A stretch of DNA of 64,000 bases from Rugalucina vietnamica (lineage: Eukaryota > Mollusca > Bivalvia > Lucinida > Lucinidae): the NCBI GenBank assembly GCA_964017185.1, contig OZ024876.1, positions 1,548,001 through 1,612,000 of the forward strand, given 5' to 3'. The position numbers and the translations under genes were made by a program. The first letter of the stretch is position 1. Each line of letters opens with the position of its first letter. The notes under the pieces are model-generated. The model was given only the letters and a program-made list of their open reading frames with translations, did no database searches and was not told where the DNA came from. Shown piece after piece: positions 1-64,000 of the stretch.

Positions 1-461
1 AAAAGCATGTTGAACAACAGAAACTTTTTTTAAACACCCTGCAGCCTTTTAGTGTAATATATTTCATTCCGTTTAAAAGCATATTCTGACGTTTCTATGT
101 CTCAAGGGGCCATCAAATCCTACTAAATGACATGTGTGATACACGCTTAGGAAGTAGGACATGATTAACACTAATGTAACTTTGACGGTAATTGAGCAGT
201 TCCGTTGAAACTTTCATTAATTAAAAAAGACAGCTCATTGTAATAGCTAAAACCATATGTTCAGTGTCCTTGCTAATGCATAAGTTTTGTTTGGTTTAGG
301 TATAGCTTCAAGGCTCAGTCAACATTTTTTCCGGTCATGTTGGGACAGAGCCACCGCTTCCTGTATATTCAACAAAAATTTGTAGAAGCTTGACCACGAT
401 GGACGTTGATATCAAACACATGGCCTCTCGCTGCGCTTACACAAAAATAAAAATAAATTAA
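1..461. other. Non-coding, no recognised feature
   Basis: AT-rich sequence with no convincing reading frame, RNA gene or repeat that I can match elsewhere in the window. Confidence 0.4.
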
Positions 462-670
462 AAGCTTTCTGTGGTGGTTCTTATTGTTTTATGTCTTGGT
501 GTTGAATTTTTGTGCTGTTAGCACCTTATATAATTATGTTTTCATTTTTTTTTTGTTATGCTTGGGTAATTGTGTAGCCACCTATTGGGAAAACAGCTGT
601 CCATTTTTCCCACCGTGATTTTTGGAGTGGGGAATTTCTTTCTGATTTCCTGATCATTGCCTACTTTTAC
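462..670 (+). mobile_element. Degenerate Naiad-like PLE 3' UTR fragment
   Basis: Follows the order of the 3' UTR of the full element at 27.5-31.1 kb: the CTGTGGTGGTTC stretch, the CCACCTATTGGGAAAA block, the TTTTTGGAGTGGG block and the CCTACTT end. It has diverged with small indels, so it is an old copy lacking all coding sequence. Confidence 0.75.
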
Positions 671-810
671 TATTTTAATGGTGATATAACGAACTGGTTC
701 AATTTGTTATTTAGTATTATCGAAATTGGTCAATTTTCTATCATGGATGCTTATCGTACATTGTTTAGCGTGTTTGATACAGTAAGCCGTCGCATCAGAA
801 AAAATGCATA

Positions 811-950
811 TGTGAAACGAGAGGCGCAGATCAGCTGTTCAGTAACTGCACAGCTGATAAGTGCCTTTGTTTTTGCTACACAGATAAAAATCGCTCCTCT
901 TCTACAATCCTAACATTCAAGCTTCTCGCCTGCTGCTGTGACAGTGCAGG
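811..950 (+). mobile_element. Family E MITE, partial copy
   Basis: Contains the family E central palindrome (GCGCAGATCAGCTG then CAGCTGATAAGTGCC) and the following CTTCTCGCCTGCTG-type segment. The GAGCCGC ends are missing on both sides. Peptides read through it are shadows of the repeat. Confidence 0.65.
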
Positions 951-3061
951 CTACCAAATTGTAGTTTTTCTCACGACTCACAGTAGAATTGACGAGAAAA
1001 CTAGTGTATTGAGGACAGGACCAACTTTGTTTTATTGTTGCCTATTTGTACCCTTTTCTTCGACATGCCAATGCACAATTTCCATTGGGTTTCGGTTCTT
1101 CGACATTGAAGTTGGGCATTTTCTACAGATACCGTATTATGTGTGCTGTACTGGTCTGTCGACACTTTTTAGTTTTAGTGTTTCATATCAATTTGTTGAA
1201 ATTGACATCAACTTTATCAAATGTATCTCTTTAGCATCTAAGAGATAATTTTCTATTACAGTTGGATAGACATCTTAACAACAAGTTTTACCTAGTCTTT
1301 GTAGACTGTTTCTTTAATTATAGATGCTACCATTTAGGTGTCATTGTTCAAGATTGCCTCAGCTTTATCTTATTCTAGTAAAATTATTGCTTTTCTGTAT
1401 TTCAAAGATATTGGGGCAATAACTAATTTGTTTTTAAAACCTTAATCAGATTTAAAATCTACCAGGGTTGTCTCAAGTCGAATCTACCGGGATTTAAATA
1501 AAAGCTTTCATTTGATCCAGTATCCCAGTATCGACAGTACTGTTTAGTCCACGTATTTAATGTATCTCAGTGGTTTCACTTGTTTTTTGTGCTTTTAATC
1601 AAAGTCCGATTCATCGCCGTACATGTTCATTTAAATTATAATTTTTCATACGGTAGGAGTGGTCTAGTCTATGAGGGGCGTTCTTTAATACTTGTCACTT
1701 GCTTGATTATTTTTTCTGTGGACAATCAATGAGAATGTTGTTCATATGTGGTGAAAGCCCAATCTTTTTCTGATCAGAATGGTATCAAAATTATTGCTGT
1801 CCGACGCACGGTCTTATAGTAATCGCATTTTAAAACAGGGTACAGTAATGACACTGCGTTAATTTTCATTTAATTTACAATATGCTATTTCGGTCCCTTG
1901 TATAGAAAAGGCTATAACTTTCGCAATAGTATATAAAGGTCCACTTTTATTTTACACATTATGTTGTCATTCATATGAGCAACAGAAAACACTTTTGTGG
2001 AATATTTTATTTTGACTTTATAGAGTTATTGCTCCTGCTTTATGACGTCATAACATTTTTAATATACGTCATTCAAAATCACCGCACAGGTTACACATTT
2101 TCGTAGTTTTAAATGTTGTCAATTGAATTGTGTGGTGAATATCTCAAATTGATAGTTATCTCAAGTTTGTGTAAAATGGTCTCAATGGACATTCGCTGTA
2201 AGTTACTATACAGGCAATTTAACATTTCCCGCACATATAAGGTGGAGCAGGTGCTTAATTTCAAAGAGAGCTGTCCCTCTCTTTCATAATAGAAACACTG
2301 TAAAATTTCATGATTGAAAACGTCAACCAAAACGCTTCTAGAACTTATCAAGTAAATAGATTTTTTGAAGTTGTAGTAGTATTTGTATATGCTATTATTG
2401 TGGCATGGACAGCTCTTCCACTGACATTTTGTGTTATCTTTCAAAATGTTATTACTCATAAACCAAGATTTTAGTGGATAAATAATCCAAAACTTATACC
2501 AATGGAATCAGCAAAGGTCTGACACAAAGCAGCATTAACATTTTGGATGAGTAATGACTGGACAGGAAATTATTAGGCTCTGAAACGTCTATTCCGACGT
2601 TCATTCAATTTTTCAACACGTAAAAACTGGCATAGTACTATGTTTACAGCTCTCGTAAAACTTGTAATTGCTGTTTTAGGAAAATAACTTTTCACCTATG
2701 CGTTTGCAAGGTTATGGAGATCCCACAGGTTTAAAATCGTGATTCTAACCCTTTTAATTCAAATATTATACTGTTTATTGGGGCAGGATGAAGAAGGTAT
2801 TTGCAGTGTCATAAGGGTGCCCCTCTTTAGAGTCTCAGTTTGCAATGATAAATTGCACCGTCCTAAAATTGTTGGGTAATTTCAATATCGCAAAGAACCC
2901 CTCTATAATTACCAAGTCTTTTTGCTCCGGTACAGATGCTGGTTTAGGAGAAATTGAGTCGATGACAAGAATTAAAGAACACCCCTCGTATAAGTGACTG
3001 CTTTGTTAATGTACGCAGTGATGTCATATAAACGAGGTAAAAATCAAACATTTGTTTTAAA
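951..3061. other. Non-coding, no recognised feature
   Basis: About 2.1 kb of AT-rich DNA. The longest open frames (for example 1009-1248 plus and 2109-2459 minus) show no domain, no splice-site support and no biased composition, so I do not call genes here. Confidence 0.4.
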
Positions 3062-3830
3062 TATCAACAGACTTAGGGTGAGGATTGGAGCTCTGTAAAG
3101 TCTATGTAAGCCCCCAGTAATTCGTTACTGGCCGTGCAAATGCGGATCTGTTTCTGTTGTTATTTATACTTATGTTGCGTGTTTGGCCGTTTGTTTGTCT
3201 GTTGTGTTCGTCGGGGTGTTTTTGATTTATTATCGTCGAGTTCCTGCTTTTCTTATCGGGCTCTTTGCGTGTGTTGGTTGTGCTATGGATGCCTTGTATT
3301 ATTTTTTCTGTTCCGCTCGGTGTCTTTGGGTTGTAATATTAATTTAGCCAGTCGAATACAGCGATTTTGTTTATTTGATCGCCCTTTGAACATTTTGATG
3401 AATCAGCAGAAATAGCATCCTTCCCACTTTGTATTTTTTGGTTGATGTTTTGGCTGTATATCAGTAAGATTTTGTGATACATGAGCACATTGTTTACTTT
3501 TATTCAAATACGTTTTGTTAACTAGGTTATACATTTTCAGCTGTCCTAGTAGACATGGTAATTTTGCTCCCTAGTAAAATGGGTTTAATAATGATATATC
3601 GAGGATGTACTTAGGAAAATTGGATTTTCGGGGTTCACCTCCCCCCAACCTTCATTTTTCGACTGTTTATCGTGCATGCCTCTCTGTTAAGCTCCTTGTC
3701 TTCAATTTCTGTTGAAACTTAGCCGGACGGCTACATTGTTTGAAAAGAGCTAGTTGGGACTTTAAATTTAATTACATCGATTCCTGGTCCTCTAGTCTTA
3801 CTTTGTGTATAATATTATACTGATCCACCA
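3062..3830 (+). repeat. Dispersed repeat family B, copy 1
   Basis: Matches 57345-57715 plus 58480-58790 in the same order: CCCCAGTAATTCGTTACTG, TTCTGTTGTTATTTAT, TGTTGTGTTCGTCGG, the CTTAGCCGGA block and GGGACTTTAAATTTAAT. The AGTAATTCGTTACTG start resembles the AAGCCCGCCAGTAA block of the Naiad 3' UTR, so it may be the 3' UTR of a second, related PLE subfamily. No coding part is seen. Confidence 0.6.
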
Positions 3831-4582
3831 AACGTGTTCACCTGTTCAATAAATAAGCGAGAAGAAGAAATAAAACACATTCTATTTTGTTTGAAATATT
3901 AATGTCTAATTGGCCAGATGGGGTGTCCCCTGCGGATTGTAATAATGATTAACCACACATCCAGCGCCGTGCGCCGTAAATAATTTAGTTTATTGATGCA
4001 ATCCTAATCATCAAATTGTACTGACTAATCAAGGATGGAATTATACGGCAAAGAAACGGTTTCGTGTCAAGTAAGGTATAATGGTATTATAGTGGTATAC
4101 GATTTCAGTCTTTGTCTGCGACTGGGAATCGTTTCAAACTACATAGGTCACGTTTTCAGACCATTGCTTGGGTAAGGTGTGATCGCAAATGACAAGCTTT
4201 TAACAATCAAGATGTCCACTTAATGTGTGAACTGCAAAAACATTTGATTTTAAACTTCATAGACTGACCCAGTCGTTACTTATACAGTGAAGGATAAAAA
4301 TACTCACAGGCCAAACTTTTCTAACTGGCTCAACAATAATTTATGTTTCCTTCTTCTAGAGGAGATTATATACTTACCCATAATTCTCAACCGAAAATCT
4401 GATTTTTATTTTGATAAAATGCGAACCAAGGAAACGCTGGAATTAAAACTTATATAGATTATTATTTATTCAGTCACCTTAGTTTGCAAGAAACCCCAAT
4501 TTTCTTTGCCTGATTTTGGCGACGTGATGAATTGATTTACTTGACAACCCTCAAACCCGAAATTCACAAACATCTACATGTA
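3831..4582. other. Non-coding, no recognised feature
   Basis: AT-rich sequence with no supported gene or repeat. Confidence 0.4.
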
Positions 4583-5266
4583 TACTGAACAAAAAAGAAA
4601 CGCAACAATAGGCCACCAAAGATTTTCGAGTTTAACGGCAAAACATTGATAATTTCAGGTCTGTTGCTGTATGATTCACATTCATGGGATGTTAGGGTAT
4701 ATCATGCAAAAATCTGATTTTCATTTCGATAAAAATTGAACGAGATTTTTTCCTCGTCTAAAATAATGCAAATCGGGAAAGATTTGCTCTGCGCATGCGC
4801 ACACTTTTAAACCTCCAAAGCATCAAGAAACAATGTCAGCTGCTCCCTTATTAAAATTCATAAAAAAGAAATAATGTTACACGACACACAAGCTCGTAAT
4901 TAAAACCGTCAAAATCTCTATATGTTTAATTAAAAGGGGGGGTAATTTCAATTTTATTTGCTTTATTTCTTTAACGTGCGAGTCATCTGCTGAGTGGTAC
5001 ATTGCAATTTTAAATGTGGGTTTATAGCGGATTTAAATCGTACCATAACTTTAATGCTTGCGCATGCGCACTGTGTGGTATACTACTTTCAACATGTCTA
5101 TGGTCGGCATCGAATAACTCCGTAAATACTCATCAAAATGAAAATCGGTTTGTTGCATTCGGAAGCCTAATACGCAGAAGTAGAAAATGCAATAATTTCT
5201 GATTGTATCATAGTTTGCTCAAAATTCAGTGGAATATAATTGTTGCGTTTCTTTTTTTGTTCAGTA
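4583..5266. mobile_element. TIR element with TA target duplication, no ORF
   Basis: Ends are TACTGAACAAAAAAGAAACG and its reverse complement (one extra A), each flanked by TA. The repeat continues to about 31 bp. Inside, matched inverted blocks recur at lower similarity (GATTTTCATTT near 4722 against AAATGAAAATC near 5137; GCGCATGCGCA near 4794 and 5060), so the whole piece is a weak palindrome. Non-autonomous DNA transposon, superfamily not determined. Confidence 0.75.
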
Positions 5267-5798
5267 TATAAACGATTTTGGGACAACATTTATCCATGCA
5301 AACATTAATGTTGCCTCAATGAGTTCATGGAGGTCAGTCTTGCGTTTGGGCTTAGCCTGGAACTTCCGTTACATGGCTGGAATTAATGAGAATTAGTTCT
5401 GGCAAGTCAAAGCCACCAAAATCAATACGGGGGTCTTTCTACCGACCACACCTGTTCAAGCTACCATTCGAGTAAAACTTGACCTTATTTAGAGCAAATT
5501 GTATGAACAAAATGATAAAATGAGGAATTAGGGCAGATATGTGACGTACTTCAATTGTTTAACCTCATTCAAACCTATCACGCATATCACTTTAGATAGA
5601 GATTCTATGTCTTTTGGTAGGTGTATCTATGACAAATAAAATGCACTTATATAATCATGGTCATTAGCATGCACGTGCAATTTATGCAAAGTAAAAAGTT
5701 GGTCACGGTCCGCTACACAAGGACTAATACCGCGATTCTCCCACTTTAAACGAAAGAATACGAATATGAAAATTAAATTTAACTAAGAAATGATACAT

Positions 5799-5803
<5 letters not shown>
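5267..5803. other. Non-coding, no recognised feature
   Basis: No supported gene or repeat. Confidence 0.4.

Positions 5804-5839
<36 letters not shown>
5804..5839 (+). repeat. Poly(A) tract, 36 A
   Basis: Uninterrupted A run next to the tRNA-like segment that follows. Read on the minus strand it is a T run directly after that segment, as expected for a Pol III terminator or for a SINE tail region. Confidence 0.9.
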
Positions 5840-5840
<1 letters not shown>

Positions 5841-6035
5841 ACGTCCCTGATTGGTTTCGAGCCCGGGCCGCCGGGGTTGAAATCCAATGCTGTAACCACT
5901 GAGCCAAAGAGTCGACTCCCTGACGCAGTATGTCAGAGATTGTACATATATGATACATTGTATCGAATAGTTGTGCTATTTATAGAAGCTACGCAACATG
6001 ATATAAATCTCGAATGTATGAGTGGTGCGATGGGA
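5840..6035 (-). repeat. tRNA-like segment, copy 1 of a duplicated pair
   Basis: On the minus strand it has an A-box-like GGCTCAGTGGTTAC and a B-box-like GGGCTCGAAACC with spacing typical of a tRNA, and upstream sequence shared with the copy at 6191-6385. Substitutions in the A box make it likely inactive. It is either a tRNA-derived SINE head or a duplicated tRNA pseudogene. Confidence 0.6.
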
Positions 6036-6190
6036 CATGACACACCCCTATTTCGAGAAAGTAATCATTTATAATTACGAGAAAGTCACTTTTATGACTG
6101 TATGACTCAAATGGTCCATTTCCAACGAGTCCCCATCTTACGACTATGAAAATTCGTAACTAATAAATAATGCATATTTTGAAAAAAATC

Positions 6191-6385
6191 CCACGTCCCT
6201 GATGTAATTCGAACCCGGACCGCCGGGGTAGAAATCCAATGCTCTAACCACTGAGCCAAAGAGTCGACTCCCTGACGCAGTTTGTCAGAGATTGAACATA
6301 TATTGTATCGAATAGCTGTGCTATTTATAGAAGCTACGCATCATCATATAAATCTCGAATGACTTGTAGGAGTGGTGCGATTGGT
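6191..6385 (-). repeat. tRNA-like segment, copy 2 of a duplicated pair
   Basis: On the minus strand it reads TGGCTCAGTGGTTAGAGC (A box) and GGGTTCGAATTA (B box), better preserved than copy 1. Both copies carry the same roughly 110 bp upstream on the minus strand, so the duplicated unit is larger than the tRNA part. No cloverleaf good enough to call a functional tRNA was found by eye. Confidence 0.6.
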
Positions 6386-6718
6386 TCCAACTTCAAGTAA
6401 TAATAATAAATAGTCGAAAAATTCAAATATATAAAATGTTTTTTGTTTAGCAATTATGACAAATATATTATCAGCATCAACATAGAGTCAAATAATAACA
6501 GTCAAACTTTGCAGAACCTCAAAACCTGGAGTCAGGACATGAGTTTTTGTTCTCTTGTTTGTTTTCCGTGTTTATTTGGTGTCAATTCTGTACGGTTTGT
6601 TATATCTTTCTTCTCACATTTCTCCGCAATGACCTTGATTTTATACTGTTACAATTGTAATGTAACATATTGCATTTTATCAAGTGCCTTTGGGCGTTGC
6701 AATTATCAGATATGTAAA
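6386..6718. other. Non-coding, no recognised feature
   Basis: An open frame at 6443-6733 plus is hydrophobic but has no recognisable domain and runs into the MITE that follows. Not called as a gene. Confidence 0.35.
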
Positions 6719-6945
6719 TTAACCCATATTTGACGAATGGACTTTCCCATCATTACCATTTGGATGAGTCCACTTTGATTTTAGGGGCACCAGGAGTGAT
6801 TTTGAATTTCTATCCCATTTTTCGATGAAATTTGTCTAAGCAAACAGAATAGCCCCAGATGGGACGCCGCGTTCTCTGTGTCACATCTGGGGCTATTCCG
6901 TTTGCCTATGTCCCATAAAAGGGACACCAGGCTTAAATGAGTTAA
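6719..6945 (+). mobile_element. TTAA-flanked MITE, copy 1
   Basis: Bounded by TTAA at 6719-6722 and 6942-6945, with short related ends (TTAACCCATATTTGA against TTAACTCATTTAAG reversed) and an inner palindrome AATAGCCCCAGATGGGACGC / GCGTTCTC...ACATCTGGGGCTATT. TTAA targets are typical of piggyBac-type elements. No transposase. Other copies are at 13694, 33026 and a fragment at 37898. Confidence 0.75.
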
Positions 6946-7090
6946 GATAGGTACGATATCTCATCAGTGATTAACAGATATGCATTTGCAAATGCATACG
7001 TAATCGACACTGATTTGTCCAGTGCTGATCCGATTTTTAAACTCCCATAATGCACACCAGCCTTAGATCTGAGCACATTTTCTTCAACAG

Positions 7091-7129
7091 CCACCAGTTA
7101 CGGGAAACCTCTCAAAACAGCCGACACAA
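7091..7129 (+). CDS. Candidate 39-nt exon upstream of the Ig exon
   Basis: A strong acceptor (ATTTTCTTCAACAG) precedes it and a strong donor (GTAAGAATT) follows. Read in phase 1 it adds about 13 residues (TSYGKPLKTADT core) that would join in frame to the Ig exon at 13392. The phase (1 in, 1 out) and small size match the other exons of this gene. Support is only splice signals plus phase, since a peptide this short cannot be recognised. It could be an alternatively used linker exon or a chance match. No signal-peptide exon was found in the window. Confidence 0.45.
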
Positions 7130-7433
7130 GTAAGAATTATCTTAATCGTTGTTTTCTTGCTCTGTTTTGCTGTAATGCGATTGTATAAAAATCACATCCA
7201 ATAGAAATTGAACGCACTAACATGTATGAGTCTGATCGACGGTAAATTATATGTTTTCGCACATTGCCAAGTACACTTTCAGATAAATATTTTATATATG
7301 GAACATGCTTTACAACAGTGTTTGATCCGATCTCTTGATAGTGGTTTTGATTTTTGTATGAAGGATGTGATAATGCATGTGATTTGTGCTGATTTGTTTG
7401 GCAAATATGTACATTTCATAATTGAGCCGCATC

Positions 7434-7658
7434 GTGAGAAAACCGGATTTTTGCCTAGGCGAAAACAAAGGCGCAGATCAGCTTCGCGGTAATCGCGAAG
7501 CTGATCAGCGCCTTTGTTTTCGCTACTCGGATAGTACAATTCCTCTTCTACTTAAATCCGAAATTTCAAGCTTCTAGCTCTTTTCTGAGCTTGTACAGGC
7601 CGGTTTGTGTCGGACCTGGTCGGAAACCCCGAAGACCGGTTTTCTCGCGTCGAGGCTC
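7434..7658 (+). mobile_element. Family E MITE, complete copy
   Basis: Starts GAGCCGCATCGTGAGAAAAC and ends with the matching inverted end (GTTTTCTCGCGTCGAGGCTC). The centre is a long palindrome (GCGCAGATCAGCTTCGCGG / reverse). No transposase. Reading frames through it give repetitive shadow peptides. Confidence 0.85.
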
Positions 7659-8621
7659 CATTGTTGTTTATCAATAGTTTCTTGGCATGTAAGTTCATTT
7701 CGCGTCTCGCTTCAGGCTTTCATTATATCGATTGTTTGTTTGATCACAATTATTGCATGGAGAATTTGCTAACTTACAAAGATGTGTATATTTTAAAATA
7801 TAAATTATTAACTTCCTGTCTTACTGCTATCAAATCTCATGCCATAAGATACTGTGAGACAGTATATGAAATTTCAAATAAAAATTGGTTTTGGTCAATA
7901 AAAAATTCTGGCGAGGTGCTCAGTAAATTGAAGTGTAGAGGGTTTCGTGCGACGAGCGTGTCCATATATGATTATTTCTACTCTGTAAACAACATTACCT
8001 TATAATCTTATTAAAGAAAAACTTCTGGATTTGAAAGAGTGGACCTTCAAAAGGGCATTTAAAACTATGCCTCACTTTATTTGGCCTGTAATGACAGAAA
8101 GGCCGTTTTCACTTCCTCTTACCAGTCGGTATACACTTTGGTGATGTCAGAATGTGTGCAACGCCTTATCCCATCTCCTGGATAATATTTATATTAGATT
8201 TGGGACCAAGTTATACAGACAAATTGTTGGAATTCCGATGGGTACAAACTGCGCACCCCTCGTAGCTGATTTATTTTTATACTGCTACGAAAGAGATTTC
8301 ATTGATTCATCAAGCTGATATTATCGAGGATTTTAATTCGACTTCTAGGTACCTCGATGACTTTTTAAACATTGACAACCCTTATTTTGAAGGTATGGTC
8401 AATCAAATTTATCCACCTGAACTACAGTTGAACAAAGCCAATATCTCAGATACCGAAGTCCCCGTTTAAGATTTAAATCTTTCTATTGCAAATGAATTTG
8501 TTTCTTCTAAAATTTATGATAAGCGCGATGATTTTGATTTTGATATAGTAAATTTTCTGTTTTTGGATGGTGACGTTCCTGGTAGTGCTTCTTATGGTGT
8601 ATACATTTCTCAACTAATTAA

Positions 8622-9178
8622 AAGGTACAAGTAGGCAAAGATCAGGAAAAGGCGCAATCAGAAAAAGATTCCCACTCCAAAAACCGCGGTGGGAAAAAAA
8701 AAAAAAACTAACAATCAGGTACTTATACCATGAAACATATCGTAAGCCGAATGAGCAGCTATTTACCCAATAGGTGGCCACTCAGTTACCTTAACTTAAC
8801 TTAAAATATGAAAACATACATAAGGCGCCAACAGCACAAAAAGAAAATTTAAACACCAAGACATAAAACAAAAAGAACCACCACAGAAGTATCGAGTTGG
8901 AACGATCAGTAACACAAAGTTACTGGCGGGCTTAAACCGGTTTTACAGGTACCTAACCTCACCCTCAGCTTCTGCAGTGGTACAAACAGATTGCAAGCAA
9001 TCCCTGAGGATTGGAAAAATAAATGGATCCGATGTACGGGGAGACGTTTTAGGGCCGCCACACGGCACAACCACAAGAACTCTGATATAAAAAGGTACAA
9101 GTAGGCAAAACAACAGTTGGACCCCAGTGGGCCAAACAACTTACAAGAAGCTCCTGCCCCAACCAACAAAAATGAGTT
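8622..9178 (-). mobile_element. Inverted composite of PLE 3' UTR pieces nested in a PLE copy
   Basis: On the minus strand it contains a shortened 3' UTR start joined to the PLE 3' end, then about 106 bp of other sequence, then the second half of another 3' UTR to its 3' end. Both units end (plus-strand view) in AAGGTACAAGTAGGC. TAATTAA flanks it at 8615-8621 and 9179-9185, which looks like a 7-bp target duplication. The other-sequence part contains GCCGTGTGGCGGCCCT, also found near 58010. Confidence 0.8.
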
Positions 9179-9618
9179 TAATTAAGTTTGCTAGAGTCTG
9201 CAATCATGTTACGGACTTCAACGCTCGAAATAAATGTTTAACGGCCAAACTTCTCCAACAGGGTTATCGGTATTATAAACTTCGAAAAACATTTTCTAAT
9301 TTTTATCGTAGACACTATGAATTAATTTCCAGATATAATGTTGGGTTGGGGACGCTTCTAGGTGAGGGCTTTTCGGTACCAGAATTTTATGGTGACTTGG
9401 TTTACAAATTTAAAAAACTTATTGGAAGGAATGATTTTTCTTTTCAGTTCAGAAAAATCATTACACGTTACAGACGTACAGGTTATAACTTGAATGTTAT
9501 GCGACATTCTGCATGCTTAGTTTTTAACCAAATCATGGTTGATGGCTATGCTGCCTTCTTTAATTGCACGCCGGTGGGTCGGGCGTCACACTCTATGATG
9601 ACCCCGACTAAAAGCTAA
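9179..9618 (+). pseudogene. RT C-terminal part of the interrupted PLE copy
   Basis: Encodes the region after the inverted insertion, beginning KFARVCNHVTDFNARNKC and ending in the conserved last residues before the stop. Closely similar to residues about 840-987 of the full element but with changed final residues (MMTPTKS). It is cut off from the upstream RT by the 557-bp insertion. Confidence 0.8.
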
Positions 9619-10570
9619 TCATTTTAGTTGGTTTGGGCAGGAGCTTCTTGTAAGTTGTTTGGCCCACCGGGGTCCAACTGTTGTTTTCCTTTTGCTCCGG
9701 AGTTAGTAAGTTATTCGGCGCCCAGGGATCTCCATCGTCGGGCAGCTTACTCAATCTGTTGAGTCCTCGTTTTTGATTCATCAGGATGTTTATCGTGATT
9801 TATCTGTTTGTTCTTGATGATTAATTGACTAGTTAGAGATTCACCACGAGGACCGAAGAACTAACTAAATGTTATGAACCACTGCAGAAGCTGAGGGTGA
9901 GGTTATGGCCATGTAAAATCGATTTAAGCCCGCCAGTAATCTTATATTACTGATCGTTCCAAGGCTATACTTTTGTAGTGGTTCTTTCGTTATATGTCTT
10001 GGTGTTTAAAATGTTTTTGCTGTTGGCGCCTTATGTATGTTTCCATATTTTAGTTAAGTTTAGGTAACTGAGTGGCCACTTATTGGGAAAATAGCTGCCC
10101 ACTCGGCTAACGATATGTTTTCATGGTATAAGTACCTGATTGTTAATTTAGTTTTTTCCCATCTCCGTTTTGGAGTGGAATCTTTTTTCTGATTATGCCT
10201 TTTCATGTTTTTTGCCTACCTGTATCCTTTACGTCTTCATTAAAATTTCAATCACATTTGTGGTTTCAGTCGATTTATAGGAAATTCTGCATAATGTGTG
10301 TTTCTCTTCTTCAGACAGGGCTAAAGGCAGACCACATTATGCAACCAAAGAAACAATGCATGTGCATGCTCAAATTATGAAAATAATGCAAGGCAGAAAT
10401 CAAACCTGATGTTCATTGCAAATGTATCTAGAATATTAGATGTTTTTGAAACGATATGTTTATTGTACTACCACTATTGTGTAATATTTTCATTTTGATA
10501 ATATCACATTGCTTTGTTATTTACCATGAAATTAATGTGGGAGTTATAAAATACACGTAGACTTATTGAC

Positions 10571-10813
10571 ATCAGGATAACATGTCCATGAAAACGTTTA
10601 CCCCATTAAACCACACTTAAATAAAGTAAAACTGGGGTAATCAGGCAGGGGTATACCTATTTTCTTATTTTTGATCCAAAACATCTATTGTTGGGTAACT
10701 CATTAGAATCGCCTCGGCGAGTATCCACAATTAATGTTTTGAGCCCAAAACATTCAAATATCAAAACGTTGAAAAGAAAATCTCTGTATATTGCATGGTC
10801 ATGTTTTCGTAAT
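10571..10813. mobile_element. Family M MITE, diverged copy
   Basis: Bounded by ATCAGGATAACATGTCC and CATGTTTTCGTAAT. The centre has the degraded palindrome AACATCTATTGTTGGGTAAC / TATCCACAATTAATGTTTTG with the CGCCTCGGCGAG core. No coding sequence. Confidence 0.8.
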
Positions 10814-11211
10814 CTTATATTTTCAGCTCGTCTTGCCTTTTCCACAACCACATCTTATATGAGCAAATTTTGCTTTACCACCCATAATATAATAATGCCA
10901 GTACATTTATATTTTTTTAAACTTCAAACACTGCCTCAGGTAATGAAGCCTTGAAATGCTATAAAGTATAGGCATTTTACTAAAGAAAAATAAGCAATGC
11001 AATATTTAGACTCGGTTGAATAAAACATCACGGCAATCAGAGTACAATCTCCGAATCAAGTCTATCTGTAATATTATTACCAGAACCAATTTTGACAAAA
11101 TGTTCTGTATCCAAGTGTGTTATAATGTTATTATTGTGCATGCCTTTCAGGGCCACAGAATCCATCATACTCATTGCCAAGTAAGTTTTACTGATATAAT
11201 TGAGCCATCTC
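10814..11211. other. Non-coding, no recognised feature
   Basis: AT-rich, no supported gene. Probably intron if the exon at 7091 is real. Confidence 0.35.
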
Positions 11212-11432
11212 GCGAGAAAACCAACAATTTAGTTTTCCGACAAGGTCCGACACAAACCTTGCTACATGTATACACTCACGCAGAATAGTTGGAAGCTGGT
11301 AATTTCGGTTTTGAGGAAGTATCGATTAGCACAAACAAAGGCACAGATCACAGAGCTGTGCAATTACTGCACAACTGATCTGTGCCTGTGATTTAACATA
11401 TGTAGTTTGTTCGTTTTATGTTGCGGCGGCTC
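11212..11432 (-). mobile_element. Family E MITE, diverged copy
   Basis: Reverse orientation: begins GAGCCATCTCGCGAGAAAAC with the GTCCGACACAAACC segment next, central palindrome (CACAGATCACAGAGCTGTG region), and ends GCGGCGGCTC. Confidence 0.8.
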
Positions 11433-11831
11433 GATTATGTGAGTTATTTTTTTTTCATTCTTACTTTCTCAACATATTGTCATAAGCTCTCATGGACATT
11501 CATGAGCGTGGTACGCTGTGACAAACGCCAAGTTTGTTAATAGAATAATGTAAAAAGCTAAATCAAACTTACTGGCAAACGCGAATTTAAATGATAATAC
11601 TAATGCTACTTAATGATAAAGAAATGAAATTCAAATTCTTAGCTTTCACTGAATCATGAAAAACTATTAGGCTGTTTTAATGTCCATGAACCCCGAAGGG
11701 TTTCTTGGAGACATTAAAGCAACACAATGTTGTTGTTTTTTCGTCATACTTTCAAAGCTAGAAAACTGAATTTCAATAATTATATTTACATTTAATATTA
11801 TTATTCAAAATATCAGATTTTCATTTGCACA
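11433..11831. other. Non-coding, no recognised feature
   Basis: No gene. A small inverted repeat lies near 11680-11720 (CATGAACCCCGAAGGGTTTC), too short to interpret. Confidence 0.35.
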
Positions 11832-11833
11832 TA

Positions 11834-13010
11834 CACTCCCGCTCGCGTAAATGTACTCCATTTACGCGTATCATACGCGTATAACGCGCGTATTACGCAC
11901 GTAATGCTATTTACGCGCATTCACGCGTAACATACGCGCATTTACGCGTAACGTATCTAATTAATATTCATAAGCAGTGATTAAAGCGTCGATAAGCGTA
12001 AGGCTCAGACATTACGCGTATAAATGATCGGCCAATCAGATTGTCAGTACGTTTTCGCGTATTTACGCGTATCATAAGGGATACAAAAGCTTAAGTACCT
12101 AACGGTTGATTTTATTATAACATCGAAAATAAAGAATGTGCAAGTATAATGGATTTTATTGATGAAAATTAATGGCGTGAATTTATTCAAGTATATTGTG
12201 AAATTCTTTTATGTGTCTCTGACCCTAATATCAGATTATAACTAGTTTCCGAATGAGTTAAGATTTCGTTCAAAATAAATCGAAATTTCATTGTAACCAA
12301 GATGGCGAAATGAACAAAAATGAACATCAAAGTGAGGAATATTATTTTAGATTTGAAGCGTCTCGGGGAAAACAAGTGGACAGATAAGTCAGACATTAAG
12401 TGAAGTATACGGATATTCTGTTACCCGATTTGGTGTGTACAAATTTATTCGAAGAACATACTCTGGTTGCAAAGATAGGAAACCGAGAGGACGTGAATTT
12501 ACGGATGGCCACAGAAAGGTGTTGAATTTGTGGATGTCGCAGAACAATGATTTGGCAGCAATAGACATTCAAAAACTCTTTCAGAAAGACATGGACATCT
12601 GTTTATCCCTGTAAACCATCAAGAAGCATAGGCTTCAATTGAAATGGACAGCCAAGCAAAAGAAGTACTGTCAGTTGATATCAGCAAAGAATAAGATATT
12701 CATTCATCAATGACTGATTCATTACGCGTATGTTACGCGTATTCTTTGCGTAAGACTGTTTCAGTCCCGATTGGTTACAAAAATACGCGTATATACTTAA
12801 ATATGCGTAATGACTGGCTTTATGAATTGCCAGCTTATTGGTTAAAATCATTACGCGTAATGTACGCACGTTACGCGCATCATACGTGTAAGAGGAATTG
12901 AAATATGATTGGCTATTGAAACATACGCGTATAAATAAGGTGCGTATTACGTGCGTAATACGCGCGTACGTTATGCGTAATCAATGAGTACATTTACGCA
13001 AGCGGGAGTG
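11834..13010 (+). mobile_element. Tc1/mariner-type element with TACGCG-rich arms
   Basis: TIR CACTCCCGCTCGCGTAAATG / reverse (one mismatch in the first 20 bp), flanked by TA at 11832-11833 and 13011-13012. The arms are packed with variants of TACGCGTA on both sides. The middle keeps the N-terminal part of a Tc1-like transposase. The DDE catalytic region is absent, so it is non-autonomous. Confidence 0.85.
12357..12713 (+). pseudogene. Tc1/mariner transposase N-terminal remnant
   Basis: The reading frame gives a paired helix-turn-helix DNA-binding segment of the Tc1 family: VTRFGVYKFIRR for the first HTH, a GRK-like turn (KPRGREFT), then a second HTH ending KWTAKQKKYCQLI. The family role is binding TIRs before cut-and-paste transposition. 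One in-frame TAA lies at about 12615, and the frame stops at 12711-12713 where the TACGCG-rich right arm begins. The catalytic DDE/D domain has been lost, so this is a dead relic inside a TA-flanked element. Confidence 0.75.
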
Positions 13011-13391
13011 TACCATATCATCACCGATTTTCAGGTTAGTTGACATTAAATGCAACTTACCGGCATTTGGAACAGCCAGATCGTCGAAATCTCACGCTTA
13101 AAGTCAAGGCGATACGCGACTTTAGAGGAAACAAAAAACAAAGGCACTGGCTGGTTTTGACGTCGCTCCGCCCGTAGGCATGTCTCTAGATCACGCGACT
13201 TAATTTTTTTTAATTGGGAAATGGTGAACATAAAAATATACTTTCAAGTATGGCGATTGCAATGGAAATGTAAATATATAATGATGAAAAATTGAAATAC
13301 AGAGTCACAGCTTAAATGAATGGTTAGACGTTTTACATGTATGCTGTTTATATTGTGAAATATGATGATCTGTATGCATTATATTTTCCAG

Positions 13392-13679
13392 AATTAGTTG
13401 TTCATGGAAAGCCGTTTGTGACCAGTGGTGACACGATAAGAATTGTTTGTAACGTGTCTGGTTCAACAGATGTGCCACAAGATATTGACTGGTTTAAAAA
13501 CGGGAATATGATACATCCGAAAGAACATAAAATTTCCATATCAAAGGACAAGTCAATCGCAAAGAAAACGCTGAACAGTGTGTTAGAAATAAGAAACAGT
13601 AGGTTGGAAGACTCTGGAACGTATTTGTGTCGCAATTCGGAGTTGTTGATAAAAAGTCTAAGAGTACAAGTGCTTAACG
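13392..13679 (+). CDS. Ig-domain exon of a cell-surface protein gene
   Basis: A 288-nt exon preceded by a good acceptor (TATTTTCCAG) and followed by a donor (GTAAGAATT), phase 1 on both sides, the usual arrangement for a single Ig-domain exon. The 96 residues hold the Ig hallmarks: first cysteine in IRIVCNV, the core tryptophan in IDWFKNG, then SVLEIRNSRLEDSGTYLC with the second cysteine, and a closing strand. Ig domains of this kind mediate extracellular binding, but the partner is unknown. Its frame joins downstream micro-exons at 18312, 21683 and 24383. The flanking introns are full of transposons. I cannot assign a gene name. Confidence 0.85.
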
Positions 13680-13693
13680 GTAAGAATTGCCAT

Positions 13694-13921
13694 TTAACCC
13701 ATATTTGACGAATGGATTCGCCCATCATTATCATTTGGGTCAGTCCACTTTCATTTTTAGGGGTGTAAGGAGTGATTTTTAAATTTTATTCACTTTTTCC
13801 ATGACAATTCTCTAAGCAAATAGAATAGCCCCAGATGGGACGCCGCGTTCTGCGGCGTCACATATGGGGCTATACTGTTTGCCTAGTCCCACAAAAGGGA
13901 CGCCAGGCTTATATGAGCTAA
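13694..13921 (+). mobile_element. TTAA-type MITE, copy 2
   Basis: Starts TTAACCCATATTTGACG 15 bp after the Ig exon. The right end reads CTAA instead of TTAA (one change). The inner palindrome GGGACGCCGCG / CGGCGTCAC is intact. It lies at the start of the intron. Confidence 0.75.
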
Positions 13922-13947
13922 CTTATATGATTGGTTAATCTTTCAGC

Positions 13948-14230
13948 ATCAGTAAAACATGTCCGTGTAATGTATACCCCCTTTTACCGCACTTGTATAC
14001 AGCAAAACTGGAGTATGTAGGGGTATACCTATTTTTTTCCTTATTTGTGCTCCAAAACATAGATTGTGGGTACTCGTTAGAACCGTCTCGGCGAGGCGGT
14101 TTTAACGTTGGCCCACAATCTATGTTTTGAGCAAAAATAAGAAAACAAATATAAAAAAATTCTGAAGGCATGCTTGTAATTTTTACACTTCAAGAAAAGT
14201 CTGTATATTACATGTGCATGTTTTCGTAAT
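13948..14230 (-). mobile_element. Family M MITE, copy
   Basis: Begins ATCAGTAAAACATGTCCGTG and ends CATGTTTTCGTAAT. The central palindrome (ATAGATTGTGGGTACTCG / reverse) is well preserved apart from some changes in its right arm. Intronic. Confidence 0.85.
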
Positions 14231-14460
14231 AAGGAGATCGTGTTTTCTCAAAGGTAGTCAGGCTGAGAAAAAAATTGCAACCTTCCTTTCCCCCGATTAG
14301 TGTCCACAAGCATAACGCAATTACATGTAGGAACTGACTGAGCTAAAAACCAGACAAACAAACAGTCATAGGATTCTTCTATGATGTGACTTTGTCGCCA
14401 GTCATGTCGTGTCCAAGGTCACTTTTGGTCCAATTTTCAATTAATTAAAGAGAAAACGGA

Positions 14461-15858
14461 GCAATGCTTTTCACAGGTAGAACACAAATTATACTACGGA
14501 GCAATGCTTTTCACAGGGAGAACACAAATTACACTACAAAGCAATGCTTTTCACAGGGAGAACACAAATTACACTACAAAGCAATGCTTTTCACAGGGAG
14601 AACACAAATTACACTACAAAGCAATGCTTTTCACAGGGAGAACACAAATTACACTACAAAGCAATGCTTTTCACAGGGAGAACACAAATTACACTACAAA
14701 GCAATGCTTTTCACAGGGAGAACACAAATTATACTACAAAGCAATGCTTTTCACAGGGAGAACACAAATTACACTACAAAGCAATGCTTTTCACAGGGAG
14801 AACACAAATTACACTACGGAGCAATGCTTTTCACAGGGAGAACACAAATTACACTACGGAGCAATGCTTTTCACAGGGAGAACACAAATTACACTACAAA
14901 GCAATGCTTTTCACAGGGAGAACACAAATTACACTGCAAAGCAATGCTTTTCACAGGGAGAACACAAATTACACTACAAAGCAATGCTTTTTACAGGGAG
15001 AACACAAATTACACTACGGAGCAATGCTTTTCACAGGGAGAACACAAATTACACTACGGAGCAATGCTTTTCACAGGGAGAACACAAATTACACTACAAA
15101 GCAATGCTTTTCACAGGGAGAACACAAATTACACTACGGAGCAATGCTTTTCACAGGGAGAACACAAATTACACTACAAAGCAATGCTTTTCACAGGGAG
15201 AACACAAATTACACTACAAAGCAATGCTTTTCACAGGGAGAACACAAATTACACTACAAAGCAATGCTTTTCACAGGGAGAACACAAATTACACTACAAA
15301 GCAATGCTTTTCACAGGGAGAACACAAATTACACTACGGAGCAATGCTTTTCACAGGGAGAACACAAATTACACTACAAAGCAATGCTTTTCACAGGGAG
15401 AACACAAATTACACTACAAAGCAATGCTTTTCACAGGGAGAACACAAATTACACTACGGAGCAATGCTTTTCACAGGGAGAACACAAATTACACTACAAA
15501 GCAATGCTTTTCACAGGGAGAACACAAATTACACTACGGAGCAATGCTTCACAGGGAGAACACAAATTATACTACGGAGCAATGCTTGTCACAGGGAGAA
15601 CACAAATTACACTACGGAGCAATGCTTTTCACAGGGAAAACACAAATTACACTACGGAGCAATGCTTGTCACAAAGAGAACACAAATTACACTACGGAGC
15701 AATGCTTGTCACAGGGAGAACACAAATTACACTACGGAGCAATGCTTGTCACAGGGAAAACACAAATTACACTACGGAGCAATGCTTGTCACAAAGAGAA
15801 CACAAATTACACTACGGAGCAATGCTTTTCACAGGGAGAACACAAATTACACTGTAAT
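14461..15858. repeat. 40-bp minisatellite, 35 units, intronic
   Basis: Units start GCAATGCTTTTCACAGGG and end in ACTACAAA or ACTACGGA. Twenty-seven exact 40-bp units fill 14461-15540, then one 38-bp unit (15541-15578), then seven more. The two unit endings alternate without simple period. The last third is dominated by GGA endings and TTGTCACA variants, so the array has a homogenised part and a diverged 3' part. All three plus-strand frames are open across it because one stop-free 40-bp unit opens every frame. I judge it non-coding. Confidence 0.95.
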
Positions 15859-15932
15859 ATGATGCTCACTTTAGTGATACCTACGCGCTACACAAATTTA
15901 CATACATAACAAACATGTTTATACCTGGTATA

Positions 15933-16976
15933 CACTGAAAAAAAATTATAAGAGGCCACCTCATATTTTTTCTTCTAGTTCAGAAAGTAAAATACGATCG
16001 ATTAAAATTCATTATCATATGAATAAACCAATGTCTAACAGAGGCTCTGTGAGTTTCTGCATTCCAAAATGCGTGATACTTCTCACACAGACGAAACATG
16101 TGTAAAGGTACCCTATTTCAAAAAGTCACACTTTATTAACATCAAATTAAATGTCATATTATGACGTTGTGTTTTTACATTTTAATTTATTTGAAAGTGC
16201 TACTGACTGCCATGATGCAAGATTAAATTAAGTCAAAAGTGTTGCTGCAATAAGAATCTTCGTTTCTGTTTTGTACATGCAAGAAGACAACAACCTGAAT
16301 AACAGGAATTCAGCTTTTGTATGCAATTTTCATACCAACTTTGTTCTTCTCTAGTTGCGTTATTATCAGCAGCACGGCATTGAAATTTTCAGCGATTATT
16401 TAGGTCAAATACTAGACTCTGATAAACATTGAAAATTAAAAAAATCGTCCAGAAATTTTATTATTTTGTTCGTTAAAAATTGGCATTGAAACCGGAAGTG
16501 TGCGGCAGCCTTGACCTGTTGGTCCTCGAAAATGGTCTAAAACAGTTCAGTCGAGTTATATCTCTCATTTCCAGGCCTCATCAAGTGAATTTTACAGGGG
16601 TCAACATGTTTAAGAGGCACATTTATGAATTTTCGAAAACATCTCAAAATTGGCGATTTTTAAAAATGCATAAAAATTCTACCAGTAGAGAAAATTCGAA
16701 TGTTTGATGTTTTTCCGAGCCGTTACGACCCCTTTAATGACACCCGTTCCTAATTTCAATAAATGGTGTGCTGTATCCAATTTTTTATTTAAAAACATTG
16801 ATTTTTGCATTTTTACTCCAAAAACGCCTTTAGTAAAAGAAAATTATTTCTTAACACTTTGGAACTTTACTTACTTGAAAGACACGTCTTTTGGCAACAA
16901 AATCGTGCAATTTTGAACATGGCTTAGAAACAAAAAATGAGTTTGAAAAGTGGCCTCTTATAACTTTTTTTCAGTG
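15933..16976. mobile_element. TA-flanked TIR element, about 1.04 kb, no transposase
   Basis: TIR CACTGAAAAAAAATTATAAG (right end differs by one base and one A), continuing AGAGGCCAC, with TA at 15931-15932 and 16977-16978. This is the Tc1/mariner-style target. Open frames inside (16480-16707, 16704-16916) show no transposase signature. Intronic. Confidence 0.75.
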
Positions 16977-17025
16977 TATTAATCTCAAGTTGTCGGGGAA
17001 CGAAATAAATTGCATGCACATTCAT

Positions 17026-17263
17026 TTTTTTTTTAATTCAGTTTTACGTCCCTTTCAAGATTATTTCAGCTCATATGAGACGGGCCAATCAGTAGGTGGG
17101 CGAAAACGGGAGAACCCCGAGAAAAACCACCTGGCACACCCGCAAGCAGAACTTGGCTTGTCTCACATGTGGCCAGAGCGGGGCTCGAACCCACACCAGA
17201 CACAGGGGTGAGATGATCGAGCGATTAAGAAACAGCGCTCTTAACCGCTCGGCCACGGGGGCC
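17026..17263 (-). mobile_element. tRNA-derived SINE with 14-bp target duplication
   Basis: Minus-strand head reads GTGGCCGAGCGGTTAAGAGC (A box) and GGGTTCGAGCCCC (B box), like a class II (Ser/Leu) tRNA. A conserved SINE body follows (GTGTGCCAGGTGG, TTCTCCCGTTTTCGCCCACC), then GACGTAAAACTGAATT and a short A tail. GCATGCACATTCAT flanks it at 17012-17025 and 17264-17277. The direct repeats show target-primed insertion. Body segments of this kind occur in molluscan SINEs. Confidence 0.88.
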
Positions 17264-17474
17264 GCATGCACATTCATGAAAGCCGCTCTGATATACTGTG
17301 AGAGCATTTAATCCTCCAGCCGAGTTCTCCGTCGATTACTATTACAGTGGCACCGTTCTAACGTAGACGCAGGTCGATGCCTGTCACGGTTGCTTGAAAT
17401 TGCATTTATGATTTAAAATATTCATAAAACAGGAACCCTGTTCAAGACACCATGACATTATGAATCATAATAAT

Positions 17475-17706
17475 CCGCATCGTGAGAAAAACGGATTTTT
17501 GCCTATGCGAAAACAAGGGCACAGATCAGCTTCGCAGTAACTACGAGGCTGATCAGCGCCTTTGTGTTCGCAACACGGATAGTACAATTCCTCTTCTTCC
17601 TAAATCAGATTTTTCAAGCTTCTAGCTATCTTCTGTGACTGTACAGGTTGGTTTGTGTCAAACCACATCGGAAACCCCGAGGACCGGTTTTCTCGGGTCG
17701 AGTCTC
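17475..17706 (+). mobile_element. Family E MITE, copy
   Basis: Starts at a worn CCGCATCGTGAGAAAA end, central palindrome (GCACAGATCAGCTTCGCAG / CTACGAGGCTGATCAGCGCC), ends GTTTTCTCGGGTCGAGTCTC. Confidence 0.8.
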
Positions 17707-18311
17707 AATTATAATGGTTCTATTACATCCTATATTATAGCTAATATGAACGCAAGAAAGATATTAGATCTGACATTTCGCAAGATGTGGATTTGACATT
17801 AAAGTCAATCGTCTTTTTATTTTAGGCTTTCTTAGACATCTTTATAAATAATTCATACAAACAACAACAATGCGTCTCTAAAGGATTAAATCTCCTAGTG
17901 TTTTGATCTATTGAATTATACAATGAGAGAATTTCTGAATATGTTTTTGCTAATAGGGCGATTACATCTCCGCCATTCTGTTGAGATTCGTATAATTATG
18001 TATGTCAGAAACAGTCTGTCTCGTCTTGTTAAGGATTTGCCGTTTTTGTTTGTTGTAATGCAACAAAGTAAGGAAGCCGGCAATCATCAACCAAAAACGA
18101 AGATTACATGCTCCACAAAGAAGCAGATATAAGAAACAACTCAAATATAAATCGCAACATAACGGCTATACATGTTTATATGCTAACGACATATTATATA
18201 TTTCAACACTCACTAAGCCATTGCTAAAACGTAGCCGTGCGATTTCGAATTCCAAGTTTCAGAATTTTTTTCCGTTTAATATGAATAAAATTGTTGTTTT
18301 TCTTATTTCAG
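17707..18311. other. Intronic, no recognised feature
   Basis: Between a MITE and the 27-nt exon. Open frames at 17911-18132 have no recognisable content. Confidence 0.4.
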
Positions 18312-18338
18312 AAGACAAATCCAATACCGGAAAACGAG
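18312..18338 (+). CDS. 27-nt micro-exon of the Ig gene
   Basis: Acceptor TTTTTCTTATTTCAG and donor GTAAGTGT are both strong. In phase 1 it adds nine codons (E)DKSNTGKR and ends in phase 1, matching the Ig exon before it and the 60-nt exon after it. It looks like a flexible linker between the Ig domain and the C-terminal part, and could be alternatively spliced without breaking frame. Confidence 0.6.
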
Positions 18339-18825
18339 GTAAGTGTCGTTTGGTAGTAAATAATATACTTCTAAAACGAGAATGTAGCCACGCATCTCGG
18401 ATTTGTAATACCCATATTTTAAAGTTACTATGTATATAGCTGTCAATGCTTCTTAACCTCCCTAAAGGACTTCAGAAAGAACTCTGGTATACCATGTGCT
18501 AAAGTGGGAGTGGGTGGGTAGCTGAAAGAAAAGATGAGTGAATTGGGTAAAATTAGTTACATGTACATCGAGAGAAGAGTGTTAGTATAGTCTAAAAGAT
18601 AACAATAGTACCTTGTGATTAGGTAGATGCATGTACCACCTTGCAGACAGCATGACTGATCGGTGCCACGATGGGGAACATGTCAATACTGATGGGTAGT
18701 GTTACAATATACTGCAGTTATTAGGAAGAAACTGTACTTGCAGGTAGAGGTGCGGATTTGTCTGTATGCCAGAGGGTGGATGAATTTCGACCCCTGCGGT
18801 TTGGTATGAGGCAGTGTTTGATTCG

Positions 18826-19173
18826 TTTCACTAGATAGAGATTCACCACGCGGACCGAAGAACTAACTAAATGTAATGAACCACAGAAGAAGCTGAGGGT
18901 GAGGTTAGGCGCCTGTAAAACCGGTTTAAGCCCGCCAATAACTTTGTGTTACTGATCGTTCCAAGGCGCCTTATGTGTGTTTTCATAGTTTTAGTTAAGT
19001 TAAGGTAACTGAGTGGCCACCTATTGGGAAAAATAGCTGCTCATTCGGCTCACGATATGTTTCATGGTATAAGAACCTGATTGTTAGTTTGGGTTTTTCC
19101 CACCTCGGTTTTTGGAGTGGGAATCTTTTTCTGATTGCGCCTTTTCCTGATCTTTGCCTACTTGCACCTTTTT
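18826..19173 (+). mobile_element. Naiad-like PLE 3' UTR fragment with internal deletion
   Basis: Runs from TAGAGATTCACCACG to the CCTACTTGCACCTTT end. The segment between GTTCCAAGG and CGCCTTATG (about 65 bp in other copies) is missing. Confidence 0.85.
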
Positions 19174-19574
19174 TTTGGCCCTAGGTTAAGCTTGATTACC
19201 GAAGATCTAGGGTACACTACTTCACAGACTGACAGAATTACGACTGAAAATATGGATTGGATTTACCGTTAACAATCTATTAAACGCATGGGCGTTCATT
19301 CAGAATACAGTAGTACCCTTACACTAGAAGGGGATGGGCTATTATTCGAGGCCACTCTGTCGGGCAACATTCAAAAATTTATATCTAGGATCTGAAAATA
19401 TTGGTGGTCCTCTATCTGCCCCAGACAAGACTTTTGTTCCAAGTGGGTGTTTGAGTACCCCGTGTTTTACCATTTCTTTGGACAATTAGAGAAAATGGAC
19501 TTGTCAATTATGAGATAAAGCAGCAAAATGAGAAATTTACTGCTTAAAATACAAGATTTTTATCAACATCTATG
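19174..19574. other. Intronic, no recognised feature
   Basis: No supported gene or repeat. Confidence 0.4.
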
Positions 19575-19824
19575 GGCTTACCCATGCTATGTACATGACA
19601 TACAGAGACATTTTTCAGCTGTAAAAATTGAAAAATTTAGTTAAAAAAATAAAAATAAAGACATTTTTTACATTTTTTCCCAAAACATTTTTCTCGGCGA
19701 GTCGGTTTTAACGAGTACCAACAATCTATGTTTTGGATCAGTAATAAGAAAAAAATGTATACCCATGTATACCAAAATGTATACCCCTGCATACCAAAGT
19801 TTTACTATATAAAAGTGGGGTTTT
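19575..19824 (+). mobile_element. Family M MITE, left part (split by a PLE)
   Basis: Diverged copy running through the palindrome remnant (CTCGGCGAGTCGGTTTTAAC, ACAATCTATGTTTTGG) to TATATAAAAGTGGGGTTTT, where a PLE starts. The remaining end is at 20829-20860. Confidence 0.75.
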
Positions 19825-20828
19825 ATAAATGTTTAACGGCAAAACTTCTCCAACAGGGCTATCGCTATCATAAACTTCGAAAAACCTTTTCTAAATTTTA
19901 TCGTAGACACTATGAATTGATTTCCAAATATAATGTTGGGTTAAAGACGCTTTTAAGTGAGGGCCTTTCGGAACCTGAATTTTATGTTGACTTAGTTTAC
20001 AAATTTAAGAAACTTATAGGAATTAATGATTTTTCTTTTCAGTTCAGAAAAATCATAAAACGTTACAGACGTATAGGTTATAACTTGAATGTTATGCGAC
20101 AGTTTGCATGCTTAGTTTTAAACCGAATCATGGTTGATAACTATGCTGCCTTCTTTAATTGCACGCCGGTGGGTCGGGCGTCAGACTCTATGATGGCCCC
20201 GACTTAAAGCTATTCATTTTAGTTGGTTGGGGCCGGAGCTTCTTGTCTGTTGCTTGACCCACCGGGTCCAGCTGGTGTTTTTCTTTTGCTCCGGAGTTAG
20301 TAGGTTATTCGGCGCCCAGGGATCTCCGTCGTCGGGCAGCTTACTCAATCTGTGAGTCCTTGTTTTTGATTCATTAGGATGTTTATCATGATTCATTTGT
20401 TTGTTCTTGATGATTCATTGACTAGTTAGAGATTCACCACGAGGACCGAAGAACTAACTAAATGTTATGAACCACTGCAGACGCTGAGGGCGAGGTTAGG
20501 ATCCTGTAAAACCGGTTTAAGCCCGCCAGTAACTTTGTGTTACTGATCGTTCCAAGGCGATACTTCTGTGGTGGTTCTTTTTGTTTTATGTCTTGGTGTT
20601 TAAAATTTTTTGTGCTGTTGGCGCCTTATGTATGTTTTCATATTTTTAATTAAGTTAAGGTAACTGAGTGGCCACCTATTGGGAAAATAGCTGCTCATTC
20701 GGCTTACGATATGTTTCCTGGTATAAGTACCTGATTGTTAGTTTGGTTTTTTCCCACCTCGGTTTTTGGAGTGGGAATCTCTTTCTGATTGCGCCTTTTC
20801 CTGATCTTTGCCTACTTGTACCATTTTT
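19825..20828 (+). mobile_element. 5'-truncated Naiad-like PLE nested in a family M MITE
   Basis: Starts at ATAAATGTTTAACGGC in the RT C-terminal coding region and ends at the 3' end TACTTGTACCATTTTT. It sits inside the MITE. T-rich bases repeated at both junctions could be a 3-4 bp target duplication. Confidence 0.88.
19828..20207 (+). pseudogene. RT C-terminal fragment of the nested PLE
   Basis: In-frame match to the last roughly 125 residues of the full element (from KCLTAKLLQQGYRYHKLRKT to the terminal GRASDSMMAPT and stop). Open and nearly identical, so the copy is fairly young, but it lacks the catalytic RT motifs and the endonuclease. The SECIS-like stem-loop at the stop codon is also preserved here (about 20182-20249). 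Confidence 0.85.
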
Positions 20829-20860
20829 AACGGGATATACATTTTACAGACATACTATCC
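20829..20860 (+). mobile_element. Family M MITE, right end (split by a PLE)
   Basis: AACGGGATATACATTTTACA followed by GACATACTATCCT corresponds to the MITE end GGGGGTATACATTACACGGACATGTTTTCCT. Confidence 0.65.
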
Positions 20861-21682
20861 TATTGCAATAACCCTGTATGTAGATAGAAGTCAGAAACTT
20901 ACCTCATCGTTCTGGTGCCAGTGTTTTCAATTTATTTCTTGAGTTTCTAAGTAGAATAACGATTAGTTAGTCAGGTGCAAATTATATTTATTCTACAAAA
21001 ACCCACTTATAGCCAGACGGCCATCAACTCAGTCAGCAAAATTTTATTAACACGTCATCTCAGCTACGAGCCGATGCAAATTTTTGTTTCACCACTTTTA
21101 AGAGGTGTTTTGTCAAAGTTGTAATTTTGGCTTTGTTTCACTTTTTTTTCCAATATCAAAAGGTTAAACAGTTTCGGGAAATATATACCTTTTTATCATT
21201 CTATGCGACAGAATTCCTTTATATCCAAAACACTATTTCAACTTGAAAAATGATGAAAATTATAGGAAGGGGAGCTAACTCATTACTTAGGAATCGGATT
21301 TGGCCATAACGTATGATAATTAAAGTTGATGTGTGTACCCTGGTTACAAATAAGTTTGAACAGAATCAGATCAATAGCTAGCTAGAAAATAAGAAAATAA
21401 TATTTACGCCATTACAACCCTATGGGACCAGCAATCATAGTTTTGATCCATTCCACCTTATATTCTGATCAAACTTATGTTCCGCTAAAATATGGGCCAT
21501 GTGAAATTTGATGGCTCTGGGTTTATTGAGTTCAGAAAAATTTGCAGTTTTGTTGTAGATTTTTTCTCTACGGACAGGACGTACACATGTATTCGACCAA
21601 ATTATTATTTTCATAATTCTACATTGTCATTGATTTTATTATGACATTGTTTTTATTATGCTTTTTGTATGACAATTTTCAG
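20861..21682. other. Intronic, no recognised feature
   Basis: About 800 bp before the 60-nt exon. No supported gene or repeat. Confidence 0.4.
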
Positions 21683-21742
21683 TTCCGAAGACTCCATTCC
21701 CCAATGCTAAACTTCCAGAAGAATGTGACATCATAGAGAAAT
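21683..21742 (+). CDS. 60-nt exon of the Ig gene
   Basis: Acceptor GACAATTTTCAG, donor GTATGTTC. In phase 1 it encodes (V)PKTPFPNAKLPEECDIIEK, then the first base of a cysteine codon completed by the next exon. Phase 1 in and out fits the neighbouring exons. The proline-rich start and CDIIEKC look like a short stalk with a possible disulphide, but no known domain is recognised. Confidence 0.6.
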
Positions 21743-21889
21743 GTATGTTCTACGAGCATGACACTTTTTTGTTACATTGTCCTCAGTAATTTGGGATATA
21801 AATTTCTAGCCAGTGAAAATAGAAAGCCACGCGACTGGTTATTCTTACCAATTATGGATGTCGAAATAGTGATTATAACCCAATAAAAG

Positions 21890-21995
21890 TAGATAAAAAT
21901 ATAAAAGTTTGATCCTTTGGAATCAATGAAGACGCTCAAAATGAGGTAGTATGGACCAAATTACTCAATTTTGGGTACTGAACCCTCATCAGTGA
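21890..21995 (-). repeat. Dispersed repeat, also in tandem at 57.7-58.4 kb
   Basis: Its reverse complement matches CTGATGAGGGTTCA, TGGTCCATACTA and CCAAAGGATCAAAC of the 57716-58355 duplication, in the same order and spacing. Confidence 0.65.
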
Positions 21996-22312
21996 CGATT
22001 GGATGTAACAGTCTGACTTTTCTGGCAGGTCACTACTGTATCACTTTAAAACACCTTTGTTTGGCACATGTCAGCAGCTTATTATCAACTTTATACTGTA
22101 AAAATGACTTGTCCAATTACCATGAATTATTTAGGCCAGTGAGAGATACTTGATCCTGACTTCCTGCTATTCAACTAAGTATGTTATTGTTGAAGTACCG
22201 CATAACACTTGGTAAATTGAATAGTGTCATCTGATCTTAGCTGACCCGACGTGCAGATGATCATGCAATAAAAATGTCACAAAAAGAGAAAAGACACGGA
22301 TGTGTCTAAGAC

Positions 22313-22586
22313 CATGAAACATATCCATGTAATGTATACCCCCTTGAACCCCACTTTTATATAGCAAAACTGGGGTATGCAGGGGTATACCTATTTTTTC
22401 TTATTTTGCTCCAAAACATAGATTGTGGGTACTCGTTAGAACCGCCTCGGCAAGGCGGTTCTAACGTGTACCCACAATCTATGTTTTGAGCAAAAATAAG
22501 AAAAATAGCAAAAATTTTCTACTGAAAATTTTCATTTTTTACAACTTTAAAAATCTCTGTATATTGCATGGGCATGTTTTCGTAAT
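22313..22586 (-). mobile_element. Family M MITE, near-complete
   Basis: Starts ATGAAACATATCCATGTAATG and ends CATGTTTTCGTAAT. The palindrome (ATAGATTGTGGGTACTCG, core CGCCTCGGCAAGGCGG) is almost perfect. Intronic. Confidence 0.9.
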
Positions 22587-22693
22587 AAAGACCATCGATG
22601 AGGTGATCATTGTCAGACCAGTGTCCACTGATGCCCACCGGTGACCGCCATGGCAGATCGACATCTTCATGTGCAGAAATGTGTTTGTTTTTT

Positions 22694-22797
22694 CACTGAC
22701 TAGTTAGAGATTCGCTTCGAGGACCGAACCTCTAACTAAATGTTGTGAACCACTGCAGAAGCTGAGGCTGAGATTAGGCGCTTGTAAAAATAGTTTA
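22694..22797 (+). mobile_element. PLE 3' UTR piece interrupted by an inverted piece
   Basis: TTCACTGACTAGTTAGAGAT to TAGTTTAA. The matching continuation (AAGCCCGCCAG) resumes at 23157, after an inverted PLE piece. Confidence 0.8.
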
Positions 22798-23156
22798 AAA
22801 AGTACAAGTAGGCAAACATCAGGAAAAGGCGCAATCAGAAAAAGATTCCCACTCCAAAAACCGAGGTGGGAAAAAACTAAATTAAGAATCAGGTACTTAT
22901 ACCATGAAAACATATCGTAAGCCGAATGAGCAGCTATTTTCCCAATAGGTGGCCACTCAGTTACCTAAACTTAACTTAAAATATGAAAACATACATAAGG
23001 CGCCAACAGCACAAAAAGTTTAAACACCAAGACACAAAACAAAAAGAACCACCACAGAAGTATCGCCTTGGAACGATCAGTAACACAAAGTTACTGGCGG
23101 GCTTAAACCGGTTTTTCATGGCCATAACCTCACCCTCAGCTTCTGCAGTGGTTCAT
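22798..23156 (-). mobile_element. Inverted PLE 3' UTR piece nested in a plus-strand PLE 3' UTR
   Basis: Begins with the reversed 3' end (AGTACAAGTAGGCAAACATC) and runs back to GCAGTGGTTCAT. The host copy breaks exactly at its TTTAA/AAGCCC point on both sides. Confidence 0.85.
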
Positions 23157-23370
23157 AAGCCCGCCAGCCCGCCAGTAATTTTATATTTCTGATAGATCCG
23201 AGGCGATACCTACTTCTGTAGTAGTTCTATTTGTTTATTTTTTTTGTCTTATTTTTTGTCTTATTGTACGTTTACAACATTTAAGTTGAGTGGCCGAATG
23301 TTGGATAATAGATGCTCAGTAGAGACTCGGTTTTACGGTATGTTTTCTTAGTAAAAGTACCTGGGGTTGG
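23157..23370 (+). mobile_element. Continuation of the interrupted PLE 3' UTR, degenerate
   Basis: Continues from AAGCCCGCCAG (with an 8-bp CCCGCCAG repeat) through the CTTCTGTAGTAGTTC and GAGTGGCCGAATGTTGG blocks before fading. Confidence 0.65.
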
Positions 23371-23379
23371 TAACTCAAA

Positions 23380-24003
23380 GCCATCGTAAGCTTAAGATTA
23401 ACTTACGGCCAACTTCAGTATCTCTAACGGTTATGGCGAAAACCTGAAAAGGACCTTAAGTTACGATGACAACTGAGGGTGAGGTTATGGCCATGTAATA
23501 AAATATAAGTTTGATTAAAACCGGTTTAAGCCCGCCAGTTATTTTGTGTTACTGATCGTTCCAAGGCGATACTTCTGTGGTGGTTCTTTTTGTTTTATGT
23601 CGTGGTGTTTAAATTTTTTAAGCTGTTGGCGCCTTGTGTGTGTTTTCATATTTTAGTTACGTTTCGGTAACTGAGCGGCCATCTATTGGGAATATAACTG
23701 CTCATTCGGCTTACGATATGTTTCCATGGTATAAGTACCTGATTGTTGGTTTGGTTTTTCCCACCTCGGTTTTTGGAGTGGGAATCTTTTTCTGAACGCG
23801 CCTGTTCCTTGTAACGTTTTATAGCATCGTAACTTTAAGGTCAACTCAAGCCCACCTTAGCGTCGTTTTATCTTACGAAGTAGCATCTTTCAAAAATTAA
23901 AAAAAATACGATAGCTTAGAGTAACTGGTATAGCGAGGGCGTAACTTTTAAGGTGGTCATCTTAAGACCATTGCAAGTATGTCGTAAGTAGGGAAACTTA
24001 CAC
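23380..24003. mobile_element. Palindromic element split by a PLE fragment
   Basis: GACCTTAAGTTACGATG at 23452-23468 and its near reverse complement CATCGTAACTTTAAGGTC near 23837 flank the PLE piece 23469-23815, with further matching arms outside. Superfamily not determined. Confidence 0.45.
23469..23815 (+). mobile_element. Naiad-like PLE 3' UTR fragment
   Basis: From TGAGGGTGAGGTTATGGCC to CGCGCCTGTTCC, slightly short of the usual 3' end, with a 21-bp insert after GGCCATGTAA. Confidence 0.8.
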
Positions 24004-24122
24004 TGCCTAAGAGTTATTAACCTGATTGTTAATTTATATAGTTTTCACACCTCGGTTTTTGGAGTGGGAATTTCTTTCTGATTGCGCCATTTCCTGCCCA
24101 TTGTCTATATTTACCCTCTTAA
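24004..24122 (+). mobile_element. Naiad-like PLE 3' end fragment
   Basis: TAACCTGATTGTTAATTT, CCTCGGTTTTTGGAGTGGG, TTTCTGATTGCGCC, and a worn end TGTCTATATTTACCCTC. Confidence 0.7.
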
Positions 24123-24142
24123 ATCATTGTGCGTATACATTT

Positions 24143-24356
24143 GAGCCGCCTCAGGAGAAAACCAATAATCTGCATATGCGAAAACAAAGATGCAGATCAG
24201 CTTCGCAGTAACTGCGAAGCTGATCAGCGCCTTTGTTTTCGCTACACGGATAGTACAATTCCTCTACTTTCTAAATCCAAAATTTCCAGTTTTTGCATTT
24301 GCATGTGCTTGTACAGCCCGGTTTGTGTCGGACATGTTCGGAAACCACATTGTTGT
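24143..24356 (+). mobile_element. Family E MITE lacking its right end
   Basis: GAGCCGCCTCAGGAGAAAAC start, perfect central palindrome (GCAGATCAGCTTCGCAG / CTGCGAAGCTGATC). Stops after GGAAACCACATTGTTG without the inverted end, 26 bp before the terminal exon. Confidence 0.8.
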
Positions 24357-24382
24357 CAGTTAATATTTTATCTGTTTCACAG

Positions 24383-24498
24383 GTGCAGCGGGAGAAACAA
24401 CAAATGGCCAGATGTGTAACAGACAATGGTGGACAAGGTTTGTTTCCGTGATGTTTCTTAGTTTATTGACGGCGTTCTATTCTTTCTCAATTACGTGA
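24383..24498 (+). CDS. Terminal exon of the Ig gene: hydrophobic C-terminus
   Basis: Acceptor TATCTGTTTCACAG. In phase 1 it completes a cysteine codon and continues AAGETTNGQMCNRQWWTR, then FVSVMFLSLLTAFYSFSIT and TGA at 24496-24498. Small residues (TTNG), a short polar spacer and a 19-residue hydrophobic end with no cytoplasmic tail resemble a GPI-attachment signal. A simple membrane anchor is the alternative. The exon could instead splice at 24438 (GTTTGT, phase 2), but reading through to a hydrophobic tail is the more economical model. Five exons in one phase make the gene model coherent. Confidence 0.6.
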
Positions 24499-25034
24499 TG
24501 GCAACTCGGCTCGAAATACAGTGATTAATGCGTATGTGTATTGCGGTGTGCTCAAATTCGGGAAATTATATCGTGCCGATATACAATTTCTCAAATCTGG
24601 TACCGACGTATTTGATTATTTTTAAAAGCAATTTCATGAAATGGGGATGAATGTGATGTTCTTCAGATATTTTAGTATCTTATTTGATGAGTGATCCCAA
24701 CATGGGAAGACATGGCTCAACCCGAATATCCAGCAGTCAAAAATAAATGTGTGTGCATGCATTTTTATATCAGGCACAGAGATAGAAGACTTTTTCATAA
24801 AATAGCATCTAAAATATAGCAATAGCAGTGTCACTAAGAAGAGATTTCTGTAAATTAGTTCCAAAATTTTATAACCGTACTAGTAAACTTATAAAAAAAT
24901 TACGTTAAGGAAATTTATTGAACGTGTATCTTATTCCTGATTGCCGATTGTTCGGTATATGTACAGGTATATGCTAGGCTAATTTATAAAAAAAATGAAT
25001 GGAGATGAGACGAACTGTGTTCTGAAATACGATA
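24499..25034 (+). other. Presumed 3' UTR and intergenic sequence
   Basis: Contains the candidate AATAAA. No other gene is supported. The minus-strand frame at 24634-24864 has no recognisable content. Confidence 0.4.
24742..24747 (+). terminator. Possible polyadenylation signal of the Ig gene
   Basis: AATAAA 244 bp after the terminal stop codon, followed by a GT-rich stretch (TGTGTGTGCATGC) of the kind that often lies downstream of cleavage sites. Confidence 0.4.
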
Positions 25035-26001
25035 CAGTTTACTCGACAATGGTGAATCACTAAGAGTTCAAATGCTATTATTTTAAACACGACCATGGGA
25101 ATGTTATTCTATTTGGTACTAAGAACATCAAACATATCTCAGCTTTACAGGAAAATAATAATTTTAATTCATTCAATTTCTTAATGGAAGATAACTCTGT
25201 TGATGAGATACCTCCTGCATTAGACAATGGCGAACCAAACTCGACAATGGCGAATCAAATAGCCTAAAGCCCAAAAGAAACCATTTTAGAAGGGTATTTT
25301 TGCACACAAATGGTGCCATCATCATGCGAAATTAAATGGTGTTCGATAATTTTGTGTTTATTTGCTTTTGTGCTTTACGTTAACTGTCAACAGCAAATGC
25401 CATATCGGAAAGGTCAATTATACCGATTTAAGCATGTCTTATTGCGTAAACGAATCAATTTAAGCCTAAAAGCAAAATGGTTAAACCACGACTTGCACCA
25501 ATATTAGTTACACCATTGACCAAACTAAATGGTTCGAGGGCAAGCCTTTCAAAGGAAGATTATCATTACTTTGTGCACATTCTTTTCACTACACAAATTA
25601 TGATTCGCTATTGTCTTTCACCGCTTATATTTACCTTCAATGTCAAACCTTTTGTCAAAAACAGACATATTGCATAACTAGGAATATAAGGCAATAAAGT
25701 TATGCCAAAGTGGTCATAATCGAATGCTTATACATGTAACGAGGTATGAAACACTTTTTATCTGAACGTTACTTTTTGTATAACAATAAACTAGGCAGCT
25801 TAGTTATGGGGTCAAGCGTTTCAGCAACCCTGATTTTATTGCCCGGTAGAATTTATTCTTTTACCAAACCTCAAGGCATAGATGAAAGTAAATGACTGAG
25901 TTTACAAAATAAATAATATTTTGTCTAAGCTTCAAGAAATTCTGCAATATCTTTACGAGTGATTCGCCATTGTCGATGATTCTCCATTGTCGAGTTCACT
26001 G
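25035..26001. mobile_element. TA-flanked TIR element with CTCGACAATGG subterminal repeats
   Basis: Ends CAGTTTACTCGACAATGG and (reversed) CAGTGAACTCGACAATGG, with TA at 25033-25034 and 26002-26003. Extra copies of CGACAATGGCGAA lie at about 25223 and 25240, and a reversed one at about 25961. Two short frames inside (25310-25507, 25477-25677) show no transposase motif. Probably a non-autonomous Tc1/mariner-like element. Confidence 0.75.
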
Positions 26002-26127
26002 TACAACTGCATTGAAACAGTGAGGTGTGTGTGAACACGCAAATCGTTGAATCAATTTGCGTGTTCACACACACCTCACTGTTTCAATGCAGTTGTACAG
26101 TGAACTCGACAATGGAGAATCATCGAC
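25972..26127. repeat. Perfect 73-bp inverted repeat (hairpin), 10-nt loop
   Basis: Arms 25972-26044 and 26055-26127 are exact reverse complements around CGTTGAATCA. The left arm contains the right TIR of the 25035-26001 element plus 43 bp of its flank, so the palindrome is an inverted copy of that element end and flank. Confidence 0.95.
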
Positions 26128-26562
26128 GTAGGACGGTTTTTGTTGGATGATGGTTTAGTTTATTTCAAGAAAAAGGCTGTATTCGCCATTACTACGAGCA
26201 TGCGAGTCCTTTAGTGCATGATGTGAAGGTTCCAGCGTCCTTTACTGATTACAACATTTCGAAATATTTTTCTGAACTATTAGTGAATTCGTTACCTCAC
26301 AGGCATTGCTCATATTCCAGAGCAGATTCATTGATAATGTTAGCACCTAAGTTATGGCATGTATAGACTTCGCATGGTGTACTAAGTCACTTATTGTATA
26401 TACAAAGAGAAACAAAATCACATTTTTCAAACACCATAATCACCATTTATATTTCAAAATTACCTTTAAAACTATAAAATTGTCTACCACGAACCGTCCT
26501 AGGTTATAACACGACTTGTTGATAATTGTCAATCCAGATAACCAGAATATCAGACAATAAAT

Positions 26563-26792
26563 GAGCCGTCTCGTGAGAAAACCAACAATGTGGTTTCCGA
26601 ACAGGTCTGACACAAACCGAACTGTGAAGTCGCAGAAGCGGACAAGAAACTTGAAATATCAGATTTAAGAAGAAGAGGAAGTGTACTGTCCGTGTAGCGA
26701 AAACAAAGGCGCTAATCAGCTTCGCGGTAACCGCGAAGCTGATCTGTGTCTTTGTTTTCGCATATGTAGATTAGTTTCTCATGAGGCGGCTC
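26563..26792 (-). mobile_element. Family E MITE, complete copy
   Basis: GAGCCGTCTCGTGAGAAAAC to CTCATGAGGCGGCTC, reverse orientation, with an intact central palindrome (GCTTCGCGGTAACCGCGAAGC). Confidence 0.88.
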
Positions 26793-27019
26793 AGACAGTG
26801 TATGAAAGGGTTGGAATAAATTACATAGTGGTTTGTAGACTTACTCAACACATTCCATAAGTTTATCAGTATGGGTCCATAATAATACCGTTTCTCTTGT
26901 CACACCATGTGTCCTTAGATCATTCAGTAAAACTTCATTTGTGAATATAGACACTCTCCAACATGGGCTCTGACCCAGTAGATTATCATACCTCGTGACT
27001 TTATAGGCAATTATTAATT

Positions 27020-27234
27020 GAGACGCAACGTGAGAAAACATGTCTTAGGGGCTTCCGACCAGGTCTGACACAAACCGTTCTGCGCAGTTGCAGGTGGATA
27101 GAAGCTAAATTGTTTTGATCTAGGAAAAAGAGGAATTGTACTATCCATGTAGTAGTGAAAACAAAGGCGCTGATCAGCTGTGCAGTTACTGCACAGCTGA
27201 TCTGCGCCTTTGTGGTTTTCTCATGATGCGGCTC
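27020..27234 (-). mobile_element. Family E MITE, complete copy
   Basis: GAGACGCAACGTGAGAAAAC to TTTTCTCATGATGCGGCTC, with palindrome GATCAGCTGTGCAGTTACTGCACAGCTGATC in its centre. Lies just upstream of the full-length PLE. Confidence 0.88.
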
Positions 27235-27480
27235 ATATAGGCAAATATTTATTGACACATAGTTGTAGTTTTACGGGTATCGTGCACGGGCAGCACATTA
27301 CGTGCTTATTGGTTAGCTTTTGTTGATTGTTTTATCACAAATTTTGAAATCGGTCAGCAGGAAAGGAAATTTATATTGGAAATGGGGCAATCCATGATGT
27401 AAAAATTGCTTTTTCAGCACTTGTAATGAAAAAAATCTAAATATATAAATCTTTTGCGGATATATTGGTATTTCCCATCT

Positions 27481-30444
27481 ATGGAAGTTTATATGGAAAT
27501 TTCCTATTCAAAAATGCTTATACTTAATCATTTATGCTCTAAGACTACTATCACTTCATCTGTGAATGGTAGGACATTTTCAGTGGTTAATGATTCTGAT
27601 TTAGACTGAAAATCAATGGATCTTGTATATGTTCTTACTTGAAATACAAGCAATTGTAGGATGCAATATGTTGGACAAACTTGTCGAACTTTGCAAAAAC
27701 GATTTGGTGAGCACTATCGTAGAATCAGAAAGCCCAAAAATAATGATACCTTTCTGTACCAGCATTTTAAGCGCACTGGTCATTCTATCAATGATGTTAA
27801 AGTTCAACCAGTGGAGAAAATCACATATGATGAAAATTCTTCAGTTAGATTCAAAAACATTAAACGATTTGAAACTGAACTTAAATGGATAAAATTACTG
27901 CAAACACCCTTTCCACTGGGATTTAACGACAACATTTATCATGAAGGAAATATTTCCAAAATGCCCGATTTTGATGTACTTACACTTTCGGACTCTCGTA
28001 AACGTAAATCTAGATCTCATGGTATACGGAAAAATGGTAATGACAAACGTAAACGGTGCGCTGCATTGAAGTTGAACATTTCTCTTAATGATTTAGCTGT
28101 TAAACTAAGGATTCACGGTCGACATCCAATGCTGTCGTATCTTAGTTCTCTACCTATTGCTGCATTACGTTCCTTGGACACAGAGGCTAATAGATTTTAC
28201 GATAGAAATCATCAAATGTATGACGCTGCACTGTTAACAAGATGTTATACTCAGCATGCTCTTCGTCCATTTATCGATTCCGAATCTAATCACATTAGAA
28301 GTTTTATTAAAATTCCTTTCAGCAATAAAGGAATTGACTTTATTGATTTACCAAGCATATTCCAGGATAAATCAGTGATACAGTCTATACCTACCTACTT
28401 CCAAAATTCAGAACCTCCTATTATTTGTTACAAATATAACAAACCAATCAGAAATACAATTTTTAATTTCAATAAACTTGTTTCTGATCTTGATATCCAT
28501 GCTAATACTCCTAAGTCTTGAGATTGTAAAGATTCAAAATATGTTTATCAACCCGCTGGACATATTGTTACTGGAAATTTAAAAATAATTTCGGATTCTA
28601 GAATTCGCAAAATTGTTTCTAAAGGTCCGAAATATAGATTCCCTTCCTACATTAATTTCGACAAATGTAGAGAGGAGATTTCATCTGCATTAAATGATTT
28701 CGGTAATCGATGGTGTAAACGAGAAGGTGTTGAGGATAATGCTCTTAAAGAATGGAAAAGAAGTATCTTCACTATCGTGGATAAACGTATTAAGTTTTAT
28801 TCACAAAATACTAATCTTTTACCTCCTAAACCCAAATCGTCATTTAGGCATTTGAAGCAGGGTATCCAAGAATTTCATAGAAAGTATGTCTTGGTTCCGG
28901 CAGATAAAGCCGCAAACAATGTTGTTGTCGTTTGTAGGCTTCACTACGTTAACACCTTAAAACAGGAGCTTGATGGTACCAGGGCTTATCTGGAGACAGA
29001 TACTGATGAGGTGTCTGTAGTTAATGCCCACTTAAACGATTTACCTGTTAAGTTTTCTGTTTGTGTCAATGAAGGCCAAGACAAACTTCCTACGATGTAT
29101 TGGTTACCTAAGCTTCACAAAAGACCATACAAAGCTAGATTTATTGCAAATTCTAGCTCTTGTACTACCACTGAACTTTCTAAATTATTAACTTCCTGTC
29201 TTACTGCTATCAAATCTCATGTTATAAGATACTGTGAGACAGTGTATGAAACTTCAAATAAAAATTGGTTTTGGTCAATTAAAAATTCTGGTGAGGTGCT
29301 CAGTAAATTGAAGTGTAGAGGGTTCCGTGCGACAAGCTTGTCCACATATGATTTTTCTACTCTGTATACAACATTACCACATAATCTAATAAAAGAAAAA
29401 CTTCTGGATTTGATAGAGTGGACCTTCAAAAGGGCATTAAAAAACTATGGTTCACTTTATTTGGCATGTAACGACAGAAAGGCTTTTTTCACTTCCTCTG
29501 ACCAAAGTCGGTATACACTTTGGTCATGTCAGAATGTATGCGATGCCTTATCCTATCTCCTTGATAATATTTATATTAGATTTGGGACCAAGTTATACAG
29601 ACAAATTGTTGGAATTCCGATGGGTACAAATTGCGCACCTCTCGTAGCTGATTTATTTTTATACTGCTACGAAAGAGATTTCATGGATTCTCTTAACCAT
29701 GATAATCAAGCTGATGTTATCGAGGCTTTTAATTCCACATCTAGGTACCTCGATGACCTTTTGAACATTGACAACCCTTATTTTGAAGGTATGGTCAATC
29801 AAATTTATCCACCTGAACTTCAGTTGAACAAAGCCAATATCACAGATACTGAAGCCCCCTTTTTAGATCTACATCTTTCTGTTGCAAATGGATTTGTTTC
29901 TTCTAAAATTTATGATAAGCGCGATGACTTTGATTTTGATATAGTAAATTTTCCTTTTTTGGATGGTGACGTTCCTCGTCGTGCTTCTTATGGTGTATAC
30001 ATTTCGCAACTTATTAGGTTTGCTAGAGTCTGCAATCATGTTACAGACTTCAACGCTCGAAATAAATGTTTAACGGCAAAACTTCTCCAACAGGGCTATA
30101 GGTATCATAAACTTCGAAAAACATTTTCTAAATTTTATCGTAGACACTATGAATTGATTTCCAAATATAATGTTGGGTTAAAGACGCTTTTAAGTGAGGG
30201 CCTTTCGGAACCTGAATTTTATGGTGACTTGGTTTACAAATTTAAGAAACTTAAAGGAATTAATGATTTTTCTTTTCAGTTCAGAAAAATCATAACACGT
30301 TACAGACGTATAGGTTATAACTTAAATGTTATGCGACAGTCTGCATGCTTAGTTTTTAACCCAATCATGGTTGATAACTATGCTGCCTTCTTTAATTGCA
30401 CGCCGGTGGGTCGGGCGTCAGACTCTATGATGGCCCCGACATAA
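27481..30444 (+). CDS. Naiad PLE polyprotein, GIY-YIG + RT, probable selenoprotein
   Basis: One frame of 987 codons, broken only by TGA at codons 43, 54 and 347 and ended by TAA. The protein would copy element RNA into DNA at a nick made by its own nuclease. Codons 48-69 are the GIY-YIG core (LVYVLT, QYVGQT, R69). The zinc-binding CCHH set is codon 54 (TGA), C59, H95 and H101. The RFETELKWIKLL segment is the nuclease's conserved distal part. Codons 347-349 (TGA-D-C) match the family's CxC linker. RT motifs: TYDFSTLYTTLPH (D624), GIPMGTNCAPLVAD (711-724), RYLDDLL (D758, D759). All three TGAs fall where the family has cysteine, so selenocysteine insertion is the likely reading. The N-terminus may be truncated; ATGs at 27496 and 27514 are alternatives. 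Confidence 0.85.
27607..27609 (+). other. In-frame TGA, codon 43 (candidate Sec)
   Basis: Context LD-TGA-KSMDLVY. Related elements commonly read LxCKSxNxxY here, so TGA sits at a cysteine position just before the GIY strand. Confidence 0.65.
27640..27642 (+). other. In-frame TGA, codon 54 (candidate Sec in CCHH)
   Basis: Context YVLT-TGA-NTSNCRMQYVG. It replaces the first cysteine of the CCHH zinc-binding set that is general to PLE endonucleases outside the Chlamys group. Confidence 0.75.
28519..28521 (+). other. In-frame TGA, codon 347 (candidate Sec in CxC)
   Basis: Context NTPKS-TGA-DCKDSKYVY. It replaces the first cysteine of the CxC motif between endonuclease and RT. The same frame is open for 640 further codons. 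Confidence 0.75.
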
Positions 30445-30486
30445 AGCTATTCATTTTAGTTGGTTGGGGCCGGAGCTTCTTGTCTG
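30419..30486 (+). promoter_or_regulatory. Candidate SECIS element overlapping the stop codon
   Basis: Helix I CAGAC (30419-30423) / GTCTG (30482-30486). Internal loop TCT / GCTTCTT. Core ATGA (30427-30430) opposite GGA (30472-30474). Helix II TGGCCCCGAC (30431-30440) pairs with GTTGGGGCCG (30463-30472), allowing G-U pairs. AA of the apical loop at 30443-30444 lies 12 nt after ATGA, the usual SECIS spacing. The stop TAA (30442-30444) lies in the apical loop. The structure recurs in the copy near 20182-20249 and, on the minus strand, near 63610. Confidence 0.65.
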
Positions 30487-31068
30487 TTGCTTGGCCCACC
30501 GGGGTCCAACTGGTGTTTTTCTTTTGCTCCGGAGTTAGTAGGTTATTCGGTGCCCAGGGATCTCCATCGTCGGGCAGCTTACTCAGTCTGTGAGTCCTGG
30601 TTTTTGATTCATCAGGATGTTTATCATGATTTATTTGTTTGTTCTTGATGATTCATTGACTAGTTAGAGATTCACCACGAGGACCAATTAACTAACTAAA
30701 TGTTATGAACCACTGCAGAAGCTGAGGGTGAGGTTATGGCCATGTAAAACCGGTTTAAGCCCGCCAGTAACTTTGTGTTACTGATCGTTCCAAGTCGATA
30801 CTTCTGTGGTGGTTCTTCTTGTTTTATGTCTTGGTGTATAAAAATTTTTTTTGTGCTGTTGGCGCCTTATGTATGTTTACATATTTTTAGTTAAGTTAAG
30901 GTAACTGAGTGGCCACCTATTGGGAAAATAGCTGCTCATTCGGCTTACGATATGTTTCATGGTATAAGTACCTGATTGTTAGTTTGGTTTTTTCCCACCT
31001 CGGTTTTTGGAGTGGGAATCTTTTTCTGATTGCGCCTTTTCCTGATCTTTGCCTACTTGTACCTTTTT
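30445..31068 (+). other. Naiad PLE 3' UTR (reference copy for the fragments)
   Basis: Block order used to recognise the other pieces: GGCCGGAGCTTCTTG, TTTTGCTCCGGAGTTAGTA, GGGATCTCCATCGTCGGGCA, GACTAGTTAGAGATTCACC, CACTGCAGAAGCTGAGGG, AAGCCCGCCAGTAA, GGCGCCTTATG, CCACCTATTGGGAAAATAGC, TTTTTGGAGTGGGAATC, GATCTTTGCCTACTTGTACC. No open frame. Frequent 3'-anchored truncated copies show that reverse transcription starts at this end. Confidence 0.85.
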
Positions 31069-31262
31069 ATACTTTGAACGTTCTTATTTGCGAACTGATT
31101 TTAATTGCCTACAATTTGTATTTTAAGTTATAGAAAGGAAAACAAGTAAAACGTTTTGTATTTTTCTTTTTGAGAATACGACAAAATGACACTGTTTACA
31201 ATTTTAGACTTCCTTTGTTGAGTATTCATTTGGTGTAACTGTTTTATTTGTATTTAATTGTA

Positions 31263-31790
31263 AAAAAGGTACAAGTAGGCAAAGATCAGGAAAAGGCGCA
31301 GTCAGAGAAAGATTCCCACTCCAAAAACCGAGGTGGGAAAAAAACAAACTAACAATCAGGTACTTATACCATAAAACATTTCGTAAGCCGAATGAGCAGC
31401 TATTTTCCCAATAGGTGGCCACTCTGTTACCTTAACTTAACTAAAAATATGAAAACATACATAAGGCGCCAACAGCACAAAATAGTTTAAACACCAAGTC
31501 ATGAAACAAAAAGAACCACCACAGAAGTATCGACTTGGAACGATCAGTAACACAAAGTTACTGGCGGGTTTAAATCGATTTTACATGGCCGTAACCTCAC
31601 CCTCAGCTTCTGCAGTGGTTCATAACATTTAGTTACTTCTTCGGTCATCGTGGTGAATCTCTAACTAGTCAATGAATCATCAAGAACAAATAAATCATGA
31701 TTTAAACATCCTGATGAATCAAATACCAGGACTCACAGATTCAGTAAGCTGCCCGACGATGGAGATCCCTGGGCGCCGAATAACTTACTA
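31263..31790 (-). mobile_element. Inverted PLE 3' UTR 195 bp after the full copy
   Basis: Reverse copy from the 3' end (AAAGGTACAAGTAGGC) back to GCCGAATAACTTACTA. It forms a tail-to-tail pair with the full element, an arrangement known for PLEs. Confidence 0.88.
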
Positions 31791-32091
31791 ACGTTTGGAT
31801 GGTCATTTATGTAATAATGAATGAAACACCCATTAAAATGACTGATCTTAATTCTGCTATTCTCGAAGAAGCTGAATGCAAAAGTATGCGGGTTTCAAGG
31901 GATATTGTAAGGAGTGTAGTATATTATTGCGTTTTAGCACATATATTCTACGTAAAATGTTCACCTTAGCTTAGTTTCAAATCATTGTGTCATTGATAAG
32001 TTATTGTTAAATATGTGCAATTTTTATTACTTAACATGTTCCGAAGAGCTGTTTCACACAAGATCGCACATTGAATGCAATCCTTCAATTT
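31791..32091. other. Non-coding, no recognised feature
   Basis: No supported gene or repeat. Confidence 0.4.
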
Positions 32092-32269
32092 GAGCCGCAT
32101 CGTGAGAAAACCGGATTTTTGCTTATGCGAAAACAAAGGCGCAGATCAGCTTCCTCTTCTTCTTATATCCGAAATTTCAAGCTTCTAGCCTGCTTCTGTG
32201 ACTGTACAGGTCAGTTTGTGTCAGACCTTGTCGGAAACCCCGAAGACCGTTTTTCTCGCGTCGCGGCTC
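32092..32269 (+). mobile_element. Family E MITE with half of its palindrome deleted
   Basis: GAGCCGCATCGTGAGAAAAC to TCGCGTCGCGGCTC, but the left palindrome arm (GCGCAGATCAGCTTC) runs directly into CTCTTCTTCTT, so the right arm is missing. ATTT on both sides is a likely 4-bp target duplication. Confidence 0.82.
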
Positions 32270-32422
32270 ATTTGTTACCATGTATTTAATATATTTTTCT
32301 TTGTATGTTTCGATTTGTTATAAATGCTGTTATGCTGTACCGGAGCAGGTGTGAAAGGCAGCATTCTTTGAAAATATAAAATCTTAATACGTGTGTTGTC
32401 TTTAATTCATTCACCTTCGTTC

Positions 32423-32686
32423 ATTACGAAAACACGCCCATGCAATATACAGAGATTTTTTTAAAGTTGTAAAAATAGAAAATTTTCAGTATAAAATTTT
32501 GGATATTTTTCTTATTTTTGCTCAAAACATAGATTGTGGGTACACGTTAAAACCGTCTCGCCGAGGCAGTTCTAACTAGTACCCACAATCTATGTTTTGG
32601 AGCAAAAATAAGGAAACTAGGTATACTCCTGTAAACACCATTTTTTATATCAAGGGGTATACTTTTCATGGAAATGTTTTCCTAAT
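32423..32686 (+). mobile_element. Family M MITE, complete
   Basis: ATTACGAAAACACGCCCATG to ATGTTTTCCTAAT, with palindrome ATAGATTGTGGGTACACG / reverse. Confidence 0.88.
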
Positions 32687-32887
32687 GTACTGTCTAATTC
32701 ATCGGACAAATCCGCTTTGACGTTTCGTACTTTGTCTACCCTTTTTTGAAATAGAGGTGTTTTTATCTTTGCTCTTTGTGATTGCAACTGGTTACATGCG
32801 GACTCATATGCAAATCTTACAGGAGAAACTCGTGCTTTTAACTAAAGACGTTGCCTATATATACACATTTGGCAGCCAAAAATAGAC

Positions 32888-32928
32888 AAAAAAAAAAAAA
32901 AAAAATAAAAAATAAAAAATAAAAAAAG
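32888..32928 (+). repeat. A-rich simple repeat
   Basis: A run followed by (AAAAAT)n units. Confidence 0.9.
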
Positions 32929-33025
32929 TGAGGGTGTTCTACCGCTTCCATTTGCTAAAGAGCAAAAGAGGTGACAGCTTGGATGGATTATTGAATTGAA
33001 AAGCCATGAACAATACACCAACCCT

Positions 33026-33255
33026 TTAACCCATAATTGACGAATGGATTATCCCATCATTATCATTTGGGTGAGTCCACTTTCATTTTTAGGGGCGTCA
33101 GGAGTGATTTTTAATTTTTTTTTCAATTTTTCGATGAAAATTCTCTAAGCAAACAGAATAGCCCCAGATGGGACGCCGCGTTCTGCGGCGTCACATCTGG
33201 GGCTATTCTGTTTGACTATGTCCCATAAAAGGGACGCCAGGTTTAAATGAGTTAA
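33026..33255 (+). mobile_element. TTAA-flanked MITE, copy 3
   Basis: TTAA at 33026-33029 and 33252-33255, with palindrome ATAGCCCCAGATGGGACGCC / reverse intact (GCGTTCTGCGGCGTC turn). The best-preserved copy. Confidence 0.82.
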
Positions 33256-33360
33256 AAATATGAGCCGTGCGATCTACTTTGCTAGTTTGGCACTTCTCAA
33301 AGATTAGCCACCTACATGTAGCTGCAGTCTTCTCAAATGATGCTCGTTTGAAAAGCATTT

Positions 33361-33580
33361 GCGCCGAGTCATGAGGAAATAAACTTTTTACATATGCAAA
33401 CACAAAGGCGCAGACCAGTATCTAGTTGATCAGCGCATTTGATTTCACTACACAGATAGCAGAATTGCTCTACTTTCTAAATCTAAAATTTGAAGCTTCT
33501 GGCCATCTGTGCTTGTACAGCTCGGTTTGTGTAGGGCGTTTTCGTAAACCACATTGTTGGTTTACTCATGTCGCGGCTTA
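33361..33580 (+). mobile_element. Family E MITE, old copy
   Basis: Recognised by GCGCAGACCAG, GATCAGCGCATTTGATTTC, CAGAATTGCTCTACTTTC and the end ACATTGTTGG to CATGTCGCGGCTT. The left end is poor. Confidence 0.7.
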
Positions 33581-33785
33581 TTGTAGATGATTAATTCTCC
33601 TAACTTATTGTAATGGTAGTCTGATCGTCTCCAGCAGCTGTTTGTAATGTATTATGTCTGATTCTTTTGATTTCAATTGAAAACCCAGATGAAAAATCTT
33701 TTTGACTACCTAAGTTTCTCTCAAAGGCAATTCAGAAGCAAACTTGTCTGTTGAGTTCTCCACTAAATAAGATACTTTTTACTAC

Positions 33786-34033
33786 ATTACGAAAACATGT
33801 CCATGTAATATACCGTTTATTTTTTTTTTATTTATTTTTTAAAATGAAAATTTTCATTAGAAAATTGTTGATATTGTTCTAATTTTAGGTGAAAACATAG
33901 ATTTTGAGTACCCAAAATCTATGTGTTGGAGCAAAAATAAGAAGAAAAAATAGGCGCATTTCTGCACACCACAGTTTTAATATATTAAAAGAGCGGTATA
34001 AGGGGGTATATATTACACGGATATGCTTTCCTG
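33786..34033 (+). mobile_element. Family M MITE with shortened palindrome
   Basis: ATTACGAAAACATGTCCATG to ATATGCTTTCCTG. The palindrome is reduced to ACATAGATTTTGAGTACCCA / AAATCTATGTG, without the CG-rich core. Confidence 0.82.
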
Positions 34034-34311
34034 TTGACCTTTTCGGGCAAAGTATCACTTTGAAATAGAAATTTAAAAGTAAGCAATGATCCGGACTTGG
34101 TTTACTCAGAACTAAAGTTGGGGTAATTAAAATTGTAATTGTAATTAATTGCAATTTAATTACATTTTTCAAAATAATTGAAAATAATTGTAATTCATTC
34201 TTTACTTTAATTACAATAATTGAAATGTAATGAATTACAGTATCCAAAAGGGGTGTAATTAACAATTACTTTTGAATTACTTTCAATTACTTTAAAGAAA
34301 AATATTCATTT

Positions 34312-34724
34312 ACTAGTTAGAGATTCACCACGAGGACCGAATAACTAACTAAATGTTATGAACCACTGCAGAAGCTGAGGGTGAGGTTATGGCCATGTAA
34401 AACCGGTTTAAGCCCGCCAGTAACTTTGTGTTACTGATCGTTCCAAGTCGATACTTCTGTGGTTAGTTCTTTTTGTTTTATGTCTTGGTGTATAAAACTT
34501 TTTTGTGCTGTTGGCGCCTTATGTATGTTTTCATATTTTTAGTTAAGTTAAGGTAACTGAGTGGCCACCTATCGGGAAAATAGCTGCTCATTCGGCTTAC
34601 GATATGTTTCATGGTATAAGTGCCTGATTGTTAGTTTGGTTTTTTCCCACCTCGGTTTTTGGAGTGGGAATCTTTTTCTGATTGCGCCTTTTCCTGATCT
34701 TTGCCTACTTGTACCTTTTTACAT
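34312..34724 (+). mobile_element. Naiad-like PLE 3' UTR fragment inside the TIR element
   Basis: From TTACTAGTTAGAGATTCACC to TTTGCCTACTTGTACCTTTTT, nearly identical to the full copy. Confidence 0.9.
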
Positions 34725-35282
34725 ATATTAAGAGATTAATAGTGTAAGAGTGCACTGCAGATTACCCTGTTGAAGCTTTTCCTTGTATGTCTCATTGAAG
34801 TTTCAGGTAAATTATACAGTACTCAAATAAAAATATTTTCTCGAAGCCATCAAATTTACATCAGTAGTTAAAATTTGTCTATGCATCTATAAAAACAGTG
34901 TTTTCATCTACCAGCAAAATTATGTCTTGGGTACTTTTAAGCCTTTCCTAACTGATTCTCTGAGAGCTATTTATCATCTTAAAATGACATCAAACAATAA
35001 TTGAGCAAAAGTGTTAAAACTCAAACGATCATTATCTTTTCTTTTGTGCCTTGATTGGTGTATTGTCACAGGATTCCTTGTTGGTTTTTCACACCTCACT
35101 GACAGAGTCATAATTGAATAAGATATATTGTTTAGAGTGGTGTTTTAGGCTATTTAAAGATTTTTAATAATTAAACTGCTTCTTTTCAAGGTCCTCTTGT
35201 ATTGCTAATTTATTAAGGATTGAGTGAACTTGGAATATCATGTTTTCCAAATGGGAAACTGATAGAAATTATTGGTCAAACC
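34725..35282. other. Interior of the TIR element, no gene seen
   Basis: AT-rich. No transposase-like frame. Confidence 0.4.
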
Positions 35283-35298
35283 ATTCTTTGTCATGTTT

Positions 35299-35465
35299 GT
35301 GCCCCCGCCCAATGGTGCCTCGGAGAAATAGATGGGCTCCTTATGCCTCCAGACAAAGCTTCTAATCTAATCTAATGTTGGGTAAAAGTCCCATAAAATA
35401 AAGGGAACACCCATACATGACCATTGCTGTTGACTGGGACGTAAAGCACCAATTCAAACAAACAA
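35299..35465 (+). mobile_element. Short SINE-like insertion with 16-bp target duplication
   Basis: ATTCTTTGTCATGTTT flanks it at 35283-35298 and 35466-35481. The 167-bp body ends GACTGGGACGTAAAGCACC then CAAACAAACAA. The GACTGGGACGT(T)AAG tail also occurs at 36474 and reversed at 58790. No A or B box found, so it may be a 5'-truncated SINE or LINE tail. Confidence 0.8.
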
Positions 35466-36348
35466 ATTCTTTGTCATGTTTCTATGATTGTAAGATACTT
35501 GTGTAGTATTTTAGCTGTTAAGGACTTTCAATTTTATGCCTCTTGACATTTTGCTGAGTTTTAAGGAGAGTGCATGCAGAAATTTGACCCGCTAGATGTT
35601 TTACACTTTTTATGATTCATTTGCCATTCATCACAAATTCACCCTCTATTTCAGCAATAAGCCAGCATAGTCATTAGTCAGCAAAATGATCTTGGTAGAT
35701 TTTTAAAAAATATTTATATTGTGCTTTAGCATGAGAGTTAACTATTTTTAGTCATGTCAGAAGATATATAAAACAGAGATATGAGGTGTACCAATAGTTA
35801 CATTCGCAACTAATCTTTTGACATTTGATGCGATACATATGTCAAAACTGCTTATAACCATATCATTTAATGGTTAATCTGTATACATCAGCATTTTCAA
35901 ACATTCCGGTTCAATAGGGGGCAAAAAGAAAAAGAAGACTAGTAGAACAAAAGGTTCCTGCCAGATAAATCTCAGTCATTTACACTCCAAGTGGTATCTT
36001 TATTAAGAGGTTTCATACATCCAAACAGTCTATGCAAAGTAATTGTATGTAATGAATTACAATGGGCTAAGTAATTGTATGTAATGAATTACTTTTCTAA
36101 AATGTCTAGTAATTGTAATTGTAATTTAATTGAACAAATGCCAATGTAATTGTAATTCAATTAATTACTTTTCAAAATAATTGACCCCAATTATCACCAT
36201 AATATATGTCATAGGAAAAAACTTTAATCGCATATCTTTAGTGCTACAAAGAGAATGTGCGTTGAGAAAAGTGAACACCTATTTCCCAAAAGACAGTCAC
36301 TCATTTAGCTGAAATCACTGATGCGCACATAAACGGTGCAATCAACTT

Positions 36349-36520
36349 AAAAGGACACCAAATATAAAACAACTAGAACCTCAGTGGACGAAACGCATTT
36401 GAACGGCTAGTAGCATGCAATTTCTAGGGATGGGCTCCAACCGATTTTACCGTCCCGACATGACGGCAAAATTGCTGACTGGGACGTTAAGCCTCAATAC
36501 AATCAAACAAATCAAACCGT
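36349..36520 (-). mobile_element. Old PLE 3' UTR fragment joined to a SINE/LINE tail
   Basis: 36349-36465 resembles the reversed PLE 3' UTR (ACACCAAATATAAAACAACTAGAACC, then GGGCTCCAACCGATTTTAC). 36466-36520 is the CCCGACATGACGG...GACTGGGACGTTAAGCC tail with CAAACAAATC repeats on the plus strand. Confidence 0.5.
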
Positions 36521-36617
36521 TTATTCAGGCGCTTCACTCAACTATTGGTTAAGTACCATATACATGTAACATGTAACAGACTGTGATGAAAGTAGTTGTA
36601 TATTATGAAGCAATGAC

Positions 36618-36877
36618 ATTACGAAAACATGCAATATACAGAGCAATATACAGAGATTCTTAAAGTTGAAAAAAAAATCACTAGAAAAAAAAATGATATT
36701 TTTCTTATTTTTGCTCAAAACATAGATTGTGGGTACACGTTAGAACAACCTTGGCGAGGCGGTTCTAACGAGTACCCACAATCTATGTTTTGGAGCAAAA
36801 ATAAGAAAAAATAGGAATACCCCTGCATACCTAAAAGTGGGGTATAAGGGGGTATTTCACGGACATGTTTTCCTGAT
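36618..36877 (+). mobile_element. Family M MITE, complete
   Basis: ATTACGAAAACATGCAATATACAG to ATGTTTTCCTGATG. Palindrome ATAGATTGTGGGTACACG / reverse almost perfect. Confidence 0.88.
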
Positions 36878-37161
36878 GATGTGACAGTTGTGACATAGTA
36901 GTTTAACAGAAAGTTTCTAAAATAATCGACAATTATAATTAATGTTAAATATGTGTTTGTTCGTAATGGGATTATTTTAATGCCCCAGTCAACCATTTAA
37001 GTCACGTCTGTACGGAGCAAGCGCTTCCTGAGTATTAACCAATAAATATCCATGCTTCAAAAATGCACTATGTACTCGTCATGTCTGTGGGTTGAAAACG
37101 TTGGTAGCAGTCCAATAATGATTATCTCATAATCATAAACTTGAGCCCAGAGTTACAATTT
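36878..37161. other. Non-coding, no recognised feature
   Basis: No supported gene or repeat. Confidence 0.4.
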
Positions 37162-37424
37162 TTTGGTGTTAAAAATTTTGTGCTGTTTGCACCTTATGTA
37201 TGTTTTCAAATTTTTAGTTATGTTAAGGTAACTGAGTGACCACCTATTGGGAAAATAGCTGCTCATTCGGCTTACGATGTGTTTTCATGGTATAAGTACC
37301 TGAATGTTAATTTATTTATTTATTTATTTATTTATATTTTTTTTTATTATTTTTTTTTTGGAGTGGGAATCTCTTTCTGATTGCACCATTTCCTGATCGT
37401 TGCCTGCTTGTTCCTTCCTTAAAG
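37162..37424 (+). mobile_element. Naiad-like PLE 3' end with a (TTTA)n expansion
   Basis: TGGTGTTAAAAATTTTGTGC to CGTTGCCTGCTTGTTCCTT. The CCCACCTCGGTTTTT block is replaced by TTTATTTATTTATTTA and a T run. Confidence 0.8.
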
Positions 37425-37526
37425 TTTAGGCCCATCTTAGTTATAGTGACAAACATTGACTCGAAAGTTTACCGTTAAGATTAATATACTCTTTAACGAA
37501 AAAAAAAATATATAAATATATTATAT

Positions 37527-37899
37527 AGGTTCCAGAATTACAATGCTTTGTTAAAGTTAAGGAAGACCATAGTTAAGGTGGCAAACTTCAGCATCCAAAA
37601 GCATTTAATGCATACTGAAATCATATGTTTTTGCTTTATTATGTAGAGGTCATTTTATAATACACACCTGTAAATTTTTAAAATCAGTTATTGATTTCAA
37701 CGGCCACATATCGAGTCAAAATCTGTCTCGTTAACTAAGGTGGGCCTTACCTTTAAGGAAGCAATGTAATTCTGGGCCCAGGTGTGTAAATTAAAATGTT
37801 ATTTACATAATGTCACCAATAAGTTTGATTTCAGTATGTTTTAGATGCACCTTTATCGTTATCCCTTAACTTTAAGGGAAGATTGTAATTCTGGAACCT
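37527..37899. mobile_element. MITE with AGGTTCCAGAATTACAAT ends
   Basis: AGGTTCCAGAATTACAAT (37527) and its reverse complement ending at 37899. TTAAAGTTAAGG repeats inside each end, and a third related end (GGGCCCAGAATTACATTGC reversed) lies at about 37759. No gene. Confidence 0.7.
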
Positions 37900-37945
37900 G
37901 GCGTCCTATTAATGGGACATAGGCAAACAGTATAGCGACGGATGT
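37898..37945 (-). mobile_element. TTAA-type MITE, end fragment
   Basis: CTGGCGTCCTATTAATGGGA then CATAGGCAAACAGTATAG is the reversed right end of the family seen at 6719, 13694 and 33026. Confidence 0.65.
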
Positions 37946-39548
37946 GAGGCAAAAGCCTTAACACATAGCCTGGTAGTAAGGTTAATACGATGGCCCAAAT
38001 AGCTCATTTTTTCATTTCCATATGAATTCATAAATCCGAAATCCAAATTCCGAATTCTGAATTCCGAATTCTGAATTCCGAATTCTGCATTTTGAATTTG
38101 TATTTGATTTGCAAACACAACTCGTAAGGGCAACTCATATATCCAGTTATGCCGGGTCAAGAGAAAATGTACCTTTCATCATTTATACAACATGAAAAAA
38201 GCCTGTAACATAATTTGAAATTCTCATGAAGTAGGTCAACACACGGTCATAATGTTAACATATTATTATGGGACCGAGAATACGATTAAACGTGGCAAGT
38301 TTCGTAAGGTCGGCCAAGGAATTCCCAATTCCGAATTCTGAATTCTAAATTCCGAATTCCCAATTCCGAATTCTGAATTCCGAATTCCGATTTCCGAATT
38401 CTGTATTCCGAATTCCGAATTCCGCATTTTGATTTTTTTTATTTGCAAACTATACTCGTAAGGTCAACTCATAGGTCAGCGTCAACACACGGTCATAATG
38501 TTAACATATTATTATGGGACCGAGAATATGATTAAACATGGCAAGTTTCGCTGAAATGGGCCCAGGAATTCCCAATTCCGAATTCCGAATTCTGAATTCC
38601 GAATTCTGAATTCCGAATTCCGAATTCCGCATTTTGAATTTCTTTTTTTGATTTGCAAACTCTACTCGAAAGGGCAATTCATATATCCAATTATGCCGGG
38701 ACAGGAGAGAATGTGCCTTTCACCATTTATACAACATGAAATAAAATACATTTTATCCAAGGCAAGAGAAAATGTGCATTATTCCAAAACACCAAATCAC
38801 AGGAAAATGAACCGATGTCCTTGGCTATACTTCTTGCAGGAAGGCCAATATTTCCTCGTAAGGGAAACTCATATATCCAGTTATGTCGGGTCAAGAGAAA
38901 ATGTGCCTTTCACCATTATACAACATGAGAAAAGCCTGTAACATACTTTGAAATTGTCATAAAGTAGATCAGCATAATGTTAACACATTATTATAGGACC
39001 GAGAATATGATTACACGTGGCAAGTTTCGTTGAAATCGGCCCAAGAATTCTGAATTCCGCACTTTGAATTAATTTTTGATTTGCAAACTCTGCTCGTAAG
39101 GGCAACTCATATATCTAGTTATGCCAGGTCAAGAGAAAATGTGTCTTTCATCATTTATACAACATGAAAGGAAATACATTTTATCCAAGGCAAGAGAAAA
39201 TGTGCATTATTCCAAAACACCAAGTCACAGGAAAATGAACCGATGTCATTGGCTATACTTCTTGCAGGAATGCCAATATTTACTCGTAAGGGCAACTCAT
39301 ATATCAGTTATGCCGGGTCAAGAGAAAATGTGCCTTTCACCATTTATACAACATGAAAAAAGCCTGTAACATAATTTGAAATTCTCATAAAGTAGGTCAG
39401 CGTCATCACACGGTCATAATAATAACATATTGTTATGGGACCGAGAATATGATTAAACGTGGCAAGTTTCGTTGAAATCGGCCCAGGAATTCCGAATTCC
39501 GAATTCCAAATTCCGAACTCTGAATTCCAAATTCCGCATTTTGATTTT

Positions 39549-39582
<34 letters not shown>

Positions 39583-39993
39583 AAACTCGGTCAAGAGAAA
39601 ATGTGCCTTTCACCATTTATACAACATGAAAGGAAATACATTTTATCCAAGGCAAGAGAAAATGTGCATTATTCCAAAACACCAAGTCACAGGAAAATGA
39701 ACCACTGTCATTGCTTCAGTTATGCCGGGTCAAGAGAAAATGTGCCTTTCACTATTTATACAACATGAATAAAGCATGTAACATAATTTGAAATTGTTAT
39801 AAATAAGGTCAGCCTCAACACACGGTCATAATGTTAGCATATTATTATGGGACCGATTTATGATTAAACGTGGCAAGTTTCGTTGAAATCGACCCAGGAA
39901 TTCCGAATTCCGAATTCTGAATTCCGAATTCCCAAGTCTGAATTCCGAATTGCGCATTTTGATTTTTTTTTATTTGCAAACTCTACTCGTAAA

Positions 39994-40366
39994 CACTGGG
40001 TGCTTCCTTCGTCCCGATATAAAAAGGTTTTGTTTGACTTTTACTATAGGTCCCGATAGGATTTGGTTTTGTTTGATTCCGGTATCAGATTTTTTTCTAC
40101 AATTATTCCTAGAATTTGGTCAAAGATTTGATTTGATTCTTATTTATGACGTCATTGAAAGAATTTCAAATCAATATATTTTGCTTTGAAAGCAATTTTA
40201 TAGTAAGATTCCATTTGATTCGTTAAAAAGTGAAGTAATTTAAGCAATTTATGTTATAATCGACTCTATTTTGTGGAGATTTACTGTGTTAAAGAAGTAG
40301 AACAAAATCCGTTACCAAAAAGTCAAACAAAACCTTTTTATATCAGGACCAAGGAAGCACCCAGTG
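39994..40366. mobile_element. CACTGGGTGCTTCCTT element nested in the foldback element
   Basis: TIR CACTGGGTGCTTCCTTCGTC / reverse (CACTGGGTGCTTCCTTGGTC) extends about 45 bp with few mismatches. GTAAA flanks it at 39989-39993 and 40367-40371 and interrupts a module at CTCGTAA/AGGCAAC. No coding sequence. Confidence 0.85.
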
Positions 40367-42067
40367 GTAAAGGCAACTCATATATTAGGTTATGCCGGAT
40401 CAAGAGAAAATGTGCCTTTCACCATTTATACAACATGAAAGGAAATACATTTTATCCAAGGCAAGAGAAAATGTGCATTTTTCCAAAACACCAAGTCACA
40501 TGAAAATGAACCGATGTCATTGGCAATACTTCTTGCAAGAAGGCCAATATTTAGGAAAGGTCTCATGTCCGATGATGACAAGACAAAAGAAAATATAGCA
40601 TCTGTCGAGTAATATTACATGTATACGATTGCACAATACATAAAGTCAAGAAATGACCTTGAACTTCAATACTCAGTTATCTCCATTAGCACATTTACCT
40701 GTCCCCAACTACCAATCATAGGCTGCAATAGTTTACAAAATATCCATTGTTTTAATTTTCTCATAGAAAAGCCTGTAACATAATTTGAAATTGTCATAAA
40801 TATGGTCAGCGTCAACAAACGGTCATAGTGTTAACATATTATTATTGGACCGAGAATATGATTAAACGTGGCAAGTTTCGTTGAAATCGGCCCAGGAATT
40901 CCCAATTCCGAATTCCGAACTCTGAAATCCGAACTCCGAATTCTGAATTCCAAATTCCGAATTCCGAATTCTAAATTCCGAATTCCGAATTCCGCATTTT
41001 GATTTTTTTTTTTATTTGCAAACTCTACTCGTAAGGGCAACTCATATATCCAGTCATGCCGGGTCAATCGAAAATGTGTCTTTCACCATTTATACAACAT
41101 GAAAGGAAATACATTTTATCCAAGGCAAGAGAAAAAGTGCATTATTTCAAAACACCAAGTCACAGGAAAATGAACCGATGTCATTGGCTATACTTTTTGC
41201 AGGAAGGTCAATATTTAGGAAAGGTCTCGTGTCCAATGAGGACAAGTCAAGAGAAAATATACCATCTGCCAAGTGTTATTACATGTATACGATTTCACAA
41301 TACATAAAGTCAAGAAATGACCTTGAACTTCAATACTCACCTATCTCCATTAGCTCATTTACCTGTCCCCAACTACCAATCATAGGCTGCAATAGTTTAT
41401 AAAATATCCATTGTTTTAATTTTCTCATAGAAAAGCCTGTAACGTAATTTGAAATTGTCATAAAGTAGGTCAGCACAGTTATAATGTTAAAATATTATTA
41501 TGGGACCGAGAATATGATTAAACGTGGCAAGTTTCGTTGAAATCGGCCAAGGAATTCCCAATTCCGAATTCCGAATTCTGAATTCCGAATTCTGAATTCT
41601 GAATTTCGAATTTTGAATTCCGAATTCTACTTTTCGAATTCAGTATTCAGAATTTGACAGATTAGATTTTGAAATTTCATTTCTGTTTGAAATACAGAAA
41701 CATCTAAACAGATTTTTATATATCATACGCCGTTCTTAAGGCGCCCTTTTCGCATTTTTGGCTGTAGATTTTTATTTAGATACATCTAATATATTTAATT
41801 AAGCTCTTTTGGATTTCGCCTGAGAGGCTCTGAGCTTTGGACATTTCCTTTTTCGGGGCCTCTTTTCACGCCAGTTTTCGTTCTTTAGTTAGTCAAAGAT
41901 TTCGATGGTGGAGCATTTTATAACCAAACGGTTACATAATCTTAATTTCTTTTCATTAATTATAGCATTTTAATATTGTAACAAATGTCTTGTACAATCC
42001 TCACTGTGATATGTACATAATTTCTAGATGTATTTGTTAACCACTGTCGCTGCATGCTTTATAATGT

Positions 42068-42071
42068 TACA

Positions 42072-42105
<34 letters not shown>
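42068..42105 (+). repeat. (TGTC)n microsatellite
   Basis: Run of TGTC units at the inner boundary of the inverted last module of the foldback element. Confidence 0.92.
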
Positions 42106-42466
42106 GGACATTGGACATGAGAGCTTTCCTAAATATTGGCCTTCCTGCAAGAAGTATAGCCAATGACATCGGTTCATTTTCCTGTGACTTGGTGTTTTGG
42201 AATAATGCACATTTTCTCTTGCCTTGGATAAAATGTATTTCCTTTCATGCTGTATAAATGGTGAAAGGCCATTTTCGATTGACCTGGCATAACTGAATAT
42301 ATGAGTTGCCCTAACGAGTAGAGTTTGCATATCAAAAACAAATTCAAAATGCGGAATTCGGAATTCGGAATTCAGAATTCGGAATTCAGAATTCGGAATT
42401 CAGAATTCGGAATTATGAATTCATATGGAATTGAAAAAATGAGCCATTTGGGCCATCGTAGGTTAA

Positions 42467-43036
42467 AATGTATCGTGATTCATAAAAAGTATCCGTCCTC
42501 TCTTGTTGACATTGACGAATCATAAAACGAATCGCACAAAGAGAAGTTGTCCCTTGACTACTCAAATTCGATGGAAATTATATGACGAATGTCTAACGTC
42601 TGTAATTACATGCAACGTTTGGTCCACTGGGGCGTTTGTAATATTAAATATAGCACGCAACTCCATGATTCGTTATCTCGTCCAAACAGATACATACCGT
42701 GTAACAACACTGGTCAACCGGAGACAAAGTGTCCGAGACTTACCATCACAGATATAATAAATACTCGTGTAATTACTACTTACCATGGATCGCAATCATA
42801 CATTCAAGTTGTTCACAGACAGGCATGTACTACCTGATGGTGTTGTCGATATGTACCTATAAAAATAAGGCAATTTGTGATTGTTATTTTTTCTGACATC
42901 TCACATGCAGGAATAACCATTTTGTTTTTAAAGAAAAGTTTTGTCTCCATTGACACCATTTAAAGTATATGGTATTTGACACATTCCATGCACAATATTT
43001 CTACGATGGCTGAGAATTTTAACTTAATCAGGATAT
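42467..43036. other. Non-coding, no recognised feature
   Basis: Open frames at 42503-42757 and 42589-42837 overlap in two frames and show no recognisable domain or splice context. Confidence 0.4.
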
Positions 43037-43194
43037 GAGCCGCGACGCGAGAAAACTGGTCTTCGGGATTTCAGACCAGATCACTCACAAACCGGACTGT
43101 ACAGTCACAGAAGCAGGCTAGAAGCTTGAAATTTTGGATAAGTAGATATAGCACTATCCATGTAGCGAAAATAAAGGTGCTAATCAGCTGTGCA
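43037..43194 (-). mobile_element. Half of a family E MITE
   Basis: GAGCCGCGACGCGAGAAAAC through the reversed body to GGTGCTAATCAGCTGTGCAG, where it stops at the palindrome centre. CAGCACACTTAAC follows and is repeated at 43259. Confidence 0.78.
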
Positions 43195-43540
43195 GCACAC
43201 TTAACCGAAGCAGATATTTGCAGTCGTATCTGATGTTGTATTTTTTTTAATCCGTAAAGCAGCACACTTAACTAAACCATTTAAGCAGATACTTGCAGCC
43301 GTCACTGCTGGGATTTAGCATTTAACAAGACACTTATTACATTATTATCGCAGCCGTTTGCGCTGGAAATGGAATAATGATGTAATCTTATTTGGGTTGT
43401 GTAAAATTGCAATGTTTTGCTTGAGATCGTTTTGCGTGATAGACATAATTCTGTTTTTCTGTTTATTTAAGCGGATTCCTATCTCCATTTTAGCCGTTGA
43501 AAAAGCACAATAGTTAGAACCATTGGAAACTGTAAGAAGG

Positions 43541-43954
43541 AATGAACTACCTAGAACCGTTAAAGAGTCGCCTACACTTGCATCCTTCAAATACAAGTTG
43601 AACAAGAACTTGAACAAATCGCCAGCATAGTACAGCATCGGGCGTCGTGCAGACCAAATACACCATACTAGACTTAGAACCCGTTGTAGTGCACTTAATC
43701 AGCATTTATTCTCCAAAACTATAGTACCTAGTCCCTTATGTGCTTGTGGAGAAGTCGAAAATGCTCGCCATTTTCTCTTGGAATGTATAAACTTTCAGGA
43801 TAGTCGCCCTGCTATGATGGACGCCGTCTCATCGATTTGTACTCCCAGCATTGATACGCTCCTCTATGGAAATTCCGACTTTTCTATAAATAGTAATATT
43901 GCTATTTTCAAGGCTGTCCAGAGATATATATCTAAATCTAAACGCTTTAATTGA
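43541..43954 (+). pseudogene. LINE ORF2 C-terminal relic, one in-frame TAG
   Basis: The frame from ELPRTVKESPTLASFKYKL onward matches the C-terminal end typical of CR1/Jockey-type non-LTR retrotransposon proteins. It includes HTRLRTRCSALNQHLF and a CACGEVENARHFLLEC zinc-knuckle-like motif (CxC...H...C), and ends at TGA 43952-43954. A TAG lies at 43628-43630. No RT domain is present upstream, so it is a 5'-truncated dead copy. Such proteins normally reverse transcribe their own mRNA at a nicked target. It differs clearly from the LINE at 45.9-47.9 kb. Confidence 0.75.
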
Positions 43955-44453
43955 CATACCTAAACATCCACCAAAAAACTGACGCAAATGCATCTCCATA
44001 CAAAACACTTATATTCCCTCACTTATTGATCACCGCAAACACGTTTTCAAGGGATTAAACCTATTTTTACCACGTGCGACTTCAAACAAACCATGGTAAT
44101 CAAGTAATCAACAATGGGGTCACAATTTTGCCACGACATGCGTAAACGAATCAACAGACGATGCACTACTTGCCAAATACGTAACCCGCCGTACTCTCTT
44201 TCGGAAGCTACCGTACAGTGAACGTGAATATTCGCACGCATCTTCTTAGCAATATAGCAACGTACTTTTCAACAAATTTACGCCTTTGGCGTTAGTCTGT
44301 CTGTTATTTCAGGTGTCTGAAGAGTTTTTTACGGCTACATGGCTCCTTCTTCCCCGTGGAGCAGATACACGATTTAGTGTGATATGCCACTTTCTTTCAA
44401 GGCCATGATGAAAAGTTTTTTCTGATTCTGCCTTTTTTGAAAAATGCCCATAC
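43955..44453. other. Non-coding, no recognised feature
   Basis: May include LINE 3' UTR just after 43954. Nothing else supported. Confidence 0.35.
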
Positions 44454-44732
44454 ATTACGAAAACTTGCCCATGCAATATACAGAAATTTTTGAAGTAGTA
44501 AAAAAATGAAAAATTTCAGTAGAAAATTTTCGATATTTTTCTTATTTTTGCTCGGAACATGAATTGTGGGTGCACGTTAGAACCACCTCGCCGAGGCGGT
44601 TCTTACGGGTACCCGCGGTCTGTGTTTTGGGGTGGGAATGAGAGGGATAGGTATACCCCTGCATACCCCAGTTTTACTATATAAAAGTGGGGTTTGAGGG
44701 GGTATACTTTACACGGACATGTTTTCCTGATG
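44454..44732 (+). mobile_element. Family M MITE with clustered A-to-G changes
   Basis: ATTACGAAAACTTGCCCATG to ATGTTTTCCTGATG. Compared with the copies at 32423 and 36618, 44554-44648 (both palindrome arms) carries about 17 A-to-G differences and only about four others. The rest of the element is close to consensus. Confidence 0.85.
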
Positions 44733-45442
44733 AATTTAAACTAATTACATGTACTAGTTAAATATTCAATTTTTTGTACTGTCTTTATATAATTTCTATT
44801 TGAAGTAACTTTTTTTTTGTGAATAATACATACATCTTGTCATGGGTTTGAATTTTACACACTTTCGAACGATTGGGAAACGGATTACAAAAGTCGCAAG
44901 ACTTCCTTCCGAATCCTTATTGTATATCTGTTATTGTCATTATGTACCATTTTTTATAATCAGACAGGCGACTTTCTCCAATTTGACTTATCTAGAGCTC
45001 TACACTTCTCTGCAAGAGTGTTTTGATAACTGGTCATATATCATGAAATCTGCAGTGATTTGTATATGTAACTACATGTTAGTAAAATGGTGATGTTAAA
45101 AGCAGCAGACTGGCTGTAATACTACCTGTCTTATAAGTAGATTTAAACTGAAGGTAATTAAACTGCAAGAGCTGTTGAGATAAAACAAAATCAGAGAGAT
45201 TTGAGAACCCCAAAGTTGGGGAGATTGTTGGAGAAAGTCGCCAGTGTGTAATGTATATTGTATCTATACAATTGAAATAAAGTTTAAACCAAACTGTAAG
45301 AACAGATATTACTGCAGTCACAAAATGTTCGTTTTTGACCCAGTGGGTATTTTTCAAACATTTCTTGAGTGCACAGTAAAGTTCCCAAAGTCGTTCAACT
45401 AATTTACACTGACAATGCCATAAAGGATGTATAATATTAAAT
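44733..45442. other. Non-coding, with one spaced inverted repeat
   Basis: GGCGACTTTCTCCAA near 44966 and TTGGAGAAAGTCGCC near 45228 are exact reverse complements about 260 bp apart. They may be arms of an unrecognised element. No gene supported. Confidence 0.4.
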
Positions 45443-45652
45443 GAGCTGCGTAATGAGAAAATCGGATTTTTACCTATGCGAAACCGTTGTGCAGTTACCA
45501 GCGCCTTTATTTTCGCTACAAGGACAGTACAATTTCTATTATTCTTTGATTCGAAATTTCAATTCTCTAGCATTTTTCAAAGACTGAACATACCGGTTTG
45601 TGTCACACCTTGTCGGAAACCCCCAAAACCGGTTTGGCTGACGTTGCGGCTC
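45443..45652 (+). mobile_element. Family E MITE with deleted palindrome arm
   Basis: GAGCTGCGTAATGAGAAAAT, then CCTATGCGAAACC|GTTGTGCAGTTACCAGCGCC (left arm mostly gone), ending TTGGCTGACGTTGCGGCTC. Confidence 0.75.
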
Positions 45653-45913
45653 ATTTTAAAACAACCGAACAACAGGAATTGCTACGTTGAATGAAGACAA
45701 CGACTGTAAATCGATAAATCACGTGTTAAGATTGATATCTTTTCCCCTAGAATCTAAATTAACGCGTTAATATTTAATAATGAATGTAGCCTGCGAATGG
45801 TCGTCAAATTGATTAATGACACATGGCACGTACATAAAGGTAACGTGCAATATTTAAAACAAAAATCAACTTTTCAGTTCTTTTCGAATGTTTAGTAACA
45901 ACAATATATTGAA

Positions 45914-46357
45914 ATGAAATATTCAAAAATGGTAAATATGCTACGAGCTATATACGCATCTGATAAATCATGTGTTCGTGCAAATGGCCGAATAAGCGAT
46001 TATTTTGATAGTTACATGGGGGTCAAGCAAGGGGAGCCACTCTCGCCTCTACTGTTTATCTTTTTCATAGATGATATGGCAAATTCCCTTAAGGACGATA
46101 CGCAAAACTATATTACCCTGAACGAACTCCAGATTTTCCTGCTGGTCTTTGCTGATGACACTGTATTATTTTCTGAGACACCTGAGGGGTTGCAACTATT
46201 ATTAGATAAGCTAAACACCTATTGTGCGAAATGGGGAATTACGGTTAATGTTGATAAGACAGTAACAATGGTTTTTAAACAAGGAAATGGAATTGATACA
46301 CACAAATTTTACTTTGACCGTAAACTTTTAAAAAATGTTAAAAAATTACATACTTAG
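45914..46357 (+). pseudogene. LINE reverse transcriptase fragment
   Basis: A 147-codon open frame with non-LTR RT motifs: GVKQGEPLSPLLF at residues 36-48, and the catalytic FADD box at 79-82, followed by GLQLLLDKLNTYCAKWGI and a KTVTMVF segment. These are RT fingers/palm motifs B to E. The upstream part (endonuclease, motif A) is absent. The frame breaks at about 46345 within an A-rich run, after which the expected YLGV motif continues in another frame (from 46351). Family role: target-primed reverse transcription. As read it is inactive. Confidence 0.85.
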
Positions 46358-46440
46358 GTGTAACATTATCTGCCAATGGTAAATTTCATCAAGCACAAAA
46401 GTCGCTGTCCGAACAGGCTACGAAAGCACTGTTTTTTTTT
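46351..46440 (+). pseudogene. LINE RT segment between two frameshifts
   Basis: The frame beginning YLGVTLSANGKFHQAQKSL matches the part of LINE RTs that follows the FADD region. It is lost again at a ten-T run (46432-46441), beyond which the frame of 46503-47327 takes over. Confidence 0.7.
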
Positions 46441-46502
46441 TCAATACTTTATTTGAAAAGGTTAATTTAGATCTTTCAGAAAAATTAAAACTTTTTGATT
46501 CC

Positions 46503-47327
46503 ATGGTAATGCCTATCCTTATGTACGGCGTGGAAGCGTGGGGCTTCCATAGTGCACCTGACGTAGAACGAGTTTATCTAAAATTTCTTAAGCGTTTGCT
46601 CTCGGTTCGGCCTCAGACAACTAATGCGACTGTTTATGGAGAACTGCGGAGATTTCCCCTGCATATTCTTAGAAAAGAAAGATTATTAAAGTATTGGTTT
46701 AAACTGGTGAACTCGAGGGATACCCTGATCTATAAAGCCTTTAACCATCTGAAAAATGCGAGACAGAATGCTATTGGTTGGGCACTTGAAATTAAAAACC
46801 TACTGAGTTATTTGGGATTTAATTATTTATGGGATAGCGAAACTGTTACCAACGTGCAAATAAACAGAGTCATAGAAACCCTACATGATCAATTCTTACA
46901 AGGTTTTTATGCAGATTTGCGTGAGAAGTCTAAATTAAAAACATATAATCAAATAAAAGTTAATTTTAAGCCTGAAAAATATTTAACATGTGTAAATAAT
47001 ATTAAACATAGAGTCGCTTTGACACGTTTAAGATGTTCCGCCCACAGACTGCTTATTGAGGAAGGAAGGTTTCATAATAGAGATTTAGCACGAAATGATA
47101 GACTATGTAATAAATGTAATATGCGAGCAATTGAAAATGAATATCATTTTGTTATGGTCTGTCCATATTACCGAGAAATAAGAACAGAAATATTACCAAG
47201 ATATTTTTGTGTTTGGCCTACACAGCAAAAATTTGTTAGCTTATTGACATCAACACAACAAAGTATTCTACGTAAACTGGCTAAATATGTGTACCTTGCA
47301 TTTGAATCTAGAAATAATAACGGGTAG
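46503..47327 (+). pseudogene. LINE ORF2 C-terminal part
   Basis: Open for 274 codons from MVMPILMYGVEAWG, the usual thumb-domain landmark after RT (PxLxYGxExWG). The FLKRLLSVRPQTTNATVYGE segment and a C-terminal zinc-knuckle-like CNKC...EYHFVMVC motif follow. The true frame enters upstream (from about 46443, VNLDLSEKLKLFDS) without needing this ATG. It is well preserved, so the copy is young or the frameshifts are sequencing errors. Confidence 0.85.
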
Positions 47328-47971
47328 TTTCATTTAACATGTATATTCCCATTGCCTTACGTTTTTAGGTTAGTATAGATATATATTGTAGAAGATGTTG
47401 AATGTGTATAGTTTTCAAATCAATACTTCTTAGGATACTTGTTTCAAACAGATTTACAACAGGTTATGTTCCTTACCTTTTAGTCATTCTGTCATTTAAG
47501 CACATGAATGTAGAAAGAATAATTATGTAATCCAAACTATATCGCACTAGTTAGGAACATGGGACAGATTGACCCAGTCAACTATCTGTCTAGGTCGGCA
47601 TGATTTGCATGAGTTTCACGATCGATTATGTCGCTATTGATAATATATTTATGGTGTGCCGAATAAGCCATGCCGCTTACAATATAAAATACCAAATGAA
47701 TTAAAGTTGCATTATTTATTGATTTTTCTGTTTGTCATGCTCTTCTACTTTTTGGACTGTTTCATAATATATCTCATCATATTTTTTCTATGTTTATTCA
47801 TATTTAATTTTGTTATTTGTATTTATTATTTTGTGCTAAATGCCGCCTTTTGAGGCGATAGACATTGTACGATGTTTTTTGCCTAATAAACTACTTTGAC
47901 TTTGACTTGAAAATTGAAATGATAATGATAAAACTATTATGGGGTTATCGCTTCGATTTTGGTGACTAATA

Positions 47972-49464
47972 TCTAGTGTTGAGACATTGAAGGACGCAAG
48001 CTAACGCCCGTAGATATCCCAATGAGGGACAATATTCAACAATATCAGTGCAATAGTCCATTTGTTATAAAGCCATAAATAAGAACCTGTCTCCTAGCAA
48101 GTTAACTCCGAAAAAAATACATCTTTCGTCATACATGCAAGTATAGTACTCGTAAGAAAAGTGATATCATTTTTACACTTATAGGAAGGAATGATTTTTC
48201 TTTTCAGTTCAGAAAAATCATTACACGTTACAGACGTATAGGTTATAACTTGAATGTTATGCGACAGTCTGCATGCTTAGTTTTTAACCCAATCATGGTT
48301 GATAACTATGCTGCCTTCTTTAATTGCACGCCGGTGGGTCGTGCGTCAGACTCTATGATGGCCCCGACTTAAAGTTATTGATTTCAGTTGGTTGGGACCG
48401 TTGCTTAGCCCACCGGGGGTTCAACTGGTGTTTTTTCTTTTGCTCCGGAGTTAGTAAGTTATTCGGCGCCCAGGGATCTCCATCGTCGGGCAGCTTACTG
48501 AATCTGTTGAGTCCTCGTTTTTGATTCATCATGATGTTTATCATGATTTATCTGTTTGTTCTTCAGTTGACGATTCATTGACTAGTTAGAGATTCACCAC
48601 GAGGACCGAAGAACTAACTAAATGTTATGAACCACTGCAGAAGCTGAGGGTGAGGTTAGGTAACTGTAAAATCGATTTAAACCCGCCAGTAATTTTATAT
48701 TACTGATCGTTCCAAGGCGATACTTCTGTGGTGGTTCTTTCGTTTTATGTATTGACCATGTTTAAATTTTTGTGCTGTTGGCGCCCCATGTATGTTTTCA
48801 TATCTTTAGTTAAGTTTAGGTAACATAGTGGCCACCTATTGGGAAAATAGCTGCCCATTCGGCTTACGATATGTTTTCATGGTATAAGTACCTGATTGTT
48901 AATTTAGTTTTTTCCCATCTCGGTTTTTGGAGTGGGAATTTTTTTCTGATTGCGCCTCTTCCTGATCTTTGCCTACTTGTACCTTTGAATATCAGCATGA
49001 TATCTTTTTTGCACTCTTGCTATTCTATAGCAGTTCCGTAATAAAATCACCATGTTCAGGATCTTCCTACATGTTTGTGCTGACATTGGCTACATTAAAA
49101 AATCAGAACATAAATTTGATGTCTCGACCTTTATGACGTCAATTTCCACGCGCCTCCTGATGCAGGTGACTATCGTCGGAGCTGACATCACAAAATTTTA
49201 ACGTTACTATAGGGTCTTTGATTATGTGTTACAAAAGAAGACCTTTCTGATATACAGAAAGTTATCTATATTTAGTAAGCGTGTAGATATCATGTGATAT
49301 CTGCACGGTAATGTTAATAATTATGATAATCATAGCACGGACAAAAACAATAATATAAAATATTTATCTTGCCATGCAATAATAACGCATGAAACTTCAA
49401 TTACGTGCCACATTTTGATATCATAGTGGCATACCACAAACATATCGAGAAAGGGGGCCACCAC
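47972..49464 (+). repeat. Tandem duplication, unit A (contains a PLE insertion)
   Basis: Shares with unit B, in order: GCAAGCTAACGC, CAATATTCAAC, CAAGTTAACTCCGAAAAAA, GTGATATCATTTTTACACT, GAATATCAGC, TGATATCTTTTTTGCACTCT, GACGTCAATTTCCACG, CATAGCACGGACAA and GAGAAAGGGGGCCACCACTGA. It differs by an 807-bp PLE at 48180-48986. Confidence 0.9.
48180..48986 (+). mobile_element. 5'-truncated Naiad-like PLE with known empty site
   Basis: Begins at ATAGGAAGGAATGATTTTTC in the RT C-terminal coding region and ends TGCCTACTTGTACCTTT. Unit B at 49640-49675 shows the unoccupied sequence (TTTTTACACTAGTACACTTG then AATATCAGC). The coding piece keeps the stop region, but the SECIS-like 3' core (GGAG) is lost. 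Confidence 0.92.
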
Positions 49465-50034
49465 TGATTGTCTAGTGTTGGGATATTGAAGGATGCAAGC
49501 TAACGCTCGTAGATAGCCCAATGAAGGACAATATTCAACGATATCAGTGCAATATAGCCATAAATATAACCTATCTCCTAGCAAGTAAACTCCGAAAAAA
49601 TACATCTGTCGTCACACATGCCAGTACAGTAAGAAAAAGTGATATCATTTTTACACTAGTACACTTGAATATCAGCGTGATATCTTTTTTGCACTCTTGC
49701 TATTCTATAGCAGTTCCGGTAATAAAATCATCATGTTCAGCATCTTACTACATTTCTGTGAAGGACATTGGCTACATTAAAAATCGAAAATAAATTTGAG
49801 GTCTCGACTTTATGACGTCAATTTCCACGATGCTCCAGATGCAGGTGACTTTCGTCGAAGCTGACATCACAAAATTTAAACGTTACTATACGTTCACTAT
49901 GTTAAGGATTTGATTATGTGTAACAAAAGAAGACCTTTCTGATATGCAGAAAATGGTCTGTATTTAGAAAGCGTGTAGACATCGTGTAATATCTGCACGG
50001 TAATGTTGATAATTATGATAATCATAGCACGGAC

Positions 50035-50092
<58 letters not shown>

Positions 50093-50196
50093 TAAACTAC
50101 TCATCTTGCCATGCATGAAACTTCAATTACGTGCCGCATTTTGATTTCAGACTGGCATACCACAAACATATCGAGAAAGGGGGCCACCACTGAATA
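49465..50196 (+). repeat. Tandem duplication, unit B (no insertion)
   Basis: Second copy of the roughly 690-bp unit, some per cent diverged, enlarged by an (AAT)n run. No gene in either unit. Confidence 0.9.
50035..50090 (+). repeat. (AAT)n microsatellite
   Basis: About 18 AAT units within unit B. Unit A has only a short ACAATAAT there. Confidence 0.95.
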
Positions 50197-50683
50197 CGCA
50201 GCAGCTCAGTATCACGTCAGCTGATGTTACTTTATACTTAGTTGCCCATTGTTAGTGAACTACATGTAGCTTGTTTTCGTCAATGTGTTTTCTTGTCACC
50301 CGTCACATGCGGCGATATAAAGTTGAATCTACCCCAAAGAAACAGCAAAGGAAGCCGTCAGAACTCAAATAGGAAAATATGCATGGTTTTCGAAACGGTC
50401 TTCCTATGACACAACGGGAAACTAGCGACGTTTCTCCGACATGAACTGACCATTGTCGCACTTACCGGCCGTTCACATCTTCAATAGTGACATATCGCCT
50501 ACAAGGTTGCTGGGAGCAATTGTGAATAACATAATAATTTTTCAATACGCCATTTTTTTTAATTTGAATTTTGTTTGAACTGTAACTCTTTTTGGAACAA
50601 AAAAGTGCATTTGCTTTGCCAGTTAAACGATGATTTTTTAATGTTTTTGTTTTACAAACGTACACTGTACATGTAAACAGACC
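50197..50683. other. Non-coding, no recognised feature
   Basis: No supported gene or repeat. Confidence 0.4.
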
Positions 50684-50960
50684 ATCAGGAAAACATGTCC
50701 GTGTAATGTATACTCCCTTAAACCCCATTTTATGTAGTAAAACTGGGGAATATAGGGGTATACCTATTTTTTTTATTTTTGCTCCAAAACATAGATTGTG
50801 GGTACTCGTTAGAACCGCCTCGTCGAGGCGGTTCTAACGTGTACCCACAATCTTTGTTTTGATTAAAAAAAATGAAAAATATCAAAAATTTTCTGAAGAA
50901 ATTTTCAATTTTTACACTTGAAAAAAATCTCTGTATATTGCATGGGCAAGTTTTCATAAT
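50684..50960 (-). mobile_element. Family M MITE, complete
   Basis: ATCAGGAAAACATGTCCGTG to CAAGTTTTCATAAT. Palindrome with core CGCCTCGTCGAGGCGG nearly perfect. Confidence 0.9.
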
Positions 50961-51287
50961 GCCGCAAGTACAGGGTCTTTGTTTTTCTTCCGATTTGCTA
51001 TATTTAGACATAATCGTATAATTACGAAAAAAAAAAAACATCTTTTTTTCTTTTCTTTTCTTTCTTTAAATTTATATAATAGAAAACTGAAATAACAACG
51101 TCAATCGCATATGTTTCATCGTGTTATATTTGCAAACGATTTCGTGCCTTATAACATACGCATAGAGTTTTATCCCCCGAAAGATAGTGAAGCGTCATCT
51201 CACGCAGATCATGATATGATGACGTATAAGGGAATTGACTATTGAATGACGAGAAATGATTGGCTAGACAGATTTTGACCAATCGCA

Positions 51288-51327
<40 letters not shown>

Positions 51328-51508
51328 TAAACTGATTCGGTATTGGAAACATCTCGCCCCTGTGGTTTGGATGGACTTACTTCAGCAAGTTTTACCGACT
51401 ATTACACAGTCAGTTTCCAGCTAGTTTCGTCTTTGTATTCTGGCAAGACAACTTACTGTTCCCGCCGGTTTTTCGTGATATCTCCCTCCACACAAATGGC
51501 ATGAACAC
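50961..51508. other. Non-coding, with a 37-T tract at 51290-51326
   Basis: Contains a CT-rich stretch near 51040-51065 and the long T tract. No gene supported. Confidence 0.45.
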
Positions 51509-51720
51509 ATCAGGAAAACATGTCCGTGTAATGTATACCCCCTTGAACCCCACTTTTATATAGTAAAACTGGGGTATGCAGGGGTATATCTATTTTTCTT
51601 ATTTTTGCTACAAAACATAGATTGTGGGTACTCGTTAGAACCGGCGAGGTTTCTACTGAAAATTTTCAATTTTTACAACTTTAGAAAAAAATGTATATTA
51701 CTCGGGCATGTTTTCGTAAT
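51509..51720 (-). mobile_element. Family M MITE lacking one palindrome arm
   Basis: ATCAGGAAAACATGTCCGTG to CATGTTTTCGTAAT. After GAACCGGCGAGG the element jumps to TTTCTACTGAAAATTTTC, so the right arm is deleted. Confidence 0.85.
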
Positions 51721-52224
51721 GGAAGCACCAAAGTGTAATGGAGTGTTTTTTAGGCATTTGAGCGGTTACCTGACAGACTCGTTATGCCGAATGACAATTT
51801 TGATGGAAATGGTCGTGTTTCATTGTAAACAACACATTAATGACCAAACTGTCTCAATGAATTCTTTTAAATATATAGTCATAATACATTTCAATAATCT
51901 TTCAACCAACCATGAATTCGCATCTTACAAAGTATCAATTCAATATATGTCTTGAACAGCCTAATTGAGCATGCATATGACAGCATTTCCTGGTGTTATT
52001 TGTCCATATCTCGAGGAAGTTGGCTTTTGCTTCATTACACAAATATTTAAGACAATTACAAACTGTGCTGCAACTAAAAATGTCTTTTCCTACTGTCGTG
52101 TTCAGTTCTACGGTTACGTGAGTGGTATTGTGTTGAACCACAAGAGGTTGGTCGAACATTTTACTTTCAAAGCTTGTTAAGCATATGGATAACAAGCAAA
52201 GGGAATCAGAGATAAACTCGACAG
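51721..52224. other. Non-coding, no recognised feature
   Basis: Open frames on both strands (51605-51955 plus, 51935-52300 minus) overlap repeats or each other and have no recognisable domain. Confidence 0.35.
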
Positions 52225-52442
52225 AAGAAATCGGACATGCAGGGATATACGTGTACTTTTTTCTGAATTTTGGTCCAAAGCATAAATTATGACTACTCAT
52301 TAGAACCGACTCGTGTACCCAGAATCAATGTTTTGAGCAAAATAAGAAAAACAACATAATTAATTTACGGCAAATTTTCAAGTTTTGTGCTCTCTGTCTC
52401 TAAAACATCTCTCTGTATATTGCATGGCCGTAATTTTGTTAT
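52225..52442 (-). mobile_element. Family M MITE, old copy
   Basis: CATAAATTATGACTACTCAT / GTACCCAGAATCAATG is the decayed palindrome. The end ATCTCTCTGTATATTGCATGG is clear. Confidence 0.75.
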
Positions 52443-53197
52443 GTAGCGTGTTATCAGTGCTTGCTCAACGAATATACACGTGATATGGTGGTCTCTCAGG
52501 TCTCTCAGTAATAAGAGTGAACGTTTTGATTTCTTTAATATTTGATACCCTTGTGGTTTGAGAAATAAGATGAAATTAATTGGATTATAGGAAGAAGTGC
52601 GCAGCGTCAACTTCACTCAATTGTGTACAGAGGCAAGACGCAGGTCAAGATGTCTTGAGTCGGGTTTGGATGCAGTGGATGACCGTGCTTTGTTATGCTC
52701 TGCATGTTCTTAATATGTTCTTTGTTGTATCATTTTCCGAACAGTTGATCTAAAACATGATTGCTTCCGCTCCGAGTACAGTGTTAGCATATCTGGACTA
52801 GGTATATCCAGACACACAGTTTTTAGTCCAGTCGTCAATATATTTTTTTCGACAATGCGTACGTTATAAAAATTACACATCAAATAAATGTATCGGTAGC
52901 CGTTATTGATTTCCGTAGATATTGACGCCGGCGCCTGGGGACTGACAGTGATTTCGTTTGATAATCCGATAAGCCGATAATCTAATAATAGCCTACAGTG
53001 GCGTTATGAAATTGATAACGAGGCGAGATAACGAGAAAGAGGCTGTGTTATCAGCTGTTATCAACATGGAGGCTGGACATTACGCTGGAATGAATATAGC
53101 TCCGTATGTCCAAAGAACACGCCAGCATCCTTGTTTCTATCTTCCGTATTAACAGCAAGTGTGAAATGTGTACATTTACATGTATAACAAATAATTG
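52443..53197. other. Non-coding, no recognised feature
   Basis: No supported gene or repeat. Confidence 0.35.

Positions 53198-53231
<34 letters not shown>
53198..53231 (+). repeat. Poly(A) tract, 34 A
   Basis: Uninterrupted A run. It could be the tail of a retrocopy, but no related sequence is recognised upstream. Confidence 0.9.
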
Positions 53232-53232
<1 letters not shown>

Positions 53233-54897
53233 AAGTTGCAAATGACACTTGAATTTCTATACTCGAACGAGGCTATTGGGACTCCGGTTACTATTTATAG
53301 TACATTAGACATATGAACGAGTTGTCGTTCTTGGTCTAACCCCTCGGAATCTGAGAGATAATCCAGGTGGCGCTGCCAAACGAAATCGAAGTTCCCCAGG
53401 CTGGTATTTTTGACCAAGAAACGAAAAAATATAAAAAAAAGAGAAAAAATGATCAGGCTGGAACCCAGGCTAAGTTTTTAGTTCGGAATAATCTTTTTCT
53501 AGGTGAATTGCTGGCCACAGCTGAAGATCTTCATCCACCCTTTCCATGTTTTATTTAGAGACCTGAAAACTCTTTGGATGACTGTCGTCTAAAACTAATC
53601 CAGCCTCATAGATGAGTTGCCGCCCAAGGCTAACGGGCCACATCCGCCCGCATGATAAGAGGCAGTACCGATTTAATCGCACAATAACAGTGGATTTTGA
53701 TGCCCTGCTACAGGATATATACGTACTTGTAGAATGACAGAAAATATTGACCGTTTTAATTCCTGCATCCATAGATTTTTTTTATTTTGTCCTTCTCAGT
53801 GATAACATCGTCTTTTTTGTGTTTGTATTGTATGATCGGTATATTTTCTCCCAATCCGACTTAGATCTGCTGCTGAATGATACATTATACAAAGGTCACC
53901 ACTCTGCTTATTGACTGTGACTGATTGCTATCCAAATGTGTTATCTTTTTGACAAGAATGTCAATTGTCAATAAGAAGAAATTTACGAAGTTCAGAGGAA
54001 CTTTGTAGTGATAACAGACTAATCAGTAGATTTATTCATCCATTTTTCTTACTATCCAATAAAATTTTGCTACACATTTCTCCTGATTGAGTTATTTTCT
54101 TCAATTTTGGTATGCGCTTAGAGGACGTACAAATGTATCATGAATATGAAAAGGAAAATGCTTTTATCTACATGTATTTATGTTTGTAACTACTATACAC
54201 TTGAAGAAAAACGCCAACGCATCAGTTTCCAAAATTGAATAACTTTCGTTTCGTCAAAGATTTTGCTTTTAAATTTTGCATACTCTTCCTTGAAGAACAC
54301 TTACGCATTTTGACTAGATTATTTCAAATAATTTTTATCACGTGTACGCGTCGTAAGAATATTATGAAAAAAAAAGGATTTCTGCACGCGCTGCTCGTGG
54401 TGATTTTCTTTTGGCAATCTTCGCCTCTCTATCGAAAAATCGCTGGAGCGACCGGCTTTGTAGAGAGGGTACATCTCATTTAGCGTAAATACGTTTAAAA
54501 TCAATGGAACAAGGGTATTTTTGTTTCGCCTTATTATTCTAATAAGTCGCATGGTATCATACTACCTCTTGTTTGGGCGTCAATCGATTGATCTTATGTT
54601 TGCATTTTCCTTCATTTTACGTCTGTCTGTCGTCCCCAAATGTTGCCGCACGTTACAAACATTTGCATGCAACTGGATAACGTTTTGTTTAAAATCTGCG
54701 TTGCTGAGTGGGCTACATGTAACATTATAAAATCGTGAATTGACCACATTTTGTCAATGCGAAATAGCTTTTTAGCGCTAGTAAGAGTTATGGGGTTAGT
54801 GTACCCACCAGGTACTGACTGTGTAAGAAACAATAATCTGGATCCTTTAAAAGTTACATAGTTTATTAGTCTTTTTGAGGCGCTTACTTTCGATTAA
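53232..54897. other. Non-coding or unrecognised
   Basis: The frame at 53367-53558 (63 codons, lysine-rich in the middle) has no homologue I recognise and no splice context. Other frames here overlap on opposite strands. I call no gene. Confidence 0.3.
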
Positions 54898-55110
54898 AGA
54901 GGTACAAGTAGGCAAAGATCAAGAAAAGGCGCAATCAGAAAAAGATTCCCACTCCAAAAACCGGTAACTGGCCGCCTAATGGGAAATAGCTGCTCACTCG
55001 GCTTTAGATAAGTTATCGTAGTATAAGAACATGATTGTCTTTAGTTTTTCTCCACCTCGTGTTTTGGACTGGGACTTTCTCTCTGTTAATTGCTTACATT
55101 TACTTTTTCA
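54898..55110. mobile_element. Inverted pair of short PLE 3' end pieces
   Basis: 54898-54963 is the reversed 3' end (GGTACAAGTAGGCAAAGATC to CCAAAAACCGG). It is directly followed by a plus-strand piece 54964-55110 (TAACTGGCCGCCTAATGGG to TTGCTTACATTTACTTTTTC). Foldback arrangement. Confidence 0.75.
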
Positions 55111-55193
55111 TTGTTGGTCAGTTTCAAGTTTAAGCTTACGTCCATCAGAACAAGACATTTTCAGCAATATGTGCTGGTTCTTTCACAATATAC

Positions 55194-55468
55194 ATCACGA
55201 AAACATGTCCGTGTAAAGTATACCTCTTGAACCCCATTTTTATATAGCAAAACTGGGGTATGCAGGGGTATACCTATTTTTCTTATTTTTGCTCCAAAAC
55301 ATAGATTGTGGGTACTCGTTAGAACCGCCTCGGCAAGGCGGTTCTAACGTGTACCCACAGTCTATGTTTGGAGCAAAAATAAGAAAAATATCAAAATTTT
55401 TCTAGTGAAAATTTTCATTTTTACAACCAAAAATTTTTCTATATATTGCATGGGCGTGTTTTCATAAT
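55194..55468 (-). mobile_element. Family M MITE, complete
   Basis: ATCACGAAAACATGTCCGTG to CGTGTTTTCATAAT. Palindrome core CGCCTCGGCAAGGCGG well kept. Confidence 0.9.
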
Positions 55469-55660
55469 GGCTATGTGAACGATGAAACAATAAGCTTTCT
55501 TCGAGGATCTATTAAAACCGACAGATGTATTTCCTATTTATCTGTTACAGTTTCAGGCGGAACACGTAAATCATTCTTTTACCTCTGTGATGAAACAAAT
55601 GATAACAATACTTTAAGTGCCAATTATGATGAGTTAATTGCAGTACGTCTTACTTAAGAC
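55469..55660 (+). CDS. Short open frame, unrecognised
   Basis: About 62 codons open from the MITE border (GYVNDETISFLRGSIKTD) to TAA at about 55657, with two cysteines and a TVSGGTRKSFFYLC segment. The composition looks more protein-like than the surrounding frames. It may be the last exon of a gene (possible acceptor TATCTGTTACAG at about 55551) or a remnant of an unknown element. No family recognised. Confidence 0.25.
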
Positions 55661-55717
55661 AGGCGTTAACATTTTGGAGAAAATATAGACGAAAACCTGT
55701 CTCGCTGCAAAAAACGT

Positions 55718-55902
55718 GAGCCGCGACGCGAGAAAACCGGTCTTCGGGGTTTCCGACCAGGTCTGACACAAACCGGCCTGTGCAGCTACAGGAGATGGCT
55801 AGAAGTTTGAAAAGGCGCTGATCAGCTTTGCAGTTACTGCGAAGCTGATCTGCGCCTGTGTTTTTGCATAGACAAAATTCAGGTTTTCTCATGTCGCGGC
55901 TT
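55718..55902 (-). mobile_element. Family E MITE, with ACGT target duplication
   Basis: GAGCCGCGACGCGAGAAAAC to CTCATGTCGCGGCTT. ACGT on both sides (55714-55717, 55903-55906). A body segment is deleted between CTAGAAGTTTGAAA and GGCGCTGATC. Confidence 0.85.
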
Positions 55903-55998
55903 ACGTAAAAGGCAAGTTAATAATGAAAATGGATCGCAAAAGAACCAAGATGAGAGAAACAAAACGACAAATTTATGCATAAACTAAAGGTAATTTGA

Positions 55999-56324
55999 CC
56001 GGCCTCGGTAGCTCAGTAGGTAGAGAGTCCGCTCCGAGATCGTGAGGTACCGGGTTCAATCCCGGGCCGCGACATACCAAAGTCGTTATAAATGGTATTA
56101 GTTGCTCCCCGCTTGGCACTCAGATTTTCGTGGTATGGCTAGGTCTGGTCGCTCCGGTGTCAGTATAATGTGACTGGGGGTGGTATCAGGTAAAAGTGTC
56201 GGGGATCTGATACCACAGTGAGGCAGCACTATAAAAGTGACCATTGAGCTCCCTGTCACAACCAGACACCGTCGTGATATGACAGATACTGTTGAAAGCG
56301 ACGTTAAACCCGAACAAACAAAAA
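55999..56324 (+). mobile_element. Full-length tRNA-derived SINE with 14-bp target duplication
   Basis: TAAAGGTAATTTGA flanks it at 55985-55998 and 56325-56338. The head has the Pol III A box (TAGCTCAGTAGGTAGAG) and B box (GGTTCAATCCC). The body runs through GGGGATCTGATACCACAGTG. The 3' end is GAAAGCGACGTTAAACCCG with AACAAACAAAA. Intact promoter, so possibly transcribable. Confidence 0.93.
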
Positions 56325-56338
56325 TAAAGGTAATTTGA

Positions 56339-57130
56339 ACTTGTGATTTGTAAATTAATTTACACTTGTGCATTGATGTTCAACCATGTCGTTATGGTAC
56401 GTCCATTTTAACAAATAAAAATAAAACTGACATCCTTTAAGAGCAGTGAGAAAAGTAATGGGCCATACCGCGGCTTCACCTACTTAAGCCTCTTCAGTGG
56501 CCCTTTAGATCTGGCAAAATGGAGCCAAAGTGAAATATTGTATTTTTGCAACTTTCAACAGGGTAGTCGATACAAAGACTTGTATTATCCAAACGGAGCC
56601 AAATACATTAAACGTTGGTTAGGAAATGAAACTAACCGATAATAAATTTCTGATTTCTCAGATTATCCTCGCTGATCTCAAAGGACCAAAGGATTGAAAG
56701 TTGATACAGACAATCAATGGAGGTGACTTTGAAGAGCCGTTCTCTGGAAATAGCACAAACAGAACGAAAATCCCAGTCCAAAACCGAGTTGGGAAAATCT
56801 AAATTAGCAATCAAAAATCAACAATTAACAATTAGAACCGCTATAGGAGTACTGCAATGGAATGTTAAGTAATATAAAATTTCTGGGGCTTTTTTTTCAA
56901 ATGCAACGATGAATGATAATGTGAAAACGATCTATAGAAATTGTTATAGCAAACAACGCACTTAGTACGTTATCATTCTTATCACAATACAGTGAACAAC
57001 GATTTAAGTTGTTTCTGCTACCTAAAGAAGATAGCAGGAAATTTATGCAAAATAAGATTTGTGTTCTGTCAGAAAACTTGAACAGGCTAAAGGATGGTCA
57101 GTTTTGAAACTGCTGATCAAGCAAGACATA
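56339..57130. other. Mostly unrecognised, with an old inverted PLE piece
   Basis: 56757-56815 (CCCAGTCCAAAACCGAGTTG then GGAAAATCTAAATTAGCAATC) is a worn reversed PLE 3' end piece. The rest shows nothing supported. Confidence 0.5.
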
Positions 57131-57300
57131 TTCATTGACAAGTTAGAGATTCACCACGAGGACCGAACAACTAACTAAATGCTGTGAACCTCTGCAGAAG
57201 ATGAGGGTGAGGTTAGGGTCCTGTAAAACCGGTTGAAAACCCCAGTCATTTTATATTACTGATCGTTCCAAATCGATACTTCTGATGCGGTTCTAATTGT
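57131..57300 (+). mobile_element. Naiad-like PLE 3' UTR fragment
   Basis: TTCATTGACAAGTTAGAGAT to GATACTTCTGATGCGGTTC, then TTTG repeats and family B. Confidence 0.8.
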
Positions 57301-57344
57301 TTTGTTTGTTTGTTTGTTTGTATTGAGGCTTAATTTAAGCCCCC

Positions 57345-58790
57345 TCCCCTCCCAGTAATTCGTTACTGACCGTTCCAAGGCTGTTCTGTTGTTATTTATA
57401 TTCATGCTGCATGTTTTATCCGTTTGTCTGTCTGTTGTGTTCGTCGGTGTGTTTTTGATTTATTATGATCGAGTGCTGGGTTCGTGTTTAGTTTCGTGAA
57501 TGAACATCTTGATGAACCAGTGGAAATGGTCTCCTTCCCGCCAGGTATCTTTGGGTTGAGGTTTTGGCTTTGCAGCTACATTTTGTAATACATGTGTTAG
57601 CCAGTTGACATCTTAGTTTAATTTTATTCTAATCCATTTTTAATAATCCCTAATACATTTTCGCTGTACTGATAGAAATGGTAATTTCGCTGTCCTAGTA
57701 AAATGGTTTTATATATAAAGACATTCAGAGTGTTCAAAACACTCACGTTTAGAAACATACTTCTAAGCAATGTTTGAAATTATTTGACCCCGTTATGGAA
57801 TATGTCTTTGGTGTAGACTTCGTGTAACTTTTCGAAATTACAGTACAATAGTCTGGCTTTCGTCGCCGGTTTTAAAAGGGCTACTGATGAGGGTTCATTA
57901 CCCGAAATTGTACAATATAGTCCATACTATCTCCCTTTGAATGTTTTTGCTGCTTCCAAAGGATCAAACCTTTATATTTTATTTGCTATTACTGCAGCTG
58001 GTGTTGTGCCGTGTGGCGGCCCTAAAAAGTCTCCCCGTACATCATCCATAGTGCAGATTATATTTCTATTTAGGTCCTTTGAGATCGGTAAAGATATTCA
58101 GACTGTTCAAAACACTCACGTTTAGAAACATACTTCTAAGCAATGTTTGAAATTATTTGACCCCGTTTAGGAATATGTCTTTGGTGTAGACTTCGTGTAA
58201 CTTTTCGAAATTACAATACAATAGTCTGGTTTCGTCGCCGGTTTTAAAAGGGCTACTGATGAGGGTTCATTACCCGAAATTGTACAATATAGTCCATACT
58301 ATCTCCCTCTGAATGTTTTTGCTGCTTCCAAAGGATCAAACCTTTATATTTTATAATTAATTATAATGATAATCTCTGTATTTCTGGTGTCTTTGTCGGG
58401 ATTTTAACTTAGTAGCATCAAAAGTTTTTGTTACATTTGTTCGCAAGTTGAACAATATGTTTGTTTTTATTTATTTTTTTTTTTTCAGGAAAAGTGGTTA
58501 ACCTTCATTATACTTGTCCCCAGTAAAAACGATAATTGGTGTCCCAGGAAAAGTGGTTTATCTTCATTATACTACTGTTTATTGTGCCTGTCTCACTGTC
58601 GTGCCTTTCGTTCCGGTTGATACTTAGCCGGATGGTTACCTTGTTTGGAAAGAGCTAGTCATTTCGCTCTTCGTGTGTGCTGTCGGAAAATTGTTTTGTT
58701 TTGATTTATGTATTTTCTTTCCCATCAGGTGTCTACGTTGGGACTTTAAATTTAATGGCATCGATTCCTGGTCCCTTTCTTCTTACTTAA
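57345..58790 (+). repeat. Dispersed repeat family B, copy 2, interrupted
   Basis: Left part 57345-57715 and right part about 58480-58790 match 3062-3830 in order. The tandem duplication 57716-58355 plus some unrecognised sequence is inserted between AAATGGTTTTATATA and the CTTCATTATAC region. Confidence 0.6.
57716..58355 (+). repeat. Tandem duplication, period about 373 bp
   Basis: 57716-57983 and 58089-58355 are nearly identical (TGTTCAAAACACTCACG to CCAAAGGATCAAACCTTTAT). Between them lies 57984-58088 with GCCGTGTGGCGGCCCT, shared with the nested composite near 9040. A third diverged copy is at 21890-21995, reversed. Confidence 0.85.
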
Positions 58791-58844
58791 CGTCCCAGTC
58801 AACAATTTTTCAGTCATGTCGGGATGGAATAATTGTTGTGTGTT

Positions 58845-58915
58845 TTGGGGTCGATTTTGTGTGCTGTTTGAGCCTTATGAACGTTTTCTTATTTTTAGTT
58901 AAGTTCGGGTAACTG
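58845..58915 (+). mobile_element. PLE 3' UTR scrap abutting a MITE
   Basis: GTCGATTTTGTGTGCTGTTT, GCCTTATGAACGTTTTC, TTAGTTAAGTTCGGGTAACT. It ends where a family M element begins at its palindrome. Confidence 0.6.
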
Positions 58916-59093
58916 AAACCATAGATTGTGGGTACACGTTAGAACCGCCTTGGCGAGGTGGTTCTAACGAGTACCCACAATCTATGTTTTGGAGCAAAAA
59001 TAAGAAAAATAGGTATACCCCTCCATACCCCAGTTTTGCTATATAAAAATGGAGTATAAGGGGGTAAATATGACACGGAAATGTTATCCTGAT
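58916..59093 (+). mobile_element. Family M MITE, right half
   Basis: Starts at ACCATAGATTGTGGGTACAC and keeps the whole palindrome and right end (ATGTTATCCTGATG). Confidence 0.85.
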
Positions 59094-59693
59094 GCGACCA
59101 CGTCGTGGCTCAATTAATTTACCAGAAATACCGTGAAAAACTACACAAAAACACAATAACAACAGTACAAAAATCATATTTCAGTTTATGACACTGATTG
59201 AAAGCTGTTCAAAAAGAATTACTGAACACGTAGCACTAACAGGTTGCTGAAATACGCAGTCAACACAATGGTTTTTCGGAGAATAGAGAATACAAAACCC
59301 CCAATAAGGCCAGTTTTCTGACTGGTTAAAACAAACTCTTGCTTCTCCATCACACACTGTCTACCTGAGGATATAGTAATAGTAGAGGCACAATACGGTT
59401 TCACTGGCACTATAGGTGGATTCTCAAACTGTGCAGACAAATCTGCATAGTCTCTATTCAAGAACGAAGCAATAGGTTCGTGTAATATGTGGCTCGTTTT
59501 CGCCAAGCTTTCATTGCATTCCCGACAAATGAATTATCCAGATACCTCTGTCAATGGAGCGAAAACACTAACTGTAGATTATGCTTGATAAGACATTATT
59601 TTGAAATAGGTAGCAGCCGCGTGACTTACTGAAATGGAATTTTATTACCTGTGTCTGACCTAGAAGAGGACACAGACTTGCGATCCTCTGATT
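59094..59693. other. Unrecognised, with one minus-strand open frame
   Basis: A 95-codon minus-strand frame (59219-59506) contains FENPPIVPVKPYCASTITIS and a hydrophobic stretch after KTGLIGG. I recognise no family and see no clear splice sites, so it is left as a possible but unsupported gene. Confidence 0.25.
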
Positions 59694-60124
59694 TATTTGT
59701 TTGTCCATGATGATTCATTGACTAGTTAGAGACGCACCACGAGGACCGAACAACTAACTAAATGTTTTGAACCACTGCAGAAGCTGAGGGTGAGGTAAGG
59801 TACCTGTAAAACCGGTTTAAGCCCGCCAGTAATTTTATATTACTGATCGTTCCAAGGTGATACTTCTGTGGTGGTTCTTATTGTTTTATGTCTTGGTGTA
59901 TATTTTTTTTGTGCTGTTGGCGCCTTATGTATGTTATCATATTTTAGTTAAGTATAGGTAACTGAGTGGCCACCTATTGGGAAAATAGCTGCTCATTCGG
60001 CTTACGAAAAGTTTTCATGGTATAAGTACCTTATTGTTAGTTTGGGTTTTTCCCGCCTCGGTTTTTGGAGTGGGAATCTTTTTCTGATTGCGCCTGTTCC
60101 TGATCGGCGCCTACTTGTACATTT
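59694..60124 (+). mobile_element. Naiad-like PLE 3' UTR fragment
   Basis: TTTGTTTGTCCATGATGATT to GCGCCTACTTGTACATTTTTT, complete from the middle of the 3' UTR to the end. Confidence 0.9.
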
Positions 60125-60177
60125 TTTAGACACAACACTGCCAATGTCAATGACACAGAAAATAATGTCATACATAA

Positions 60178-60250
60178 CATTACGGAAACTTGCCCATACA
60201 ATATAAAGATATTTCTTTTTCAGCTGTACAAGTTTAAATATTTCCTCAGA
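60178..60250 (+). mobile_element. Family M MITE, left end scrap
   Basis: ATTACGGAAACTTGCCCATAC then AATATAAAGATATTTC matches the left end. It lacks the palindrome. Confidence 0.5.
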
Positions 60251-60383
60251 AATAGAAATGTGTGATTGTAAAACACTATGTCCCCAGCTGTTTGCTTGCC
60301 CCTTACTTGGCACAGTTTACAAGATTGATTTATTTCATTATTTTATAGAAAAGCATGTAAGCACAGTAGTCCCACACACAAAT

Positions 60384-60617
60384 GAGCCGCCCCATGGGAA
60401 AACCAACAATCTGCTTATGCGAAAACAAAGACGCAGATCAGCTTCGCGGTAACCGCGAAGCTGATCAGCGCCTTTGTTTTCGCTACTCGGTTAGTGCAAT
60501 TCCTCTTCTATTTGTAACCAAAATTTCGAGCATCTAGCCTGCTTCTGTTACTGTGCAGCCCGGTTTGTGTCAGACCTGTTCGGAAACCACATTGTTGGTT
60601 TTCCCACGAGGCGGCTC
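60384..60617 (+). mobile_element. Family E MITE, complete, AAAT target duplication
   Basis: GAGCCGCCCCATGGGAAAAC to GTTTTCCCACGAGGCGGCTC, AAAT on both sides (60380-60383, 60618-60621), central palindrome GCAGATCAGCTTCGCGG / CCGCGAAGCTGATC perfect. Confidence 0.92.
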
Positions 60618-60639
60618 AAATACTGGAACATCGGCCTAC

Positions 60640-61325
60640 GGGAGGACTAACCGTGATGACAAATGCACACTTGATAGTGAATGCAGTGAAATGTCATTCC
60701 TGGTGTGTGTAGGCTTTTTGCAGACAAGTTAAAAAAAGGAGTAAAACTCGGTAATTCTGTCAAAATTTGACGAAAAGTCATCAAACTCTTTTTGAGATAT
60801 CTTGCACACAAGTTTCAAATTTTGCTTCCAAAGGGACATTACTCAAAACAGGGACATAACTTGGACATGAAAAAATGGGTGTCAACTATTTTTCATGAGG
60901 AATCTGTATATGAAATTTTACAACCGTAGTATCCACCGTTCAAAAGTTCAAATTTCACCGAAAAATAGAAAGTCAATGAAAAGTTTTCATCAAAATTTTA
61001 TGATCTCAAATGTTAATCAGATCATCTACTCCTCAGCCCCAGCCAGTATACTAAACACGAAGGCTCTAGCTCAGTTTTTTAGATATTTTGCACACAATTT
61101 TTTAAAATTTTGTCTTCAAAGAGACACAACTCAAAATGTGACATAACTCCGACAAGAAAAATACGGGTCAACTACAAATATGAAATTTCGAATCCATGGC
61201 ATGCACCATTCAGATGTTTCAGAAAAGTGACTAACAGAAGTACGCACATACGTACATACGGACAGACAGACAAGCAGAAAGCAATATGCCCTTCGATCTT
61301 TTTCAAATTTGGGGGCATAAAATAT
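60640..61325 (+). repeat. Dispersed repeat with internal duplication and GGACAGACAGACAAGC end
   Basis: TTTTGAGATATCTTGCACAC (60792) and TTTTTAGATATTTTGCACAC (61077) begin two diverged subunits of about 285 bp, each followed by CAAAGNGACA and a GACATAACT block. The end (CATACGGACAGACAGACAAG, GCAATATGCCCTTC, TTTGGGGGCATAAA) looks like a known type of molluscan repeat 3' end. Confidence 0.55.
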
Positions 61326-61500
61326 ATTTGATATTTTTACACCAAACATTGATTACGGGTTCATGAGTAACCAAAATTTATGTTTTGGATCAAAAATATG
61401 CAAACTTGTATACCTCATGTAACCCCCAGTTTTTTTGTGTTTTTTTTTTCTATAATAAGGTGTGCTTTAAGGTGGAAATACTTTATATGCAAGACACGGT
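61326..61500 (+). mobile_element. Family M MITE, old copy
   Basis: AACATTGATTACGGGTTCATG / AACCAAAATTTATGTTTTGG is the decayed palindrome, followed by the TATACCTCATGTAACCCCCAG block. Confidence 0.65.
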
Positions 61501-61630
61501 CAATCACATGTACATCACCAAATAATTTTACGTTTTTCTCACATAATGGAAATTTATTTTCGAACAGAGAACACCGGTGAACAGATACTCCGGAAGTATT
61601 TTAATGAAAGAAAATACAGAACATGCAAGA

Positions 61631-62157
61631 AAAAGGTTCAATTAGGCAATGATCAAGAAATGGAGCAATCAGAAAGATAAACCAACTCCATAAAGCGAGG
61701 GGTGGGAAAAACTAAAATGACACTTAGGTATGTATACCAAGAAAACGTATCGTAAGCCGAGTGAGCAGCTTTTCCAAAATAGGCGGCCACTCAGTTACCC
61801 GAACTGAACTAAAATAAGAAAACGTACATCAGGCTCAAACAGCACAAAAAATCGACGCCAAAACACAAACAATGAGAACCACAACAAAAATATCGCCCTG
61901 GAACGATCATTAATATAAAATTACTGGCGGGGGGGGGGGGCTTAAATTGGTTTTACAGGCGCCTAACCTCACCCTCATCTTCTGCAGTGGTTCACAACAT
62001 TTAGTAAGTTGTTCTGTCTTCGTGGTGAATCTCTAACTAGTCAAAGAATCATCAAGGACAAACGTATACATCATGATTATCACCCTGATTAATCAAAAAC
62101 GAGGACTCAACAGATTCAGTAAGCTGCCCGACGATGGAGATCCCTGGGCGTCGAATA
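61631..62157 (-). mobile_element. Naiad-like PLE 3' UTR fragment
   Basis: Reversed copy from the 3' end (GGTTCAATTAGGCAATGATC) to CGATGGAGATCCCTGGGCGTCG. A 12-G run at 61929-61940 lies in the GGCGGGCTTAA block. Confidence 0.88.
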
Positions 62158-62356
62158 AAAAAGCCATATGTGGATTTAGAAAGGAAAGGTGTAATCTTTT
62201 TTTGAGCCAATTAATGTAAAATTTCACATGCGATGATGTGTTTATGTAGAGGTACATTTGCTGAATGAATTACAAACGTTTATTATCGAGGTCCATGACA
62301 TTTTTTTTCGTTACTTACGTGGTGTGTTTACGGTAAACGCCTCTAAATTGCACGCC
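62158..62356. other. Non-coding, no recognised feature
   Basis: No supported gene or repeat. Confidence 0.35.
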
Positions 62357-64000
62357 TGGGAAACGGTCAATTCGTCCACCACCAGTGCTCAATGGTTAGA
62401 GAAGTGTATGGGATGGTGAAGGAGATGACCGACGTAAACTGGATCAGTCAGTTCAAGGTAAAACAAATTCCTTATTCTAAATCCATACAAAGTCGGAGCA
62501 TGTCAGGTGATGCGCCTGTGATTGGGGATTTTACAGGAACTCATAATACATGAAAACTTAGTTTTTGTGCTTGAAATACTGGATTATTTGGTTAATGTAC
62601 AGCTGTACAGGTCTAAAAATGCATGTGTTACGTCATGTAAACAATTCAAGTGCGGTGTTAAAATGAAACAACAAGTTTAGAGCACACATTGCTGGTTTAA
62701 GCTATTGTGTGAAAAATAACCTTTGGTTACCAGAAATTGGAACAAAAATTTTACAAGAGTACCAATTGACTGGAGTGCATTTTAATCAATGCGTTTGCAA
62801 TGCTATCATGTTGAAATAAAATAAGAACCGTGATATCACTACTTTGATACATGTTGTTTTCATTGAGGCCGAAATCCCTTTCGGTAATAATGTTGCTAGC
62901 CTTTTTGTTAAATTTTAGTGCATGCTCATGCTACACTGTCGCAAAGATATAGACAATACCTAAAGTCAATGCCTTATAAACGTTTATCAAATAGATTGTA
63001 TCAAATAGATTGACCTTCTCCTTGCCATTACAAGGTACAAGCAGGTAACGATCAGGAAAAGGCGCAGTCAGAAAAAGATTCCTTCTCCAAAAACCGAGGT
63101 GGAAAAAAAACTAAATTAATTAACAATCAGGTACTTATACTATGAAAACATATAGTAAGCCGAATAAGCAGCTATTTCCCTATAGGTGGCCATTTAGTTA
63201 CCTAAACTTAGCTAAAATATGAAAACTACATAAGGCGCAAACAGCACAAAAGTTTAAACACCAAAAATAACACAATAAGAACCACCACAGACGTATCGCA
63301 TTGGAACGATCAGCAATATAAAACTACTGGCGGGCTTAAATCCATTTTACAGGTACCTAACCTCACCCTCAGCTTTTGCAGTGGTTCACAACATCCAGGA
63401 AGTTGTTCTGTCCTCGTGGTGAATCTCTTACTAGTCAATGAATCATCAACTTTAAAGTTAAGAACAAACAAATAAATAATAATAACCACCATGATTTATC
63501 GAAAGCGACGACTTACAGATGGAGTAAGCGCCCGACGTTGGAGATCCATGAGCACCAAATAACTTACTAGCCCCGGAGCAAAAGAAAAACACCTAAGCAA
63601 CAGACAAGAAGCTCCGGCCCCAACCAACTAAAATTAATAGCTATAAGTGGGGACCATCATAGAGTCTGACGCCCGACCCACCGGTGTGCAATTAAAGAAA
63701 GAAGCATAGTCATCAGCTATGATTGGGTTAAAAACTAAGCATGCAGACTGTCGCATAATATATAAGTTATGTCCTAACTGAACTGAAAAGAAAAAATCAT
63801 TCCTTCCTACAAGTTTCTAAAATTTGTAAGCCAAGTCACCATAAAATTCTGGTTGCGAATTAGCCCAACATTAAATTTGAAAATCAATTCATAGTGTCTG
63901 CGATAAAATTTAGAAAATGTTTTCCGATGTTGTTGATACGCCGGAAACCGTCAACTTCACTTACCACTGAGCACCGACGGTGTACAAATTGACCGTTTCC
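62357..64000. mobile_element. Possible TIR element running off the window, holding a PLE
   Basis: GGAAACGGTCAATTCGTCCA at 62359 and, reversed, GGAAACGGTCAATTTGTACA ending at 64000 share about 40 bp with few differences (including GTGCTCARTGGT). They may be the ends of one element whose right limit is outside the window. Because CTCARTGGTTAG is A-box-like, two SINE-type heads in opposite directions is the alternative. Confidence 0.35.
63033..63930 (-). mobile_element. 5'-truncated Naiad-like PLE copy
   Basis: Reversed copy from the 3' end (GGTACAAGCAGGTAACGATC) through the whole 3' UTR and stop region into the RT C-terminal coding part (to GAAAATGTTTTCCGA). The coding part has small deletions. 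The SECIS-like stem-loop near 63610 keeps compensating bases (TGGTCCCCAC / GTTGGGGCCG). Confidence 0.9.

Follow-up and report, generated by a model that had tools for sequence, protein, structure and literature searches.

The question raised by the frame at 27481-30444 on the plus strand of the window (the whole stretch of 64,000 nucleotides analysed here) is whether a frame with exactly three internal stop codons, all of them TGA, and a terminal TAA is the remnant of a dead mobile element or the gene of a protein in which UGA is decoded as an amino acid. An earlier note had claimed TGA at codons 43, 54 and 347, without any other stop or frameshift, and had proposed a Naiad-type selenoprotein; the three codons were found as claimed, at the positions listed below. 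The explanation favoured here, with a probability of about 0.9 for the whole, is that the element belongs to a Naiad-type family of Penelope-like retrotransposons that has amplified recently, and that its protein, in which a GIY-YIG endonuclease precedes a putatively telomerase-like reverse transcriptase (RT), contains three selenocysteines (Sec).

27481-27525, plus strand: flanking DNA outside the element (reported codons 1-15)
27526-30444, plus strand: 5'-truncated Penelope-like ORF, full-length codons 106-1078, ending with TAA
27607-27609, plus strand: UGA1 (codon 43 of the reported frame, 133 in full-length copies), at a Cys position ahead of the GIY strand
27622-27897, plus strand: GIY-YIG endonuclease domain preceding the RT (Pfam PF01541, 27.5 bits, E 3.9e-6)
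27640-27642, plus strand: UGA2, reported codon 54, full-length codon 144, Cys position directly after the GIY strand
28519-28521, plus strand: UGA3, reported codon 347, full-length codon 437, first position of the UxC/CxC motif
29614-29757, plus strand: IPMGTNCAP (from 29614) and YLDD (29746-29757), taken as core motifs of the RT and read by eye in the translation
30445-31068, plus strand: 3' untranslated tail of the element, common to other window copies and a tandem copy

TGA codons in the copies of the family

The reported frame of 2.96 kb stands from 27526 onwards as the ORF of the element, while its first 15 codons belong to the flank. A search of the 1.09-Gb, 47-contig assembly was performed, in which 40 copies were scored of 4229 candidates and the loci were numbered with the prefix L. 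The 39 other copies among these best 40 (window copy included) align only from query base 46 (in one case 48), which places a 5' truncation of the window copy at about 27526; this copy is therefore probably not autonomous itself. Full-length copies start with MTITK and comprise 1077 codons, about 105 more than the window copy, and contain a Cys-rich stretch, KCNAKKCNCC, directly upstream of the truncation point. Several copies lie head to tail about 4.2 kb apart (the repeat was checked in L016), and Penelope elements are described as occurring in tandem in two papers (PMC11167929, PMC3846280).

The earlier note had reasoned that decay would leave mixed stops at random positions. Of the best 40 of 4229 candidates, counting the window copy, 35 are open as far as the shared TAA and have no internal stops other than these TGAs; the five exceptions are frameshifted (L003, L019, L033) or carry a TAG (L010) or a TAA (L024). 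The sister copies thus have TGA, with few exceptions, and not Cys codons or mixed stops. In a base-by-base comparison, restricted to ungapped matches from base 46, codons 43, 54 and 347 are each TGA in 36/36 copies; the gapped L003, L019 and L033 were excluded, as was L026, which starts at base 48 and has all three TGAs too. It should be noted that the compared copies are about 99% identical, with 185 variants over 2919 sites, so that only about 0.6 variants are expected at the nine UGA bases and the 36/36 count alone is not significant. The sharing of the TGAs among these copies is partly common descent, and the weight of the case lies in the constraint on both sides of the UGAs, the older copies, the alignment with Cys and the SECIS element.

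The same observation is the starting point of the first rival explanation, a dead family whose single master copy had acquired three nonsense mutations and was then spread in trans by another, intact element. The young, 99% identical copies share their TGAs, as this scenario would have it, and hitch-hiking needs no translation. However, no copy free of TGA appeared among the best N-terminal matches. With a query carrying Cys at both N-terminal UGAs, and thus expected to favour Cys copies, 146 of the best 150 of 1199 candidates have two TGAs (window copy included) and four have one; none of these 150 is without TGA, and none has TAA or TAG. For codon 347, the query was taken from L096, a Cys-bearing family 36-40% identical, and the best 150 of 1949 candidates were tallied. 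Exactly one TGA around codon 347 was present in 142 matches, two TGAs in four and TGA plus TAA in one, and three matches, including the query itself, lack TGA. The other two have TGT (L103) and TGG (L104) at codon 347 and do not cover codons 43 and 54; L103, the one copy with TGT, is without the N-terminus.

Older copies extend the pattern beyond the young ones. L091 is frameshifted and only 91% identical at the DNA level, and still has all three TGAs, and thus the TGAs predate its split from the young copies. Some older copies have lost TGAs (L066 has TAA at codon 43; L067 has TGG at 43 and TAA at 54), as is expected of decay after insertion. In 33 aligned loci, codon 43 is TGA in 19, TAA in one and TGG in one; codon 54 is TGA in 20 and TAA in one; and codon 347 is TGA in eight, TGT in one and TGG in one. 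Six of the 33 gave no site (L116, L117, L119, L120, L122, and L114 with a score of 110, below the threshold of 150). A TTA in L064 came from an alignment of score 41 that was judged non-homologous, and it was not counted. A search with an RT pattern with changed codons (10 copies, 20 small stretches) covered a UGA site only in L061, which has TGA at codon 347, and in 20 sampled N-terminal stretches the region was present only in L076, which is part of copy L091.

Constraint and cysteine equivalence at the UGA sites

The earlier note had suggested looking for selection downstream of the UGAs, and purifying selection was found there, with pN/pS of about 0.3 in 32 copies. The sample consists of the full-length copies among 35 ungapped copies other than the window copy; three lack MTITK at the expected place. 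These 32 copies contain 180 variants, with pN/pS of 0.34 overall and 0.16 for variants present in at least two copies. Between UGA1 and UGA3 the ratio is 0.31 (25 S, 22 N, p 7.6e-5), and after UGA3 it is 0.30 (59 S, 49 N, p 4.8e-10). Before UGA1, constraint is not significant in the same 32 copies (9 S, 16 N, pN/pS 0.69, p 0.25). A protein ending at UGA1 would predict the reverse pattern, and purifying selection on both sides of UGA3 speaks against a family dead since its master copy.

Another alternative is that the frame is translated by reinitiation as two or three proteins, with endonuclease and RT apart, and the stretches between the stops are long (292 and 640 codons). However, L002 has no Met between UGA3 and codon 629, which lies within the RT; nearly 200 codons would thus be left untranslated, yet codons 438-1077 are constrained as a whole. 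Reinitiation was thus rejected, and it is the least likely of all the alternatives considered.

Each of the three stops aligns with a Cys of another Penelope-like family of this genome. One family per site was used for comparison: L125, a Penelope-like family of the same genome in which the RT is followed by GIY-YIG, for UGA1 and UGA2, and L096 for UGA3. The window element has LDUKSMDLVYVLTUNTSNCRMQYVGQT opposite MDCSVKNVVYMIQCRGCDEIYIGET in L125, so that both U of the window element match Cys of L125, with the same ten-residue spacing and with the codons TGT and TGC in L125. L096 reads TPVCSCNSSKFCYQPVGHVITGDL where the window element reads TPKSUDCKDSKYVYQPAGHIVTGNL.

The alignments were repeated with U replaced by a neutral letter, which scores equally against everything, in 24 scoring settings. 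Codon 43, which had been claimed to be a Cys position before the GIY strand, was placed on the Cys (TGT) of L125 in 24/24 settings, in two of them tied with V. Codon 54, likewise assigned to a Cys position, fell on the Cys (TGC) of L125 in 22/24 (12 on Cys alone, 10 tied) and on a gap alone in two. Codon 347, described as the first Cys of a CxC motif, fell on the Cys (TGC) of L096 in 22/24 and on F in the remaining two. With standard X penalties the result is weaker: UGA1 was placed on Cys in 8/9 settings and UGA3 in 4/9, and UGA2 was placed on a gap in 8/9. The Cys-rich stretch and the Cys residues around the GIY strand also align with L125; Naiad endonucleases carry Cys/His residues of the CCHH type.

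The nature of the stops adds to the evidence against a dead family. The weighted mutational opportunity is 253 for TAA, 171 for TGA and 172 for TAG, and thus the probability that three random stops would all be TGA is about 0.02. A single type of stop, each at a Cys position and accompanied by a SECIS element, is not what independent nonsense mutations would be expected to leave, and the scenario of a dead master copy was rejected as very improbable.

A SECIS element across the stop codon

The first reading of the locus had not mentioned a SECIS element, and one was found at the end of the ORF. Its features, and those of further pieces of the family in the window, are as follows:

30405-30500, plus strand: extended SECIS hairpin of 96 bases (Rfam SECIS_1, RF00031, match at 30419-30486)
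31263-31792, minus strand: a second tail fragment of the family, in inverted orientation and separated from the first tail by 194 bases (inverted repeats I1-I3, 91-97%)
19825-20827, plus strand: a further 3' fragment of the family, which carries a separate SECIS (20182-20249, 39.0 bits)
63032-63939, minus strand: a 3' fragment that has diverged further, with identities of about 80% for the DNA and 67% for the amino acids of the last 79 codons

The match at 30419-30486 scores 37.4 bits against a gathering cut-off of 35, and together with the match in the other family copy it represents the only Rfam matches of any family at gathering score in the window. SECIS elements above the gathering score are also present in L016 (once) and L002 (twice). 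The hairpin of 96 bases has a folding energy of -51.2 kcal/mol (z -6.2), and 0/200 shuffled sequences were as stable. The AUGA, AA and GA motifs are present in the SECIS alignment, with AUGA at 30427-30430. Covariation gave no additional information: none of the pairs had changes in both partners among the 17 rows, and the result was no better than that for shuffles. As an observation on the surrounding sequence, the two family tails face each other at 30534-31792 and form a long inverted repeat of 91-97% identity.

The UAA stop codon (30442-30444) is unpaired and shares its bulge with the AA motif. The element is therefore not wholly in the 3' UTR, but straddles the stop codon and is half coding: its 5' arm encodes the last residues of the protein and its 3' arm is untranslated. 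The usual place of SECIS elements is the 3' UTR, which is not treated here as defining, and SECIS elements in coding regions have reportedly been found to function. This overlap with the end of the ORF, noted for the match at 20182-20249 as well, is what the analysis chiefly adds to the first reading. The hairpin would be carried by the transcript of the element. Against its function it may be said that a position partly within the ORF is unusual and that terminating ribosomes could melt the hairpin.

The genome also encodes parts of the decoding machinery. Two tRNA-Sec genes score over the cut-off, both with the anticodon TCA, and the genome search gave 22 further matches below it. SepSecS was not detected in the genome with the model TIGR03531; such a search can overlook a spliced gene, and this negative result is taken to reflect an exon problem.

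These findings bear on a further alternative, namely a selenium-free read-through of UGA in which a near-cognate or suppressor tRNA inserts Trp, Arg or Cys. Such read-through would likewise need only UGA and would be indistinguishable from Sec insertion by the DNA alone. However, it would require neither the SECIS element nor the tRNA-Sec genes that are present, and the comparison families have Cys at these sites instead of Trp or Arg. The read-through motif CTA follows none of the three UGAs, which are followed by AAA, AAT and GAT. Generic read-through was therefore rejected as well, and its probability is as small as that of the dead family.

The selenoprotein reading is thus supported by TGA in the sister copies, purifying selection, the alignment with Cys, the SECIS element and the tRNA-Sec genes. 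According to this reading, ribosomes would insert Sec at UGA codons 133, 144 and 437 using the host tRNA-Sec, directed by the SECIS element at the end of the ORF, and would terminate at the UAA within the SECIS element itself. The Sec residues would replace three Cys, in the endonuclease region and in the CxC motif before the RT, and, standing in for Cys, they would probably act as metal or redox ligands. Since the protein that mediates transposition would need Sec three times, the spread of the element should depend on the selenium of the host.

The location of the stop codon within the SECIS element might have a regulatory function. A ribosome that has decoded the three UGAs and terminates at the UAA would melt the SECIS element and thereby switch off Sec decoding behind it, so that the element would limit its own full-length RT and tie its copy number to the selenium supply; this proposal is speculative and is considered unlikely, albeit less so than any of the rejected alternatives. 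The hairpin in any case poses the question how termination and Sec decoding can coexist on one structure. The locus is a clear example of a mobile element whose transposition protein appears to require three residues of the 21st amino acid, and the presence of young, near-identical copies and of UGA-free Penelope-like families in one genome offers a natural comparison.

Classification and neighbouring sequences

The order of domains, with GIY-YIG N-terminal to the RT, marks Naiad elements, and GIY-YIG and then RT were encountered in this order in one frame. The PF01541 match (cut-off 22.6) was obtained with UGA read as Cys. IPMGTNCAP and YLDD are taken to be RT motifs; Pfam RVT_1 is only weak on the RT (E 0.18), and stretches of it are 31-58% identical to L092 and L096, while L092-L094 yielded only fragments. 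No convincing relative was found among solved structures, and none in the viral or prokaryote contigs scanned. A hammerhead ribozyme, which occurs near the repeat in some Penelope-like families and is not known to be required, gave no Rfam match in L016 and L002 at E up to 0.5.

Naiad elements, which reportedly include selenoproteins in clams and spiders, share the N-terminal GIY-YIG domain and in-frame UGA at Cys positions with the window element. The element is therefore a well-supported new example of a kind of selenium-using element that has already been described; among the titles listed in literature searches none concerned selenoprotein retroelements. Eukaryotic selenoprotein genes with a SECIS element (RF00031) are alike in having UGA at Cys positions, a SECIS element and a genomic tRNA-Sec; unlike them, the window case is a mobile element with a SECIS element partly in the coding region.

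According to PMC11167929 and PMC3846280, the Penelope/Poseidon and Neptune elements resemble the window element in having RT and GIY-YIG in one ORF and in occurring as tandem copies, but their endonuclease is C-terminal, as the former states for the Penelope/Poseidon clade, whereas in the window element the endonuclease comes first and UGA codons are present. L125 has the C-terminal GIY-YIG order of Penelope/Poseidon and a Cys-rich linker, with Cys codons instead of UGA. Among the 150 PF01541 matches listed, which include the other GIY-YIG families L123-L125, 148 are without an internal stop; of the two stop-bearing matches, one has TGA plus TAA and one has TAG. At G000:C15:425918-437860, four PF01541 matches are spaced at 3,893 bases, and three of the four lie in open frames of 964 codons.

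Several other features were observed in the window. The microRNA matches of Rfam near 27160 and 30978 score under the cut-offs of their families; they are palindromic stretches and were discarded. Near-perfect palindromes at 26697-26761 and 27161-27213, MITE-like by eye, lie in repeated sequence with further relatives in the window, and frames at 45899-47327 resemble, again by eye, the remnant of a LINE-type RT. The GAATTCC heptamer occurs in scattered arrays at 38024-42422, and a tandem repeat with a 40-base unit, present about 35 times at 14460-15853, is open in three frames over 458-490 codons.
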